Assembly (NCBI GenBank): GCA_002695025.1
Contig: NZNV01000010.1
Location: 62,001 to 126,000, forward strand
Length of the DNA: 64,000 nt
DNA from: Owenweeksia sp.
GTDB lineage: Bacteria > Bacteroidota > Bacteroidia > Flavobacteriales > Schleiferiaceae
Direction of reading: 5' to 3'
Under the pieces are notes generated by a model. The model saw nothing but the letters and a program-made list of their open reading frames with translations. It made no database searches and was not told where the DNA came from. Shown here one piece after another: positions 1 through 64,000 of this stretch; position 1 is the stretch's first letter, and every line of letters starts with the position of its first letter. Both the position numbers and the translations under genes were made by a program.

Positions 1-1342
1 AGCCTGAAGCTGACAGGATCAGGGCCACCAGCCCTACATACATCAATACCGTTACCATGGGGATCACCAAAAGATTGGACACCAGGAATAAGGTTGGGAA
101 CTGGTGAAAGTAATAGAGGCCCAGGGGGAAGGTAGCTATTTGTGCCGCCAAAGACACCGTAGTGATGGTCCACACCTGTTTCAGCGCCCAGTTACCTGGC
201 TTCCATACAGATTCAAACTTAGGCTGTAACCATACTATACCTAATACTGCCATATAGCTAAGTTGAAATCCTACTTCAAAAAGATAGGTGGGTTTGATGA
301 TGAGCAACAGCATAGCCGAAGCCAAGAGGGTATTGTAAATGGAAGTAGGTCTTTTGAAAGTAGTACCTACCGCCACAAAGCTGAACATAGTGGCCGCCCG
401 CACCACAGAAGGCGATAGGCCGGTTAACAGAGCATAGGCCCAGAGCAAGACCAGGAGAATGAGGCTACGTAAGAGCACTCCATGGCGAAAGCGCTCCATA
501 AAAAACAGCAGGTAATAAGTGAGCATGTACACAATGCCTACGTGCAGGCCGCTTACCGCGAGAACATGTGTGGCACCCGCAGCGGAATACGCTTGCAACA
601 ACTGGTTATCAATATCGTAGCGGTAACCCAGCAAAAGTGCCTTGGTAACGGCCTTTTCATTTTCCTGTATGGGCCATTTATCAATGACCGCCAGCAAGTG
701 CTTGCGAAGCCGGGCACTCCATCCTTTCAGAGAAAACCCGTTTTGCCTCGCCAATAATTTCCAACGGCTGGAAGGCAGGTAGGCCTGCGCGTAAACAGCC
801 TGCAGGTTCAGGTAGTTCCGATAGTCAAATTCATAGGGGTTTTGAGGCCCTTCCAATGTCTTTAATTGTCCCCGGTAAAGGATCTCATCTCCGTAAGCCA
901 GCGCCTGGGAATTACTGTCCCGTTCAAAATAAAGCAAGGTTTTGCCCGAAGCCAGCATCGCTGAGTCTTCATGGATAAGGGCCAGCATCTCTGCACGGCA
1001 CTTTATGCTGCGTTCACCGTTGGTAGGTTGTTCTATCAACCTTAGATGATACGAATGTGCAGCCGGGTAAAAGCGGTAATGATCCGAAAGGTGTTGTTCA
1101 CTTTGCCAATAGCTCAGGAAGAGCCCAAGAGCCATGCAAAACAAGGCCGAAGAAACTCCAAAAGCCGTACTTTTAGTGTCTTTATAAGACCCCTGAAACA
1201 AGGTTATCCATAAAAAGACCAGCGTAGAAACACCAAAAAGCAGGAACGGAACCAAGAGCGGAACGTGGAAGAAATTAGCCCAAAGTATACCCATCGCAAA
1301 AGCGATAAATATGCGCAATAAAGGATATCTTCCGGACCCCAT
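1..1342 (-). CDS. comEC: ComEC/Rec2 family DNA uptake channel, N-terminal 447 codons (runs off window start)
   Basis: Inner-membrane channel that carries single-stranded DNA into the cytoplasm during natural transformation. The reading frame starts at the ATG complementary to 1340-1342 and stays open to base 1, so only the N-terminal part is seen. It begins with two hydrophobic segments, followed by a soluble DUF4131-like domain with the family signature NPYEFDYRNYL (about residues 170-180). The ComEC competence domain follows, with AVSGLHVGI from residue 262 and GLSPSVVRAA near residue 307, then several membrane spans. No frameshift or stop is seen. Only 35 bp separate it from the divergent gene at 1378. 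The C-terminal metallo-beta-lactamase-like part, if present, lies outside the window. Confidence 0.93.
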   Translation of the reverse strand, partial: MGSGRYPLLRIFIAFAMGILWANFFHVPLLVPFLLFGVSTLVFLWITLFQGSYKDTKSTAFGVSSALFCMALGLFLSYWQSEQHLSDHYRFYPAAHSYHLRLIEQPTNGERSIKCRAEMLALIHEDSAMLASGKTLLYFERDSNSQALAYGDEILYRGQLKTLEGPQNPYEFDYRNYLNLQAVYAQAYLPSSRWKLLARQNGFSLKGWSARLRKHLLAVIDKWPIQENEKAVTKALLLGYRYDIDNQLLQAYSAAGATHVLAVSGLHVGIVYMLTYYLLFFMERFRHGVLLRSLILLVLLWAYALLTGLSPSVVRAATMFSFVAVGTTFKRPTSIYNTLLASAMLLLIIKPTYLFEVGFQLSYMAVLGIVWLQPKFESVWKPGNWALKQVWTITTVSLAAQIATFPLGLYYFHQFPTLFLVSNLLVIPMVTVLMYVGLVALILSASG

Positions 1343-1377
1343 TTTTAATTCAAAATATACAAAAAACCAGAAAATCA

Positions 1378-2049
1378 TTGCCACGCCTATATAAAGCCAT
1401 CTTGCTCACTTTAAGCCTGGGGTGCGGCATGCTCGCCACGGCCCAGAAAAACGCTGTATCCTTTAACCTGGGCTACCATTACAACCCGGATGAGTTTTAC
1501 CTTTCGGCTGCGGAGCTGGACAGCAATTTTTCTCCGGAGCAGGGCCTACGTTTTGGGATGCGTTTCAAATACCAAAGCTTTTTCAACACCACCGCCCAAT
1601 GGGCCTGGCACCTTCAGGCGGAATACAGCTACCGCTCCATCCCTTACCAGTTCCAGACACCCTATACAGACAATCAGAAATTTTCCGGAAACCTGGAAGC
1701 CCAATACCTGGACCTGGGCCTGGGGGTGGACCAGCGTTTCTGGTTACAGGAAAAACTGCGCATTGGCTGGTCGGCCACCGCAGCCTTAGGCGTTCCTTTT
1801 CAGTCAGACACCACCACTTCCAACCGGCCTCCGCCCTATCCCTTGCGCAGGGCTACCCATTACCTGCCTTACCTGGAACTCAATGCGGTGCTGGAACGTG
1901 TGTTCAGCACTTCAGATAAAGGAGAATGGTACGTTAGTATAGAACCTACAGCGCGCTTGTACGCCCGCCCCCTGCACGAGCAGGAAACAAATAAGGGCAT
2001 TTTTACCGGTCTCGGATTTTCGTTTGGAATAGGTTACCGCGTCTATTAA
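1378..2049 (+). CDS. Exported beta-barrel-like protein of unknown function (TTG start)
   Basis: 223 residues. The N-terminus is a clear signal peptide (about residues 4-22, ending A-T-A-Q). The rest is rich in aromatic residues and alternating polar/hydrophobic stretches, with a C-terminal GLGFSFGIGYRVY that ends in an aromatic strand, as in small outer-membrane barrels. No ATG fits in frame before the signal peptide, so translation most likely starts at the TTG at 1378. It is divergent from comEC with 35 bp between the start codons. Its stop codon overlaps the stop of nadD by four bases (TTAA). I do not recognise a named family; an outer-membrane barrel of the PorT or OmpW size class is inference from composition only. 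Confidence 0.75.
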   Translation: MPRLYKAILLTLSLGCGMLATAQKNAVSFNLGYHYNPDEFYLSAAELDSNFSPEQGLRFGMRFKYQSFFNTTAQWAWHLQAEYSYRSIPYQFQTPYTDNQKFSGNLEAQYLDLGLGVDQRFWLQEKLRIGWSATAALGVPFQSDTTTSNRPPPYPLRRATHYLPYLELNAVLERVFSTSDKGEWYVSIEPTARLYARPLHEQETNKGIFTGLGFSFGIGYRVY

Positions 2050-2621
2050 CGGTAAAAGTTGCTACCATCCAGGTATTTCCAAACGGCTGGCGGAAGCATA
2101 AAGCTCACATCCTTGCCGGCTTTAATAGCGTTGCGGATATCTGTAGAAGCAATCTGCATAATGGGCGCTTCGGTGACGGTTACCTTAGGATGGGTTTTCA
2201 ACTCACCACCATCCGATTCAATGCGGGGGTATACGTAAATGGAATGGTGTTCCAGTATCCATTCGTAATTGCGCCACTTATGGAAATTCTCCAGGTTATC
2301 GGCACCCATGATAAGGGCAAAATCGCGATCCGGCCACTTTTCCGAGGCATGCGCCAGGGTAGTAGCCGTATACGAAGGTTGTGGCAAGCCGAACTCCATA
2401 TCGCTTACACGTAGCTTATAGTACTCGTCAATGGCCAGTTGCACCATATAGAGGCGTTGCCGGTCATCCAGCAGGGTATTCTTCTTTTTATGAGGATTGT
2501 GGGGGGTTACCACAAACCACACCTCTTCCAGGTCCGTGTACTCCAGCATGTGCTGGGCAATTACACAATGACCGATGTGAATGGGATTGAACGTTCCGAA
2601 GTAAAGTCCCGTTTTTTTCAT
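2046..2621 (-). CDS. nadD: Nicotinate-nucleotide adenylyltransferase NadD
   Basis: Transfers AMP from ATP to nicotinate mononucleotide to give deamido-NAD, a step in NAD synthesis in the cytosol. 191 residues, the usual length. The nucleotidyltransferase signature GTFNPIHIGH is at residues 9-18, and the second family motif is seen as IASTDIR about 35 residues before the end. The start ATG overlaps the gmk stop (ATGA), so the two are translationally coupled. The order yicC-gmk-nadD on one strand is common in Bacteroidetes. The 3' end overlaps the convergent gene at 1378 by four bases. Confidence 0.97.
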   Translation of the reverse strand: MKKTGLYFGTFNPIHIGHCVIAQHMLEYTDLEEVWFVVTPHNPHKKKNTLLDDRQRLYMVQLAIDEYYKLRVSDMEFGLPQPSYTATTLAHASEKWPDRDFALIMGADNLENFHKWRNYEWILEHHSIYVYPRIESDGGELKTHPKVTVTEAPIMQIASTDIRNAIKAGKDVSFMLPPAVWKYLDGSNFYR

Positions 2622-3190
2622 TTTTCCAGGAATGATTGCACCAGTTTTTCGGCTTCCTTCTTAGCCGTTTCCAGGTCGTTGTTCAGGAGTATATGATCAA
2701 AACGGTCCGAACGGCCGATCTCCTTGCGGGCTTTGGCCAAACGCTGGCGGATCTTGTCCTCATCATCCGTCTGGCGTCCGCGAAGGCGCCTTTCCAGTTC
2801 TTCCATGCTGGGTGGCATCACAAAAATGGCCAGGGCATTGTCTTTATAGAGGCTCTTCAGGTTAAGCCCCCCCACTACATCCATATCAAAGATCACCGTT
2901 TTACCGTGTGACCATATCCTTTCTACTTCCGAGCGGAGTGTTCCGTACATGCTCCCGGAATACACCTCTTCCCATTCAATAAACTCTCCGTTCAACACAC
3001 TTTGGCGGAAATCCTCATCGTTCAGGAAGTAATAATCCTTACCATCCACTTCCCCCCCGCGCGGGGCGCGGCTGGTTGCCGAAATACTGAACTCCAGGCC
3101 CAGCTTGCAGGTAAGGAGATGCCTCACCAGCGTGGTTTTTCCCGATCCACTGGGAGCTGAGAATATAATGACTTTACCGGGCTGGACCAT
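2618..3190 (-). CDS. gmk: Guanylate kinase
   Basis: Phosphorylates GMP to GDP with ATP, needed for GTP and (p)ppGpp pools. 190 residues. The P-loop APSGSGKTT lies at residues 12-20. The GMP-binding region SRAPRGGEVDGKDYYFL is near residues 40-57, and the lid region with its arginines (RLRGRQTDDEDKIRQRL) is in the second half. It lies between yicC (31 bp upstream) and nadD (4-bp overlap), so it is probably cotranscribed with them. Confidence 0.97.
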   Translation of the reverse strand: MVQPGKVIIFSAPSGSGKTTLVRHLLTCKLGLEFSISATSRAPRGGEVDGKDYYFLNDEDFRQSVLNGEFIEWEEVYSGSMYGTLRSEVERIWSHGKTVIFDMDVVGGLNLKSLYKDNALAIFVMPPSMEELERRLRGRQTDDEDKIRQRLAKARKEIGRSDRFDHILLNNDLETAKKEAEKLVQSFLEK

Positions 3191-3221
3191 AAGAGTGAAT
3201 GATTTTAAGAAGGGCTATGCC

Positions 3222-4091
3222 TCAGAGAATATTTAAAACCTGTTCTTTTATTTTTTCCAGTTCGTCCTTCATCTCTACCACCAGCTTTTGCATGGCCGCA
3301 TGATTGGCCTTGGAGCCCATGGTATTGATTTCACGACCCATTTCCTGGCCGATGAAACCCAACTTTTTACCAATGGGACCACCTTCATCCAACAAAGCGT
3401 GGAAGTAGTCGAGGTGGCTCTTCAGACGTACGCGTTCTTCGGTGATGTCCAGTTTTTCCAGGTAGTAGATCAATTCCTGTTCAAATCGGTTCTCATCCGG
3501 GCTTTCCTTTAATTCGGCCAGGCTGCGCTGCATCTTTTCCCGAATGCGATCCATACGCTCCTTATCGTGATCCTGCATGTTGTTCATGCGAGTTTCAATA
3601 GCCCTCAGGCGTTCCCGTAAATCCTCTTCCAGCTTTTCACCTTCAATATTGCGGAATTCCACCAATTGGATCAGGGCATCCTTAGCCACATCCTGCAAGG
3701 CCTGCCAGTCCGAATCACTGAGTGAATCATCTGCAGCCTGCATTACATCGGGCAGGTTCATCACTGCGTTAAGGATATCTCCCTGAACACCTGCTTCACC
3801 GGCAATATCTCTAAGCTGGCGGATGTATTCTGCTACCAGCTCCCGGTTGATGCTGGGTGCCTCCTCCACCCCGGTGATCTCACAGTAGAAGTTCACATCT
3901 ATCTTACCCCTTTGCAGGGCTTCCGCCACCATCTGCCGCAGGTCGCCTTCCTTTTCGCGGAAAAGGGTAGGCATCCGCATGTTGATATCGGTTTGTTTAC
4001 TGTTCAGGCTCTTTACCTCCATGGTAATTTTCTTGGCGGGTAGTTGCACTACCGCCTTACCAAAGCCTGTCATGGAATAGATCGGACTCAT
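3222..4091 (-). CDS. YicC/YloC family endoribonuclease
   Basis: 289 residues from the ATG at 4091, chosen because the protein then begins MSPIYSMTGFGKA, matching the near-universal IxSMTGF start of the family. An open frame extends upstream to 4172, but that extension overlaps the end of the EamA gene and is unlike any YicC start. The N-terminal YicC domain (about residues 1-155) and the C-terminal DUF1732 domain (last ~85 residues, with GKKLGFIGQEMGREINTMGSKA) are both present. Family members are stress-linked RNases and RNA-binding proteins; the substrate here is unknown. It follows the EamA transporter by 20 bp and precedes gmk by 31 bp. Confidence 0.93.
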   Translation of the reverse strand: MSPIYSMTGFGKAVVQLPAKKITMEVKSLNSKQTDINMRMPTLFREKEGDLRQMVAEALQRGKIDVNFYCEITGVEEAPSINRELVAEYIRQLRDIAGEAGVQGDILNAVMNLPDVMQAADDSLSDSDWQALQDVAKDALIQLVEFRNIEGEKLEEDLRERLRAIETRMNNMQDHDKERMDRIREKMQRSLAELKESPDENRFEQELIYYLEKLDITEERVRLKSHLDYFHALLDEGGPIGKKLGFIGQEMGREINTMGSKANHAAMQKLVVEMKDELEKIKEQVLNIL

Positions 4092-4111
4092 AAGCTGGCA
4101 AAAGTATAAAT

Positions 4112-5005
4112 TCAGCGCTTGTAGAACGAAACAAAGTAAACTCCAGTAAAAAGGAGCAGTGCTGCAAGGCACAGGATCAGCGTTATTTCGTCCTTACCCA
4201 TAACGATAGCCGTAAGGGCAGCAAAGAGAGGTTGGAGGTAAATATAAAAACTTACGGTGGTAGAACTCACTGTTTTCAACGCAAAAACATTCAGCAGATA
4301 GGCCAGGTAGGTGGTGCAGATCACTACAAAGCCTACTTTCCACCAGATATCCACGGGCATGGCGCCCCATTCAATATCACCAAAGTGCGGACCCCCGAAA
4401 GGCAATACCATAAACAGACCAAATAAGAATACCCAGCGGATCACGGTTATAGCCTTGTACTTTTTCATAAGGGGCTTTACCAGCACCAGGTAAACGCCAT
4501 ACGACAAGGCATTGAGCAATACCAGCACATTGCCCCATGATTTATCGGAATCCAGGATATCTGTAACCTGTCCGCCCCGGGTAATCAGGAACAAGGCTCC
4601 CATAATACCCAGCACAATCCCGAATATCCGCCCCGGCCGCAGGGACTCCTTTAATATTATGGCGGACAGCACCAGCACCAAAATAGGGTTTACCGTCATC
4701 ATTACAGCCGCGTTGATGGGTGTGGTGAGGTTGAGTCCTTCAAAAAAGAGCATCTGGTTGCAGGCTACCCCGAACATACCACACAGGGCCAGGCGGGGCA
4801 GGTCTTTACGCTTTATCCTTTCCCAACTAAAAAGGCGTGCGGTAAGCCAAAACAAGCTAGTGGCTCCAATGGCCCGTACCAGTATAAAAGTAAGCGGAGT
4901 AATATGGCCTGGCATCACATCCTTGGCAATGGAGTAGTTTAGCCCGTAGATAATCGCCACGGCCAGCAGGGCCAGGTGAGCCATTAATTTTTCCCGTTGT
5001 GACAA
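4112..5005 (-). CDS. EamA/DMT superfamily transporter
   Basis: 297 residues with about ten hydrophobic helices in two homologous halves, the layout of drug/metabolite transporters of the EamA (RhaT/YdcZ-like) type. Typical features are the first helix with IYGLNYSIAK, the end-of-half motif NPILVLVLSAIILKE, and the second-half YLQPLFAALTAI. The substrate cannot be read from sequence; amino acids or metabolites are usual exports for the family. It is the first gene of a minus-strand run ending in nadD. An internal methionine at residue 8 is an alternative start. Confidence 0.9.
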   Translation of the reverse strand: MSQREKLMAHLALLAVAIIYGLNYSIAKDVMPGHITPLTFILVRAIGATSLFWLTARLFSWERIKRKDLPRLALCGMFGVACNQMLFFEGLNLTTPINAAVMMTVNPILVLVLSAIILKESLRPGRIFGIVLGIMGALFLITRGGQVTDILDSDKSWGNVLVLLNALSYGVYLVLVKPLMKKYKAITVIRWVFLFGLFMVLPFGGPHFGDIEWGAMPVDIWWKVGFVVICTTYLAYLLNVFALKTVSSTTVSFYIYLQPLFAALTAIVMGKDEITLILCLAALLLFTGVYFVSFYKR

Positions 5006-5069
5006 GGCGTATACTTTGAGGCCGCAAATCTAACCTAATATTATAGAGCGATGTACCTGACCGATATAC

Positions 5070-5099
5070 TTTGCCACAGCCATACTATTTATAACTTTG
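5070..5099 (+). promoter_or_regulatory. Bacteroidetes-type promoter of the 5123 gene
   Basis: TTTG at 5070-5073 and TAACTTTG at 5092-5099 are separated by 18 bases, matching the Bacteroidetes sigma-A pattern TTTG-N(17-19)-TAnnTTTG. Transcription would start near 5105, leaving a leader of under 20 nt before the ATG at 5123. Confidence 0.65.
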
Positions 5100-5122
5100 G
5101 GGCTCCTTAAAACATAAAATGT

Positions 5123-6289
5123 ATGTCTGAGCACTCAAAAGATTTGAAATTCAATACACTTACCATACACGGGGGCCAGCAGCCCGATGCAGCCTACGGT
5201 TCTGTAATGCCTCCCATCTATCAAACTTCCACCTACGCCCAGTCCGAACCGGGAGGACATAAAGGGTACGAGTATTCCCGTTCCGGCAACCCTACCCGCC
5301 ATGCCCTGGAAAACAGTATTGCTGCTATTGAAGGCGGAAATTACGGAATGGCCTTTGGCAGCGGCTTGGCGGCCATTGATGCGGTGATCAAAATGCTGAA
5401 GCCGGGTGATGAAGTGGTTTCCACCAACGACTTGTACGGGGGCACCTATCGCCTGTTCCGCACCATCTTTGAACCATTGGGTATCAAGTTCCATTTCATG
5501 GCTATGGAAAAGGCCGACTCCATCAGTGCAGTGGTAAATGAAAATACACGCCTCATCTGGGTGGAAACGCCTACCAACCCCATGATGAATATCAATGACA
5601 TTAAAGGCATCAGCACTATTGCTAAAAAGCACGGTGCCCTGTTGGTAGTGGACAATACTTTTGCCACACCCTACCTGCAGCGCCCGCTGGACCTGGGAGC
5701 GGATATTGTGATGCACTCCGCTACCAAGTACCTGGGGGGGCACTCTGACGTGGTTTTAGGGCTGCTGGCCGTAAAGGATAAGGAACTGGCGGATAAACTG
5801 TACTACATCCAGAATTCCAGCGGTGCCGTATGCGGTCCTATGGATTCCTTCCTGGTACTACGTGGTATCAAGACCCTTCATGTACGCATGCAACGCCATT
5901 GTGAAAACGGAAAGGCCATTGCCCACTTCCTGAAAGGTCACGCCAAAGTGGATAAGGTGTACTGGCCCGGTTTTGAAGATCACCCCAACCACCAGGTAGC
6001 CAAAGAGCAAATGAAGGATTTTGGCGGAATGATTTCCTTTACCGTAAAAAGCGGAACCCTGGAAGATACCGTAAAGGTGGTTTCAGCTCTGAGAGTATTC
6101 ACCCTGGCCGAATCGCTGGGTGGTGTGGAATCACTGGCCGGGCATCCCGCCAGCATGACACACGCCTCCATTCCCAAAGAAGAACGCGAAAAAACGGGTG
6201 TGGTGGATTCACTGATCCGCCTGAGCGTAGGCATTGAAGATATTGATGACCTTAAGGCTGATCTGGACCAGGCTCTCAACTCACTTTAA
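5123..6289 (+). CDS. Cystathionine gamma-synthase/lyase-type PLP enzyme
   Basis: 388 residues, a full-length PLP-dependent enzyme of Cys/Met metabolism (fold type I). The PLP-binding lysine is K202 within SATKYLGGHSD, and the cofactor-ring aspartate is D177 in VVDNTFATP. The substrate loop YEYSRSGNPTRHALE is at residues 49-63. The sequence alone does not separate cystathionine gamma-synthase (methionine synthesis) from gamma-lyase (reverse transsulfuration). The gene stands alone, with its own promoter at 5070-5099 and a terminator at 6298-6324, so it is probably monocistronic. Confidence 0.92.
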   Translation: MSEHSKDLKFNTLTIHGGQQPDAAYGSVMPPIYQTSTYAQSEPGGHKGYEYSRSGNPTRHALENSIAAIEGGNYGMAFGSGLAAIDAVIKMLKPGDEVVSTNDLYGGTYRLFRTIFEPLGIKFHFMAMEKADSISAVVNENTRLIWVETPTNPMMNINDIKGISTIAKKHGALLVVDNTFATPYLQRPLDLGADIVMHSATKYLGGHSDVVLGLLAVKDKELADKLYYIQNSSGAVCGPMDSFLVLRGIKTLHVRMQRHCENGKAIAHFLKGHAKVDKVYWPGFEDHPNHQVAKEQMKDFGGMISFTVKSGTLEDTVKVVSALRVFTLAESLGGVESLAGHPASMTHASIPKEEREKTGVVDSLIRLSVGIEDIDDLKADLDQALNSL

Positions 6290-6297
6290 TTTATATC

Positions 6298-6324
6298 AAG
6301 CCTTCCCTACCGGAAGGCTTTTTT
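6298..6324 (+). terminator. Rho-independent terminator
   Basis: A nine-base stem AAGCCTTCC / GGAAGGCTT with a short loop is followed by a T run, 9 bp after the stop of the PLP enzyme gene. Confidence 0.85.
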
Positions 6325-6337
6325 AAGCACCTATACT

Positions 6338-7042
6338 ATGATCCAGTTTTTTATTACCGGCAGTAGTTCCGGCATCGGCAAGGCTCTGGCGCTGAAGGCA
6401 CTTGAAGAAGGCCATAAGGTTACCGGCATCAGCCGCAGGCATATTATTGAACACCCTAACTATCACCATCTCAGCTACGACCTGGCGGATATGGACAGCT
6501 ACCTGAAGATGAATTTCAACCGCAACCGGGAGGCCAGCAAATTGGTGCTGGTCAACAATGCAGGCTGGTTGGGAGAGGTAAAACCTACAGGCAAAATAAA
6601 CCCGGACAGCTTTAAACGGGCCTATGACATTAACCTGCTGGCGCCCTCAGTGCTTAGCAAAATGTTTGTGGACCAAACCCAGGAAACCGGGCAGGAGCGC
6701 ATGGTGATCAATATTTCCTCCGGAGCCGGAGCTTACCCCGTTCCCAGCTGGAGCTCATACTGTGCTTCCAAGGCGGCCATCAACCTCTTTACGCAAGTCC
6801 TGCAAACCGATCACCCGGATGTAAAGTGCTGTGCTATAGCCCCTGGGATTGTGGATACCGAGATGCAAGGTGAAATACGCAGGGTACAGGAACAGGATTT
6901 TCCGGATAAGCAACGCTTTATAGATTACAAGGACAAAGGAGAACTAGCCAGCCCTGAAGCAGTAGCCCAAAAAATATTTTACCTGATAACCAACCCCGGT
7001 GCTATTCCTGACGTAGTATTTTCATTAAGAGATGTATCTTAG
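6338..7042 (+). CDS. Short-chain dehydrogenase/reductase
   Basis: 234 residues, a classical SDR. The cofactor motif TGSSSGIG is at residues 7-14, NNAG at 73-76, the catalytic serine in ISS near 127-128, and the catalytic pair Y141/K145 in YCASK. An arginine pair in SRRH (32-35) after the second strand suggests NADP(H) preference (inference). After the active site, PGIVDTEMQGEIR is the usual substrate-side loop. Sepiapterin-reductase-like SDRs look similar, but the substrate cannot be assigned. It begins 14 bp after the preceding terminator. Confidence 0.9.
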   Translation: MIQFFITGSSSGIGKALALKALEEGHKVTGISRRHIIEHPNYHHLSYDLADMDSYLKMNFNRNREASKLVLVNNAGWLGEVKPTGKINPDSFKRAYDINLLAPSVLSKMFVDQTQETGQERMVINISSGAGAYPVPSWSSYCASKAAINLFTQVLQTDHPDVKCCAIAPGIVDTEMQGEIRRVQEQDFPDKQRFIDYKDKGELASPEAVAQKIFYLITNPGAIPDVVFSLRDVS

Positions 7043-7069
7043 CATCAACAACTTGGAACAATTTATACT

Positions 7070-7579
7070 ATGAAAAAATTTTGGATAGTGGCCGTTGCTG
7101 TATTGGCTTTAGCTGCATGTAAGAAAGATAAAAGTGGCTCTCAAAATACGAATCAGACAACCTATGAAGAACGTCTGGTGGGCGACTGGGACCTTACGGC
7201 CATTCACTATAAAACCGTGATCCCTAATCCAACCGGAGGAGAACCTATTAATGTGGATGACGATGGCCAGGATGTGAGTGGTGAATTCAATATTAATAAA
7301 GATCCCAACCAGGTAAACATGGATATATCCTTTACTGCGAATGTCCCCACTCCCTTTGGTGTTTTACCCGTTCCGATTAGCCAGCAAACTGCCGGCACCT
7401 GGACCGTATCTGCAGATAACTCCACCATTTACCTGGAATCCGAAGGTGAGACACTGATTTTGGAGGTAAAGAAAAACGAAGAAAACCTGCAGGTTTTTGA
7501 AAGTGTGATCCCGAACAACATCCAGGGTTTTGGCCAAATTGATGTATTAACCACCCTTACCCTGAAGCGTCAGAATTAA
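7070..7579 (+). CDS. Lipocalin-like lipoprotein of unknown function
   Basis: 169 residues. The signal peptide ends in LAAC, with the lipobox cysteine at about residue 17, so this is a lipoprotein. The mature part starts with a charged linker and then LVGDWDLTAI, the G-x-W entry typical of lipocalin-like domains in Bacteroidetes, followed by alternating beta-strand segments ending in LTTLTLKRQ. It follows the SDR by 27 bp and may be cotranscribed. Function unknown. Confidence 0.8.
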   Translation: MKKFWIVAVAVLALAACKKDKSGSQNTNQTTYEERLVGDWDLTAIHYKTVIPNPTGGEPINVDDDGQDVSGEFNINKDPNQVNMDISFTANVPTPFGVLPVPISQQTAGTWTVSADNSTIYLESEGETLILEVKKNEENLQVFESVIPNNIQGFGQIDVLTTLTLKRQN

Positions 7580-7625
7580 ACCTTTGGCAGGAGGTTTGGT
7601 CATAGAACCAAATAAATCAAGAAAA

Positions 7626-7988
7626 ATGAAAATGAAATTTTTGTTGAGCCTCCTGTTGGTAGCAGCTATCGGCAGTGGCGCCCTGGCCCAGGAAAAACAC
7701 CATGGGCGTGATGTTAACCCCGAAAAAATGGCCACCAAAATGACCGAAAAAATGGTGGCAAACCTGGGGCTGAATGATGACCAGAAGGCTAAGGTATACG
7801 AGAGCAACCTGAAGTTTGCCAAAGTGCGCAAGGAAAGCCGTAACGAAATGAAAAGTGCTGCGGACCAGCACGAAGCAGATATGAAAGGCATCCTCACCGA
7901 GGATCAGTATAAAATGTATGCTGAGCACAAGGATAAAATGAAAGATCGCATGCGCGAGAAACACGGAAAAAGGCAACAGCCTGAATAA
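7626..7988 (+). CDS. Small periplasmic Spy/CpxP-like or DUF4890-like protein
   Basis: 120 residues from the ATG at 7626; the open frame upstream to 7584 lacks the character of a leader. A signal peptide (residues 1-21, ending ALAQ) precedes a highly charged, helical mature chain with two LTxxQ-type motifs (LNDDQ and LTEDQ), as in the Spy/CpxP group of periplasmic stress proteins. The tail is rich in K, R, E and H. A role as a periplasmic chaperone or metal/stress sensor is inference. A strong terminator follows at 8010-8041. Confidence 0.8.
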   Translation: MKMKFLLSLLLVAAIGSGALAQEKHHGRDVNPEKMATKMTEKMVANLGLNDDQKAKVYESNLKFAKVRKESRNEMKSAADQHEADMKGILTEDQYKMYAEHKDKMKDRMREKHGKRQQPE

Positions 7989-8009
7989 CCCGGGTTGGAC
8001 AACCCCTTG

Positions 8010-8041
8010 AACCGCCACGTGTACACCTGGCGGTTTTTTTA
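8010..8041 (+). terminator. Rho-independent terminator
   Basis: Arms AACCGCCA and TGGCGGTT enclose a 10-base loop and lead into a run of T residues, 21 bp after the stop of the small periplasmic gene. Confidence 0.85.
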
Positions 8042-8110
8042 TGCCCTTACGCTCCATTTTCACAGCCTCTCGTAAATCCTTATTTTGCAGTTTATCTGAA
8101 ATGAAGATCT

Positions 8111-8878
8111 ATGGCCGGACACAGTAAATGGGCAAACATCAAGCATCGCAAAGGTGCGCAGGACAAAAAACGCGCAAAGATATTTACCCGCATCCTCAAG
8201 GAAATACACATTGCTGTAAAGGAGGGCCATGACCCCAGCCCGGATACCAACCCCAGGCTAAGGCTGGCGGTGCAGAACGCCAAAGGTGCCAACATACCTA
8301 AAGATACCATTGAGCGGGCCATTAAAAAGGCTTCCGGAGCGGACTCTGAAAACTATGAGAACGTAAACTACGAAGGCTATCTGCCCAATGGAGTAGCCGT
8401 TTTCATAGAAGCTTCTACCGATAACATCCAACGAACAGTGGCCAATGTGCGTTCCATTTTCAACAAAGCCGGGGGAAGCCTGGGCACCAACGGCTCCCTG
8501 GAATTTATCTTTGACCATAAAGGCATCTTTGCCCTGAACCGTGAAAACCTCGGTGAACGCAATCGCGAAGAACTGGAGCTTCAGCTTATCGAGGGCGGAG
8601 CTGAGGAAGTGGAAAAAACCGATGAGCTGTGGATCATCACCACGGCCTTTGAAGATTTTGGGCCCTTTCAGCAGCAGCTGGAACAACTGGAGCTGGAAGC
8701 ACAAAGCTCCGAACTGGAACGCATCCCCAGCTCCACCGTAAAACTTGACGTTCCCGAAGCTTTAAAAATATTGAAGGCCATTGATCGCTTTGAGGAAGAC
8801 GATGATGTACAGAACGTATTCCACAACCTGGAAATGACCGATGAGTTGGAAGCAGCATTGGACGATGAGGATAGCTGA
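8111..8878 (+). CDS. YebC/PmpR family protein (TACO1-like)
   Basis: 255 residues. The start MAGHSKWANIKHRKGAQDKKR is the family hallmark, followed by the conserved GANIPKDTIERAIKKA and a central YEGYLPNGVAVFIEA. Members were first described as DNA-binding regulators; more recent work on the family links them to relief of ribosome stalling at polyproline stretches. The chain is a little longer than E. coli YebC, with an acidic C-terminal tail. It lies between a terminator and the carboxylase gene, 64 bp upstream of the latter. Confidence 0.95.
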   Translation: MAGHSKWANIKHRKGAQDKKRAKIFTRILKEIHIAVKEGHDPSPDTNPRLRLAVQNAKGANIPKDTIERAIKKASGADSENYENVNYEGYLPNGVAVFIEASTDNIQRTVANVRSIFNKAGGSLGTNGSLEFIFDHKGIFALNRENLGERNREELELQLIEGGAEEVEKTDELWIITTAFEDFGPFQQQLEQLELEAQSSELERIPSSTVKLDVPEALKILKAIDRFEEDDDVQNVFHNLEMTDELEAALDDEDS

Positions 8879-8942
8879 GAGAAAATCATAATGTCCTAAC
8901 TTGGCGGCCTGAAATAAACACCCCTACAGATAACCCCATAGC

Positions 8943-10484
8943 ATGCAGGAAAAAATCCAAAAACTCGAAGAAAAAATGGCCCAGGCCCAATTGGGTGGTG
9001 GCGAAAAACGTATTGAAGCGCAACACAATAAAGGCAAGCTCACCGCCCGTGAGCGCATCCACTTCCTGATGGATGAAGGCAGCTTTGAGGAAATAGGAAT
9101 GCTGGTAACCCACCGCAGTACCGACTTTGGACTGGATAAGCAAAAGATATTAGGTGACGGGGTAGTAACCGGATACGGAACCGTAAACGGACGCCTCACC
9201 TACGTTTTTGCCCAGGATTTTACCGTGCTTGGTGGCTCCCTGGCAGAGGCTCATGCCGAAAAGATCTGTAAGATCATGGATCTGGCTATGAAGAACGGAG
9301 CCCCGGTGATAGGATTGAACGATTCCGGAGGCGCACGTATTCAGGAAGGGGTGGTTTCCCTCGGTGGTTATGCCGACATTTTTTACCGCAACACCCTGGC
9401 CAGTGGGGTTATTCCCCAGCTATCGGCCATCATGGGCCCCTGTGCCGGGGGAGCCGTATACTCTCCTGCTCTTACCGACTTTATCATGATGGTGGAAAAA
9501 ACCTCGTATATGTTTGTAACCGGCCCCAATGTGGTGAAGACCGTAACCCATGAGGAGGTAAGCTCTGAAGAACTGGGAGGAGCATCTACCCATGCCACCA
9601 AATCAGGCGTTACCCATTTTACCTACGAAAACGAGATTGCCTGCATCGAAGGTATTAAGAAAGTGCTGAGCTACGTCCCTCAGAACTGCGAGGAAGAGCC
9701 CCCACAACTGGATTATAAAGGAGCGGAGGAAAGCCGCCCGGCCCTCAACAGCATCATCCCTGATAACCCCAACCAGCCCTATGACATTCGCGAGGTGATA
9801 GATGGTACCGTGGACGAGAACAGCTTTTACGAAGTGCATAAGGACTTTGCCGAAAATATTGTGGTGGGTTTTGCGCGTATTGGTGGCCGTTCCATCGGTA
9901 TTGTAGCCAACCAGCCCGCCTTCCTGGCCGGGGTTTTGGACATCGACTCTTCCACCAAAGGAGCCCGCTTTGTGCGCTTCTGCGACTGCTTTAATATTCC
10001 CTTGTTGGTATTTGAAGACGTACCCGGCTTCCTGCCCGGCACCGACCAGGAATGGAATGCCATTATTACCAACGGAGCCAAATTACTTTACGCCTTTAGT
10101 GAAGCTACCGTGCCCCGTATTACCGTGATCACCCGAAAAGCCTACGGTGGTGCTTATGATGTAATGAACTCCAAACACATTGGGGCGGATATGAACTACG
10201 CCTGGCCTTCAGCCGAAATTGCCGTGATGGGTGCCAAAGGTGCTGCGGAGATCATCTTCAAGAAAGAGATCAGGGAGGCAGATGATCACGAAGCCAAACT
10301 GAAGGAAAAAGAACAGGAGTACGCACACATCTTTGCCAACCCCTACCGGGCGGCAGCACGTGGTTACATCGATGAGGTGATCCGCCCGGACCAGACCCGC
10401 GAAAAGCTGATGCGCGCCTTTAAGATGCTGGAGAACAAAGCCGATAAACTACCCAAGAAGAAGCACGGGAATATTCCTTTATAG
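8943..10484 (+). CDS. Acyl-CoA carboxylase, carboxyltransferase (beta) subunit; propionyl-CoA carboxylase/MmdA type
   Basis: 513 residues, a full-length biotin-dependent carboxyltransferase of the PccB/MmdA family. The N-terminal half has [11 protein letters not shown] (127-137) and [12 protein letters not shown] (165-176), forming the acyl-CoA oxyanion hole. The C-terminal half has [12 protein letters not shown] and [10 protein letters not shown]. It would move CO2 from carboxybiotin to propionyl-CoA, or act in the reverse sense as methylmalonyl-CoA decarboxylase alpha. The biotin carboxylase partner is not adjacent; accC/accB at 43-45 kb belong to acetyl-CoA carboxylase. Confidence 0.92.
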
Positions 10485-10488
10485 CTTA

Positions 10489-12060
10489 ATGCCTAAATAT
10501 TTTTTCAACATGCCCAGACTCTTAATATTCTTAACCTTACTAGTTAGTTCATTAAGCGCTCAACTTTCCAATACTCATGTATACCAAGGGGAAGCTGTAT
10601 CTGCGAAGAAGGCCTCTTTTGGGGGATTTATGACTGCCGAAAACGGCTCCTTCTATACCTTTGGAGCAGATTATATTGGTCCTGAGCCGTTTAAATCTAC
10701 CGGAGAGTTCCACATTCGTAAATATGACATCGAAACTTTGGATCTTCAAAGTGATATTGAATTAAATGAATTTGAGTTTGAAGGGAATGAGACCTGGTTT
10801 AGAAAAGTGATCCGCACTAAAAACGGTATTCATACCTTGTTTGAATCTCACGACCCAAAAAGGGATGTAAAATATCTTTTACACAGAAAGCTGGGTGTGA
10901 AGGGTTTTACCTCACTTTCTAAAGTAATAGCAACTTCAAACCAAAAGTATCAGGCTAATGACGTGTTTACGCCCTACTTTTCGCGTGATTCCTCTAAAGT
11001 CCTCATTTATGCGGATAAAGAATCCAGCTCCTCTGATGTAATTCCTCATATATATATTCTCAATGGTAATTTTGAAAGTATATGGGATGCTCCTTTAAGT
11101 CTTTCTTCGGATAAGAAAGGTATCAAGCCAATGGGAATAACCCTATCAAATAATGGGGCTGTATATCTTTTGGCACTTGCTGATAATGGTAAGATAAATG
11201 AGAGGGACTTTACAAATACCAACTACCTTATTTATAAAATTGACCAAAAAGGATCCAAAGTTATACATGACTTTAGTCAATATCCGGCTCCTATACATAA
11301 TGGGATGATTCAGGCGAACATGCAAGGTAAGCTTCTATTCTTTGCTTTCATAGAAGACGATTCAAAAGCCAGTAGGTGTCTCTCCTTATTTTTTGACCAG
11401 ACAAATGATAAACTAATTTCTGAAAACCAGATTGACTTGGAGGAATTTGGACAAGGCCTCCAGGCGAATCGGAATAATTTATTTGCCAGCCTGGCAAACA
11501 TTCGTGGCTTACAAAGGATCAGTTTTGAAAATTTCTTTGAATGGAAGGATGGCAGTATGACCCTTTTAGCGGAACAATATTACCAACATGGATATGAAGC
11601 TGACCCCAACACAACGTTTGAAGCTCAAAATATTATGGCTATCACCCTAAATCAATCTGGTGATCTCAAGTCAGCCTATATTATACCTAAAAGTGCTGAT
11701 GTAGCTGCCAGAGCCTATTCCAATATTAATTACTACTCTTATATGGCAGAAAAGAAAGATGACGAAGTTCAGATATTCTATAATACGCACGGAGAAAATT
11801 TAGAGCAATTAGGCAATAGCCTCTCCATAAAACACAACTTTGGAACTTTTAAAATGGACATTGCCTTGGTTCAGGCTAACCTGAACCCTGAAGAAGGGGT
11901 CACTTACCATGAACTGAATAGAATAACAACTTCAAGTATTAAGAAAACTCGTTTTTTGGATACCGACCGGTATTTACGTATAGGTTCAAACCAATATATA
12001 ATTCTTTATGCGCCATCCTTATATAAGTTTGGCTTTGCCAAAATCAAGACTTTTGACTGA
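10489..12060 (+). CDS. AT-rich orphan secreted protein of unknown function
   Basis: 523 residues, or 516 if translation begins at the in-frame ATG at 10510. The N-terminus is a signal peptide (MPRLLIFLTLLVSSLSAQ). The rest consists of regular beta-type segments with no repeat, sorting signal or domain I recognise. Hand-counted lines within it have 37% (10921-10980) and 27% (11221-11280) G+C, against 58% (9301-9360) and 50% (12421-12480) in the flanking genes. It begins four bases after the carboxylase stop and ends 64 bp before menB. The composition suggests horizontal origin or relaxed constraint; the role is unknown. Confidence 0.8.
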   Translation: MPKYFFNMPRLLIFLTLLVSSLSAQLSNTHVYQGEAVSAKKASFGGFMTAENGSFYTFGADYIGPEPFKSTGEFHIRKYDIETLDLQSDIELNEFEFEGNETWFRKVIRTKNGIHTLFESHDPKRDVKYLLHRKLGVKGFTSLSKVIATSNQKYQANDVFTPYFSRDSSKVLIYADKESSSSDVIPHIYILNGNFESIWDAPLSLSSDKKGIKPMGITLSNNGAVYLLALADNGKINERDFTNTNYLIYKIDQKGSKVIHDFSQYPAPIHNGMIQANMQGKLLFFAFIEDDSKASRCLSLFFDQTNDKLISENQIDLEEFGQGLQANRNNLFASLANIRGLQRISFENFFEWKDGSMTLLAEQYYQHGYEADPNTTFEAQNIMAITLNQSGDLKSAYIIPKSADVAARAYSNINYYSYMAEKKDDEVQIFYNTHGENLEQLGNSLSIKHNFGTFKMDIALVQANLNPEEGVTYHELNRITTSSIKKTRFLDTDRYLRIGSNQYIILYAPSLYKFGFAKIKTFD

Positions 12061-12124
12061 CCTTCCACCGGGTTTCCTCATTAAAACTAAACTATACATT
12101 CGCAAGACAGGAACATTATAAACC

Positions 12125-12964
12125 ATGAGCATCAACTGGAAAACCGTAAAGGAATACGAAGACATTACCTATAAAAAGTGTGAGGGTGTGGCCCGGGTGG
12201 CTTTTAACCGCCCCAACGTGCGCAACGCCTTTCGCCCCAAAACCGTAGCGGAGCTCTATGAAGCTTTGCTGGACGCCCGTGAGGATACCTCCATTGGCGT
12301 GGTGTTACTTTCTGCTGAAGGTCCTTCCAGCAAGGATGGGGTATACTCCTTCTGCAGTGGTGGCGACCAGAATGCCCGCGGCCACCAGGGTTACGTAGAC
12401 GAGGCCGGTATGCCGCGCCTCAACATCCTGGAAGTACAACGCCTCATCCGATTTATGAGCAAAGCCGTGATTGCCGTGGTACCTGGCTGGGCCGTAGGTG
12501 GCGGGCACAGTTTGCACGTAGTTTGCGACCTCACCCTGGCCAGTAAGGAACACGCTATTTTTAAACAGACGGATGCCGATGTAACCAGTTTTGACGGTGG
12601 TTACGGCTCTGCCTACCTCGCCAAAATGGTGGGTCAGAAACGCGCCCGTGAAATCTTTTTCCTGGGCCGCAATTACTCCGCACAGGAAGCTTATGAAATG
12701 GGTATGGTGAACGCGGTGATCCCGCACGATGAATTGGAAAACACTGCTTTCCAGTGGGCACAGGAAATACTGGCCAAATCACCCACCTCCATCAAGATGC
12801 TGAAGTTTGCCTTTAACCTTACCGATGATGGTATGGTAGGGCAGCAAGTATTTGCCGGAGAAGCTACCCGACTGGCTTATATGACGGATGAAGCCAAAGA
12901 GGGCCGCAATGCCTTCCTGGAAAAGCGCAAACCCGACTTTAAAGACATCAAGTACCTACCTTAA
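12125..12964 (+). CDS. menB: 1,4-dihydroxy-2-naphthoyl-CoA synthase MenB
   Basis: Closes the second ring in menaquinone synthesis by converting o-succinylbenzoyl-CoA. 279 residues, crotonase fold. MenB signatures are FNRPNVRNAFRPKTV (27-41), CSGGDQNARG (77-86, oxyanion loop) and the later TSFDGGYGSAYLAKMVGQKRAREIFFLG. No other men gene lies in the window. A strong terminator follows at 12992. Confidence 0.96.
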   Translation: MSINWKTVKEYEDITYKKCEGVARVAFNRPNVRNAFRPKTVAELYEALLDAREDTSIGVVLLSAEGPSSKDGVYSFCSGGDQNARGHQGYVDEAGMPRLNILEVQRLIRFMSKAVIAVVPGWAVGGGHSLHVVCDLTLASKEHAIFKQTDADVTSFDGGYGSAYLAKMVGQKRAREIFFLGRNYSAQEAYEMGMVNAVIPHDELENTAFQWAQEILAKSPTSIKMLKFAFNLTDDGMVGQQVFAGEATRLAYMTDEAKEGRNAFLEKRKPDFKDIKYLP

Positions 12965-12991
12965 ACAAACCAGTTTCCAAAAAAAAAAATG

Positions 12992-13019
12992 AAAAGCCCG
13001 CAACCTTTGCGGGCTTTTT
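12992..13019 (+). terminator. Rho-independent terminator after menB
   Basis: A 12-base stem AAAAGCCCGCAA / TTGCGGGCTTTT with a CCT loop is flanked by an A run and a T run, so it could act in both directions. Confidence 0.9.
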
Positions 13020-13053
13020 GGTATCTACCTATTGAACGAAAAACCTATTAAAG

Positions 13054-13866
13054 ATGAAAAAGCTTTTACTTCTCGGGGCGCTGGTCCTTTCCTACTGGGC
13101 CAGTGCCCAATCCTATTTTTCCGTGGGCACCGATGTGTCGGGTGATGATGCACCCTTTGCAGTAGACGTCACTGACTTGTCCTACGCCATATCACCGGGT
13201 CAGGATTCCCTTTATGTGAAGATCACCCATGCCAAACCACGTCCGATTAGCTTCGGTTTTGCGCTGGCTATTGACACCAACCTGAACACTTCGGATGGGA
13301 GCTCCATAAATCAGACCAATATCGCTAATAACATGCCCAACACCTCCATGAATTATGACCTGCTGTTGTTTGGCTACCAAAACAGCTTTGTTCCCGGAAT
13401 ATATACCGAAGCTTATGGAAGTTCATCAGGCATACCAATCAACCTGGATTTTGAACTGGATACCGTAGATACTTATTTTTCGGTCTTCAGGATAGCCCTG
13501 GACGACATTGGTGGGAATTACGACCTGAATCTCATCGGTTTTTGCGGAGGCTTTGACATCGTTTCTGCCGGCCCTTCAGATGCCGTACCCAACAGTACTT
13601 ATGGCGAAGTGCGCAACGGAGCTATTGGCCAGGCCGAGCAAAAAGTGAGCGGGTTCCGTACCTACCCCAACCCAGCCCATAAGGTAGTACAGGTAGAAGG
13701 TGTAAAGGACGGTGAGCACATCCTGATCCGGGATACCTCCGGTAAGGTAGTACAGGACCTGGAAGTAAAAGACGGTGAAATAGAACTTCCGCTGCCATTG
13801 GACGGCCTTTATTTTTTACAGCAGGAGGGGGGTAAAAACGTTTTAAAGATGCAATTCCAACCGTAG
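13054..13866 (+). CDS. T9SS type A sorting domain protein
   Basis: 270 residues. A signal peptide (residues 1-18, ending ASAQ) is followed by a beta-rich domain of about 170 residues that resembles no family I can name. The last ~75 residues form a type A T9SS signal: FRTYPNPAHKVVQVEGV, then a strand with GEHILIRDTSGKVV and LPLDGLYFLQ, ending KMQFQP. The protein should be exported by Sec and then moved through the outer membrane by the type IX system. Terminators on both sides suggest a single-gene transcript. Confidence 0.88.
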   Translation: MKKLLLLGALVLSYWASAQSYFSVGTDVSGDDAPFAVDVTDLSYAISPGQDSLYVKITHAKPRPISFGFALAIDTNLNTSDGSSINQTNIANNMPNTSMNYDLLLFGYQNSFVPGIYTEAYGSSSGIPINLDFELDTVDTYFSVFRIALDDIGGNYDLNLIGFCGGFDIVSAGPSDAVPNSTYGEVRNGAIGQAEQKVSGFRTYPNPAHKVVQVEGVKDGEHILIRDTSGKVVQDLEVKDGEIELPLPLDGLYFLQQEGGKNVLKMQFQP

Positions 13867-14171
13867 TCCTTCGCGGTTTTATTGTTTCCCCAGGGGCGGT
13901 GATCAAAAGATTACCGCCTTTTTTAATTGGATACACGCCAATTGCGCGTTTTGTTACCACATGGAAGTACCCGCACCATCGTCAGTAATCGGACTAGAGC
14001 CGGGGTGTATCGAAGTGGGCAAAATGAACAGGTTTTGATCCGTGGCTCTTCCAGAATCACACTTAACCTGACACCCGTTTCTTACCCTGATCCTACATGA
14101 ATATACGGCATGTGACTTATTTCAGGACCTACCACACCTCACGACCTTTGATTGTGCTAATATCCAATGCT
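13867..14171 (+). other. Gene-free stretch of 305 bases
   Basis: Contains the terminator at 13895-13925 and otherwise no coding signal. In-frame codons upstream of 14172 (from 14097) are open but do not look like protein-coding sequence. No clear promoter is seen. Confidence 0.6.
13895..13925 (+). terminator. Rho-independent terminator
   Basis: A ten-pair stem (GGCGGTGATC / GATTACCGCC, one G-U pair) with an AAAA loop is followed by TTTTTT. Confidence 0.88.
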
Positions 14172-15434
14172 ATGAAAAAACAGTTATGCCTTCTTTTTAT
14201 TATTATTCTCAGTGGCCACCTAACACGTGCTCAGTACTGGAGCGCTACCGGAGCCAGTACCAGCGCTGGCGCGGTGTACCTCATTACGGCCACCCATGTG
14301 GGTGATCATATTTATGTGGTTGGGAACAACCAGACTTTTGCCTATTCCACCAACAAAGGCAGTACGTGGACCTCTACAAGCGTTACTTTGCCCAAAGGCA
14401 TCTTTGCGGCCTTATACTCTGCAGCCGGAAGACTATATGCCAGTGCCAAGGTCAACAATTACGATTACGAACTTTACTATTCCACCGATAATGGAACCAG
14501 TTGGACGCTGGATACGGTTGGGCTACCACTCAACATAGTCAAATCCGGGAAAGCCCCGGTGAAGGTGAAGGATATGGGTAATGATTACATGATCGCCTAT
14601 AATTCCACAACCGCGCGTGTGAAACATAAAAGTGCCTCATCCTGGAGTGTTACTACTATAGATAATGTGGTTACAGAAGTGGTTAATCACGATGGTAACT
14701 GGTATGCCGTGGGCGTTCAAAAGATCGTAAAGAGCAATGACCATGGAGCTTCCTGGAATGCTTTGACCACCAGTGGGCTTCCAGCCAACTTTCAGGGTTC
14801 TTTCCTGGCTTCCAACGGTTCCGATCGCCTGTGGGTATCCGTGCCTCCTGCCAATGGCGGTGAAGACATCTATTTTTCGGATGATGATGGTGCTTCCTGG
14901 TCGCTGACCAATTCAGCCGGTAATTTCGCATATAGCAATCCTTGGGTAGGAGCCATGTATGCAGTAGGGAATTATCTTTTTGCAGCCGTGAGCCCCAAGT
15001 TTGCCAATTTCCAGGACCCTCCTCCCTTCATTATCTCTTCTGCCGTTCAACCCAGCTTTTCCGTGGGTGATACCAGCGGCCTGCCACGAGGAGGAACCAC
15101 CACAGCCCTGCCTTTTTTCTTTCATATAGGAGATAAACTATACACTATGATGGGAGACCTTCATACCAGCACCCCCGGTTTTCCTGCCAATGTAGGCATT
15201 ACCGAAAGAGAGCTTACCGGGTACCAGGTCTACCCCAATCCGGCATCCGATTACATCCGTATTAACAGTCCCGAACCCGTGAGCTGGGAATTACACACCC
15301 TGCAGGGACAACGGCTGGGGCAAGGAAAAAGCACTATGGACAGCCCTATATCACTACAGAACCTGAGCCCGGGAGTGTACTTTCTTAGTTTCCCGAATGA
15401 GGACCGCCCTGCGGTTCGGATCCTGAAGGATTAA
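14172..15434 (+). CDS. T9SS type A cargo with BNR/Asp-box repeats
   Basis: 420 residues from the ATG at 14172, which places a standard signal peptide (MKKQLCLLFIIILSG...RAQ) at the N-terminus. The longer open frame from 14097 would add 25 residues ahead of it. Four Asp-boxes of the form S-x-D-x-G-x-x-W or close to it are visible (STNKGSTW, STDNGTSW, SNDHGASW, SDDDGASW), indicating a sialidase-type beta-propeller. The last ~75 residues are a type A T9SS signal starting YQVYPNPASDYIRI and ending VRILKD. No sialidase arginine triad can be assigned, so a glycosidase role is not claimed. Confidence 0.87.
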   Translation: MKKQLCLLFIIILSGHLTRAQYWSATGASTSAGAVYLITATHVGDHIYVVGNNQTFAYSTNKGSTWTSTSVTLPKGIFAALYSAAGRLYASAKVNNYDYELYYSTDNGTSWTLDTVGLPLNIVKSGKAPVKVKDMGNDYMIAYNSTTARVKHKSASSWSVTTIDNVVTEVVNHDGNWYAVGVQKIVKSNDHGASWNALTTSGLPANFQGSFLASNGSDRLWVSVPPANGGEDIYFSDDDGASWSLTNSAGNFAYSNPWVGAMYAVGNYLFAAVSPKFANFQDPPPFIISSAVQPSFSVGDTSGLPRGGTTTALPFFFHIGDKLYTMMGDLHTSTPGFPANVGITERELTGYQVYPNPASDYIRINSPEPVSWELHTLQGQRLGQGKSTMDSPISLQNLSPGVYFLSFPNEDRPAVRILKD

Positions 15435-15461
15435 ATCAAACCACCTATCAAAAGTAGTTCG

Positions 15462-15493
15462 AAGCGGCTGTTTTAAACCTGCCGCTTTTTTTT
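15462..15493 (+). terminator. Rho-independent terminator
   Basis: A seven-base stem AAGCGGC / GCCGCTT with a 12-base loop leads into an eight-base T run, 27 bp after the stop of the Asp-box gene. Confidence 0.8.
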
Positions 15494-15595
15494 GGGTCAA
15501 AGTCTCAACCATAAATTAATGTAAACCCTGCAGCCACCTGTTACCAGAGCATTTATTTGGTATCTTGGTGCGGCTTAAACTAAAACTCTCCAATT

Positions 15596-16210
15596 ATGAA
15601 AAGGAAAATAATGGCCCTGGCGGGCTTTGCCCTGGTAGCTTCAGCCTTGGCTTTCAGAAGTGGCGACATGCTGGAAATAGGTACTACAGCGCCCATGAGT
15701 GAGGTGAAAATGAAAGACGTTACCGGGAAATCACACTCCCTAAGCGACTTGAAAATGGAAAACGGCCTCCTGGTGATCTTCTCCTGCAATACCTGCCCTT
15801 TTGTGATCAAATGGGAAAACACTTACCCGGAGCTGGGACAGATGGCCAAACAGAATAAGATCGGTATGGTGCTGGTAAACAGTAACGAGGCCAAACGCGA
15901 TGGTGATGACTCTTTTGAAGCAATGAAAGAGCATTACAAATCCGCTAACTACAATACGCCATACGTTATGGATAAAGATCACCAACTGGCTGATGCCTTT
16001 GGCGCAAAAACCACCCCGCATGTATTCCTTTTTGACAAGGACATGAAGCTGGTTTACCGGGGCTCCATTGATGATCGTTTTGAAGACCGCAAGGACAGTC
16101 CTGAGAAAATGTACCTGCAGGATGCTATCAATGCCCTTGCAAAAGGCAAACCCATTGACCCGGCTGATACCCGACAGATCGGTTGCTCCATAAAAAGAGT
16201 AAAGGCATAA
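15596..16210 (+). CDS. Exported thioredoxin-like/redoxin protein
   Basis: 204 residues. The N-terminal hydrophobic stretch (residues 5-20) looks like a signal peptide or anchor. A thioredoxin fold follows, with an AhpC/TSA-like strand (IGTTAPMSEVKMKDVTGK) and the CxxC active site CNTC at C64/C67, followed by PFVIKWENTYPEL. The cis-proline region is TTPHVFLFD. Related proteins are common in Bacteroidetes as redoxins of unknown partner. Terminators bound it on both sides, so it is probably transcribed alone. Confidence 0.88.
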   Translation: MKRKIMALAGFALVASALAFRSGDMLEIGTTAPMSEVKMKDVTGKSHSLSDLKMENGLLVIFSCNTCPFVIKWENTYPELGQMAKQNKIGMVLVNSNEAKRDGDDSFEAMKEHYKSANYNTPYVMDKDHQLADAFGAKTTPHVFLFDKDMKLVYRGSIDDRFEDRKDSPEKMYLQDAINALAKGKPIDPADTRQIGCSIKRVKA

Positions 16211-16255
16211 ACACTATTCACATACCGTAGCGGTAAGGTGTTAAAAATTAACTAA

Positions 16256-16309
16256 AAGGCTTAAACGCAGAATAAAATTTTCAATTCCTGCGTTTAAGCC
16301 TTGTTTTTT
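16256..16309 (+). terminator. Strong Rho-independent terminator
   Basis: A perfect 15-base stem AAGGCTTAAACGCAG / CTGCGTTTAAGCCTT encloses a 17-base AT-rich loop and is followed by GTTTTTT. Confidence 0.88.
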
Positions 16310-16325
16310 ACCTAACCATTCTGCT

Positions 16326-17801
16326 ATGAAAACTATCCTTTCCTTTGCTGCCCTACTTTGGGCTTATCATCTCCTGTTCTGGCAGGAAGCCCTGGGTATT
16401 AACCTCGTTCTCTTCGGAACAGCATTAATCGCCATTGCTTATTTCAAGAACCGTCCACTTCGCCTGAGGCCAGCACACATTTTCCTGATGGGTCTCACCC
16501 TGGCCAATGCCATAAGCGTACTATGGATAAACACCTTGTTCAGCAACACTCTTTTTGCCTTATTGTCACTGGCTACCTTAACAAGCTTGCACCTTAAACA
16601 TGAGTCGGTGTTTGAAGCTTTTCTCAACGGAGTCTTCAATATATTCAACCCCCGGCAGGGCGTCATACCCGGACTGGCAGGAATGCTACCCACCCCAAAA
16701 ACACGCGGGGCTCTTTACTTACGCCTTAGCGCAGTACCACTGATCATCCTCACCTTTTATATGGTCCTTTTTTCGGCTGGTAATTCCATCTTTAATGCCT
16801 GGACCGAGGAATTCTTTTCCGGGTTCCGAAGGCTTTTTTCCAACTGGACATTTGAGTACACCCTGTTTATACTTCTTGGTGTTCTCATTACGCGCTGGGT
16901 ATGGCGTACCCATTGGGTACGGTTGCTCAGGGTGAAGGCCTACAATGAATGGGAAAGAAAAACCGGCACCCCAAAACCTTTTGTCCTGATGGGCCTCAAA
17001 CATGAGTATCTGACGGCTTTTATGGTACTGGCCTTACTCAACCTGCTTTTCCTTGCCGTAAATATCATCGACATCCGCTGGGTATGGTTCCGGTTTTACG
17101 TACCAGCAGAATTCAGTCTCAAGGATTTTGTACATGAGGGTGTAGGCTGGCTGATCTTTAGTTTACTCGTTTCCATGGGGCTGATCCTTTTCTATTTCCG
17201 GGGCAACCTCAACTTATACCGGGATAACCGCAAGCTGAAAACCCTTGCGTATTTCTGGATCTTTCAAAATGCTATCCTAGCGGTTTCTGTGGTGATCAGA
17301 ACTTTTTATTACATCGGTTTCCACGGCTTGGCACCAGGCCGCATTGGGGTGCTTATTTTCCTCACCATGGTTCTCCTTGGACTGTCTTCACTGGCATGGA
17401 AGATCGGCCATAATTATAACAATGCCTATGTAGTAAGGGTAAACACGCTTTTCGTGATCGGGGTATTGGGTGTATCGTCTCTCTTGCCCTGGAACCATAT
17501 CATCCTACGCCACAACCTCGCCCATGGCAATGTTAATGAGATTGATGTGGACTATTACCTGGACCTGGATCCCCAGGTATACCCATTGGTATACGAAAAC
17601 CTGGATATCATAGAAGCCCAGATCAAAGGGCATCAGAGAAATGCGCGAACCTGGATAAACTATAGTTCCCTTGAGGACTTTAGAGAAGCCTTGAGATGGC
17701 GTTCGGAAGCTTATCTGCGTCAGAGATCAAAGCGTAGCCTGGCTTCCTGGACCTATGCAGATCAAAAGGCTGTGATGGCCCTTACTGCATATACTTATTA
17801 G
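16326..17801 (+). CDS. Polytopic membrane protein, DUF4153/DUF4173-like
   Basis: 491 residues with about a dozen hydrophobic helices and a soluble C-terminal tail of ~90 residues. The tail has HNLAHGNVNEIDVDYYLDLDPQVYPLV, the pattern of the DUF4173 family, in which the last helix is followed by N-x-x-x-IDxxYL and a short soluble end. Function unknown; related genes sometimes sit near sensor or cell-surface genes. It follows a strong terminator by 16 bp, and its stop overlaps that of the convergent flavoprotein by four bases (TTAG). Confidence 0.75.
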   Translation: MKTILSFAALLWAYHLLFWQEALGINLVLFGTALIAIAYFKNRPLRLRPAHIFLMGLTLANAISVLWINTLFSNTLFALLSLATLTSLHLKHESVFEAFLNGVFNIFNPRQGVIPGLAGMLPTPKTRGALYLRLSAVPLIILTFYMVLFSAGNSIFNAWTEEFFSGFRRLFSNWTFEYTLFILLGVLITRWVWRTHWVRLLRVKAYNEWERKTGTPKPFVLMGLKHEYLTAFMVLALLNLLFLAVNIIDIRWVWFRFYVPAEFSLKDFVHEGVGWLIFSLLVSMGLILFYFRGNLNLYRDNRKLKTLAYFWIFQNAILAVSVVIRTFYYIGFHGLAPGRIGVLIFLTMVLLGLSSLAWKIGHNYNNAYVVRVNTLFVIGVLGVSSLLPWNHIILRHNLAHGNVNEIDVDYYLDLDPQVYPLVYENLDIIEAQIKGHQRNARTWINYSSLEDFREALRWRSEAYLRQRSKRSLASWTYADQKAVMALTAYTY

Positions 17802-19243
17802 TGGTACAGGAAACGCAGTATATTTCGGATACCGGGTGATATTCCGCCACTGAACTTTTCCACCAAAGCTATTTTGTGAGCACGCGTTTGGGTGGGATAG
17901 GGGTAGATCTTGTTGAAGATGGCTCCTGCTCCCAGCCCCTGTTGTTTGGCCATAATCAGTTCCTGCACCATTTCTCCGGCATTGGGGGCCACAATGGTGC
18001 CGCCCAGCACTTTGCCATTGCGGGGCTTCCAGCGGCTTTTTTTCAGGAAGAGGATAACGTGTCCGTAACGGTAGTCCGAGGCAATGGCCCGGTCATCACC
18101 TTCCAGTTTAAAATCCACCACTTCATAAGGGAGACTGCGCTTTTCCATTTCTTCCTTGCTGAGGCCAAAAGTGGCTACTTGGGGATCGGTAAACGTGCAC
18201 CAACTGAAATTGTCCAGATTGAACTTTTGCTTAAAGGGCCAGGGTATAAAAAAATTATTGAGTAAAATGGTGGTATGTAACTCAGCACCATGACTAAACA
18301 AAACGTTGTGGGCCGCATCACCGGCAAAAACAATATTCCGGTTACCCTTTGCCCTCAAGTAGTTATCTATCAGTGGCCAGTCTTTTTCCCGGTCCATTTT
18401 CACACCGGCCTTTTCCAGCTGTAAAGTGTCATAGGGGATATCCCGTCCTATGCCCACCAGAACGGCATCACAGGGTATTTCAATTTCTTTCCCTTCCTGA
18501 TTTTTAAGCACGGCCGTCCGGCCATTTCGAAAAGCAACCAACTCCTGTCCCAGCCTGAAATCTATATCTTCCTTTTCCAGCTGTTGTTGCAACAGCGCTG
18601 AAACTTCAGGAAGTTCCTTCTTTAGGATACGGTCATTCTTTTCGAGCACCGTAACCTTTGAACCTAGCCGTGCAAAACACTGGCTCATTTCCAAACCGAT
18701 AGGACCACCCCCGATCACCAGGAAATTCTCCGGAATAAAATCGATGTGGAAGAGGTTCTCGTTGGTGAAAATTTTCATCCTTTCCATGCCCTCCACCTGT
18801 ATCCTGCGTGGTTTGCTACCGGTGGCCACCAGTATTTTCTTCGCCTGGTATTCCTGGCCGTTAACCTCTACCGCATTCCTGCCGGAAAAGGAGGCTTGTC
18901 CAATAAGCACGTCTATCCCCTCCTCTTTTTTCAGGTAGTCAGCACTTTCATGCTTGCGGATAATCTCCTGCCGGCTGTGTACATAGTCCAACACTCTACG
19001 GATGTCCGGCTTCCCGGATAGGGTATATCCGTAGGCTTCACTATCGCTTGCTTTTTTGAGAATGTCGGTAACGTGGATCAGTGCTTTGCTGGGGATGCAA
19101 CCGGAATTAAGGCATTCGCCTCCAAAATTGTCCTTATCCTTATCGATCATCAACACTTTGAAACCGAACTGTGCCATACCAATTCCTACACCCAGTCCAC
19201 CGGAGCCGGCTCCTATTACAATAATGTCATATCCGGTTTTCAT
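17798..19243 (-). CDS. Mercuric-reductase-like pyridine nucleotide-disulfide oxidoreductase
   Basis: 481 residues. FAD-binding IIVIGAGSGGLGVGIG (7-22), redox-active disulfide GGECLNSGCIPSK (C44, C49), NAD(P)-binding VIGGGPIGLE near 175-184, and a C-terminal dimerisation domain with YPYPTQTRAHK. The region before the end matches the MerA-like branch rather than lipoamide dehydrogenase (no HPHPT, no E3 partners nearby). It lacks both the N-terminal metal-binding domain and the C-terminal cysteine pair of true mercuric reductase, so Hg(II) reduction is unlikely. It lies 57 bp downstream of the nucleoside phosphorylase on the same strand. Confidence 0.87.
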   Translation of the reverse strand: MKTGYDIIVIGAGSGGLGVGIGMAQFGFKVLMIDKDKDNFGGECLNSGCIPSKALIHVTDILKKASDSEAYGYTLSGKPDIRRVLDYVHSRQEIIRKHESADYLKKEEGIDVLIGQASFSGRNAVEVNGQEYQAKKILVATGSKPRRIQVEGMERMKIFTNENLFHIDFIPENFLVIGGGPIGLEMSQCFARLGSKVTVLEKNDRILKKELPEVSALLQQQLEKEDIDFRLGQELVAFRNGRTAVLKNQEGKEIEIPCDAVLVGIGRDIPYDTLQLEKAGVKMDREKDWPLIDNYLRAKGNRNIVFAGDAAHNVLFSHGAELHTTILLNNFFIPWPFKQKFNLDNFSWCTFTDPQVATFGLSKEEMEKRSLPYEVVDFKLEGDDRAIASDYRYGHVILFLKKSRWKPRNGKVLGGTIVAPNAGEMVQELIMAKQQGLGAGAIFNKIYPYPTQTRAHKIALVEKFSGGISPGIRNILRFLYH

Positions 19244-19300
19244 ACGCTGGCTTAAACGAAAAATTACCCTTTTACGAAGGGCCTGTACATAGCAAAAGGC

Positions 19301-20113
19301 TTAAAGGCTATCCATCAACTCTACAAAGAGATTGCTGAGCTTATCATCTGCTTCACCGGCTACGGCAATAATTTCTTCAATGTTTACGGGCTGCAGGTTA
19401 TCAGGATCACATTCATCTGTAATAACAGACACCGCAAGGCAGGGAAGGTTCATGTGGTTGGCAATGATCACCTCCGGCACAGTACTCATCCCCACCATAT
19501 CCGCTCCGATGATCTTCAGGTACCGATACTCGGCCCGGGTTTCCAGGTTAGGACCGGTAACGGAAGCATATACACCTTCCCTCACAGGAACCATTTGTCT
19601 ACCGGCTATTTCTTTGAGCTTTGCAATAAGGTCCTTTTTGTAAGGCTCGCTCATATCCGGAAAGCGTGGCCCCAACACTTCCAGGTTAGGACCGGTAAGG
19701 GGATTAAAGGGCTGCAGGTTGATATGATCTTCAATGATCACCAGGTCACCTTTTCGGTACTGGAGGTTTACACCACCGGCCGCATTGGAAAGAAGCAGGG
19801 TTTGAATGCCGAGCATCTTCATCACCCGGATAGGGAAGGTAATTTCCTGCATGGAATGGCCTTCGTAAAAATGAAAGCGGCCCTGCATGGCCACAATTTT
19901 TTTACCGTTCACCTTACCGCAAATGAGGTGACCGGCATGGTACTCCATGGTAGCCACCGGAAAGTGTGGAATGTTCTTATAATTAATGGTTTCGAGTACC
20001 TCTATCTTGTCAATGAGCTTCCCTAAACCCGTGCCCAATACTACACCCACATCGGGATTATCGTACCCTCTGCGTTTAAGGAATGCGGTGGCTTCTTCAA
20101 GTTTATGGATCAT
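19301..20113 (-). CDS. Purine nucleoside phosphorylase (type I, trimeric class)
   Basis: 270 residues. It cleaves purine (deoxy)nucleosides with phosphate to the free base and (deoxy)ribose-1-phosphate. Family motifs are VVLGTGLGKL near residue 24 (phosphate loop), AMQGRFHFYEGH, SNAAGGVN and GVYASVTGPNLETRAEYR, with EVIIANHMNLPCLAVSVITDEC in the C-terminal third. Its start overlaps the stop of the upstream glycosyltransferase-like gene (ATGA), so the two are translationally coupled. This coupling suggests a dedicated job beyond general salvage. Confidence 0.95.
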   Translation of the reverse strand: MIHKLEEATAFLKRRGYDNPDVGVVLGTGLGKLIDKIEVLETINYKNIPHFPVATMEYHAGHLICGKVNGKKIVAMQGRFHFYEGHSMQEITFPIRVMKMLGIQTLLLSNAAGGVNLQYRKGDLVIIEDHINLQPFNPLTGPNLEVLGPRFPDMSEPYKKDLIAKLKEIAGRQMVPVREGVYASVTGPNLETRAEYRYLKIIGADMVGMSTVPEVIIANHMNLPCLAVSVITDECDPDNLQPVNIEEIIAVAGEADDKLSNLFVELMDSL

Positions 20114-20709
20114 AGGTCTGGAAATTTTTTGAGGTCATCAATAGTATCGAGATCAGTTTTTTCAGGCAGCAGTGCCCTGGAAAGCCCTTGTTTTTTCACT
20201 TGTGCCAAAGTTTGGTCAAAAACGCTTTCAGTACTCCAATCTACGTTTTCAAAGATATTCACCTTTTGGGAGAGGCCCAAGAGGTAATAACCACCATCAT
20301 TAGCCGGTCCAATCACCACATTATGGTCTTCAAGCTTTCTAAAGGCTTCTTCAAGGGTTTGCGCATCCATTTCGGGGCAGTCACTACCAATGATCACTAT
20401 TTTCTTATAGCCTTCATCAAAGCCCTTTACAAAGGCTTCGTGCATACGGGCACCCAGATCATTGCCATGCTGGAGCTTCTTCTCAAAATCCTGGGGGGAC
20501 CAATTATCCTCCTGATTGATGAAATCTCCATAATACAATTGCCGGGCAGCATTTACGCCAAGAGCAGCCAAACGGGTTACTTCCAGCAATTTTTTGTAGA
20601 TCTCAACGGCCTGGTGATGCCCCAGATCTTTTCCCAGCCTGGTTTTTACTTTGCCCTGGATAGGATTTTTGATAAAGATCAGCAGTAAGCGGTCGGACAA
20701 TAGCGGCAT
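20110..20709 (-). CDS. TIGR04282/DUF2064-type transferase (rSAM/selenodomain-associated, arsenosugar-type)
   Basis: 199 residues, a CofC/GT-A-like nucleotidyl- or glycosyltransferase fold. Diagnostic motifs are LLIFIKNPIQGKVKTRLGKD (residues 8-27), IIGSDCPEMDA near the middle and GPANDGGYYLLGLS. The family is repeatedly found beside a partner GT2 (TIGR04283) and radical-SAM arsenosugar genes, from family knowledge. Here the partner lies just upstream, and this start codon lies 107 bp inside the partner's 3' end. The substrate is unproven. Confidence 0.88.
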   Translation of the reverse strand: MPLLSDRLLLIFIKNPIQGKVKTRLGKDLGHHQAVEIYKKLLEVTRLAALGVNAARQLYYGDFINQEDNWSPQDFEKKLQHGNDLGARMHEAFVKGFDEGYKKIVIIGSDCPEMDAQTLEEAFRKLEDHNVVIGPANDGGYYLLGLSQKVNIFENVDWSTESVFDQTLAQVKKQGLSRALLPEKTDLDTIDDLKKFPDL

Positions 20710-21421
20710 CTTGAGTATCTAGTTTGGTATCGGATATTTTTTTCTTGTACAGTTTAAGGAGCTGTGCCTGGCTCTTTCCCATTTTATAATTCAGCCACAC
20801 CAGGAAAAAAACCCACTGCAGGCGCAAGGGTCCGTTTTCTATATACTTGCGTGCCGAAGTTACCGTGGTACGGGGAATTATAGTAAAAGACCCGGCATTT
20901 TTTATACGATGAATGATTTCCTGATCTTCCAACATCAGGTGGTCATCGCGGTACCCGCCAATGCTTTTAAAACATTCCCGTTTTATAAAAAGACTTTGGT
21001 CCCCAAAGCGGAAATAATTCACATCAAAGCGGGTAAACCAGGCATTGGCTTTCAGGAACCAGTGATCATTGTCAAAAGAAAGACGGTAGCAGCCGGCATC
21101 AAAGCCTTCATCCAGCTTCTGCATGATATCATGAATAAAACCCTGCGGTGGACGAGTATCGGCATGCAAAAAGTAAAGAGTGTTATTCCCGGCCAGGCTT
21201 GCTCCAAAGTTCAACTGGCTTCCACGCCCCTTATAAGGAGCCTTTACAAAACGCACTCCTCTTTTCAGGACTTCAAAAGGGGTGAGGTCCGTGCTGCCAC
21301 CATCGGAAACAATAATCTCCACCTTAAGGTCTTCGGTCTCGTGCAAGAGAAAATCCAGCAGGGAGCCTATGGTAGCTTCCTCATTAAAGGTGGGAATGAT
21401 GATGGAAAAAGAATATTCCAT
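20603..21421 (-). CDS. TIGR04283-type family 2 glycosyltransferase (rSAM/selenodomain-associated)
   Basis: 272 residues from the ATG at 21421 (MEYSFSIIIPTFNEE); an in-frame ATG at 21457 would add 12 non-conserved residues. GT2 features are IIIPTFNEE, VSDGGSTD, the family-specific GRGSQLNFGA, FLHADTRPP (DxD-like) and FGDQSLFIKRE followed by MLEDQEI. The family usually ends near the helix after LVWLNYKMG. This one carries about 35 further basic residues, which are the part overlapping the next gene by 107 bp. It lies 44 bp after dprA (8 bp if the longer start is used). Confidence 0.87.
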   Translation of the reverse strand: MEYSFSIIIPTFNEEATIGSLLDFLLHETEDLKVEIIVSDGGSTDLTPFEVLKRGVRFVKAPYKGRGSQLNFGASLAGNNTLYFLHADTRPPQGFIHDIMQKLDEGFDAGCYRLSFDNDHWFLKANAWFTRFDVNYFRFGDQSLFIKRECFKSIGGYRDDHLMLEDQEIIHRIKNAGSFTIIPRTTVTSARKYIENGPLRLQWVFFLVWLNYKMGKSQAQLLKLYKKKISDTKLDTQDAAIVRPLTADLYQKSYPGQSKNQAGKRSGASPGR

Positions 21422-21465
21422 TTTAAGGGTATCTTCAATAGTACGCTGAGACAGCATTAAATGTT

Positions 21466-22569
21466 TTAACGGAGCGAATAGACTTTTCCGGGATGGCTCT
21501 GCACCACACCTTTGAGTTCCAGGCTCATTAAAACGGTAAGCACTTTACCAATGGGCCATTCGGCACGGTAACCAATCTTATCCAGCTCCAGTTTACCGTT
21601 GGCCTCATTCAATATACGATGCAGTATTTTCTCCGGTTCATCCATCTCTATAAACAACTGCCTTTGCGGTTGAGCCTTTACTTCTAGCTCCTCCCATCCT
21701 AAAAGGTACTTCAGGTCTTCCACTCCACTTAATAAAGATGCTTTATTGGTCTTAATAAGATAATTGCACCCTTCTGAAAAAGTATCGTCCAACCTGCCCG
21801 GCACGGCAAAAACATCTCGATTATAGTTGTTGGCAATTTCGGCTGTAATAAGGGCACCACCCTTGCGGGCAGCTTCCACCACTATCGTAGCGTCACACAT
21901 TCCGGCAATAATCCGGTTACGTTTGGGAAAATTCTCACGATCCGGGGGAGTGCCACTTATAAACTCACTAAGCAGGCTACCGCCTTCGTCCAGTATTTTT
22001 TGAGCGGTGTTTCTATGCAGGGCAGGATAAACGGTATCCAGTCCATGGCCAAGTATTGCCACGGTGAGAAGCTTATGCTGTAAGGCTGCTTTATGACTGG
22101 CAATGTCAATTCCGTAGGCCAGCCCGCTTACCACCAGGGGTTTAAAAGGCTGCAGACTTTTTATAAAGTTGTTGCAAAAGTTCTTGCCATAGTCGGTAGC
22201 ATTACGCGAGCCCACCATAGCCAGAGCTCTTTGTTCATTAAGCAGGGTTTTTCCTTTCTGGTAGAGCATCACCGGCCCATCCTCACACAGCTTAAGTCGC
22301 CTGGGGTAATTTTTGTCCAGGTAAAAGAGCGGGGTGATGTCATTTTTCAGGATGAAGTCTATCTCCTCTCCGGCCCGATGCAAAACCTCTTGTTCTGAAA
22401 TACTCTTCGCAGACTTGGCACCGATACCCGGTACTTTCTGAAGAAGGCTGCGTTTCTCTTTGAATACGGCCTCGGCACTACCGCAATGGGCCACCAGGCT
22501 CCTGGCATTAATGGTACCCACCCCGGGAATGAGGGTAAGGCCGATACGATATAAAAGATCGCTATTCAC
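21466..22569 (-). CDS. dprA: DNA processing protein DprA
   Basis: Binds incoming single-stranded DNA in natural transformation and loads RecA. 367 residues. An N-terminal helix-hairpin-helix/SAM-like region (about 1-70, with GVGTINARSL and VPGIGAKSAKSI) leads to the Rossmann domain, with AMVGSRNATDYG (117-128), VVSGLAYGIDIASH (146-159) and NRIIAGMCDATIVVEA. A C-terminal winged helix (last ~65 residues) completes it. Together with comEC at the window start it supports competence. Confidence 0.96.
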   Translation of the reverse strand: MNSDLLYRIGLTLIPGVGTINARSLVAHCGSAEAVFKEKRSLLQKVPGIGAKSAKSISEQEVLHRAGEEIDFILKNDITPLFYLDKNYPRRLKLCEDGPVMLYQKGKTLLNEQRALAMVGSRNATDYGKNFCNNFIKSLQPFKPLVVSGLAYGIDIASHKAALQHKLLTVAILGHGLDTVYPALHRNTAQKILDEGGSLLSEFISGTPPDRENFPKRNRIIAGMCDATIVVEAARKGGALITAEIANNYNRDVFAVPGRLDDTFSEGCNYLIKTNKASLLSGVEDLKYLLGWEELEVKAQPQRQLFIEMDEPEKILHRILNEANGKLELDKIGYRAEWPIGKVLTVLMSLELKGVVQSHPGKVYSLR

Positions 22570-22625
22570 CAGGAAAATTTACAAAAATCCGGTAAATAGC
22601 GATCGTTCGTTGAAAGTCTTATTTA

Positions 22626-24476
22626 TCAGCGTACTATAACCAGCTTTCGCTCCAGCGTACCTGCATCCGTCCGAACATTCAGGACATGAGTGCCACCGGA
22701 CAAATGTGAAACATCCATAGAATAACGTCCGCTGCCTTCCTCATTGAATTGTATCGGCAAAGCTTGACCTGCTATATTGGAGATAGTGATCTCCTGTACG
22801 TGTACCGGATTTTCAAAAGTGAGCTGGGCATGATCCTGGGCAGGGTTCGGATACAAGGCCACAGCAGCTCCGGATAGCTCATCCGTGGAAAAGATAGCCG
22901 CTACATCAACGTAGGTAATATGGTTCATATAGGTCATTCCACCTCCATTATTGGCGTGAGTAAATTCCCCTCCGATATAAAGGTTATTATTCATGTACAC
23001 CAAACTGTTAACGGTAGAGTCCAGCACACCGAAACCACCTACCCAGCCATCTTTGTAATGCAAAAGGTTACGGCCATTGGTACCAAATCCCGGATACACG
23101 ATATTGCCTCCTATGAATAATCCGTAGGGGGTACTTTCCAGGGCCTTTACACTTTGGGATTGCAGGTTGGTTTGCCAGCTAAATTGCCAGGACTCTCCAA
23201 TTACCCTGGTCCATTGACTACCGTCAAAATACCCAACAGCAAAGGTGTCCTGTTGGCTGGAGCTCAACAGCTGACAACCGGCAAAAAGATTACCATCATG
23301 GGTTTCCAGGGCATAAACGGTGTTGGTTACTCCATTAGCCAGGGTGGAAAACTGGGTACCATCCCAGGCAGCAACCCTGTTGTAGGTGACTCCGTCTATT
23401 TGCTCAAAAGCTCCTCCCAGTATAAGTTTACCATTGTGTACTGTTAACGAATGCACCGGGGCATTGGGTGTGCCTATACCTACCCATTCAGAGCCATCCC
23501 ACTTGGCAAAGTTCTGGAACATGCTAGTAGCATTGATCTTACTCCTGAACCACCCCGCAGCATATAACTCATTATTATAAACCTCTAAGTCATACACTAT
23601 GTTGGGTAAGGCACCTATGTAAAAGTCTCCGATACTACTCCATTGCGAGCCATCCCACATAGCTACACTGGAACCTATACCTGTACTACCTGCCTGCCAG
23701 ATGTCACCAGCAACCACTATATTACCATTCCACTCCAGCATATCATGCACATCGTGCTCTACCCCAGTTCCGCCAAAGGGTACCCAGTCAAAACCTGCAA
23801 TCCCGGATATCCAGTTTCCGATACTACCAGCCGCAACGGTTCCAGCCGTATCAAAGGTACCGGCTGCCAGCAAATCACCTGAGCTTAGGGGTATAATGGT
23901 ATTTACATTTCCATCTATACCCGCTTTCATACTCTGGAAGTTTTGAATGGCGGGGTAACCCGGTTGTATCCAGGCCAGCTCCTCCGGGGTAAAACCACTT
24001 TGGCCAACCCAACCGTTAAGCTCCTTCATTTCCATATCCAGGAGGTAGGCGTAGTTCATTTCACGGCTGATCTTGCGGGCCAAAGGATCATGACCACTGG
24101 TCTTGATAAGATACCCTACCGCACAATACGTATTATAGGGATCTATGAAAACCGGTTGCCGCTTTGCGTGGTACAGGTTTTTTGGGAAAACCCCCGCTTC
24201 AGCATATTGGGCCAGGTGTTGCAAGGCCGTAAGGCGGTTCTGCTTCTGCTTGTTGTTCAGGTGATCAGTAGGTCTTTCACTCAATATACGGTGTACCCAA
24301 AAAAGATGGGTTTGAATGGGATTTTCCTCAGCCGGGAGTTCAAATATCTCAGGAGGTAAATTTTTCTCATACGCCCACCTTTCATTGACATCCTTAAGGG
24401 ATTCATAAAGGTTCTGGGCTTGCATACTGGCAGCGCCAATTAGGGTAAAGACGAAAAGAAGTACTCGTGTTTTCAT
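22626..24476 (-). CDS. T9SS type A cargo: conserved N-terminal cap plus beta-propeller
   Basis: 616 residues. Signal peptide 1-20. Residues ~21-170 form a conserved all-alpha-looking domain with FIDPYNTYCAVGYLIKTSG, seen in related Bacteroidetes proteins but, as far as I know, without an assigned function. Then come about six repeats of ~50 residues with the pattern L-Y-x-G-G-x-F ... W-D-G-S-Q-W (for example MWDGSQWSSIG, KWDGSEWVGIG, AWDGTQFSTL), a beta-propeller. The type A T9SS signal is the last ~80 residues (VALYPNPAQDHAQLTF ... RKLVIVR). It is divergent from the sigma factor gene with 118 bp between starts. Confidence 0.87.
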   Translation of the reverse strand: MKTRVLLFVFTLIGAASMQAQNLYESLKDVNERWAYEKNLPPEIFELPAEENPIQTHLFWVHRILSERPTDHLNNKQKQNRLTALQHLAQYAEAGVFPKNLYHAKRQPVFIDPYNTYCAVGYLIKTSGHDPLARKISREMNYAYLLDMEMKELNGWVGQSGFTPEELAWIQPGYPAIQNFQSMKAGIDGNVNTIIPLSSGDLLAAGTFDTAGTVAAGSIGNWISGIAGFDWVPFGGTGVEHDVHDMLEWNGNIVVAGDIWQAGSTGIGSSVAMWDGSQWSSIGDFYIGALPNIVYDLEVYNNELYAAGWFRSKINATSMFQNFAKWDGSEWVGIGTPNAPVHSLTVHNGKLILGGAFEQIDGVTYNRVAAWDGTQFSTLANGVTNTVYALETHDGNLFAGCQLLSSSQQDTFAVGYFDGSQWTRVIGESWQFSWQTNLQSQSVKALESTPYGLFIGGNIVYPGFGTNGRNLLHYKDGWVGGFGVLDSTVNSLVYMNNNLYIGGEFTHANNGGGMTYMNHITYVDVAAIFSTDELSGAAVALYPNPAQDHAQLTFENPVHVQEITISNIAGQALPIQFNEEGSGRYSMDVSHLSGGTHVLNVRTDAGTLERKLVIVR

Positions 24477-24594
24477 AATTTATGCTTTTCAAATTAGATG
24501 CAAAAGGAAGGAAGAGGGTTGCGTAAAAGGATTTCATAAAAGTAAAGCAACCTTATTTACCTTTAATGCATCATAGGTTAAACCACAATTTGCA

Positions 24595-25152
24595 TTGGTT
24601 CCAGACGAACTTATAAAGGCCTGCCAAAAAGGGAAAACTGAAGCTCAAGGTGAGCTATACCGTCTTTTTTACCGTAAAATGTACGGTGTATGCCTTTATT
24701 ATTCCAAAGACGAAACGGAGGCCATGGACCACTTGCAGGATGGTTTCATCCATCTTTTCCAAAAGATAAAAAAATATTCCTTTCAAGGTTCTTTTGAAGG
24801 ATGGACGCGAAGGGTGTTTGTGAATTTGATTTTACAGAAGTACCGAAGCAGGAAGTTGTTGTACCCCACCGGGCTGGAAACTTTATCCGCAGAGGACTTC
24901 AGCTATGAAAGCATTATTGAGGATATTACAGCAGCGGACCTTCTGGAAATGGTGAGAGAGCTTTCTCCCCAGTACAGGCTGGTATTTAACCTGTTTGCGA
25001 TTGAGGGGTTCTCACATAAGGAGATTGCGGAAAAGTTAAACATAACAGAGGGTACTTCCAAAAGTAATTTATCGAGGGCCCGTACATTATTGCAGGAAAA
25101 AGTAAGGGAGCGATTCCCTGAAAGTTACAGAATGAAGAGCAATGGAAAATAA
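24595..25152 (+). CDS. ECF-type RNA polymerase sigma factor (TTG start)
   Basis: 185 residues. Sigma region 2 spans about 10-85 (LYRLFYRKMYGVCLYYSKDETEAMDHLQDGFIHLFQKI) and region 4 about 115-165 (LSPQYRLVFNLFAIEGFSHKEIAEKLNITEGTSKSNLSRAR), the usual helix-turn-helix. No ATG is available before region 2, so the TTG at 24595 is the best start. The next gene begins 11 bp inside this one, so the pair is coupled, and that product probably controls this sigma factor. Confidence 0.92.
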   Translation: MVPDELIKACQKGKTEAQGELYRLFYRKMYGVCLYYSKDETEAMDHLQDGFIHLFQKIKKYSFQGSFEGWTRRVFVNLILQKYRSRKLLYPTGLETLSAEDFSYESIIEDITAADLLEMVRELSPQYRLVFNLFAIEGFSHKEIAEKLNITEGTSKSNLSRARTLLQEKVRERFPESYRMKSNGK

Positions 25153-26596
25153 AGAGAATCTAGACGAGCTTTTCAGGACGAAATTCAACGATCTGGAAGC
25201 AGAACCGCCTTTTGACAGCTGGCCGGACATCAAAGGTCGTCTGGCCCGGAAAGAGCGTAAAAAACGAATGGCTTTCTGGCGCTACAGCAGCGTGGCAGCG
25301 GCAGTGTTACTGGCTTTCTTTTCCGGTTATTTTTACCAGGGCTGGAACACCATGCCCAACCGCCAGCTAAAGGAAACCGGCCGACCGGACATGGTCTTGC
25401 CTGAACAGCAAAAACCACAAAATACAAAGCCCGGTTTTGTGAATGAAACAACTCCCTCCGAGGAAATAGCTCCGGCTCCTAAAAAGAGCCCTGAAAATTC
25501 AGGGTTCAGCCGCAGCCAGAGGAATATTGCCTCTGAAAGTATGAAAACCAAAACTCCGGGAAATGCGGTTAAGGCGGGTTCGCTTACAGAAGGCATCGCA
25601 GAAAATACACCCGTAGGCACTGATCATGAAGAACCCATTTTGAGGGAGGATAACTCATCCGTGGCCTTCAACGCTTCTCGGGAAGAAAATGAATCAGCCA
25701 AAAGAGCAGCTGGCAAACTCCAGGGTTTCCTTACTTCTCCAAATTCCGGGAACAACAACTCAGAAGAAACCAATAGTGATATCCTGGTAATTTCTCCTGA
25801 GGAAATGAAGCTTCTGGCCGAAGGCCATACCACAGAGAAGCGGAAGGGCTATAAACGAACCTCAGGTATTGAGCTTTCGGTACTGGCCGGACCCACCGTG
25901 CCTTTTATGGATGTCAGTGTGAAGGATCAAAATGCCTCCACTCAGAACAACATTCGGAATGAGCAATTGGAAAACACCTATGCAACCGGTATGAAAGTGC
26001 TGATCCGCAACGATCGTAACTGGGAGTGGCAGGCAGGGCTTATGGTGAACAATTGGATACAAAACAGTAATAATGTGCTTCTCAGCAGGCCGGCTCCATC
26101 CTCCATTACTTCTAACCCGAATAATGTAACCAGTTCTGATGTGAACGGGTTTACCTCCCTGGGTAACGTTTCTTTTACCGAAGATGCCAGTAAAGTAGTT
26201 TCGCCTACCGGTGATCTTACCCAGTATTACCTGGTGCCCAATATTGGCCAGGAATACCAGTTTGTGGAGGTTCCCATAGGTGCCGCTTATTACTTACTCA
26301 ACGGCCGGTTTGAGATGAAACTCCAGGCCGGTTTTAACGCGCGTATACTTTCCCACAGCAATGTTTACCTGGAATACCCGGATGGCAGCACCAGTGATTA
26401 TGACGGTTTACGACCCAACGATTTGTCCCTTCAGCTAAGTACAGGGCCAGGTTTTGCCTACCGCATAACTCCCAAGCTAAGGTTCCGTTTAGATCCTATG
26501 GTCTATTATGGAGTTACCCCAATCAACCGGGGCAATGATGTTGAGACTTACTATCATCAACTCCTGTTCTTTTCGGGGATTTCGTACCGGTTTTAA
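25142..26596 (+). CDS. Single-span membrane protein with C-terminal beta-barrel-like domain; putative sigma-factor partner
   Basis: 484 residues. Residues 1-45 are hydrophilic and presumably cytoplasmic (LDELFRTKFNDLEAEPPFDSWPDIKGRL, typical of Bacteroidetes anti-sigma-like proteins), followed by one membrane span (about 46-64). A ~160-residue low-complexity linker rich in E, N, P and S leads to ~240 residues resembling an outer-membrane beta-barrel (strands such as GIELSVLAGPTVPFM, ending YHQLLFFSGISYRF with a terminal aromatic). It overlaps the sigma gene by 11 bp. Anti-sigma activity is inferred from position and the N-terminal segment; I see no zinc-binding anti-sigma motif. Confidence 0.75.
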   Translation: MENKENLDELFRTKFNDLEAEPPFDSWPDIKGRLARKERKKRMAFWRYSSVAAAVLLAFFSGYFYQGWNTMPNRQLKETGRPDMVLPEQQKPQNTKPGFVNETTPSEEIAPAPKKSPENSGFSRSQRNIASESMKTKTPGNAVKAGSLTEGIAENTPVGTDHEEPILREDNSSVAFNASREENESAKRAAGKLQGFLTSPNSGNNNSEETNSDILVISPEEMKLLAEGHTTEKRKGYKRTSGIELSVLAGPTVPFMDVSVKDQNASTQNNIRNEQLENTYATGMKVLIRNDRNWEWQAGLMVNNWIQNSNNVLLSRPAPSSITSNPNNVTSSDVNGFTSLGNVSFTEDASKVVSPTGDLTQYYLVPNIGQEYQFVEVPIGAAYYLLNGRFEMKLQAGFNARILSHSNVYLEYPDGSTSDYDGLRPNDLSLQLSTGPGFAYRITPKLRFRLDPMVYYGVTPINRGNDVETYYHQLLFFSGISYRF

Positions 26597-26624
26597 TTGT
26601 AGTTACTGGCTTTTTGTATATTTG
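26597..26624 (+). promoter_or_regulatory. Bacteroidetes-type promoter with almost no leader
   Basis: TTG at 26597-26599 and TATATTTG at 26617-26624 have 17 bases between them. A start about 5-7 nt downstream would fall at 26629-26631, only 2-4 nt before the ATG at 26633, which implies a nearly leaderless mRNA. Confidence 0.5.
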
Positions 26625-26632
26625 GAGGTTAC

Positions 26633-27646
26633 ATGGAACCAACTATTGACAAATACATAAGTCGTTTGCTGTTTGATCACGAATGTGTGGTAGTTCCCGG
26701 TTTAGGGGCTTTCCTTACCCGTTATCACCCAGCCGAGATCAATCACGCCACCCACATGATGCGCCCACCTTCCAGCCGGGTATCCTTTAATGCACGTATC
26801 CGTGAGAATGACGGTTTGCTGGCCAAGTACATCAGCATTTATGAAAACCGCCCGTACAGTGATGCTTTGGAAAGCATTGCTATTCACGTTCGTGGATGGA
26901 AACGTATTTTGAAAACCGGAAAGAAAGTAAACCTTCCCGGAGTTGGCCGCCTGTATCTTGATAAAGAGGAAAAAATACAGTTTAACCCTGCCATTGACGT
27001 AAATTACGACAAGTCTTCTTTTGGGCTGGGTATTTTCCGCTCTCCTGCAGTACAGCGTGAAATGGAGATCAAGAAGTCTGTTCAACGGGCCATCGATATT
27101 CATATTCCCGCCAGAACCCAAAAGGAACGTGAGAAAAGAAATTTACCCTTGCTGCGCTGGGCTGCTGTTCTTGCCCCCTTCATTGCCCTTGGTATTGCAG
27201 CAGGAGTATACCTGAACAACAACCCCAATCCCTTGAGCAACTTTGCCAGTTTTTATCCATGGAGTTATTCCTCAGAGGATCGTGCAGAGCAGCTTAAGGA
27301 AACAATACCCGTTACAGAGGAAACGGTGAGCGCACCTTCCTCCAACGAAACGGAAATAAACACAGCTCCTGAAACCACCATAGATGAACCCATTAAGAAG
27401 GTGGTGGAAACTCCCATTAACCAAAGCTCTTACCATATTGTGGTAGGCTCATTTAAGGAAAAGGAGAATGCTGAGCATTATATCAAGGAACTTCAGTCCA
27501 GAGGCTTTGACGCCTACCTGGCCAATGGAGACAGGCGCTTTCATCGTGTAGCCGTGGGTAACTTCGCCTCGCATGAGCTGGCCACTACTGAGCTTTCCAA
27601 GGTGAAAAGTCAGATAAGTTCAGGAGCCTGGGTTTATTCTAATTGA
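26633..27646 (+). CDS. HU-CCDC81 and SPOR domain membrane protein
   Basis: 337 residues. Residues 1-145 hold two HU-like folds of the prokaryotic CCDC81 type (start MEPTIDKYISRLLFDHECVVVPGLGAFLTRY, then FNARIRENDGLLAKYIS and the second fold with VNLPGVGRLYLDKEEKIQFNP). One membrane span follows (about 172-192), then an E/T/P-rich periplasmic linker and a C-terminal SPOR domain (about 265-337, YHIVVGSFKEKENAEHYIKEL). SPOR domains bind glycan strands without stem peptides at division sites, so the protein may link cytoplasmic HU-like domains with septal peptidoglycan (inference). Confidence 0.9.
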   Translation: MEPTIDKYISRLLFDHECVVVPGLGAFLTRYHPAEINHATHMMRPPSSRVSFNARIRENDGLLAKYISIYENRPYSDALESIAIHVRGWKRILKTGKKVNLPGVGRLYLDKEEKIQFNPAIDVNYDKSSFGLGIFRSPAVQREMEIKKSVQRAIDIHIPARTQKEREKRNLPLLRWAAVLAPFIALGIAAGVYLNNNPNPLSNFASFYPWSYSSEDRAEQLKETIPVTEETVSAPSSNETEINTAPETTIDEPIKKVVETPINQSSYHIVVGSFKEKENAEHYIKELQSRGFDAYLANGDRRFHRVAVGNFASHELATTELSKVKSQISSGAWVYSN

Positions 27647-27648
27647 CT

Positions 27649-27656
27649 TAATTTTG
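27649..27656 (+). promoter_or_regulatory. Candidate -7 box for the thioesterase gene
   Basis: TAATTTTG matches TAnnTTTG and lies 16 bp before the ATG at 27673. No convincing TTTG is seen at the -33 position. Confidence 0.35.
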
Positions 27657-27672
27657 CCGGAAATTCGTCCGG

Positions 27673-28242
27673 ATGAAAGCTAAAACACCCAGTGATTCTC
27701 TTACCATAGTAACGGAAATCGTTCTTCCCAACGATACCAACAATCTCAAAAACCTGTTTGGAGGGCGATTGCTCAGCTGGATGGATCGCGCTTCAGCCAT
27801 TGCGGCCCATCGCCACTGCAAGCGTATTGTGGTGACCAGCTCCGTAAACAACGTTTCCTTTAACCAGCCTATTCCCCAAGGCAGTATTGTAACCCTTGAA
27901 GCCCGGGTTTCCCGTGCATTTACTTCCAGCATGGAGGTTTTTGTGGATGTTTACATTGAAGACCAAACCGTTGCAGGCAAAAAGGTGAGGGCTAACGAAG
28001 CCATCTATACTTTTGTAGCCGTTGATCAATTGGGAAACCCTATCAACGTTCCCGCCCTGATCCCCGAAACGGAACTGGAAAAGAAACGTTATGAGGGTGC
28101 TCTTCGAAGAAGACAACTGGCCCTGATACTTTCCGGAAAAATGAAACCCAGCGAAGCTTCGGAACTGAAGGCACTTTTCTTTTCACCGGAAGAAATAGCC
28201 AATTTAGAGAACCACGAAAACAAGGGTAACGATAAGGCTTAG
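27673..28242 (+). CDS. Acyl-CoA thioesterase, hot-dog fold (YciA/BACH type)
   Basis: 189 residues. Hydrolyses acyl-CoA to fatty acid and CoA. The active-site region NNLKNLFGGRLLSWMDRASAIAAHRHC is at residues 17-43, with the catalytic Asp in WMD, and SFNQPIPQGSIVTLEARV follows as the second conserved block. About 45 C-terminal residues beyond the hot-dog domain are basic and helical (RRRQLALILSGKMKPSEASELK). The last 39 bp overlap the 3' end of the convergent DUF6427 gene. Confidence 0.92.
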   Translation: MKAKTPSDSLTIVTEIVLPNDTNNLKNLFGGRLLSWMDRASAIAAHRHCKRIVVTSSVNNVSFNQPIPQGSIVTLEARVSRAFTSSMEVFVDVYIEDQTVAGKKVRANEAIYTFVAVDQLGNPINVPALIPETELEKKRYEGALRRRQLALILSGKMKPSEASELKALFFSPEEIANLENHENKGNDKA

Positions 28243-29154
28243 GTAAACCAGGTCTTTCATCCACCACTTATTTACGTACTGCACCAGGTTGGACAGGAAT
28301 ACCGCTACCGGGAAAGCCATGATAATTTCCCCCGCCCAGGGACTTTGAATGGGGATAAAAAGCGCTAGCCCCAAAACAAGCAGTGCGGCATTGAAATTCA
28401 AGAACTGACGCTTTTGGATTTTTGCATGATTCAGTGCCTTAATGTACTCCAGTAGTGACATGAGTACCGCTATTGTCAGGAAGAAGTAGGGCCATATAGC
28501 CATAATATCCAAATCCAGGGTGCTTAACCGGTACTGTATAAGCATCTCCCAGAGCACCTCCTTGAAGGATTGATCAGTAAAGAAAAAATATCCCGTATAC
28601 ATCAGAAAGTAGAACGCGGCCAGACCTACCACCGGAATAATTACTGAACGGAGGTTAAAGTGCCCGAATAGTATGACCGACACCCAACATACCACCAGGA
28701 ACACCAGGATGGGAGGAAAAAAAACTGACCCAATACCGGTAAGAAATCCAATGTTAAAAATAATCTGTAAAACCCCGCTACCAGCCGTTATCAGCGAAAG
28801 CACCTGACCTATAAGCAGAATGAGCAAAGGTAAAATAAGCAATACTGAGGGGTAATTTTCATAGCATCCGAAAAGCCATAATACTATGGACAATATGGGT
28901 ATCATATAGTGGTGTCCCTTTAAAAAACCCTGACGGATCAACAGGCCGTTAAACCAGGTACTGTACAAGGGAATGAGCAATGTAACACTGAGCCTGAACA
29001 CAAAAGGACTTATGGTAACTGACCATCCGCCTATGAATAATTCAGCCGGGGTATACAGGTGAAGGAAAGATGCAACACCTACCACCATAAAAGACATCAG
29101 CAAGGCCGAAGCGAGCGATTGTACGGTTAAGTTATTGAATAGCCTTGCCAGCAT
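28204..29154 (-). CDS. DUF6427 family polytopic membrane protein
   Basis: 316 residues with about nine hydrophobic helices. The composition and the tail (FLSNLVQYVNKWWMKDLVYLSLIVTLVFVVL) fit the Flavobacteriia DUF6427 family as I remember it. Function unknown. It is divergent from the small DUF6341-like gene with 38 bp between starts, a pairing I associate with this phylum. Its 3' end runs 39 bp into the thioesterase gene on the other strand. Confidence 0.75.
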   Translation of the reverse strand: MLARLFNNLTVQSLASALLMSFMVVGVASFLHLYTPAELFIGGWSVTISPFVFRLSVTLLIPLYSTWFNGLLIRQGFLKGHHYMIPILSIVLWLFGCYENYPSVLLILPLLILLIGQVLSLITAGSGVLQIIFNIGFLTGIGSVFFPPILVFLVVCWVSVILFGHFNLRSVIIPVVGLAAFYFLMYTGYFFFTDQSFKEVLWEMLIQYRLSTLDLDIMAIWPYFFLTIAVLMSLLEYIKALNHAKIQKRQFLNFNAALLVLGLALFIPIQSPWAGEIIMAFPVAVFLSNLVQYVNKWWMKDLVYLSLIVTLVFVVL

Positions 29155-29167
29155 ACGTCTTTTTATC

Positions 29168-29175
29168 TAATTTTG
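29168..29175 (+). promoter_or_regulatory. Candidate -7 box for the DUF6341-like gene
   Basis: TAATTTTG fits TAnnTTTG, 17 bp before the ATG at 29193, within the 38-bp divergent gap. No clear -33 element. Confidence 0.35.
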
Positions 29176-29192
29176 GCAGCAAATTACTGAAA

Positions 29193-29363
29193 ATGCAATT
29201 CAAAGATATCGTAGAAGGACTGGGAGATTTTTTTGAGTGGACCTTTGGGATCTTACCCATCCTGGGAAATATTCCCAACATCCTGTTTCTTCTTATTGGC
29301 TCTGTATTATTCCTTTATTGGATGATGGAGATGCGTAAGCACTCCAAGGCTGGTGAGAACTAG
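29193..29363 (+). CDS. Small single-span membrane protein, DUF6341-like
   Basis: 56 residues from the ATG at 29193; an in-frame upstream extension to 29145 would overlap the divergent gene and is not favoured. It has an amphipathic start (MQFKDIVEGLGDFFEWTFGIL) and one hydrophobic helix (about 27-47, NILFLLIGSVLFLYWMMEM), then a basic tail. This matches the pattern of DUF6341 proteins of Flavobacteriia. Function unknown. Its stop shares the bases CTAG with the convergent purD stop. Confidence 0.7.
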   Translation: MQFKDIVEGLGDFFEWTFGILPILGNIPNILFLLIGSVLFLYWMMEMRKHSKAGEN

Positions 29364-30628
29364 AGATCGTAACCGATATCTCTTCTGAACGTAATTCCTT
29401 CAAAGCACACTTTTTTGATGGAGTTATAGCTTTTTTCCAATGCCTCTTGCCTGGTTGAACCATAGGAAGTAAAAGCCATTACCCTTCCTCCGCTGGTTAC
29501 TACATCCTGCCCTTCCAGTTTAGTACCTGCATGGAACACCATGCTCTCCTCTACATTTTGCAATCCGCTTACAACTTTACCCTTGGCGTATGAGCCCGGG
29601 TAACCTTCAGACACCACCATTACAGTGGTAGCCATCCGCTCATCCTCTTCAATACTTACTTCATTCAGCCTCCTTTCACCAGTTGCCTTCAGGATTTCCA
29701 CCAAATCATTTTTTATCCTGGGAATAACCACTTCTGTCTCAGGATCACCCATTCGCACGTTGTATTCGATCACGTAGGGCTCATCTCCTACCTTGATCAA
29801 CCCCAGGAAAACAAAACCCTTATAGTCCATACCGCGATTGCCAATTCCCTTAATGGTAGGTTTTACGATCCTTTCCTCCACTTTGTCCCGGAGCTCCCGG
29901 GTAACGAAAGATACCGGAGAAACGGCTCCCATGCCACCCGTATTGAGACCTGTGTCTCCTTCACCAATGCGCTTGTAGTCCTTCGCTACGGGAAGCCAAT
30001 GGTAGTTTTTTCCATCGGTAAGAATGAATACGGAAAATTCAATGCCGTCCAAAAATTCTTCGATGACCACCTTACGGCTGGCTTCCCCGAATTTTCCGGA
30101 AAACATAGCTTTTAGCTCTGTTTTGGCCTCCTCAATATCATTCAGGATCAACACACCTTTTCCTGCGGCCAGGCCATCTGCCTTTAAAACGTAGGGAGGT
30201 TTAAGCTCATCCAAAAAGCCATAAGCTCCTTCCAGGTCTTCTCCGGTAAAAGATTGATAACGAGCAGTAGGAATATTATGCTCCACCATAAAGGCCTTGC
30301 AGAAATCCTTGCTTCCTTCCAACTGCGCGGCATTCTTGTCAGGGCCGATCAACAGAATATGTTTGAGGTCTTCACGCTGCCTAAAATAATCGCTTATGCC
30401 ATTCACTAAAGGATCTTCCGGTCCAACCACCACCATGTCTATTTTCTCGTTCAGGCATAGTTCAGCTACATCATCAAAGTTAACGGGGTTTACCGGTACA
30501 TTTACAGCTATTGATGCGGTACCGGCATTGCCCGGAGCTACAAAAAGAGCCCTGCAAAACGGACTCTGTTTAATTTTCCAGGACAACGCATGTTCGCGGC
30601 CTCCGCTTCCTAAAACAAGAATGTTCAT
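29360..30628 (-). CDS. purD: Phosphoribosylamine-glycine ligase PurD
   Basis: Second step of purine synthesis: joins glycine to phosphoribosylamine with ATP. 422 residues from the ATG at 30628, which gives the canonical start MNILVLGSGGREHALSWK; an ATG at 30649 adds seven residues. The ATP-grasp region has VLKADGLAAGKGVLI, EEFLDGIEFSVF and the GRTGGMGA-type loop as LNTGGMGAVSP, then NVRMGDPETE near the metal site. It stands alone on the minus strand. Confidence 0.96.
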   Translation of the reverse strand: MNILVLGSGGREHALSWKIKQSPFCRALFVAPGNAGTASIAVNVPVNPVNFDDVAELCLNEKIDMVVVGPEDPLVNGISDYFRQREDLKHILLIGPDKNAAQLEGSKDFCKAFMVEHNIPTARYQSFTGEDLEGAYGFLDELKPPYVLKADGLAAGKGVLILNDIEEAKTELKAMFSGKFGEASRKVVIEEFLDGIEFSVFILTDGKNYHWLPVAKDYKRIGEGDTGLNTGGMGAVSPVSFVTRELRDKVEERIVKPTIKGIGNRGMDYKGFVFLGLIKVGDEPYVIEYNVRMGDPETEVVIPRIKNDLVEILKATGERRLNEVSIEEDERMATTVMVVSEGYPGSYAKGKVVSGLQNVEESMVFHAGTKLEGQDVVTSGGRVMAFTSYGSTRQEALEKSYNSIKKVCFEGITFRRDIGYDL

Positions 30629-30724
30629 GTGGTTTTTTCTTTGCTGCAAAAGTAAAACTATCCCTCAAAGCGGCCTTCAAAAAACCCGCTTTCAACATTT
30701 TACAGGAACCAGGGTTTATTGCCT

Positions 30725-32038
30725 ATGCTCGAATGGCTCAGAAATAGGTATTTGCAGGCTGTGAATTCCATTGCCTTTTATCCGTTCATCATCTCTACGC
30801 TTTTTATAGGCCTGAGCCTCATCATCATTATTTCCGGTACCAGGTCAACCGATGAATGGCTGCAAGAGGTGCTACCCATTTTTAAAGAATCAGAGGCCGA
30901 GACCGCCCGTGAACTTTTAAGTGTCCTCATTGGAGGGATGTTCACTTTAACCGTTTTTAGCTTCTCCATGGTGATGGTGGTATTAAGCCAGGCCGCCAAC
31001 AACTATTCACCCAAGGTACTGGACGGTCTTTTAAAAGATAAAAGGCCACAGTTTATTCTTGGTTTTTACGTTGGGGGACTCCTTTTTTGCCTTCCGCTTT
31101 TGCTGAACCTCACCGATTCCCGGGAAGATGCATCCATTTCCATAACCGGGGTTTTTCTGGCCCTTGTTTGCGCTATTACAGACCTTTTTCTTTTCATACG
31201 CTTTATACACTATGTATCGAGCAGCGTGAAGCCTGCCGAAGTGAGCCGCTCCATTTACAAACGGACCTATGAACGCTGGAAGGAGCGTGATTCAAAATCA
31301 TCGGAAAGGGAATATCTTAATGAACCTTTTGAAACGGAATTGTCATTTATCAGTGAAACAGCCAACCGCTCTGGTTATTACCAGGGGGTTAATGAAAAGC
31401 GGCTCCTTAAATTATGTATCGAAAACAATATCACCGTAAAAGTTTGCCCGCAAATTGGGGATTATGTTCTGAAAAACTCTCCTCTTTTTAAAATTTCCGG
31501 AACCTGGGAACCGGACAAGAAATTACTGGACCGTCTCCATGAAGCCTTCCTTTTTTATAATATCGAGGATATTGAGAACAATATTTTTTATGGGTATCGC
31601 CAGTTAACAGAAGTAGCCGCCAAAGCTTTGAGTCCAGGCATTAATGATATTGGCACGGCCCGCATCTGCATTGATTTCCTTATTGACCTGCTTAGTATGT
31701 TTACGCGTAAACCTCTGCATTATGGTGTGAAGGATGAAAAGGGTGAGATACGCATCATCTACCGGCCCATTACGCTGCACGACCTATTTGAACTTTGCCT
31801 GGACGAGATCCGTCTTTGTGGGCGCACCGATAAGAATATTATGGACTCACTCATCCACGGTTGCATACTGCTATTGGGACAAGATAATGAAAGCGTGGAA
31901 ATGCAAAAAGAAGTGCTTGGATTTGCCCAAAAAATACGGCATGACCTGGAGTGCGGAAAATACCTGGAGGATACATCCTATCTGCTTGAGCAGTACAATA
32001 GCAAATTACAGCCGCTTTTTTCCACAGCTAACCTCTGA
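30725..32038 (+). CDS. DUF2254 family membrane protein
   Basis: 437 residues from the ATG at 30725; a TTG two codons earlier is a possible start. Two hydrophobic hairpins occupy the first ~165 residues (helices near 15-38, 65-88, 105-125 and 135-160), with the conserved FSMVMVVLSQAANNYSPKVLDGLLKDK between them. A large soluble C-terminal part follows, with ALSPGINDIGTARICID, characteristic of DUF2254. Function unknown. It is divergent from purD. Confidence 0.87.
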   Translation: MLEWLRNRYLQAVNSIAFYPFIISTLFIGLSLIIIISGTRSTDEWLQEVLPIFKESEAETARELLSVLIGGMFTLTVFSFSMVMVVLSQAANNYSPKVLDGLLKDKRPQFILGFYVGGLLFCLPLLLNLTDSREDASISITGVFLALVCAITDLFLFIRFIHYVSSSVKPAEVSRSIYKRTYERWKERDSKSSEREYLNEPFETELSFISETANRSGYYQGVNEKRLLKLCIENNITVKVCPQIGDYVLKNSPLFKISGTWEPDKKLLDRLHEAFLFYNIEDIENNIFYGYRQLTEVAAKALSPGINDIGTARICIDFLIDLLSMFTRKPLHYGVKDEKGEIRIIYRPITLHDLFELCLDEIRLCGRTDKNIMDSLIHGCILLLGQDNESVEMQKEVLGFAQKIRHDLECGKYLEDTSYLLEQYNSKLQPLFSTANL

Positions 32039-32129
32039 ATGAGCTGTTATCAATCTCAAAAATCGCTTGATGGGCAAGGGTTTTGGCACACTTCCTTTAA
32101 GTACGGTATTTCAGTGTATTAATATGTAA

Positions 32130-33524
<1,395 letters not shown>

Positions 33525-33550
33525 TTACCGGTAACTCCCATAAAAAGAAA

Positions 33551-33577
33551 AACCGCGCTTATAGCGCGGTTTTTTTT
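33551..33577. terminator. Bidirectional terminator between gdhA and gatC
   Basis: Nine-base arms AACCGCGCT / AGCGCGGTT with a TAT loop, an A run before and a T run after, so it can end transcripts from both convergent genes. Confidence 0.88.
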
Positions 33578-33596
33578 ATGTTTTGAAGTTGGGTTT

Positions 33597-33896
33597 TTAT
33601 TCTCCTTTTCGCTGTACCACTTTAGGCACCCGGAAATAGTCAGTGTCGCGGTCCGGTGCATTCTTCAGAGCTTCTTCCCTGGTAGATTGTTCCACCACCA
33701 CATCTTTGCGTAGGGGAGCTTCCTCATCCGTCATATAAACTAAAGGCTCCACGCCCTCCAGATCAAGCTCATCGATCTTTGCCACGAAGCCCAGTATTTT
33801 ATCCATATCGGCTACCATACTCTCCTTTTCTTCCTCGGTAAATTCAAGGCGTGCAAGGTGAGCCAGCTTTTCTACTTCTTTCTTATCGATCTTCAT
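33597..33896 (-). CDS. gatC: Asp/Glu-tRNA amidotransferase subunit GatC
   Basis: 99 residues from the ATG at 33896 (MKIDKKEVEKLAHLARLEF); the longer open frame to 34055 runs into the acyltransferase and is not real. GatC stabilises the GatA amidase and spans the GatAB complex that amidates mischarged Glu-tRNA(Gln) or Asp-tRNA(Asn). Conserved features are LAHLARLEFTEEE, the central VEPL and the C-terminal DYFRVPKVV. gatA and gatB are not nearby. An asnS gene is present at 62.2 kb, so the Gln-tRNA role is more likely needed. Confidence 0.94.
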   Translation of the reverse strand: MKIDKKEVEKLAHLARLEFTEEEKESMVADMDKILGFVAKIDELDLEGVEPLVYMTDEEAPLRKDVVVEQSTREEALKNAPDRDTDYFRVPKVVQRKGE

Positions 33897-33910
33897 ACGG
33901 CAAAAGTAAT

Positions 33911-34672
33911 TTATTCGTGGTTCAAAACCATTTCCGGCTTTCTGTATTCTCGCAACTCTCTGGAAATTAAAAGATAACTCTCCTCCCTTAAACGATCTAT
34001 TTCTGCCTCCGATTGCTCCTGTGGTACCAGGAAAGGACTTATTACCGCCCGGCAAACCCCGGGATAACCTTTAAAAAGTTCAAACGGAAGATGCCGCTTA
34101 TTATCGGGATAGGTAACGGGAATGATCGGTATATTCTTTTCCACTGCCAACCGAAAAGCACCGTTCTTAAACGGAGCAAGATCCACCTCATATTTGGGCA
34201 CACCACCTTCGGGATAAATACAAACCCCAATACCTTCATCAATCTTAACCGCTGCACGATCAAATACATCCCTTCTGCTCCTGAGGCTACTGCGATCTAC
34301 CAATAAATTGGTTTTACGGTAGAAATAGCCGAAAAGGGGGAATTTGGTGAGTTCTTTTTTACCGATAAAAAGAAAGCAATTGGGAAACAGTGCCAAGGTC
34401 ATCATGATGTCTATCATACTGGTATGATTGGCGCATATAATATAGACCTTCTTTTTATCCGGGCGTTCACCCCACTTCGCGCGCGGCCATAAACCAGTCC
34501 AGATCAGGACTATCCATGCCCATGCCCTGGCAAAAACAAAAAACCGCGGATACCATTCAGGCTTAAGGGAAGTGACAAAAATAAAAGGGTACAAAAGCAG
34601 GATAGCCACGGCTATACCGAGGTAAAACCATAGTTTCCATAAAAAAACAAAAGGCGCCCCTATCCATTTCAC
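33911..34672 (-). CDS. 1-acyl-sn-glycerol-3-phosphate acyltransferase (PlsC/LPLAT family)
   Basis: 253 residues. The first ~45 residues hold one or two hydrophobic helices. The acyltransferase motif HX4D occurs in NHTSMID (about residues 81-87), followed by the FIGKKEL region, YPEGGVP (motif III) and IPIIPVTY (motif IV). It would acylate lysophosphatidate in the inner membrane. It lies 14 bp upstream of gatC on the same strand, so it is probably cotranscribed. Confidence 0.92.
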   Translation of the reverse strand: MKWIGAPFVFLWKLWFYLGIAVAILLLYPFIFVTSLKPEWYPRFFVFARAWAWIVLIWTGLWPRAKWGERPDKKKVYIICANHTSMIDIMMTLALFPNCFLFIGKKELTKFPLFGYFYRKTNLLVDRSSLRSRRDVFDRAAVKIDEGIGVCIYPEGGVPKYEVDLAPFKNGAFRLAVEKNIPIIPVTYPDNKRHLPFELFKGYPGVCRAVISPFLVPQEQSEAEIDRLREESYLLISRELREYRKPEMVLNHE

Positions 34673-34703
34673 GGCACAAAAGTAAACTTTTGATCAGGCT
34701 TCT

Positions 34704-34711
34704 TACTTTTG
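34704..34711 (+). promoter_or_regulatory. Candidate -7 box for trpS
   Basis: TACTTTTG fits TAnnTTTG and lies 19 bp before the trpS ATG. A TTTTG upstream is too close (11 bases) to be a standard -33 element. Confidence 0.35.
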
Positions 34712-34730
34712 GCAATCACAAATTACTAGT

Positions 34731-35711
34731 ATGGCACGTATTCTAACCGGAATCCAAAGTAGTGGCAAACCTCACCTGGGCAATGTGCTGGGAGCAATAT
34801 TACCCGCCATTGAACTATCTGAGCAAAAGGATAACGAATCCTATTTTTTTATTGCTGATATGCATTCCCTTACCACCATTAAAGATGGTGAAACCCGAAA
34901 GAGCAATGTATACGAGATTGCAGCGGCATGGCTGGCCTTTGGGTTTGATACGGATAAAAATGTGTTTTACCGGCAGAGTGACATCCCCCAGGTAACAGAG
35001 CTTACCTGGTACCTCAATTGCTTTACCCCTTACCCTATGCTCGCCAACGCTCATTCATTTAAGGATAAAAGCGACCGCCTCTCAGACGTAAATGCAGGCT
35101 TGTTTGATTACCCCGTTCTGATGGCAGCAGACATATTGCTATACGATGCCAACCTGGTGCCGGTGGGCAAGGATCAGCAGCAGCACCTGGAGATGACCCG
35201 TGATATGGCCGGGGCCGTAAATCATCAAACCAACCAGGAGCTTTTGGTAGTACCTGAAGCCTATATTCAACCTCACGTAATGACTATTCCGGGCACCGAT
35301 GGACAGAAAATGAGTAAGTCCTATGGCAATACACTGGATCTTTTTGCGCCTAAAAATCAGCTGAAAAAGCAGGTAATGAGTATTGTTACCGACAGTACTC
35401 CTCTGGAGGAACCCAAAAATCCTGACACCTGTAATGTTTTTGCCATTTATTCACTCGTAGCCGATGAGCACAGTATTGCGGAAATGCGCAAAAATTATGA
35501 AGCCGGAGGTTATGGCTACGGTCACGCCAAAAAGGACCTTTTGAACCTGTTGTTGGAAAAATTCGAAGAGCCGCGTACCCGTTTTGACCATTACATGGCT
35601 AATCCCCATCTTATTGATGAAGAACTAGCTAAAGGGGCAGCCAAGGCAAAGCCTGTTGCTAATGAAGTTTTGAGCAGATTACGCAAAGCCCTGGGCTTTG
35701 CCGCCAATTAA
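34731..35711 (+). CDS. trpS: Tryptophanyl-tRNA synthetase
   Basis: 326 residues, class I synthetase. The HIGH-like motif is PHLGN at residues 14-18 and KMSKS is at 193-197 in [13 protein letters not shown]. The tryptophan-pocket region [28 protein letters not shown] lies at 133-160. It is divergent from the acyltransferase and convergent with lepA, with which it shares the stop bases TTAA. Confidence 0.97.
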
Positions 35712-37504
35712 TCATTTAGCTTAAGAACCGCCAGGAATGCCTGTTGGGGAATCTCCACATTACCCACCTGGCGCATCCGTTTTTTACCGGCTTTCTGTTT
35801 TTCAAGCAGCTTACGCTTACGCGAAATATCACCTCCGTAACACTTGGCAGTAACATCCTTACGCAAGGCACTGAGGGTTTCACGGGCTATGATCTTGGCC
35901 CCGATGGCTGCCTGTATGGCGATCATAAATTGTTGGCGCGGTATCAGCTCCCTGAGCTTCTCACACATCTTTTTACCCAGGTCGTAGGCATTGTCCCTAT
36001 GAATAAGGGCGGACAAGGCATCCACCGGATCACCGTTCAGCATGATGTCCACCTTTACCATTTCCGTTTCACGGTAACCAAGTGGGTGGTAATCCAATGA
36101 AGCATACCCCCGGGAAATGGTCTTGAGTCGATCGTAAAAATCAAAAACGATTTCTGTGAGGGGCAGGTCAAAACTCAATTCAACCCGTTCAGAAGTCAGG
36201 TAAACCTGGTTTTTCAGTATTCCCCTTTTCTCGATGCAAAGGTTCATGATACCTCCAACATAATCGGATTTAGTAATAATCTGGGCCTTTATATACGGTT
36301 CTTCAATATGATCCAGCGTGCTCGGATCCGGGAACTCTGAAGGGTTATTTATAATGATCTCCTTTTCCGGATTCTTCTTCAGATAGGCCCGATAAGATAC
36401 GTTGGGAACGGTAGTGATCACCGTCATGTCAAACTCACGCTCCAGTCTTTCCTGAACGATCTCCATATGTAACATTCCCAGGAAGCCACAACGAAAACCA
36501 AATCCCAATGCAGCAGACGATTCCGGCTCAAAGGTGAGTGAAGCGTCATTCAGTTGCAGTTTTTCCAGGGAGGCCCGCAATTCCTCAAAGTCTTCTGTAT
36601 CCACCGGGTAAATTCCCGCAAATACCATGGGCTTCACGTTCTCAAACCCGGCAATAGCTTCTTTGGCAGGTTTTTCCATAGCAGTAATGGTATCCCCTAC
36701 TTTAACTTCCTTAGCCTGTTTAATTCCTGATATTATGTATCCAACGTTGCCCGCGCTAATCTCCTTCCGGGGCTCCTGCTTTAGTCGTAGTACACCAATT
36801 TCATCCGCACCATACTGGTGACCGGTAGCCATGAACTTTACAGCTTCTCCGCTGCGGATCCTGCCATTTACAACTTTAAAGAAGGCTTCAATACCACGGT
36901 ACGGGTTATATACCGAATCAAAGATCAGCGCCTGAAGAGGTGCATCCGGATCTCCTACCGGAGCAGGGATGCGTTGCACTACGGCTTCCAGTATTTCGGA
37001 TATCCCCATACCAGTCTTGGCACTAGCTGGGATAATATCACTTTCATCGCAACCTATGAGATCAATAATCTGATCTTTGACCTCCTCAGGGTTGGCACTG
37101 GGTAGGTCAATTTTATTCAATACGGGAATTATTTCCAGATCGTGTTCCAGCGCCAAATAGAGATTGGAAATAGTTTGGGCCTGGATGCCCTGAGCAGCAT
37201 CTACCACCAGTAAGGCTCCTTCACAAGCTGCTATGGCCCGGGATACTTCATAGGAAAAGTCCACGTGGCCTGGAGTATCAATAAGGTTAAGGGTAAACTC
37301 ACCCTCACCGTTCTTATAAACCATTTGTATAGCATGGCTCTTTATGGTAATACCTCTCTCCCGTTCCAGGTCCATATCATCCAAAAGCTGATCCTTCTTA
37401 TCCCGGTCAGAGATGGTTTGGGTAGACTCCAGCAAGCGATCGGCCAGAGTACTTTTTCCATGATCAATGTGCGCTATAATGCAAAAGTTGCGGATATTCT
37501 TCAT
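35708..37504 (-). CDS. lepA: Elongation factor 4 (LepA)
   Basis: 598 residues, ribosome-associated GTPase that back-translocates stalled ribosomes or aids assembly. G1 AHIDHGKS at residues 11-18, [16 protein letters not shown] (G3), [10 protein letters not shown] (G4) and SAKTGMG (G5). The C-terminal domain is complete, with [33 protein letters not shown]. The gene is intact; its first ~50 codons occur again in decayed form at 40199-40357. Confidence 0.97.
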
Positions 37505-37678
37505 TCGTTCAATAAGATCAAGCCTTCTCTAAAGCTGCGAAATTAAGGGAAAAACGTCACACCCTATCGAATAATGAATGAATAGCGTATGTTTGTGCAA
37601 AGGACACTTATTAACAGTTTCGAAAAAACAGGCAAGGCCCACCTTCACTCATTCCCTTCTAAGTTTTAGGGAAATAGG

Positions 37679-37709
37679 TTTGTGGTTTATTAACAATGAG
37701 GTAATTTTA
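37679..37709 (+). promoter_or_regulatory. Candidate promoter of the first type B cargo gene
   Basis: TTTG at 37679-37682, 19 bases, then TAATTTTA at 37702-37709 (one mismatch to TAnnTTTG). The TAATTTTA element is conserved in the second copy at 40545-40552. Confidence 0.4.
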
Positions 37710-37741
37710 ACGGTCCATTCAGAAAAAAATTCGTCATAAGT

Positions 37742-40117
37742 ATGAAAAAAGTCTTATTCCTGCTCACTTTTATTTTTGCACTTGGTGCATTTTATACAGC
37801 CAAAGCCTCTCACGTGGCGGGCGCTGACATTACGTACCAGTATATCGGTGACAAAACCGGAAACCCCATGGATTATATTGTCCAAGTGCGGATCTACAGA
37901 GATACAGAAGGTACTACCTGGACGGTAGACCCCTTGACATTAAATGTTGAATCTGCTACCTGTAGTAAATCATTTACCGTGGATCTTCCCATGATCCCTT
38001 TCCCCCCCAATGCTAATGATGCTAACGGAGGCGGTTACATTCCCGGTTATGAATTATGTGGTGACACCGCTGCTACAGACAGCTTACGTTTTGTTCAATT
38101 TCTTTACCGTGATACTGTAAGACTTGACGGATTGTGTACGGACTGGGTTTTCTGGTATGAGGCCCAGTGCTGCCGAAACTCAGCTATTGATAACCTGGCT
38201 GATCTGAATACCCTCTTGTTAGTAGGCCGCCTCAACAATACCCTGGGGCCCAATAACTCAGCCGATTTTAATACGGGTGCGGTTAAGCTTTTCTGCAAGA
38301 ACCGCAAATTTGAATGGTCGCAGGGAGCTTCAGATATAGATCCTAATGATGAATTATTATTTGCTTTAGCCAACCCTCTTGAAGGGGCCTACCCTGGGAC
38401 TCTTGTCGGGTATAATGCCGGTTATTCGGCTGATGAACCGATGACCACCATAAACGGCTTTAAACTCGATTCCTTAACCGGGGTATCAACCTTTACACCG
38501 GCCAAAAAAGAGTTTATTGTTTTTAAAATTACCGTACAGGATTACCGGTTTAACCCTGCCAACGGCCAAAAAGTACTCGTGGGTGAAGTGATGCGGGAAA
38601 TCCAGATCCCGGTGGTGAACGAATGTGGATCTACCAACTCTTTTGAAACCGGCCCGCGACTGAACCTGAACGCTTTTGGGCAAGATCTTCAGGAGATAAA
38701 TGTAGCAGACATCCAGGATATTCTTGACGCAGCCGGACTGGACACCGCTTCCAACCCTCCGCCCGTCAATAATGGTGTTCCTGATTTCACTAAAAGACAA
38801 ATCCCCATTATCACCTCCTATAGCTGTTTTGATACAGTGGTACGACTGAACTTTGACCCTAAATACCTTCCTATCTGCAACTCTATCGATCCTACAGACT
38901 TTCGTATTGTAGGCCCTGATACGGTTTTACGGCCGGTGGTTCGCCTGGATAAGCACTGTAATAAATTTGCAGGACAAACGGCTTCAGACTCACTGGACCT
39001 GATCCTGGAAAAACCCTTTGACATTAACGGACGCTATATCCTTTTTACCAAAACCGGTAACGATGGTAACGTTTTAACCGATGAGTGCGGCTTTGAGTTA
39101 GGGGGTAACTTTATAATGATCATTGATGTGAACGACTGCCCACCATTATTCTATACCGTAGAAAATGTTACCGTGCGGGACGACAGGGACATCCAGGTGG
39201 ACTGGAAGGTGAACCCTGAATATTTTGCCAAGGGAGCTGAAACAGTTTTCAGTGCCTGGGCGATACTGAAGAGAAATACCTCTGCGGGCGGTGGGTTCTA
39301 TCCGCAGGATTATGTGGATCTTCATACGGCCCGTACCTGGATAGACGCTTTTGTTACGGAAGAAGAACTGGATAATGTGAGCTATGAATACGCTATTCAA
39401 CTCATTCAGAATGGGGAGGCATTGGCTCCACAAAATCAGGTTAGCAGTATCCTGCTGCAAAACCAACCTCTATCCAACGGTTTCATACCCTTTAGCTGGA
39501 ATACCTATACCGGCTGGAATGACCCACAATTCAAATTCTTCCTGGGGACCTTTGATAAAACAACTTCCAGTTTTGAATGGGATGAGCTGGACTCTTTAGG
39601 AAATGTCCTGAATTACGACTTTGATATGGCTCAGCATATCCCTGCCAAAGACTCTGGTTACTATGCTTTCAAAGTGCAAGCCATCAGCCTGGATCCGAAT
39701 ATCAACTTTGTTTCCGAATCAAACTGGTTGTACCTGGATTTTCGCCCCGAGCAGGATTCTATTGTGGACTCTACCATTACCCTTGGAACTCCCTACATTC
39801 CCAACGTATTTACGCCTAACAATGATGGTTTCCACGACAGGTTCTGGATATCCTTGGAAGAAGGTGGTGGAGGAAACTACCGCCAGTACGCTCAGGTATC
39901 CATTGAGGTATATAACCGATGGGGGCAGCTGGTGTATGAGAACTCCGATTTTGGTTCTATAAACACCCAAAGCCAGGGTTGGGATGGTACGGATATGAAT
40001 TCCGGCCAACAACTTGCCGATGGTGTATACTACTACATCATCAATATGAAAGACCCGGAAACCTTTACCGAGAAAAATTACAAAGGACACGTGACCATTT
40101 TTAAGAACGGTCAATAG
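37742..40117 (+). CDS. Large T9SS type B (gliding-motility-associated C-terminal) surface protein, copy 1
   Basis: 791 residues. Signal peptide 1-22 (ends KAS). The N-terminal domain starts HVAGADITYQYIGD and has YIVQVRIYRDT, a beta-rich module that heads many large Bacteroidetes surface proteins. Several cysteines (for example CCRN, VNECGST, CGFELGG) suggest disulfides outside the cell. A fibronectin III-like domain follows around 490-680. The C-terminal ~95 residues are a TIGR04131-type sorting domain: YIPNVFTPNNDGFHDRFWI, VEVYNRWGQLVYEN, GWDGTDMNSGQQLADGVYYYII. Exported by T9SS; adhesion or gliding is inference. Its paralog follows in tandem. Confidence 0.9.
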   Translation: MKKVLFLLTFIFALGAFYTAKASHVAGADITYQYIGDKTGNPMDYIVQVRIYRDTEGTTWTVDPLTLNVESATCSKSFTVDLPMIPFPPNANDANGGGYIPGYELCGDTAATDSLRFVQFLYRDTVRLDGLCTDWVFWYEAQCCRNSAIDNLADLNTLLLVGRLNNTLGPNNSADFNTGAVKLFCKNRKFEWSQGASDIDPNDELLFALANPLEGAYPGTLVGYNAGYSADEPMTTINGFKLDSLTGVSTFTPAKKEFIVFKITVQDYRFNPANGQKVLVGEVMREIQIPVVNECGSTNSFETGPRLNLNAFGQDLQEINVADIQDILDAAGLDTASNPPPVNNGVPDFTKRQIPIITSYSCFDTVVRLNFDPKYLPICNSIDPTDFRIVGPDTVLRPVVRLDKHCNKFAGQTASDSLDLILEKPFDINGRYILFTKTGNDGNVLTDECGFELGGNFIMIIDVNDCPPLFYTVENVTVRDDRDIQVDWKVNPEYFAKGAETVFSAWAILKRNTSAGGGFYPQDYVDLHTARTWIDAFVTEEELDNVSYEYAIQLIQNGEALAPQNQVSSILLQNQPLSNGFIPFSWNTYTGWNDPQFKFFLGTFDKTTSSFEWDELDSLGNVLNYDFDMAQHIPAKDSGYYAFKVQAISLDPNINFVSESNWLYLDFRPEQDSIVDSTITLGTPYIPNVFTPNNDGFHDRFWISLEEGGGGNYRQYAQVSIEVYNRWGQLVYENSDFGSINTQSQGWDGTDMNSGQQLADGVYYYIINMKDPETFTEKNYKGHVTIFKNGQ

Positions 40118-40140
40118 AATAATCTCTTACCATATTAAGA

Positions 40141-40173
40141 AGCCCCGGTTGAAATCAACCGGGGCTTTTTTTT
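40141..40173 (+). terminator. Rho-independent terminator, copy 1
   Basis: An eleven-base stem AGCCCCGGTTG / CAACCGGGGCT with an AAAT loop and an eight-base T run. The same hairpin recurs at 42991-43020. Confidence 0.9.
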
Positions 40174-40198
40174 GGTGTAAATACGATCATGTACTGAA

Positions 40199-40357
40199 AG
40201 AGTGTAGCTGTTTATAGCCATTCCCTTTCCAGGCTAGTATCATTCAAAAGTTGATCCTTCTGATATGGTTTGGGTGGACTTCCGCAAGCGGTTGGTCCGT
40301 GTGTTTTTTCCCATGCTCAAGGAACACTATAATGCGAAAGTTGTGGATCTTCTTCAT
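40199..40357 (-). pseudogene. Decayed duplicate of the lepA 5' end
   Basis: On the minus strand, starting at the ATG at 40357, the sequence reads MKKIHNFRIIVFLEHGKK..., recognisably LepA ([18 protein letters not shown]...), but the P-loop is destroyed (HGKKHT for HGKSTL) and a deletion of about 11 bases relative to lepA lies further in. DNA similarity to 37340-37504 is clear, for example GATGGTTTGGG, CACTATAATGC and TTCTTCATTCGTTCAAT on the plus strand. It has no coding potential as an EF4 protein. It marks where the duplication joint lies. Confidence 0.85.
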
Positions 40358-40585
40358 TCGTTCAATACGATCTGATATTTCCTATATCGAAAAAGAGTTG
40401 TAAACCCATCGAAGAATAAATGAGTGGTACGGGTTTATGTAAAGAACATTTATCAATTGCTTCGAAAAAACGGGTAGGATCCACCTTCGCTAATTCCCTT
40501 CTAAGTTTCAAGTGGTTTGATTTTCAGATCATTAACAATGAATGTAATTTTAACCTCCCACTCAGAATAAAAACTAACCCTTGTT

Positions 40586-42967
40586 ATGAAAAAAGTCCTA
40601 ATCCTGTTCTGTTTTGTTTTTGCACTCGGTGCATTTTACACAGCCAAAGCCTCTCACGTAGCAGGTGCTGATATTACCTACCATTATATCGGTGATAAAA
40701 CCGGAAACCCCATGGACTACATTGTCCAGGTGCGAATCTATAGAGATACTGACGGTAATCCCTGGACGGCAAATCCTTTGACCATTAATATTGAATCTGC
40801 TACTTGCAACCAATCATTTCAGGCAGACCTTCCCATGATACCCTTTCCTCCCAATGCTAACGATGCTAACGGAGGTGGTTACATTCCAGGTTATGAGCTT
40901 TGTGGTGATACAGTAACTACGGATAGTTTACGGTTTGTGCAGTTCCTGTATCGTGACACAGTACAACTTACAGGGCCTTGCACGGATTGGGTCTTCTGGT
41001 ATAAGGCCGACTGTTGCCGAAATAGATCTATTGACAATCTCCAAAATCCGGAAGGCAGGGAGCTCTTATTAATTGCCAGGTTAAACAACACCATAGGCCC
41101 CAACAATTCTGCCGATTTCACCACACCAGCCGTAAAATTATTTTGCAAACAAAGAAAATTCACATGGTCACAAGGGGCTGGGGACCCGGATGCTAACGAT
41201 GAGCTTTTATTTGCATTGGCAAACCCCCTTGAAGGGAATTATCCCGGTTCACCCATACCCTATAATCCTGGCTTTTCTGTGGAGCAACCTATGACTACCG
41301 TTAATGGCTTTAAACTGGACAGCTTAACGGGTATTTCCACATTTACTCCTATGAAGGAAGAATTTATAGTTTTCAAGATTACCGTGCAGGATTACCGCAT
41401 TGATGCTTCTTCCGGGCAGAAAGTCCTGGTAGGAGAGGTAATGCGTGAAATTCAAATACCAGTGGTAAACGAATGCGGATCTACCAACTCCTTTGAAACC
41501 GGTCCACGGCTTGACCTGACCGCCTTTGGACAAGACCTCCAGGATCTGAATGTAGCGGATATTCAAGATATTCTTGACGCAGCGGGACTGGATACGGCAT
41601 CTAATCCTCCGGTTATAAATAATGGCGTCCCGGATTTTACCAAAAGACAAATCCCCGTTATCACTTCCTATAGTTGTTTTGACACTATTGTCACCCTGAA
41701 CTTTGATCCTAAATATCAGCCCACTTGTAACTCTATTGATCCAACAGACTTCCGTATTGTAGGTCCTGATACGGTTTTACGCCCCGTAATCCATATCAAT
41801 AAGAATTGTGATCAGTTTGTTGGTCAGACCGCTACCAATCAGGTCCAGTTGATCTTGGAAAAACCCTTTGACATTAACGGACGCTATATCCTTTTTACCA
41901 AAACCGGTAATGATGGTAACGTTTTAACGGATGAGTGCGGCTTTGAGTTAGGGGGTAATTTTATAATGATCATTGATGTGAATGACTGCCCACCATTATT
42001 CTATACCGTAGAAAATGTTACCGTGCAGGAGGATAAGAACATTAAGGTAGACTGGAAGGTAAACCCAGAGTATTTTGCCAAAGGAGCCGAGTCCGTTTTC
42101 AGTGCCTGGGCGATACTGAAGAGAAACACCTCCGCGGGTGGTGGATTTTATCCGCAGGATTATGTGGACCTTTATACAGCTCGCACCTGGACAGACGCTT
42201 TTGTTACGGAAGAAGAACTGGATAATGTGAGCTATGAATACGCTATTCAACTCATTCAGAATGGGGAGGCTCTGGCTCCACAGAACCAGGTTAACAGCAT
42301 TCTCCTGCAAACGCAGCCCCTCTCCAACGGCTTTTTACCCTTTAGCTGGAATAACTATACTGGTTGGAGCAATCCTCAGTATGAGTTTTTCTATGGAGAG
42401 TTTGAACAGTCTACTTCCAGTTTCCAATGGACATCGGTAAGTCCATTAGGCAACACCTTGAATTATGACTTTGAGTTAGGGCAATATATTGATCAGACTG
42501 ATTCAGGCTATTATGCATTTAAAGTGCAAGCGACCAGCACTGATCCGGGTAATAACTTTGTATCGGAATCCAACTGGTTGTACCTGGATTTCCGCCCTGA
42601 ACAGGACTCTATCGTAGATTCTACTATCGTAAATCTAGGAACTCCTTATATCCCCAACGTCTTTACACCTGACAATGATAAGTTCCACGACAGGTTCTGG
42701 ATATCGCTGGAGGAAGGTGGCAGAAATTACCGCCAATACGCTCAGGTATCTATTGAGGTATATAACCGATGGGGAAAATTGGTGTATGAGAACTCTGATT
42801 TTGGTCCTATAAATACCCAAAGCCAGGGTTGGGATGGTACGGATATGAATTCCGGTCAGCAACTTGCCGATGGCGTATACTACTACATCATCAATATGAA
42901 AGACCCGGAAACCTTTACAGAGAAAAATTACAAAGGACACGTGACCATTTTTAAGAACGGTCAATAG
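40586..42967 (+). CDS. Large T9SS type B surface protein, copy 2
   Basis: 793 residues, paralog of the preceding cargo protein along its whole length. It has the same signal peptide, HVAGADITYHYIGD start, cysteine pattern and TIGR04131-type end (YIPNVFTPDNDKFHDRFWI ... VTIFKNGQ). Small indels occur (for example NPEGRELLLI against DLNTLLLV near residue 155, and EEGGR against EEGGGGN near the end). The most divergent part is around residues 590-660, just before the sorting domain. Neither copy is broken, so both are probably expressed and exported. Confidence 0.9.
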   Translation: MKKVLILFCFVFALGAFYTAKASHVAGADITYHYIGDKTGNPMDYIVQVRIYRDTDGNPWTANPLTINIESATCNQSFQADLPMIPFPPNANDANGGGYIPGYELCGDTVTTDSLRFVQFLYRDTVQLTGPCTDWVFWYKADCCRNRSIDNLQNPEGRELLLIARLNNTIGPNNSADFTTPAVKLFCKQRKFTWSQGAGDPDANDELLFALANPLEGNYPGSPIPYNPGFSVEQPMTTVNGFKLDSLTGISTFTPMKEEFIVFKITVQDYRIDASSGQKVLVGEVMREIQIPVVNECGSTNSFETGPRLDLTAFGQDLQDLNVADIQDILDAAGLDTASNPPVINNGVPDFTKRQIPVITSYSCFDTIVTLNFDPKYQPTCNSIDPTDFRIVGPDTVLRPVIHINKNCDQFVGQTATNQVQLILEKPFDINGRYILFTKTGNDGNVLTDECGFELGGNFIMIIDVNDCPPLFYTVENVTVQEDKNIKVDWKVNPEYFAKGAESVFSAWAILKRNTSAGGGFYPQDYVDLYTARTWTDAFVTEEELDNVSYEYAIQLIQNGEALAPQNQVNSILLQTQPLSNGFLPFSWNNYTGWSNPQYEFFYGEFEQSTSSFQWTSVSPLGNTLNYDFELGQYIDQTDSGYYAFKVQATSTDPGNNFVSESNWLYLDFRPEQDSIVDSTIVNLGTPYIPNVFTPDNDKFHDRFWISLEEGGRNYRQYAQVSIEVYNRWGKLVYENSDFGPINTQSQGWDGTDMNSGQQLADGVYYYIINMKDPETFTEKNYKGHVTIFKNGQ

Positions 42968-42990
42968 AATATCTTCTTATCATACTAAAA

Positions 42991-43020
42991 AGCCCCGGTT
43001 GAAATCAACCGGGGCTTTTT
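42991..43020 (+). terminator. Rho-independent terminator, copy 2
   Basis: Same eleven-base stem and AAAT loop as at 40141, with a T run. It lies between the convergent cargo gene and accC. Confidence 0.9.
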
Positions 43021-43068
43021 ATTGGGTATTTATTATAAAATAAGCGGATTAGCCTTATACGCTAGCCG

Positions 43069-44406
43069 TTATTTCATTTTAAAATCTTCCATAAACTTGG
43101 TGGTATAATTACCAGCTATATAATTTTCATCATCCATTAAAGCCCGATGGAAAGGAATAGTGGTTTTAATTCCTTCAATCACAAACTCATCCAGAGCTCT
43201 CCGCATTTTATCAATAGCTTCCTCACGGGTTTGGGCCGTGGTAATAAGCTTGGCAATCATGGAGTCATAATAGGGAGGGATGGTATAACCAGCATACACA
43301 TGCGTGTCCAGACGCACACCATGGCCTCCCGGAGCATGGAAAGTAGTAATGGTGCCCGGTGAAGGTCGAAATCCATTTTCAGGATCCTCAGCATTGATAC
43401 GGCATTCAATAGAATGGAGCTGTGGCTCATAATTCTTACCACTTATGGGAATGCCGGCCGCTACTTTTATTTGTTCACGGATGAGATCATAATCAATTAC
43501 CTGTTCGGTAATCGGATGTTCCACCTGGATACGGGTATTCATTTCCATAAAGTAGAAATTCCGGTGTTTATCCACCAGGAACTCTACAGTACCTGCACCC
43601 TCATATTTAATATACTCTGCCGCTTTGATGGCCGCTTTACCCATTTTATCACGCAATTCGCTGGTCATAAAAGGGGAGGGTGTTTCTTCCGTAAGTTTTT
43701 GATGCCTGCGCTGAATAGAACAATCGCGTTCCGAAAGATGGCATGCCTTTCCGTTGGAGTCTCCTACCACCTGTATCTCGATATGGCGCGGCTCTTCAAT
43801 GAGCTTTTCCATATACATACCATCGTTACCAAAGGCAGCTCCTGCTTCCTGTCTGGCTGATTCCCAGGCCTTTTTAAGGTCTTCCTTCTTCCAAACCGCC
43901 CGCATTCCTTTGCCACCGCCACCCGCAGTTGCCTTAAGCATAACCGGGTAACCTACTTCTTCAGCAAGCTTTTCGGCCTGCTCATAAGATTCCAATAAGC
44001 CTTTTGAACCGGGGATACAAGGCACTCCTGCCGCAATCATAGTTGCTTTAGCGGTAGCCTTATCACCCATTTTTTCGATCATCTGGGGATCAGGACCAAT
44101 AAACTTGATACCATTTTCGGTGCATATCCTGGAGAATTTGGCATTCTCAGACAGGAAACCGTATCCTGGGTGTATGGCATCCGCATTAGTGATCTCAGCC
44201 GCAGCTATGATGTTGGGGATATTCAGATAGGATTCGCTGCTGGAGGGCGGTCCGATGCATACAGCCTCGTCCGCAAAGCGGACGTGCAGACTGTCTTTAT
44301 CAGCGGTACTGTATACCGCTACGGTTTTAATGCCCATTTCCTTACAGGTGCGGATAACGCGCAAGGCTATTTCGCCCCTATTGGCAATTAATATTTTTTT
44401 GAACAT
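43069..44406 (-). CDS. accC: Biotin carboxylase subunit of acetyl-CoA carboxylase
   Basis: Carboxylates biotin on AccB using ATP and bicarbonate, the first half of malonyl-CoA formation. 445 residues. The N-terminal start [22 protein letters not shown]-grasp GGGGKGMR (about 163-170), and the catalytic-domain [13 protein letters not shown] are all present. It ends the fabH-accB-accC run, 41 bp after accB. The carboxyltransferase accA/accD genes are not in the window. Confidence 0.96.
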
Positions 44407-44447
44407 ACTTATGGATTTAGGTTAGGACCGTTAGTCCGTATGATCTC

Positions 44448-44957
44448 TTAAGAAGGATCTATCAACAGAAGTGGTTGATCATACTCCACCGGAGTCTGGT
44501 CATCTGCCAGGATCTTCACCACTTTACCAGATATCTCGCTTTCTATCTCATTAAAGAGTTTCATAGCTTCTATGATGCATACTACATCTCCGGGCTTTAC
44601 CTCATCACCTACGTTTACAAACAGCTCCTTGTCAGGAGAAGGTCTGCGATAGAAGGTACCGATCATGGGTGATTTGATAGCCACGTATCTGGAATCATCT
44701 TCCTCATTGGCTTTTGCCGGTGTACTCTTTTCCGCTGAGGATTGAGCCGGGGCCTGTGTCGGAGCAGCTGCCGGTTGTGCCGGAGCTGCAGCGGGCATCT
44801 GAGGCATGGATATTACCTGTGGAGCCTGATGCTCAACATGGTTATAAGCCGCATCGGTTTTAATATTTATCTTAAAATCTTCGGTTTCGAGGTTTACCTC
44901 AGCTGCACCGGAGCGAGCTACAAATTTTATAAGGTTTTGTATTTCTTTAAGATCCAT
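44448..44957 (-). CDS. accB: Biotin carboxyl carrier protein of acetyl-CoA carboxylase
   Basis: 169 residues. An N-terminal segment (1-40) is followed by an A/P/Q-rich flexible linker (about 45-80) and the biotinyl domain, with the attachment lysine K133 in EAMKL and the protruding-thumb region RRPSPDKELFVNVGDEV typical of AccB. It lies between fabH and accC on the same strand. Confidence 0.96.
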   Translation of the reverse strand: MDLKEIQNLIKFVARSGAAEVNLETEDFKINIKTDAAYNHVEHQAPQVISMPQMPAAAPAQPAAAPTQAPAQSSAEKSTPAKANEEDDSRYVAIKSPMIGTFYRRPSPDKELFVNVGDEVKPGDVVCIIEAMKLFNEIESEISGKVVKILADDQTPVEYDQPLLLIDPS

Positions 44958-45000
44958 ACCTGATCATTTAAAGGTTGCTAAACAAATCTAATTAAAAATA

Positions 45001-45996
45001 TTAGGAGGGGTCATAGGCCCAGACAAGATAGGCCGAACCCCATGTAAAACCGCCACCAAAGGCTGAGAACACCAGGTTATCGCCTTTCCTGAGATTTTTT
45101 TCATAATCCCAAAGGCACAAAGGAAGTGTACCGTTGGTTGTGTTTCCGTATCGATGAATATTGAGCATTACTTTTTCAGGTCCGATGCCCATGCGATTGG
45201 CCGTTGCGTCAATAATACGCTTGTTGGCCTGGTGGGGCACGAGGTAGGCAATATCATCGGAACGAAGGTTATTACGGTCCATGATACGGGCCGATACTTC
45301 AGCCATATTATTAACCGCAAACTTGAAGACCTGCTGACCTTCCTGGTGCACAAAGTGCTCCCGGTTTTCTACGGTTTCGTGTGAAGGCGGACGCATAGAC
45401 CCTCCCGACTTGATGTACAGGAACTCACGGCCAGCACCATCACTTTTCAGGATAGAGTCCTGAAGACCATATCCTTCTTCGTTGGGTTCAAGCAGAACGG
45501 CACCGGCACCATCGCCAAATATTACACAGGTAGTACGGTCAGTATAATCAATAATGGAGGACATCTTATCTCCACCCACCACAACTACTTTTTTGTATTT
45601 ACCGGTTTCTATGAATTGTGAGCCGGTAACAAGGCCGTACAAAAACCCGGAACAAGCCGATTGCAGGTCAAAGCTAAAAGCATTCGTAGCGCCAATTTTG
45701 GTAGCTATGTAGGCAGCCGTAGAGGCCACAGGCATATCGGGAGTAGTGGTAGAGCATATCAACAGATCTATCTCACTGCCTTCGATACCTCTTTTAGTAA
45801 GGAGTTCCTCCACAGCTTTAATGCCCATAAAGGACGTTCCGGCTCCTTCTTCCTTTAGTATTCTTCTTTCCTTAATGCCCGTTCGCGAGGTGATCCATTC
45901 GTCCGTGGTATCCACCATGGTCTCCAGTATCTGGTTGGTAAGCCTGTATTCAGGTATATAACCGCCAACTGAAGTAATTGCTGCTTTTACTGCCAT
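45001..45996 (-). CDS. fabH: 3-oxoacyl-ACP synthase III
   Basis: Condenses acetyl-CoA (or a branched primer) with malonyl-ACP to start fatty acid chains. 331 residues. The catalytic triad is visible: C115 in QSACSGFLYG, the histidine in VPHQANKRI, and the asparagine in YGNTTNGT. The start overlaps the plsX stop by one base. A branched-chain primer preference is common in the phylum but cannot be read here. Confidence 0.96.
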   Translation of the reverse strand: MAVKAAITSVGGYIPEYRLTNQILETMVDTTDEWITSRTGIKERRILKEEGAGTSFMGIKAVEELLTKRGIEGSEIDLLICSTTTPDMPVASTAAYIATKIGATNAFSFDLQSACSGFLYGLVTGSQFIETGKYKKVVVVGGDKMSSIIDYTDRTTCVIFGDGAGAVLLEPNEEGYGLQDSILKSDGAGREFLYIKSGGSMRPPSHETVENREHFVHQEGQQVFKFAVNNMAEVSARIMDRNNLRSDDIAYLVPHQANKRIIDATANRMGIGPEKVMLNIHRYGNTTNGTLPLCLWDYEKNLRKGDNLVFSAFGGGFTWGSAYLVWAYDPS

Positions 45997-46937
45997 TATT
46001 GAAATGCTTTCTTTATATGCTGGGCCAAATTGGCCGATGCTACTTTTTCAGAAGCGAGGATCATATTAGAGATAGCCAAAGCACTGGAAACCCCATGTCC
46101 TAAAATTACATTTCCGTTAACACCCAAAACCGGTGTCCCCCCGTATTGCTCGTAATTGAATAAGCTAAGGTAATCATCATTGACTTTTCTCTGTTGCAAA
46201 AGCTTATAAAAACCTTCTGCCTGTTTGAGGAAAATATTCCCGGTAAACCCGTCACATACTGTAACATCCACATTACCATCAAAGAAATCTCGCGGCTCAA
46301 TGTTACCGATGAAGTTCAATGAAGCTTCTGACCGCAGGAGTTCATGCGCTTTTTGGTACAGCGGACTACCTTTACTTTTTTCACTTCCTGTATTTAACAA
46401 GCCGACACGTGCCTTGTTTATACCCCACACTTCACGGGCATATATTTCACCAAGCTGCGCAAACTGCACCAGCATCTCTGGCTTACACTCTACGTTGATA
46501 CCCACATCCAGCAAAATATTCTTTCGGCCATTGGGCAACGGGAATGCAGAAGCCACACAGGGCCTTACGATGCCCTCAATAGCCTTTAAGGCATGCATAG
46601 CGCCAACCATTACCGCACCGGAATGGCCGGCACTGGCCAGAACATCAATTTTTTGGGAAGCTAAAAGCGCATAACCCTTTGCCAGGCTGGAATCGGGTTT
46701 TTGTTGAAAAGCACGGATAGGGTTTTCATCCATGTGAATGACTTCACTGGCATGAACAACAAACAGGCGATCATCTTTCAAACCCTGTCTGGAGAGAAAC
46801 TCATCAATAGTAGTCTGGTCTCCGATCAGCCAAAGTTGGGAATCCGGACCAAGTTGCTGAAGCACACCGGCCACTCCCTCTAAAGTAGCAAGGGGGGCAT
46901 AATCTCCCCCCATCATGTCAATTCCTATTTTTACCAT
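45996..46937 (-). CDS. plsX: Phosphate acyltransferase PlsX
   Basis: Converts acyl-ACP to acyl-phosphate, the acyl donor for PlsY in phospholipid synthesis. 313 residues from the ATG at 46937 (MVKIGIDMMGGDYAP); an ATG at 46952 would add five residues. Conserved blocks are HASEVIHMDENPIRAFQQKPDSSL, SAGHSGAVMVGA and VTVCDGFTGNIFLKQAEG. The order rpmF-plsX-fabH is widely conserved in bacteria. Confidence 0.96.
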   Translation of the reverse strand: MVKIGIDMMGGDYAPLATLEGVAGVLQQLGPDSQLWLIGDQTTIDEFLSRQGLKDDRLFVVHASEVIHMDENPIRAFQQKPDSSLAKGYALLASQKIDVLASAGHSGAVMVGAMHALKAIEGIVRPCVASAFPLPNGRKNILLDVGINVECKPEMLVQFAQLGEIYAREVWGINKARVGLLNTGSEKSKGSPLYQKAHELLRSEASLNFIGNIEPRDFFDGNVDVTVCDGFTGNIFLKQAEGFYKLLQQRKVNDDYLSLFNYEQYGGTPVLGVNGNVILGHGVSSALAISNMILASEKVASANLAQHIKKAFQ

Positions 46938-46982
46938 AAGAAGCGAAAGCACAGCCTGTTAAGCGCGCCTTCTATCACTTTC

Positions 46983-47171
46983 TCAGGCTACTTCTTTTTC
47001 CATTACCACTTTACCTTTATAGTAAAGCTTTCCTTCGTGCCAGTAAGCACGGTGGTACAGGTGGGGCTCACCGGTAGTAGGACAAACGGCTACGGTAGGC
47101 GCAACGGCCTTGTAGTGCGTTCTTCTCTTATCTCTTCTTGTTTTCGACTGCTTACGCTTAGGATGTGCCAT
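46983..47171 (-). CDS. rpmF: 50S ribosomal protein L32
   Basis: 62 residues: [19 protein letters not shown], then the middle [23 protein letters not shown]. It has one cysteine in the zinc-ribbon region rather than four ([14 protein letters not shown]), the zinc-free form. It lies between the DUF177 gene (20 bp) and plsX (45 bp). Confidence 0.96.
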
Positions 47172-47191
47172 TTCCTTATGGTATTTCTAAA

Positions 47192-47725
47192 TTAATTTAA
47201 AAGATTTTTCAACTTATCCCACCGGGGATCGGTTTCCTGAGTTTCCTGATCACTATGCGTTTGTCCCGGGCTCATGTCCTCCAGCCTTTTCAATATATCT
47301 TTACCTTTTTTACCGGCCGCCACATCGGGGTGAACCTTTTTAAGGGGCACCGCCAGTACGGCCAGTTCATAAAGATACTGGGCTACATTTACCTTATGCT
47401 CCCCCTGGGGAATAATCAGTATATCCTCCTGGGTATCATCATATTCATCTCCAAACTTCACTACCAGTGAAATTTTATTCTCCAAGCGCAGGTCAAATAG
47501 CTCCATGGTAAGGTCGCAGGGTACTCTTACGCTTCCATTCAGCGCAAAATCAAAATCCAGCGCGTTATTTTTCTTATCCATGACTGCCTTAACCTTTAGG
47601 TCAGCATCGTCAAACTCATCGTAATCAAAAGCCTCAAAGAACTTTTTATCGAGCTGATAATCAAACTCGTGCTTTCCTAACTTCAGCCCGGAAAATTTTA
47701 TATCAAATTCCTTCAACACACTCAT
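47192..47725 (-). CDS. DUF177/YceD family protein
   Basis: 177 residues. Members are linked to 23S rRNA accumulation and almost always precede rpmF, as here. Visible features are VRVPCDLTMELFDLRL, the second conserved stretch EYDDTQEDILIIPQGEHKVNVAQYLYELAVLAVPLKKVHP and an acidic C-terminus with DPRWDKLKNLL, typical of the family. It lies 54 bp after pdxA. Confidence 0.93.
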   Translation of the reverse strand: MSVLKEFDIKFSGLKLGKHEFDYQLDKKFFEAFDYDEFDDADLKVKAVMDKKNNALDFDFALNGSVRVPCDLTMELFDLRLENKISLVVKFGDEYDDTQEDILIIPQGEHKVNVAQYLYELAVLAVPLKKVHPDVAAGKKGKDILKRLEDMSPGQTHSDQETQETDPRWDKLKNLLN

Positions 47726-47779
47726 GACCGCTCAAAAAGTTAGAGCCGGCAAAGTTACAAAATCTTTTGATTGAACAAG

Positions 47780-48832
47780 CTAATCGTCTTTCTTTCCGCG
47801 ATTTATCTTTAACGGGTTCTTTTCGATCTCCCGGGTAATGGCTCTGCGCTTTACCAGATCGCAGGCCAACAGCACCGCTTCACGGAAAGAAGATTCATCC
47901 GCAACACTCTTTCCGGCAATGTCAAAACCGGTACCATGGTCTGGGCTGGTACGTATTACGGGCAAGCCGGCACTATAATTTACTCCGCGGCCGAATGACA
48001 TGCTTTTAAAAGGTATAAGGCCCTGGTCATGGTACATAGCCAGGATAGCATCAAAGTTCCGGTAATTACCACTGCCAAAAAAACTATCGGCTGGATAAGG
48101 ACCGAAGGCTGCTATGCCATTCTCCAATGCTTGTTGCACGGCCGGAGCCACAACCCTGTCATCCTCATCTCCTATAAGACCGTGGTCTCCGGCATGAGGG
48201 TTCAAAGACAAAACTGCTATCCTTCCCTTATTGATATGGAAATCTTTTTTAAGGCTATGATGTATAGACCTCAGTTTTTTAAGAATCAGCTCTGCATTAA
48301 GCTGTGATGCGACTTCCGACACCGGGATATGGACCGTGGCCAGGGCCATGCGCATATCCTCACTGACCATCATCATGGTGGCCTTGCTCTTGAAGCGACT
48401 TTCCAGGTAATCCGTGTGCCCGGCAAACTTAAAGTGCTCTCCTTGTATAGTAGCCTTATGAATAGGCGCTGTTACCAGCGCATCAATGGTCCTATTCTCC
48501 AGTTCACCACAGGCCGCATCCAAAGACATATAGGCATACTTACCTACTTCCTTGCTTTCTGCTCCCAGTTCCAGGATCACATCCTCTTTCCAGCAATTAA
48601 CCAGGTTGACCTTATTATGGAAAAGTTTGTCCATGCTATTAATCACCTGGAAATTAAACTTCTCCATATCGAGGGCCTTCCGATGATACGAGGCCACTTT
48701 GGTAGAAGCGAAGATCACCGGTGTGCAGAAATCCAACATCTCAGCAGGCTCAAAAGTCTTCATGATCACTTCAAGGCCAATGCCATTGAGATCACCAACG
48801 GAGATTCCTATAATGGGTTTTTGCTCTTCCAT
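47780..48832 (-). CDS. pdxA: 4-hydroxythreonine-4-phosphate dehydrogenase PdxA
   Basis: DXP-dependent vitamin B6 synthesis; oxidises 4-phosphohydroxythreonine with NAD. 350 residues. Start IIGISVGDLNGIGLEVIMK; the metal-binding histidines are in FAGHTDYL, NPHAGDHGLIGDEDD and YHDQGLIPFKS. Its ATG overlaps the aminopeptidase stop by one base (TAATG). The DXP it depends on is made by dxs at 53.7-55.4 kb in the same window. Confidence 0.95.
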   Translation of the reverse strand: MEEQKPIIGISVGDLNGIGLEVIMKTFEPAEMLDFCTPVIFASTKVASYHRKALDMEKFNFQVINSMDKLFHNKVNLVNCWKEDVILELGAESKEVGKYAYMSLDAACGELENRTIDALVTAPIHKATIQGEHFKFAGHTDYLESRFKSKATMMMVSEDMRMALATVHIPVSEVASQLNAELILKKLRSIHHSLKKDFHINKGRIAVLSLNPHAGDHGLIGDEDDRVVAPAVQQALENGIAAFGPYPADSFFGSGNYRNFDAILAMYHDQGLIPFKSMSFGRGVNYSAGLPVIRTSPDHGTGFDIAGKSVADESSFREAVLLACDLVKRRAITREIEKNPLKINRGKKDD

Positions 48833-50259
48833 TAAGCACGGTGCTTTAAGAAGTTATACAACAGACGAACGCCTACCCCGGTACCGCCTTGCAGGCGATA
48901 TTCATGATCTGCACTTAAAAAGGCGGGTCCGGCAATATCCAGGTGTATATATGGATAATCCGTAAACCGCTCCAGGAATTTGCCAGCCGTAATGGCCCCT
49001 CCTTCCCTTCCACCTATATTCTTCACATCGGCAATGGACGATTTAAGCAATTCATTGTATTCATCCCAAAAGGGGAAGCGGGCGATCCTTTCATAGGTTT
49101 CTTTACCAGAACGATCCATTTGTTCAAAGTAATCGTCATCAGCATTCCCCATGGCTACTATACCATATTTACCAATAGCCACGGCTGCAGCACCGGTTAA
49201 AGTGGCTAGGTCCACCACCAGTTCCGGCTTATATTTTTTGGCGTAGGCCAGGGCATCCGCCAGTATCATGCGGCCTTCGGCATCGGTATTCAAAACCTCA
49301 ACCGTGGAACCATCATACATTTTAATTACATCGCCCGGGGTGTAAGCCCTCTGGCCAGGACGGTTATCCGTAGCCGGCACCAGACCAATGATATGTAGTG
49401 GAAGCCTGGCTTTACTTACGGCTATCATGGTTCCGATTACAGCTGCAGCCCCTCCCATATCGCTCTTCATGGAGTCCATTGAGCCCGGTGTAGGCTTAAG
49501 GCTTAAGCCACCTGTATCGTAAACTACTCCTTTGCCCACTAATATGATCGGCTTTTTATTAAGAGGTTCACTGGGGTGATGTTCCATTATCGTAAAGGTT
49601 GGCGGATCCTGGCTTCCCTTGTTTACGGCCAGTAAACCTCCCATCTTCAGCGTTTCTATCTTCTTTTTGTTGAGCACTTCTACTTTAAAACCAAACTGCT
49701 CTCCTGCCTTTTGGGCCTCCTTGGCCAATTGAAGCGCAGTAAGATGTATTACCGGCTCATTAACCAGGTCACGAGCCTTAAAAACCCCTGCCATAATAGC
49801 ATCCAGGTCATTGATCTCCTCACGGGTAGCACCAACCAGTTTTACTTCTTCAAGAGAACTTTGCCTTTCCTTTTTATCACTGAAATACTTCAGGAACTGG
49901 TAATTGCCAAGAGCCATGCCCTCCACAAAAGCCATGGGATTGATAGAACTGGCAAGGCTCTCCACCTTCACCTTTTTAACTTTATCTGCACATAATTCCT
50001 TGCGGGCCTTATTTCCAGCAATACGCAACTTCTCTTGATGGCTATACTCATTTCCCTTGGATCCGGGTATATGAATAAGCAACCACTGGCTGGTGTAACG
50101 GTTAATGCGCACCATCGGGCTGCCTGCATCTTTGTAGGATTTTTGCCAGTATTTCTCTTCCTGCGCGGACATGGACAACTTTTGCAGGTCATCTTTTTGA
50201 GAATACAGGTAAACTGTGAACTCTGCGTTATGGGAAGACTTTACTGCGCTAAACTTCAT
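48832..50259 (-). CDS. Leucyl aminopeptidase, M17 family
   Basis: 475 residues. Cytosolic, two-metal exopeptidase. The metal-binding blocks are VGKGVVYDTGGLSLKPTPGSMDSMKSDMGG (about residues 237-266) and the family signature NTDAEGRMILADALAYA. The N-terminal non-catalytic domain is short. First gene of the minus-strand run ending with accC; pdxA starts on its stop codon. Confidence 0.95.
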   Translation of the reverse strand: MKFSAVKSSHNAEFTVYLYSQKDDLQKLSMSAQEEKYWQKSYKDAGSPMVRINRYTSQWLLIHIPGSKGNEYSHQEKLRIAGNKARKELCADKVKKVKVESLASSINPMAFVEGMALGNYQFLKYFSDKKERQSSLEEVKLVGATREEINDLDAIMAGVFKARDLVNEPVIHLTALQLAKEAQKAGEQFGFKVEVLNKKKIETLKMGGLLAVNKGSQDPPTFTIMEHHPSEPLNKKPIILVGKGVVYDTGGLSLKPTPGSMDSMKSDMGGAAAVIGTMIAVSKARLPLHIIGLVPATDNRPGQRAYTPGDVIKMYDGSTVEVLNTDAEGRMILADALAYAKKYKPELVVDLATLTGAAAVAIGKYGIVAMGNADDDYFEQMDRSGKETYERIARFPFWDEYNELLKSSIADVKNIGGREGGAITAGKFLERFTDYPYIHLDIAGPAFLSADHEYRLQGGTGVGVRLLYNFLKHRA

Positions 50260-50285
50260 AGATGTTTATTTGTTAAATTTGAAAA

Positions 50286-50293
50286 CAAAAGTA
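50286..50293 (-). promoter_or_regulatory. Candidate -7 box for the pepA-like - accC run
   Basis: On the minus strand it reads TACTTTTG, matching TAnnTTTG, 26 bp before the aminopeptidase ATG. The -33 element is not clear. Confidence 0.35.
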
Positions 50294-50406
50294 TTACTAT
50301 TTAAAGCAACCTTTTAACAAGCTTGACATCCAATAAAATAAGCATATCGTATTTGAGTTATAATGCTGGAGGTATCCGGAATGTTTGATTGCCCTGACCC
50401 CATTGA

Positions 50407-53112
50407 ATGAAGAAATTACTACTACTTATCTTATTGATCGGGTTTCCGCTTCACGAGGCTCTATGCACCCATAATCGCGCGGGAGAGATAACCTATAAAT
50501 GGCTGGGTGGTACTACCTATGAAGCTACTATAACCACCTACACCAAAGAGTCGGTAACGGCTGACCGGTGTGTGCTTGAACTTTTCTGGGGTGATGGTAG
50601 CAGCTCTATCCTTCCACGCGTAAATGGTCCGCTGGGAGGCTGTGACTCCAGCGGAATGGGCGAGTTTCTCGGGAATGATATACAGGTGAACCGCTATATA
50701 GGAACCCATACCTATAATACCGTTTCCGGGGCCAAGGGCTATATCCTGCACTTTGAAGATCCCAACCGTAACGCAGGTATCAATAATATTGTCCAATCCA
50801 TCACCGTACCTTTTTACGTGCAAACGGAGCTGTTTATAGCACCCAGCCTGGGAGGCAACAACTCGCCCGTTCTGTTGGAACCTCCTATTGATAATGGTTG
50901 TACCGGACAGATATTCAAGCACAACCCTGCCGCCTATGATGAAGATGGTGACAGCCTTGCCTACCGTTTAGTACTTTGCCGCACAACCGATGGACGGGAG
51001 TTACAGACCATTTACGACCCTCAGTATGTTCAGGACAGTATAGAGATTGACCCTTATACAGGTCAATTGATTTGGGACCTTCCACGAAATGTGGGTCAGT
51101 TCAATTTTGCCATTCAGATAGATGAATACCGGAAAACGGGTAACGGTAGCTATTTCCGCATCGGTTACGTGGTGCGTGACCTCCAGGTAGATATCCTGGA
51201 CTGTGGGAACAACCCTCCCCAAATACAACCAGTAGGTCCATTTTGTGTGGAAGCCGGACAAACCCTGAACTTTAATGTAACCGCCACAGACCCGGACGGA
51301 GACCCTATTACTTTTACAGCAGAAGGCGGCCCTTTTGCCACATCCAACGCAGCAAGCTTTACCGGCAATGTCCAGCCTAACCAGTACCGCCTTCCTCCCA
51401 GGACGGAAAGTTTTAGCTGGACCACCAACTGCAGTAACGTACGTCAGCAACCTTACTATGTGATCCTTAAAGCTAAGGATTCTGTTGAAAACCCCTTCTT
51501 TGACACCCCGTTGGCCGATGTGGTTACTGTTGAGATCCGGGTAGTGGCCCCCGCCCCGGAAAACCCCCTGGCTACTGCCCAGGACAATTTTATAGACCTC
51601 CGGTGGGATGAAAGTATCTGCAAGCAAGCTATTGGCTACCGCCTGTACAGGCGGGAAGACAGCTACGGTTTTGTGCCGGCCGAATGTGAAACCGGGGTGC
51701 CGGAATACACCGGCTACGAACTCCTGGCAGACATCCCGGGCTTATCCAATACTACGTACCAGGATTCACAGGATCTTCAAAGGGGGGTACGGTATTGTTA
51801 TATGGTAATTGCTTATTTTGAAGATGCTTCCGAGAGCTATGCTTCAGTAGAATTTTGCACCGCCCTGCCTCTTTCCCTTCCCCTTATGACTAACGCGGAC
51901 GTTCTCACCACAGCCGTTACCAATGGAAAGATCCAGGTTAAGTGGATCGCTCCCCCGGCCCTTGATTCAGCAAACTTTCCCCCTCCGTATGGCTATGTGC
52001 TTTACCGCGCTACCGGCCTCAATGGTCAGGATTTCCAGCAGATTCAGGTATTTAACAGCCTTATAGACACCAACTACACCGACTCTTTGCTTAACACCCG
52101 GGATACCTCCTATCGTTATGCGGTAGATTTTCTTTCCGGGCCGGATAATGACACCGTGGGCCGGGCAGATCCCGGTAGCTCGGTGTACCTGGAACCCGTG
52201 CCTTTTGACGAAGGAATTCTTCTGAATTTTACCCACAATACTCCGTGGTTCAATTATGAATATGTGATTTACCGGGAAGATAGCCCCGGAAGCACCAATT
52301 TTATAGCTATTGACACCGCTTTTACGGACAGCTACCGCGATACCGGCCTCGTAAACGGAGATACTTACTGTTATAAAGTGGAAGCCTTTGGGCGGTATAC
52401 GGCTTCCAACACATTGCCCATGCCGTTGGTGAACTTTTCACAGGAAATATGCGCAATACCTTTGGACACCAACGCGCCCTGCGCTCCACAGCTTACCGCC
52501 AGCTACAGTTGTGAGCAGGACTCTTTATACCTGCAATGGAGAACTCCGGATAATCTCTCCTGTAAGAATGATGTGGTGGAATACCGGCTCTATTACAAAA
52601 TGAGACCTGAGGATGATTTTCCAGAGCAGCCCTTCCGGGTCCTTTCCAGCAGTGATACCACCTACCTTATCAAGCGTTCCAACGATGGGCCTCCTGTTTC
52701 AGGCTGCTATGCCGTTACTGCGGTAGATGATGCCGACCAGGATGCAGGCGGACAAGCCAATGAAAGTCTGTTCAGTACAGAGATATGTGCCGAAACCTGT
52801 CCGCTTATCGAGTTTCCAAATGTTTTTACTCCTGATAATGATGGGTTTAACGACCTATTCTCAGCCATCAGCTTTAAGGACATCCGCGAGCTGCGAATAT
52901 CCATATACAATCGCTGGGGAACCCTGGTATACCAGAATAATGATGGAAATGATTTCCTCAATAATGGCTGGAACGGAAAGGATATCAATACTGGAGTGGA
53001 TTGTTCAGAAGGTGTGTATTACTATCTCTGCCGATATACACCGGCCGACCTTGAAACCTCAAGGGAACAGGAAGCCACTGGCTTTGTACATTTGTTCCGG
53101 GATAATAATTAA
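50407..53112 (+). CDS. Large T9SS type B surface protein with Ig/fibronectin-like domains
   Basis: 901 residues. A signal peptide (1-20, ending EALC; a lipobox is possible but unlikely) is followed by HNRAGEITYKWLGGTTY, the same kind of N-terminal module as in the 37.7 and 40.6 kb proteins. Then come cadherin/Ig-like segments with YDEDGDSLAYRL and ATDPDGDPITF, and three fibronectin III-like repeats with G-Y-x-L-Y-R (GYRLYRRED, GYVLYRATG, EYVIYRED). The C-terminal ~95 residues are TIGR04131-type: EFPNVFTPDNDGFNDLF, IYNRWGTLVYQN, GWNGKDINTGVDCSEGVYYY. Six bases separate it from ribE, so read-through is likely. Confidence 0.89.
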   Translation: MKKLLLLILLIGFPLHEALCTHNRAGEITYKWLGGTTYEATITTYTKESVTADRCVLELFWGDGSSSILPRVNGPLGGCDSSGMGEFLGNDIQVNRYIGTHTYNTVSGAKGYILHFEDPNRNAGINNIVQSITVPFYVQTELFIAPSLGGNNSPVLLEPPIDNGCTGQIFKHNPAAYDEDGDSLAYRLVLCRTTDGRELQTIYDPQYVQDSIEIDPYTGQLIWDLPRNVGQFNFAIQIDEYRKTGNGSYFRIGYVVRDLQVDILDCGNNPPQIQPVGPFCVEAGQTLNFNVTATDPDGDPITFTAEGGPFATSNAASFTGNVQPNQYRLPPRTESFSWTTNCSNVRQQPYYVILKAKDSVENPFFDTPLADVVTVEIRVVAPAPENPLATAQDNFIDLRWDESICKQAIGYRLYRREDSYGFVPAECETGVPEYTGYELLADIPGLSNTTYQDSQDLQRGVRYCYMVIAYFEDASESYASVEFCTALPLSLPLMTNADVLTTAVTNGKIQVKWIAPPALDSANFPPPYGYVLYRATGLNGQDFQQIQVFNSLIDTNYTDSLLNTRDTSYRYAVDFLSGPDNDTVGRADPGSSVYLEPVPFDEGILLNFTHNTPWFNYEYVIYREDSPGSTNFIAIDTAFTDSYRDTGLVNGDTYCYKVEAFGRYTASNTLPMPLVNFSQEICAIPLDTNAPCAPQLTASYSCEQDSLYLQWRTPDNLSCKNDVVEYRLYYKMRPEDDFPEQPFRVLSSSDTTYLIKRSNDGPPVSGCYAVTAVDDADQDAGGQANESLFSTEICAETCPLIEFPNVFTPDNDGFNDLFSAISFKDIRELRISIYNRWGTLVYQNNDGNDFLNNGWNGKDINTGVDCSEGVYYYLCRYTPADLETSREQEATGFVHLFRDNN

Positions 53113-53118
53113 GAAACT

Positions 53119-53718
53119 ATGTTTACGGGCATCATCGAAACGATGGGTCAGGTAAAGCGCATTGATAAAGAAGACAGCAATGTACATTTTACTATAGCCT
53201 CATCCTTTACCCACGACCTTCAGATAGACCAAAGTGTGGCCCATAATGGTGCCTGCCTTACCGTGGTATCACTGGATGATGACCAGTATACAGTAACGGC
53301 TATTGATGAAACCCTTCGAAAAACCAATCTTGGAGACCTGAAGGAAGGCGATCACATAAACCTGGAGCGTTGCACTCAAATGGGAGGAAGGCTGGATGGA
53401 CATATCGTTCAAGGACACGTGGACCAAACCGCTACCTGCACCCGGATTGAAGACCAGCACGGAAGCTGGAAATATTATTTCAAATACCAGCCCGATACAG
53501 CTCATATTACCGTTGAAAAGGGTTCTGTTTGTGTAAATGGGGTAAGTCTTACCGTAGTAGACAGCTATGATGACCTCTTTTCTGTAGCCATTATCCCTTA
53601 CACGCGGGAGCATACCACCTTCAAATACTTACAAGAAGGCGAAAAAGTAAACCTCGAATTTGATATTATCGGAAAATATGTGGCCCGGATAATGGGGCTA
53701 CGGGTTACCGATCAATAA
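53119..53718 (+). CDS. ribE: Riboflavin synthase, alpha chain
   Basis: Dismutates two 6,7-dimethyl-8-ribityllumazine molecules to riboflavin. 199 residues in two lumazine-binding repeats: MFTGIIETMGQV with GACLTVVSL, then VQGHVDQTATC and GVSLTVVDS. Length and domain order are standard. It follows a T9SS cargo gene by six bases and overlaps the convergent dxs by 14 bp. No FMN riboswitch fits in front of it. Confidence 0.96.
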   Translation: MFTGIIETMGQVKRIDKEDSNVHFTIASSFTHDLQIDQSVAHNGACLTVVSLDDDQYTVTAIDETLRKTNLGDLKEGDHINLERCTQMGGRLDGHIVQGHVDQTATCTRIEDQHGSWKYYFKYQPDTAHITVEKGSVCVNGVSLTVVDSYDDLFSVAIIPYTREHTTFKYLQEGEKVNLEFDIIGKYVARIMGLRVTDQ

Positions 53719-55357
53719 ACTCCTTCAGGGAAGAAGCATCCAGACCTGTTACTTCCAGGAGTTGCTGGCGGGAGCCATGTTCAATAAATGCATCGGGAAG
53801 ACATTTACACTTTATCCGGCAATCTACACCTATGCGGCCCGCCAGAGATACGATGCTTTCGCCCGCTCCCCCTGCCTTACTGTTCTCCTCCACGATTATT
53901 ACTTCATTATATTCCTCCAAGATCGCAATAAGCCCGGCCTCATCCAGAGGTTTAAGGTACACCAGGTCAAAATGAGCATATTCTGAGCCTTCCAGAGCCT
54001 TCTGAACTTCCAGGCCAATGGCTCCAAACGAGATCACCGCCTTGGCAGATCCATTCTTTACTTTTTGCAGCTTGCCCAGGGGTAGTTCCTTCTTTTCCAG
54101 CTTTCCAAAACTACCATCTTTGGGGTAGCGAATGGCAAAGGGACCGCCTGAATAACCAGCGGCTTCCTCCATAAGTGCCGCCAGGGCAGATCCGTCCAAA
54201 GAGGCCGCCACTACTATGCCTGGTATGGTATTTAAGAAACCGGGATCAAAAGCTCCGTGGTGGGTAGGACCATCTTCACCCGCCAGTCCGGCCCGGTCCA
54301 AACAGAAAACCACCGGTAACTTTTGCAAGGCTACATCGTGAATGATCTGGTCATACCCTCTTTGAGCAAAAGTGGAATACAGGTGACAAAAAGGCTTAAG
54401 CCCATTGGCGGCCATCCCTGCTGACATGGTAACGGCATGTTGCTCAGCTATCCCCACGTCAAACACCCTCTCCGGGAAACGTGCCCCAAACTCATGCAAG
54501 CCGCTACCGGACAGCATAGCGGGGCTCACCCCCACAATGGTATCATTGGTTTCCGCTAAACGTATAAGCGTTTGAGAAAATACGTCCTGGAACGAAAGGG
54601 AATTAGTTGCTTTAGCAGATCCTGATCCTGCTTTCCACCCTTTCCCCTTTTGGGTGACAAGGTGGATCATTTTGGGACGATTTACTTCTTTACTTCTAGA
54701 AAGTGAATTGATGATCTTTTCCACACTATGTCCATCAACTCCCCCCTCAAAATCCAGGTGGAAGGCATCGCACAATGCCTTATAATTCCCAAAATGAGCC
54801 AATGCTCCCACATTAGCATCAATGGAAGACTGGTTATCATTGAGTATTACTGTAACATTCAGCTGCCTTTCGCCCAGGTAATTCAGAGCTTCCAGGCTTT
54901 CCCCCCCGGTGAGCGCACCATCTCCTATCACCGCAATATAGTGCCGCTTTTTACCTTGTAGCCTATCGGCCTCGGCAAAACCGATGGCCGCGGATATGGA
55001 TGTGCTGGAATGCCCTGCTCCAAAGGGGTCATACTCACTTTCCGAACGCTTTGTAAAACCCGACAGCCCTCCCTTTTTACGGTTGGAATGGAATTTATCC
55101 TTCCTCCCTGTAAGTATTTTATGTATGTACGCCTGGTGGCCTACATCCCAGATCAGTATATCGTCAGGCGTATTGTACACATAGTGAAGGGCAAGGGTAA
55201 GTTCTGTAACTCCAAGGCTGGATTTGATATGCCCGGCCTTGGTTTGGGTGGTATGCAGCACAAAATCACGCAGCTCAGCGGCCAGTTGTGTGAGCTGTAT
55301 TACAGAGAGTTTTCGGAGATCTCCAGGAGTGCGGACAGAGTCCAGTAATGTGTGCAT
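53705..55357 (-). CDS. dxs: 1-deoxy-D-xylulose-5-phosphate synthase, compact form
   Basis: Condenses pyruvate and glyceraldehyde-3-phosphate to DXP for isoprenoids and vitamin B6. 550 residues from the ATG at 55357, against about 620 in E. coli. The thiamine-binding GDGALTGGESLEALN and NDNQSSID, the active-site HIKSSLGVTELT, GAGHSSTSISAA and FDVGIAEQHAVTMSAG are all intact, as is the C-terminal domain with VIIVEENSKAGGAGE. The main shortening lies just after NVGALAHFGNYKALCDAFHLDFEGGVDGHS, where typical enzymes carry ~45 more residues. The frame is unbroken, so I read it as functional. Confidence 0.93.
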   Translation of the reverse strand: MHTLLDSVRTPGDLRKLSVIQLTQLAAELRDFVLHTTQTKAGHIKSSLGVTELTLALHYVYNTPDDILIWDVGHQAYIHKILTGRKDKFHSNRKKGGLSGFTKRSESEYDPFGAGHSSTSISAAIGFAEADRLQGKKRHYIAVIGDGALTGGESLEALNYLGERQLNVTVILNDNQSSIDANVGALAHFGNYKALCDAFHLDFEGGVDGHSVEKIINSLSRSKEVNRPKMIHLVTQKGKGWKAGSGSAKATNSLSFQDVFSQTLIRLAETNDTIVGVSPAMLSGSGLHEFGARFPERVFDVGIAEQHAVTMSAGMAANGLKPFCHLYSTFAQRGYDQIIHDVALQKLPVVFCLDRAGLAGEDGPTHHGAFDPGFLNTIPGIVVAASLDGSALAALMEEAAGYSGGPFAIRYPKDGSFGKLEKKELPLGKLQKVKNGSAKAVISFGAIGLEVQKALEGSEYAHFDLVYLKPLDEAGLIAILEEYNEVIIVEENSKAGGAGESIVSLAGRIGVDCRIKCKCLPDAFIEHGSRQQLLEVTGLDASSLKEFIDR

Positions 55358-55420
55358 ACGGCAAATGTACCACACCTTATAAAATGGATAAGCGGAATTT
55401 AACGGATAGCCTTAAAAGGC

Positions 55421-55448
55421 GAGGCCCCGAGCATTTGCCCGGGGCCTC
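55421..55448 (-). terminator. Hairpin downstream of the RND pump gene
   Basis: A nine-base stem GAGGCCCCG / CGGGGCCTC with a 10-base loop, 40 bp after the pump stop. The following T run on the minus strand is short, so termination may be partial. Confidence 0.65.
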
Positions 55449-55487
55449 TGGTCAACCAATTAACCAAACCTTAACCTAATTAACCTG

Positions 55488-58400
55488 CTAAAATTTAGAA
55501 AGAAGCTTTCGGCTCTTTCTGGTTAATCGCTCGGCTATGAGATACATAACCGGAACAACGATCAACGTTAAGAATGTAGCAAACACCAGGCCAAAAATAA
55601 CCGTCCATGCCATTGGGCTCCAAAAAACGGCATTATCTCCACCAAAATAAATATTGGGATTATAGCTGGATAACATACCGAAGAAGTCGATGTTGAGACC
55701 AACTGCCAGCGGTAAGAGGCCTAATACTGTAGTGATGGCGGTTAGCAATACCGGGCGGAGACGAACCTTACCGCCCAGTTCAATAGCGGTACGCAGATCC
55801 TCATCTTCCAATTCATCACCCCCAGTTATTCCGCGCTTTTCCCGTAAACGGGCGCGGCTCAGTTCTATAAAGTCAATAAGAACAATACCGTTGTTTACCA
55901 CAATACCTGCCAAAGAGACAATTCCGATACCTGTCATAATTACCACAAAGTCCATCCGGAAAATGCCCAGGCCAAGGAATACACCTATAGTACTGAAGAG
56001 TACCGTCATGATGATGATGAAAGGCTTGGTACCGGAGTTAAACTGTGATACCAGGATAATGGCAATAAGGGCCACTGCTATCAAAAGAGCCGTAGTGAGG
56101 AAGGCAAACGACTCGGCCTGCTCCTCCTGCTCACCGGTAAAGCTGAGGTTATAACCTTTAGGCAACTCATAACCTTTCAGTTCCGCTTTGATCTTATTGT
56201 TGATCTCCGTGGGGTTATATCCTTCTATTACGTTTGAAGATACGGTGATGAGGCGCTCGGAATCCAGTCGTTTAATGGAGTTAAAGGAATTATCGAACTT
56301 ATAGTCTGCCACCGCTGAGATAGGTACCTGCACAATCTTACCCGTTGCCTGAGAGCGGAAAGTAACCAATTGGTTCATCAGGCTGGCTACATTATAACGG
56401 TACTCTTCCTTAAGGCGGATCTCAATAGGATATTCATCTTCACCTTCTTTATATTTACTGGCCTCGCGCCCGTAGAGAGCGGTGCGCAAAACAAGGGCCA
56501 CCTGCTGGGTGGAAACTCCTAACCTCCGTGCACGTTCACGGTCAATGGAGATCAACATTTCCGGCTTATTGGTTTCCAGGTCAATCTTAAGACCTTCAAT
56601 ACCAGCAATACGCGCTCTGTCTACCGTGTTTTTTACGTCATTCGCAATGGTAATAAGCTGATCAAACTCATCACCGGTGATCTCTATATTGATAGGTTTA
56701 CCAACGGGAGGACCATTCTGCTCTTTTTCCACATTAATGGTTACTCCGGGTAAATACCCCAGCAATTGATGGGTTACATCCTTTTGAATATCGGTGGTTT
56801 TAATACCTCCGCGATACTGATATTCTACAAAGGAGATAGTGATCCGGGCCTTATTGGGCGTTTTCTGACCGCCTCCGCCAAATTCATTCTGGCTGGCAGT
56901 TTCTGCTCCCACGTTGGTAACCACGGACTCCACCACTTTATCGTACGGCTCCAACACTTTATCCAGCTTTTCCTCTACCAATAGTGTGAGGCTGTCTGTA
57001 GTCTTAACATCGGTTCCCAGCGGAACTTCCACAAAAAGATTGATGTAATTAGGTTCGTTCACGGGGAAGGTTACCACTTTAGGGTTGCTTCCAAAGTAAA
57101 ACATCATGGAAAGGATCATCATGACAAATGTTCCTATCAGGATCAGGGCTGGCTTTTTACCGCTAAGGGACCATTTAAGGGACCGGGAATAAAAATCCTC
57201 CAGGTGTACCAGAAAACGGGTTTGAAAAGTAGCGGAAAGGGGTTCCAGGATATAGGCAAACAAAATGATCAAGCCTGCTATGATCAGCATCAGGTTCCCG
57301 AAAGTGAAACCTCCGGCCAGCACTGCCAACATTCCTATCCCTCCAAAAACGGCCGCTGAAATAAGGGCTCTTTTATGATTGGTCTTCTTTTCAAGATCCT
57401 GTTTTTTGAGGAAGGTAGCCGTAATAACGGGATTGATAACCAAGGCCACAAAAAGTGAAGAACCCAGTACAATGATCAGTGTTTTGGGTAGGAAACCCAT
57501 AAACTCACCGATAATGCTATCCCAGAACAGTAACGGAAAAAATGCCGCCAGGGTAGTGGCTGTACTACTGATAATAGGAACTGCAATTTCGCCCACCCCC
57601 TGCTTGGCAGCTTCAAACTTTGAGAGCCCTTCCTCGTCATACAGGCGGTAAATATTTTCAATGGTTACAATGGCGTTATCCACCAGCATTCCCAGGGCCA
57701 GGATAAGGGAGAACAACACCATGAAGTTGAGTGTAATGCCCATGGCGCTGAGCACCAGGAAACAGATGAACATAGAGAAAGGGATGGAAAGTCCTACGAA
57801 AATCGCATTCCTCAAACCCAGGAAGAAGAGAAGCACCAAAACCACCAGGATAACCCCACTCACAATGGAGTTTTCCAGGTTACTGATCTGGTTCCGGGTT
57901 TGCACGGACTGATCATTGGTAAGGGTAATCTTCAAGTCTTTGGGAAGGTAATCCTCTTTAGCTGATTTCAGGATCTCCTGGATCTTATCGGTAGCATTGA
58001 GCAGGTTTTCCCCACTCTTTTTTATCACGTTCAGTGAAACTACCGGCTCCCCATCCAGGCGGGCCAGGCTTTCCAGTTCTTTGTAGGTAAAGGATACATC
58101 CGCCACATCCTTAAGGTATACAATATTGTTGTTCTCGTGTTTTACAATGATGTTACGGATCTCATCAATGCTTTCAAATTCTGCATCAGTACGGATGCTT
58201 CTACGCGTGTTTCCCAATAAGATATCACCGGCCCCGATGTTTATATTCTCGCTGGCAATGGCATTCTCAATATCCGAAAAACTGATCTGGTTAACCTTAA
58301 GCCGTGGCAGGTCCACATTGATCTGAACTTCCTTTTCTTTATCTCCGGTAAGCGTAGCTTCCGAGATCTCGGATAACTCCTCAATGTCGTCCTGAAGATC

Positions 58401-58898
58401 TTCTGCATAATCTACCAGCTCATCAATGGAGAAATCTCCGGAAAGGTTGATATTGAGTACCGGGATCCTGGTAAGATCCACATCCAGGACCACAGGATCC
58501 TTATCAAGGTCAGAAGGTAACTCACTCTTGGCGCGGTCTACGGCATCCTTTACATCCTGCAAGGCCTTTTCGGTGTCCACATCAATATTAAACTCCACAT
58601 TAATGATGGATACATCCTGTACGGATTCTGAATTCAGCTTCTTGATACCATTCACACTTTTGATCTCCTTCTCCAGGGGACGGGTAATCAGGTTCTCAAT
58701 GTCTGAAGGGGTGTTCCCTGCATAAGGTGTTTGCACGTAAATAAGAGGGAATACAATTTCCGGGAATGACTCCTTGGGCATGGTGCGGTAGGAGTACAAG
58801 CCGAACAGGATGAGCAAAGCCGAGAGTATGAATACACTGATCCCGTTGTTGAGAGACAATGTACTCAGCTTGAATTCTCTGTTGGTTTTATTGGCCAT
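55488..58898 (-). CDS. RND efflux transporter permease (AcrB/HAE1-type)
   Basis: 1136 residues, about 100 more than AcrB. Proton-driven inner-membrane pump of a tripartite system. TM1 is near 15-33, the first porter region follows, and the TM4 motif is GMLVDNAIVTIENIYRL, with one Asp of the usual pair replaced by Asn. TM10 and later helices are seen in GIVVNNGIVLIDFIELSRARLREKRG. An extra stretch between TM6 and the second half holds two further hydrophobic segments (about residues 510-560). It is the last gene of tetR-tolC-adaptor-pump. Confidence 0.94.
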   Translation of the reverse strand: MANKTNREFKLSTLSLNNGISVFILSALLILFGLYSYRTMPKESFPEIVFPLIYVQTPYAGNTPSDIENLITRPLEKEIKSVNGIKKLNSESVQDVSIINVEFNIDVDTEKALQDVKDAVDRAKSELPSDLDKDPVVLDVDLTRIPVLNINLSGDFSIDELVDYAEDLQDDIEELSEISEATLTGDKEKEVQINVDLPRLKVNQISFSDIENAIASENINIGAGDILLGNTRRSIRTDAEFESIDEIRNIIVKHENNNIVYLKDVADVSFTYKELESLARLDGEPVVSLNVIKKSGENLLNATDKIQEILKSAKEDYLPKDLKITLTNDQSVQTRNQISNLENSIVSGVILVVLVLLFFLGLRNAIFVGLSIPFSMFICFLVLSAMGITLNFMVLFSLILALGMLVDNAIVTIENIYRLYDEEGLSKFEAAKQGVGEIAVPIISSTATTLAAFFPLLFWDSIIGEFMGFLPKTLIIVLGSSLFVALVINPVITATFLKKQDLEKKTNHKRALISAAVFGGIGMLAVLAGGFTFGNLMLIIAGLIILFAYILEPLSATFQTRFLVHLEDFYSRSLKWSLSGKKPALILIGTFVMMILSMMFYFGSNPKVVTFPVNEPNYINLFVEVPLGTDVKTTDSLTLLVEEKLDKVLEPYDKVVESVVTNVGAETASQNEFGGGGQKTPNKARITISFVEYQYRGGIKTTDIQKDVTHQLLGYLPGVTINVEKEQNGPPVGKPINIEITGDEFDQLITIANDVKNTVDRARIAGIEGLKIDLETNKPEMLISIDRERARRLGVSTQQVALVLRTALYGREASKYKEGEDEYPIEIRLKEEYRYNVASLMNQLVTFRSQATGKIVQVPISAVADYKFDNSFNSIKRLDSERLITVSSNVIEGYNPTEINNKIKAELKGYELPKGYNLSFTGEQEEQAESFAFLTTALLIAVALIAIILVSQFNSGTKPFIIIMTVLFSTIGVFLGLGIFRMDFVVIMTGIGIVSLAGIVVNNGIVLIDFIELSRARLREKRGITGGDELEDEDLRTAIELGGKVRLRPVLLTAITTVLGLLPLAVGLNIDFFGMLSSYNPNIYFGGDNAVFWSPMAWTVIFGLVFATFLTLIVVPVMYLIAERLTRKSRKLLSKF

Positions 58899-58924
58899 GA
58901 TCTTTTTTAAAGTTTTTTAGCTGC

Positions 58925-60061
58925 TTATTGAATGGCTACAGGGTCGCCATCATTTAATTGGTCATAACCTACGGTGATCACTTCATCACCCGCTTCCAGA
59001 CCTCCTTTGATCTCGGTTTTATCACCAAAGGATTTCCCTCTTTGGATATAGCGTTTTTTGGCCACGGTTTCTCCTTCTTCGGTAGAGCTCACCAAAACAA
59101 AGTCTCCCTTCAGGTCTTTCTTAATGCACTGAGAAGGTACCACCAGGGCCTCCTCATTCTGGTAATCCCTGATCAGGAGGTTGGCCAACACATTGGGCTT
59201 GATACGGCCATCGCGGTTTTGCAGGTTGATCTTGATCTTGAAGCTGCGGTTATCCGGGTTGATCACCTGGCTTACAAAAGTTACCGGTGACATACGGGTA
59301 ATTCCCAGGGCAGGTATTTCCACTTTCACACTATCACCCCTGTGGATAGCGGGCAGGTATTCTTCAGATAGCTCCGCCTCTATCTCTACACGCTCCAGGT
59401 CTACCACCCTTACAATCTCCCTTCCCATATTTACAAACTCACCTTGCTTTACTACAATATTATCCACCGTTCCACTGATAGGGGCTTTAATAATGGTGTT
59501 GTTGTACTGGCTTTGAACCTGCGCATAACGACTTTTGGCGGTTTCAAAATTATTTTTGGCCTGTAGGTACTCTATTTCAGAGCCTATGTTCTGTTGCCAG
59601 AGATTATCCCGCTTGCGGAAGGTGGTCTCGGCTAGCTCAAAGGCTGATTTGGCCTCCTGCAGCTGGTTAGCCACCGCATCATTTTCAATACGCACCAAAA
59701 CGGTTCCCTGGGCTACCTTCTGACCCTCATTGGCAGGGATGGCTTCAACCCGGCCGGATGTTTCGGCACTGATCATGATATTTTCCTTGGAGGTAACGGT
59801 ACCGGTAAGTTTTACAAAGTGCTCGAACTTAGCTGGTTTTATTTCACGTATTTCCACACGGGCCTGGCGTTCAGGCTGGGTGGTGTCCATTTCAGCAATC
59901 TGGTCTTCCAGGGCTGTAATCTCCGCCTTCAGCTTGCTTAGCTCCTCTTGCTTTTCGCTTAGTTCCTGCTGTTTGGCCTCCAGGCTTCCCTCTTCGGCCT
60001 GCGGCTGGCAAGCTGCTACCAGGAATACTATAGATGCTATGAGAATGATCTGTTTTTTCAT
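58925..60061 (-). CDS. RND efflux periplasmic adaptor (MFP) lipoprotein
   Basis: 378 residues. The lipobox VAAC places the lipidated cysteine at about residue 18. A heptad-rich coiled coil (about 25-62, LEAKQQELSEKQEELSKLKAEI) precedes the barrel-sandwich domain (GTVTSKENIMISAETSGRVEAI), the hairpin, the second lipoyl half (APISGTVDNIVVKQGEFV), and the beta-barrel and membrane-proximal domains. It links the pump to the outer-membrane channel. Spaced 26 bp from the pump and 23 bp from the channel gene. Confidence 0.94.
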   Translation of the reverse strand: MKKQIILIASIVFLVAACQPQAEEGSLEAKQQELSEKQEELSKLKAEITALEDQIAEMDTTQPERQARVEIREIKPAKFEHFVKLTGTVTSKENIMISAETSGRVEAIPANEGQKVAQGTVLVRIENDAVANQLQEAKSAFELAETTFRKRDNLWQQNIGSEIEYLQAKNNFETAKSRYAQVQSQYNNTIIKAPISGTVDNIVVKQGEFVNMGREIVRVVDLERVEIEAELSEEYLPAIHRGDSVKVEIPALGITRMSPVTFVSQVINPDNRSFKIKINLQNRDGRIKPNVLANLLIRDYQNEEALVVPSQCIKKDLKGDFVLVSSTEEGETVAKKRYIQRGKSFGDKTEIKGGLEAGDEVITVGYDQLNDGDPVAIQ

Positions 60062-60084
60062 GATGGTTCTGATGATGTAAAGTT

Positions 60085-61416
60085 TTATTTACCGATCGCC
60101 AGGATCAGTTCTTCTTTTGCGTTTAATAGACTTTGTAAGGCGTTCAAATATTCCTGTTGGGCTTCCAGGTATTGGTTCTCTGCCTGGGTAAGATCCAGAC
60201 TGGAGCTGATACCCTCCGTATATTTTACCCGGGTTTTATCCCGTATTTTCTTGCTCAGCTCCACGTTTCTCATCTGGGTATTGTAGTTATCATACATATA
60301 CTCATAATTGGATTTGGCCTGGCCGTACTGCAATTGCAGCTGGCTTTTAGTAATCTCCATAGCCACTTCTGCCCTTTCCAGGTCCAGCTTCGCCTTCTCT
60401 ACCGTGGCCGGCCTTCCAAGCCCTTGCAGGATATTCCATTTAAGGCTGAACCCTATAGCTGTATTGGGTATCCAATATTCGTCCGTGCTCCACGCCCTCC
60501 CCAAGTCGTCCTGGTAATTGTTTTGGCCGTGGCGGACAAAGCCGGAAAGAGTAGGCAGGTACTTCATTTTTTCATTCCTTACGGAAAGCTGCGCTCCTTT
60601 TTCCTGGATGCTGATAGACCGGTAATTGATATTATCCTCTACCGAAAAATTATCGGTAATAAGCATCCCTTCATCGCGTAGTACATCATCAATGGAGTTG
60701 GTCAGGGAAATTTCTGCATCTACATTGCGGCCTAGGCGAAAATTGAGCATCATCTTGGCCAGGTCATACTGCCTTTGGGCACGGTTCAGGTTATTGTTAA
60801 GGTTAGAAACCAGCAATTCCAACTGATCCACATCCTGTTCTTCTACAAAACCATTATCGTACAGTGCCTTGGTTTCACGAAGGTTCTTTTCCAGGCTGGA
60901 CATATTCTCACGGACGATCTCAACTGTTTCTTCTGAAACCAGTACACCGTAATAGGCCTGGGCTACATCTTTCTTTATCTCCTGTTCAGAGATCTCTTTA
61001 TCCAGGCGGGCGCTCTCCTTATACACACGGCTGGCCTGCAATGCCACAAAATAGGAGCCGTCCAGGATCAATTGGTTCAGGCTTAAACTGGCAGAGTTTT
61101 GATACTTAGTACCAAAGGTTACATAGGCAAACGTACCCTCCGCACCTCCAAAAAACTCGGCCGGAACGGGCTGCTTAGCCAGCTGGGCATTATAGGTAAA
61201 ATCAAAACCTGCGCTTATCTGTGGTAATCCCTGTGAGGCGGTTTCCTTTATGGTCTGGCGAGCCTTTTGGTACTCCAGCTGCTTATCCTTAACGGAATAG
61301 GCATTTTCCACCGCAAGTTGCTGGGCTTCCTTCAGTGTAAGTGAGCGGTCTTCCTGCTGGGCCACTCCCTGAAAGCTTATAAGCAACACCGCTATAAAGG
61401 TTGTTATTGGCTTCAT
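60085..61416 (-). CDS. TolC family outer-membrane efflux channel
   Basis: 443 residues. Signal peptide 1-19 (ends GVAQ). Two tandem OEP repeats with long helices: LTLKEAQQLAVENAYSVKDKQLEYQKARQTIKE at the start of the first and YLPTLSGFVRHG within the second, ending with LDLTQAENQYLEAQQEYLNALQSLLNAKEELI. It lies nine bases after the TetR gene, so regulator and channel are in one transcript. Confidence 0.94.
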   Translation of the reverse strand: MKPITTFIAVLLISFQGVAQQEDRSLTLKEAQQLAVENAYSVKDKQLEYQKARQTIKETASQGLPQISAGFDFTYNAQLAKQPVPAEFFGGAEGTFAYVTFGTKYQNSASLSLNQLILDGSYFVALQASRVYKESARLDKEISEQEIKKDVAQAYYGVLVSEETVEIVRENMSSLEKNLRETKALYDNGFVEEQDVDQLELLVSNLNNNLNRAQRQYDLAKMMLNFRLGRNVDAEISLTNSIDDVLRDEGMLITDNFSVEDNINYRSISIQEKGAQLSVRNEKMKYLPTLSGFVRHGQNNYQDDLGRAWSTDEYWIPNTAIGFSLKWNILQGLGRPATVEKAKLDLERAEVAMEITKSQLQLQYGQAKSNYEYMYDNYNTQMRNVELSKKIRDKTRVKYTEGISSSLDLTQAENQYLEAQQEYLNALQSLLNAKEELILAIGK

Positions 61417-61425
61417 GTATTGTAT

Positions 61426-62040
61426 TTATTCTTTTTCTGATTTTAATTTTTGTTCCAGGTACTCCAAACCCTTGGGCGAGGCAATACCCCTGATGTGGTA
61501 CACCAGGCCCTGCCGCATAATGGGCTTCATATTGTATTTATTTACCAATTGCTCTTCCTCGTCCGGCAAAGTCTCCACTTTACTACAATATAAATGGGCT
61601 ACTATGTCCGTCACAACGTCCTCCCGGTATAAGCCATTCTGCTTTCCACTTTCAATATTCTCAGCAATCATCTTAAGGATAAGCTGTTTGCGCCCGTGGA
61701 AAACCTCATTGTAGGTTTTAGGATAGTATTTTCTCAACTGAAAACGTACACCAGGATTGTGGTTTTCCAGAATCTCACGCACCACCCGGTCAATGTCAAA
61801 AAGTTCATCAATGGCGTTTTTTGCACTTTGATGGATCTCTTCCATCCTGCTTTTGATGGTGTCATGAACCAACGTCACACATTTGTGAACCAGGTCAGCT
61901 TTATTATCAAAGTAGCGGTAAATGGTCTTTTTGGAAATACCCATCTCCCTGGCCACATCATCCATGGTAATACTACGTATGCCGTACCGCATAAAGAGGT
62001 CCAGTGTCCGTAATATGATTTCCTGCTCCTGTGTTTCCAT
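61426..62040 (-). CDS. TetR/AcrR family transcriptional regulator
   Basis: 204 residues from the ATG at 62040 ([20 protein letters not shown]); an open frame to 62160 would include the promoter region and is rejected. The DNA-binding helix-turn-helix spans about 25-46 ([22 protein letters not shown]). The C-terminal ligand domain is of unknown specificity. It is the first gene of the efflux operon, and a 28-bp inverted repeat lies 37 bp upstream of its start, so autoregulation is likely. Confidence 0.93.
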
Positions 62041-62052
62041 AATTTCAGGGCG

Positions 62053-62060
62053 CAAATGTA
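62053..62060 (-). promoter_or_regulatory. -7 box of the tetR-efflux operon
   Basis: On the minus strand it reads TACATTTG (TAnnTTTG), 12 bp before the tetR ATG. Its expected -33 position (about 62078-62084) falls inside the left arm of the inverted repeat. Confidence 0.5.
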
Positions 62061-62077
62061 GAAACATATTCGTTATT

Positions 62078-62105
62078 GGAAACTTTTTGTGTGTAAAAAG
62101 TTTCC
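62078..62105. promoter_or_regulatory. Perfect 11-bp inverted repeat, putative TetR operator
   Basis: GGAAACTTTTT, a six-base spacer GTGTGT, then AAAAAGTTTCC. The arms are exact reverse complements. The site lies in the 148-bp gap between divergent tetR and asnS, over the likely -33 region of tetR, as expected for a dimeric TetR repressor. A hairpin role is less likely, as no gene ends here. Confidence 0.65.
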
Positions 62106-62188
62106 GGGGTTTACATTTTTTATCTCGTATACCAATTTCAGACTTGGTATTTTTTAGCAACCTTTGCAGCTTTAATTGCCTACTTAAA

Positions 62189-63622
62189 ATGATGGATCAT
62201 CAGACTGTATCTGAAGTATTGGCCAAGCAGGCCATTGGTTCAACCGTACTATTAAAGGGCTGGGTGCGTACCTTTCGCAGCAACCGTTTTATTGCCTTAA
62301 ATGACGGAAGCACCCTTAAAACCCTGCAGGTTGTAGTGGATTTTGAAAACACTGAAAAGGAGACCCTGGATAAGATCAATACCGGTGCCTGCCTCGCTAT
62401 AAAGGGAGACCTGGTTAAGTCACAAGGTCAGGGCCAGGATGTGGAAGTTCATGCTACGGACATACGAGTTCTCGGAGAATGCGATCCCAACGTTTACCCC
62501 TTGCAGCCTAAAAAACACTCCATGGAGTTCCTGCGGGAGATTGCTCACCTGCGCCCTCGCACCAACACCTTCGGGGCTATACTACGTATTCGTCACGCAT
62601 TGGCCTTTGCCATCCATCAGTATTTTAATGAAAGGGGATTCTTCTGGATGCATACCCCTATTATCACAGGTTCCGATGCAGAAGGGGCCGGTGAAATGTT
62701 CAATGTATCCATACTGGATAAAAAGAACATTCCCCTGAATGAAGACGGGGAAGTGGATTATAAACAGGACTTCTTTGGCAAGGAAGCCAACCTTACCGTT
62801 TCCGGTCAGCTGGAAGCCGAACTTGGGGCCACCGCCCTGGGAAAAGTATATACATTCGGACCTACTTTCCGCGCGGAAAACAGCAACACCACCAGGCACC
62901 TGGCGGAGTTCTGGATGATAGAACCCGAAGTAGCCTTTGCCGACCTGGATGATAATATGGACCTGGCCGAGGATTTCCTTAAAAAGGTGATCCAATATGT
63001 ATTGCAAGCCTGCCCGGATGACCTTCAGTTTTTGGCCGATCGTTTGGCCAACGAAGAAAAATCCAAACCGCAGAACGAACGCAGTGAGATGGGCCTTATT
63101 GAAAAGCTGCAGTTTGTGGCCGATAATAACTTCCGCAGGGTGAGCTATACAGAAGCTATCGACATCCTCAGAAATTCCAAGCCTAACAAGAAGAAAAAAT
63201 TCCAGTACCTCATCGAAGAGTGGGGTGCAGACCTGCAGTCCGAGCACGAAAAATTCCTGGTTAAGCACTTTGGCGCTCCCGTAATATTGTTTGATTACCC
63301 GGCCAAAATCAAGGCTTTTTATATGCGCCTCAACGAAGATCAGAAAACCGTTCGCGCCATGGACATCCTCTTCCCGGGTATCGGAGAAATTGTAGGAGGT
63401 TCACAACGTGAGGAGCGGTACGACATACTCAAGCAAAAGATCGCTGAGTTTGGTATTGAGGAAGAGAGCCTTTGGTGGTACCTGGAAACCCGCAAATTCG
63501 GAACCTGTGTGCACAGTGGTTTCGGGCTGGGCTTTGAGCGCCTGGTGCTTTTTGTAACGGGAATGACCAATATCCGGGATGTGATCCCCTTCCCAAGAAC
63601 TCCGGGAAGTGCTGAATTTTAA
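62189..63622 (+). CDS. asnS: Asparaginyl-tRNA synthetase
   Basis: 477 residues from the ATG at 62189 ([31 protein letters not shown]). A longer open frame to 61922 runs through tetR and is rejected. It has the N-terminal OB-fold anticodon domain (about 20-110) and class II motifs [21 protein letters not shown] (motif 2) and [30 protein letters not shown] (motif 3), which ends the chain as is usual for AsnS. An insertion of about 70 residues rich in lysine ([14 protein letters not shown] ... [11 protein letters not shown]) is typical of many bacterial AsnS. Confidence 0.96.
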
Positions 63623-63753
63623 GGTGTCCTGAACTTTTTACAGGGATTTTTGTCCTATTCTTATTAAATTCGGCAAAATTTTTGATGGGAAGCAGGAATT
63701 CTTGCTGATTTTTCCTACTTTCCTGTCGAGATAACCCTAGCAAGAATTCAGGT

Positions 63754-64000
63754 ATGCTGAAGCAACAGCTCAGTCAAAAACTTCTTCAAAAACTTTCCCC
63801 GCAGCAGATCCAGCTGATGAAGTTGATCCAGTTGCCTACCCAGGCGTTGGAGCAAAAGATCAAGGAAGAGCTGGAAGAAAACCCTGCTCTTGAAGAAGGC
63901 CTGGATGAAGAAGATCGTTACGAAGAGGATACCGACACTTACGAGGATGACGATAATCAGAGCATCGAAGCTGAAGATATAAACGTTGATGAGTACCTGA
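63754..64000 (+). CDS. rpoN: RNA polymerase sigma-54 factor, N-terminal 82 codons (runs off window end)
   Basis: Starts at the ATG at 63754. Region I is clear: QLSQKLLQKLSPQQIQLMKLIQLP (about residues 5-28), then ALEQKIKEELEENPALEE, the glutamine- and leucine-rich part that contacts the -12 promoter element and activators. A very acidic region II follows (DEEDRYEEDTDTYEDDDN). The asnS-rpoN neighbourhood is common in Bacteroidetes as far as I recall. The core- and DNA-binding domains lie outside the window. Confidence 0.93.
   Translation, partial: MLKQQLSQKLLQKLSPQQIQLMKLIQLPTQALEQKIKEELEENPALEEGLDEEDRYEEDTDTYEDDDNQSIEAEDINVDEYL

Follow-up and report, generated by a model that had tools for sequence, protein, structure and literature searches.

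The closest described system is the ArsM-ArsS arsenosugar pathway, reportedly characterised in Synechocystis by Xue in 2019 and Cheng in 2021. Natural arsenosugars are β-ribosides, and the product of ArsS is 5'-deoxy-5'-dimethylarsinoyl-adenosine. Among the matches listed for the open-licence literature, no gene is assigned to the depurination step of this pathway. A review describes a radical SAM enzyme that adenosylates arsenic in the arsenosugar pathway. For an arsenolipid of algae, PMC10456119 reviews the proposal of an 'adenosyl nucleosidase'. The fluorometabolite and nucleocidin routes also place an enzyme of the purine nucleoside phosphorylase (PNP) family in a biosynthetic cluster, where it acts on SAM-derived nucleosides: NucPNP of the nucleocidin route cleaves MTA and adenosine (PMC8694150), and PMC8102628 mentions a phosphoesterase for 5-fluoro-5-deoxyribose-1-phosphate.

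The locus described here lies in a window of 64,000 nucleotides of Owenweeksia sp., whose genome (G000) is a 41-contig draft, 99.99% complete. Four minus-strand open reading frames, at the positions given by the first-pass annotation, make up the run: a GT2-fold glycosyltransferase of family TIGR04283 (20603–21457), a DUF2064 protein of family TIGR04282 (20110–20709), a PNP (19301–20113) and an FAD/NAD(P) disulfide oxidoreductase with a CLNSGC redox motif (17798–19243). The GT2 start proposed earlier, 21421, is an in-frame ATG, and the frame used here extends to 21457. The first three genes are coupled as proposed, with a 107-base overlap between GT2 and DUF2064 and a 4-base overlap (ATGA) between DUF2064 and PNP; the flavoprotein follows on the same strand after a 57-base gap, without overlap. 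Promoter-like sites number 13 against 8.3 (sd 2.7) in shuffles, and terminator-like sites 4 against 6.2 (sd 2.6); these counts were given no weight. Both transferases score above their family cut-offs (TIGR04283, 202.7 bits against 182; TIGR04282, 202.9 against 134), so the earlier family calls stand and neither protein moved to an unrelated family. We estimate a probability of just under 0.6 that this run supplies the later half of an arsenosugar pathway encoded in two places, with the first half on another contig, C24.

The proposed first half includes an ArsS gene. A profile search of the genome found ArsS (TIGR04167) at G000:C24:142520-143431, with 446.8 bits against a cut-off of 300, on a contig separate from the window run; in many relatives, ArsS adjoins such genes. 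On C24 a TIGR04169 peroxidase-like gene is followed by ArsS, a DUF2064 paralog, and genes whose products look like SusC, SusD, a symporter and a phosphoesterase. ArsM was found in G000 with neither of two profiles (NF008823, best 52.6 against a cut-off of 263; NF038099, best 38.3 against 400), and the best two of 11 NF008823 matches, considered as ArsM candidates, resemble other class I methyltransferases. The genome thus shares the ArsS, TIGR04282, TIGR04283 and TIGR04169 families with the ArsM-ArsS pathway but differs from it in having these genes split over two contigs, in the missing ArsM match and in a PNP that joins the later genes. Given the negative ArsM searches and the distance of ArsS from the window genes, we do not class the run as a full ArsM-ArsS cluster. 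The split pathway suggested by the first-pass annotation is plausible because ArsS sits elsewhere in the same genome, although the ArsM result weighs against it.

The neighbourhoods of ArsS in other genomes bear directly on this reading. We surveyed the best 80 of 588 confirmed ArsS matches, nearly all in Bacteroidota; 56 of the 80 loci hold 9 kb on both sides, some others being cut by contig ends, and neighbour labels such as DUF2064, RHOD and SusC come from BLAST against our own reference proteins. Within this sample, 56 loci carry PNP within ~10 kb, directly after DUF2064 in 45 of them, which supports PNP as a recurrent companion of ArsS-type genes. DUF2064 and PNP occur together in 53 loci (median gap −1 base), each occurs alone in three, and 21 have neither (Fisher p = 3e-13, from related and hence non-independent genomes). 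A TIGR04283-type GT2 above 100 bits is present in 24. For the 21 loci lacking both genes we re-searched 18 genomes, and in addition L112 and L153; in 15 of 18 genomes without DUF2064 at ArsS, DUF2064 abuts PNP elsewhere in the genome. Since PNP accompanies ArsS at so many loci and the DUF2064-PNP pair lies elsewhere in most of the others, a two-locus split is ordinary among the ArsS genomes surveyed. One relative, G160, joins both halves in a single run: ArsS, the DUF2064 paralog, SusC/SusD-type genes, a symporter, a phosphoesterase, DUF2064, PNP and ArsM. In a chosen, non-random set of 43 genomes (13 with TIGR04283, 30 without), TIGR04282 exceeds its cut-off in 15 of 15 genomes with ArsS and 5 of 28 without it; PNP lay outside the ArsS or DUF2064 regions fetched in five of the 15 (G058, G075, G024, G030 and G001). 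The GT2-DUF2064-PNP order recurs in two genomes of the same family, G186 and G170, and all four genes recur in the same order in G186 (L023), so the run does co-occur elsewhere. The recurring order and the joint presence of DUF2064 and PNP at ArsS loci mean that the grouping is not due to chance.

The PNP scores 353.5 bits with NF006054 (cut-off 218) and 311.8 with TIGR01700 (cut-off 293). In a tree of 36 of the 38 matches (G074:C10 and G129, which have no locus, were left out), the window copy sits inside a clade made up of 11 linked copies (support 99/93), and second copies from G160, G083 and G085 fall outside the ArsS-linked group. Among genomes of the same family as the window's, all 3 that have TIGR04283 also carry a PNP, as does 1 of the 9 that lack TIGR04283. 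Compared with the catalytic positions of human PNP, the window protein keeps R84, H86, Y88, N115, E201, M219, S220 and T242, has Thr for S33, Asp at the N243 position and Ile at the H257 position. Asp-243 was dropped as a marker of linked PNPs, as it occurs in 23 of 24 unlinked ones. Position 257, where the human His contacts O5', is I, V or L in all 66 PNPs linked to ArsS or DUF2064 (54 of the 56 at the best 80 of 588 loci, longer than 250 aa, and 12 others) and aliphatic in 8 of 24 unlinked ones. Because the change follows a wider PNP clade in the tree, loss of His-257 is compatible with the proposed role, not diagnostic of it.

The same residue would also suit 5'-deoxyadenosine or MTA, and this brings in the foremost competing explanation: that the role of PNP is confined to salvage of by-products (MTA, adenosine, and 5'-deoxyadenosine left by radical SAM enzymes) while DUF2064 and GT2 serve to make some unrelated glycoside. 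According to PMC8102628, 5'-deoxyadenosine is a radical-SAM by-product and is phosphorolysed, there by MTA phosphorylase. The run is also present in G186 and G170, neither of which gave an ArsS match. The window PNP, as the sole PNP in G000 at E ≤ 1e-30, may for that reason serve ordinary salvage. We nonetheless consider this explanation unlikely, as it leaves the abutment of PNP and DUF2064 at ArsS loci (45 of 56, among the best 80 of 588) unexplained.

Somewhat less probable is that these three enzymes yield some other 5-substituted riboside, starting for instance from MTA or a further 5'-deoxy-nucleoside, and that in G000 the run merely coexists with ArsS. No ArsS was found in G186 or G170 at E ≤ 1e-40, and no ArsM, though both keep GT2-DUF2064-PNP, which lends some probability to the different-glycoside alternative raised by the first-pass annotation. 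The lack of an ArsM match in the window's genome points the same way, as do two quick trees with weak support, in which the window transferases fall outside the main ArsS-linked groups. The GT2 tree (12 of the 24 GT2s from the best 80 of 588 loci) puts the window copy with those of G075, G058, G186 and G170, and the DUF2064 tree (roughly one in five DUF2064s of those loci) with those of G186, G170 and G075, near G009 and G054, which have no ArsS. Against this reading stand the window PNP, which clusters with ArsS-linked copies, and the single run of G160. A second TIGR04283 copy is present in G000 (G000:C29:264762, 201 bits); either copy may be the one that acts in the pathway. Two plasmid records match the window GT2 at 1e-20, and one of them carries a TIGR04283 annotation.

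A third, rather improbable explanation takes DUF2064 as the true glycosyltransferase of its NCBIfam name, with the PNP product used directly or hydrolysed first. Its AlphaFold2 model (pLDDT 94.7) is closest, among characterised folds, to guanylyltransferases, namely 3-phosphoglycerate guanylyltransferase (Z 20.3), MM2497 (19.6) and Rv2983 (FbiD, 17.7), followed by IspD, TarI and GlmU. Mannosylglycerate synthase (Z 13.9), COLGALT1 and ArnC do appear lower in the fold lists, but all 20 entries that rank below 3cgx and above the first glycosyltransferase count as nucleotidyltransferases from their titles or known functions. Because of this predicted fold, DUF2064 is more likely a nucleotidyltransferase, and the earlier reading as a glycosyltransferase is doubtful. 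An alignment of the window copy with 21 of 62 candidates shows a conserved KTRL loop, GSD and DGGYYL. The model has a CofC/FbiD-type nucleotidyltransferase fold, with weak matches to TIGR03552 and PF01983, and differs from those enzymes and from 3-phosphoglycerate guanylyltransferases in its 15–18% identity and in its proposed substrate, a sugar-1-phosphate. As its CofC score is under the cut-off (TIGR03552, 36.4 against 105 bits), we propose that it works like a CofC/FbiD nucleotidyltransferase and do not call it CofC. Arsenolysis by PNP feeding arsenate reduction is very improbable: a review (PMC12608789) has mammalian PNP reducing arsenate in vitro and gives its in vivo occurrence as not known, and the DUF2064 pairing would be left unexplained.

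The fourth gene had been put forward as a MerA-like core member, and here the first-pass annotation is not supported. Of the 99 families that the flavoprotein matched, 25 are listed, and it falls short of the cut-off for each of these. It resembles MerA in its redox motif and in its best solved-structure match, mercuric reductase (192.6 bits, level with lipoamide dehydrogenase at 192.5); it differs in falling under the TIGR02053 cut-off (284 against 454 bits) and in lacking the C-terminal cysteine pair characteristic of MerA. No window-type copy occurs in the 80 ArsS loci (best of 588), seven of which hold weak matches of 22–26% identity, and the assignment as MerA was rejected. Relatives are found in G186 (68%), beside GT2 in G075 (43%, L031) and after GT2 in G135 (26%). 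The gene is absent from G170, and gave no match to plasmids at 1e-60.

The arsenosugar-type cluster first proposed is supported in part: in its two transferase families, in the ArsS elsewhere in the genome and in its PNP, and not in the flavoprotein as a core member. What the analysis establishes is gene content, linkage, the clade and residues of the PNP and a predicted fold for DUF2064. Under our preferred reading of a split arsenosugar pathway, for which we infer every substrate and steps one and three to five, synthesis would proceed as follows. First, dimethylarsenite would come from an unrecognised enzyme or by import. Second, ArsS would adenosylate it to 5'-deoxy-5'-dimethylarsinoyl-adenosine. 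Third, the window PNP is proposed to depurinate this nucleoside by phosphorolysis, giving adenine and 5-deoxy-5-dimethylarsinoyl-α-ribose-1-phosphate. Fourth, DUF2064 would act as a nucleotidyltransferase, converting arsenoribose-1-phosphate to NDP-arsenoribose. Fifth, an inverting GT2 is proposed to hand the arsenoribosyl group to an acceptor, forming a β-riboside. The stereochemistry fits, from β-nucleoside to α-1-phosphate to β-riboside. The run differs from the fluorometabolite and nucleocidin routes in lacking a fluorinase and in the nucleotidyltransferase-like protein beside PNP. We regard as evenly balanced the broader proposal that bacterial arsenosugars are made via a sugar nucleotide, a dedicated PNP yielding arsenoribose-1-phosphate and the misnamed TIGR04282 enzyme yielding NDP-arsenoribose, the donor for TIGR04283.

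Among the matches listed from open-licence papers, we found no gene assignment for the conversion of the ArsS nucleoside into an arsenosugar, and the run points to PNP for adenine removal. The pairing of PNP with DUF2064 singles out two enzymes that can be cloned and specifies an intermediate, and the question is therefore directly testable. The pairing also raises the possibility that 'glycosyltransferase', as TIGR04282 is named in the database, misdescribes the mechanism.

Downstream of dprA (21466–22569), the reverse strand carries a GT2 glycosyltransferase gene (TIGR04283; 20603–21457), a DUF2064 gene (TIGR04282; 20110–20709), a purine nucleoside phosphorylase gene (PNP; 19301–20113), and an FAD oxidoreductase gene (17798–19243). 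The first three score above the cut-offs of curated profiles, and the fourth falls under all cut-offs among the 25 families listed. The first-pass annotation, noting neither ArsS (TIGR04167) nor ArsM in the window, had suggested that this four-gene run may belong to a split arsenosugar pathway or to another glycoside pathway built from similar parts. In the genome assembly (41 contigs, 99.99% complete), a profile search located ArsS (446.8 bits) on contig C24, flanked upstream by a TIGR04169 peroxidase-like gene and downstream by a DUF2064 paralog that scores 105 bits against a cut-off of 134. No ArsM was found: the best matches in this genome reached 52.6 bits with the general model (cut-off 263) and 38.3 bits with NF038099, the NCBI model for arsenosugar ArsM (cut-off 400). 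Past the paralog on C24 lie SusC-like and SusD-like genes, a sodium:solute symporter, and a calcineurin-type phosphoesterase; that the SusC/D-type and symporter genes import methylated arsenic is only a guess. A second TIGR04283 gene resides on contig C29 (201 bits), with a YpdA-like flavoprotein gene as its divergent neighbor (locus L014:8634-10466).

At the levels of class and order alike, 7 of 99 genomes had TIGR04283 at E <= 1e-35; each count includes the window's own genome. Of 43 selected genomes, 15 encoded ArsS, comprising 11 of the 13 with TIGR04283 and 4 of the 30 without; TIGR04282 exceeded its cut-off in all 15 ArsS genomes versus 5 of the 28 others, and NF038099 did so in 10 genomes, every one ArsS-positive. 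Two ArsS genomes without NF038099 above its cut-off gave general ArsM matches above the cut-off (G074) and below it (G058, 188 bits against 263), and the general model at 1e-30 found none in the window's genome or in two further ArsS genomes, G075 and G001. Genome G160 has in a single run ArsS, the DUF2064 paralog, SusC-type, SusD-type, symporter, and phosphoesterase genes, DUF2064, PNP, and ArsM (564 bits, NF038099), followed by GT2 after three intervening genes, and so unites the two sets that lie on separate contigs in the window's genome. It is one of nine genomes whose fetched regions place PNP within the ArsS cluster; in five other ArsS genomes, PNP lies outside the regions fetched. Two genomes of the window's own family conserve the run. 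G186 repeats the order DprA, GT2, DUF2064, PNP, and FAD oxidoreductase, with a small unlabelled ORF between DprA and GT2; G170 retains GT2, DUF2064, and PNP, with a 1056-residue gene separating DprA from GT2 and no flavoprotein. Neither yielded ArsS (E <= 1e-40) or ArsM (general model and NF038099). Relatives of the window flavoprotein directly precede TIGR04283 in G075 (43%; L031:7805-10019) and, more distantly, directly follow it in G135 (26%; L042:9737-11827). Besides the run itself (L023 and L025), G186 and G170 have a DUF2064 paralog that adjoins a SusC-sized gene (L024 and L026).

A single scan with an ArsS alignment gave 588 confirmed matches, of which the best 80, nearly all from Bacteroidota, were scored within about 10 kb using BLAST labels. 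PNP and DUF2064 each occurred in 56 of the 80, TIGR04169-like genes in 73, arsenosugar-type ArsM in 42, and GT2 in 24. DUF2064 and PNP were together at 53 loci, both missing at 21, and alone at 3 each; PNP directly followed DUF2064 in 45 of 56 cases, and the median gap was -1 base (n = 53). The Fisher p value for this table is 3e-13; for the 56 loci flanked on each side by 9 kb or more (table 40, 2, 2, 12) it is 1e-8, in both cases with related genomes counted as independent. TIGR04282 was searched again in 20 genomes, 18 without DUF2064 at ArsS and 2 with it (one cut by a contig end), and 19 exceeded the cut-off. A split is a recurrent arrangement, because DUF2064 adjoins PNP at another site in 15 of those 18 genomes; within about 1.5 kb, ArsM accompanies 9 of these sites and GT2 2. 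Among the same 80 loci, SusC-type genes occur in 15 and a rhodanese in 44, the family NF045521 ('rhoda_near_glyco') lying between ArsS and DUF2064 in many (L045:12394-12888). A DUF547 gene (Pfam label for L045) directly adjoins all 24 TIGR04283-like matches above 100 bits in these loci (L045:8493-9323; L037:3562-4317).

In quick trees with weak support, the window GT2 clusters with copies from G075, G058, G186, and G170; the DUF2064 of the window joins those of G186, G170, and G075, near G009 and G054. Both are placed apart from the main ArsS-linked groups, which leaves PNP as the best-placed member of the run. The genome's second GT2 clusters in the quick tree with ArsS-linked copies from G030 and G083. 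In a tree of 36 PNPs, the window copy sits in a group of 11 linked copies, those beside ArsS or DUF2064 (support 99/93). One fork further out (99/95), this group is joined by the linked G074 copy and by two PNPs in tandem from G014, a genome in which ArsS was not found. Second PNP copies of three ArsS genomes (G160, G083, and G085) lie outside the linked group. Within the window's family, PNP is present in 3 of 3 genomes with TIGR04283 versus 1 of 9 others (p = 0.018).

Catalytic positions of PNP are kept. Asp occupies the site equivalent to human Asn243 in all 66 linked copies (54 from ArsS loci) and in 23 of 24 unlinked copies. Work on human PNP describes cleavage of adenosine-type substrates by an Asn243Asp, Glu201Gln variant (PMC2799393), unlike which Glu201 is retained here, and a His257 that contacts O5' (PMC5147791) and is important yet dispensable (PMC7338719). 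All 66 linked PNPs have Ile, Val, or Leu at the His257 position, and 16 of the 24 unlinked PNPs have His there. The aliphatic residue would fit, without proving, a 5'-deoxy-5'-substituted adenosine substrate, and the change belongs to a wider PNP clade than the linked copies.

The AlphaFold2 model of DUF2064 (pLDDT 94.7) best matches 3cgx, an uncharacterized relative, followed by 3-phosphoglycerate guanylyltransferase (Z 20.3), the probable nucleotidyltransferase MM2497 (19.6), and Rv2983 (FbiD; 17.7). IspD, TarI, and GlmU also match, and glycosyltransferases come further down the ranking, beginning at Z 13.9. Sharing a fold is no proof of activity. Conserved features of the DUF2064 sequences are the KTRL loop, GSD, and DGGYYL. 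The paralog adjoining ArsS lacks the KTRL loop and heads a SusC-SusD-symporter-phosphoesterase-like module (L001:2460-3176; L003:479-8208), possibly an uptake system.

In oxo-arsenosugar biosynthesis, according to a review (PMC12159101), arsenic is adenosylated by a radical SAM enzyme. Among the matches listed from the open-licence literature, none connects a PNP with the making of arsenosugars; Xue 2019 or Cheng 2021 may contain an earlier proposal. Gene content and linkage are direct observations, and in their simplest reading, with substrates that we infer, PNP would phosphorolyse the ArsS product, DUF2064 would perform nucleotidyl transfer, and a GT2 would perform glycosyl transfer, by analogy with the fluorometabolite and nucleocidin pathways.
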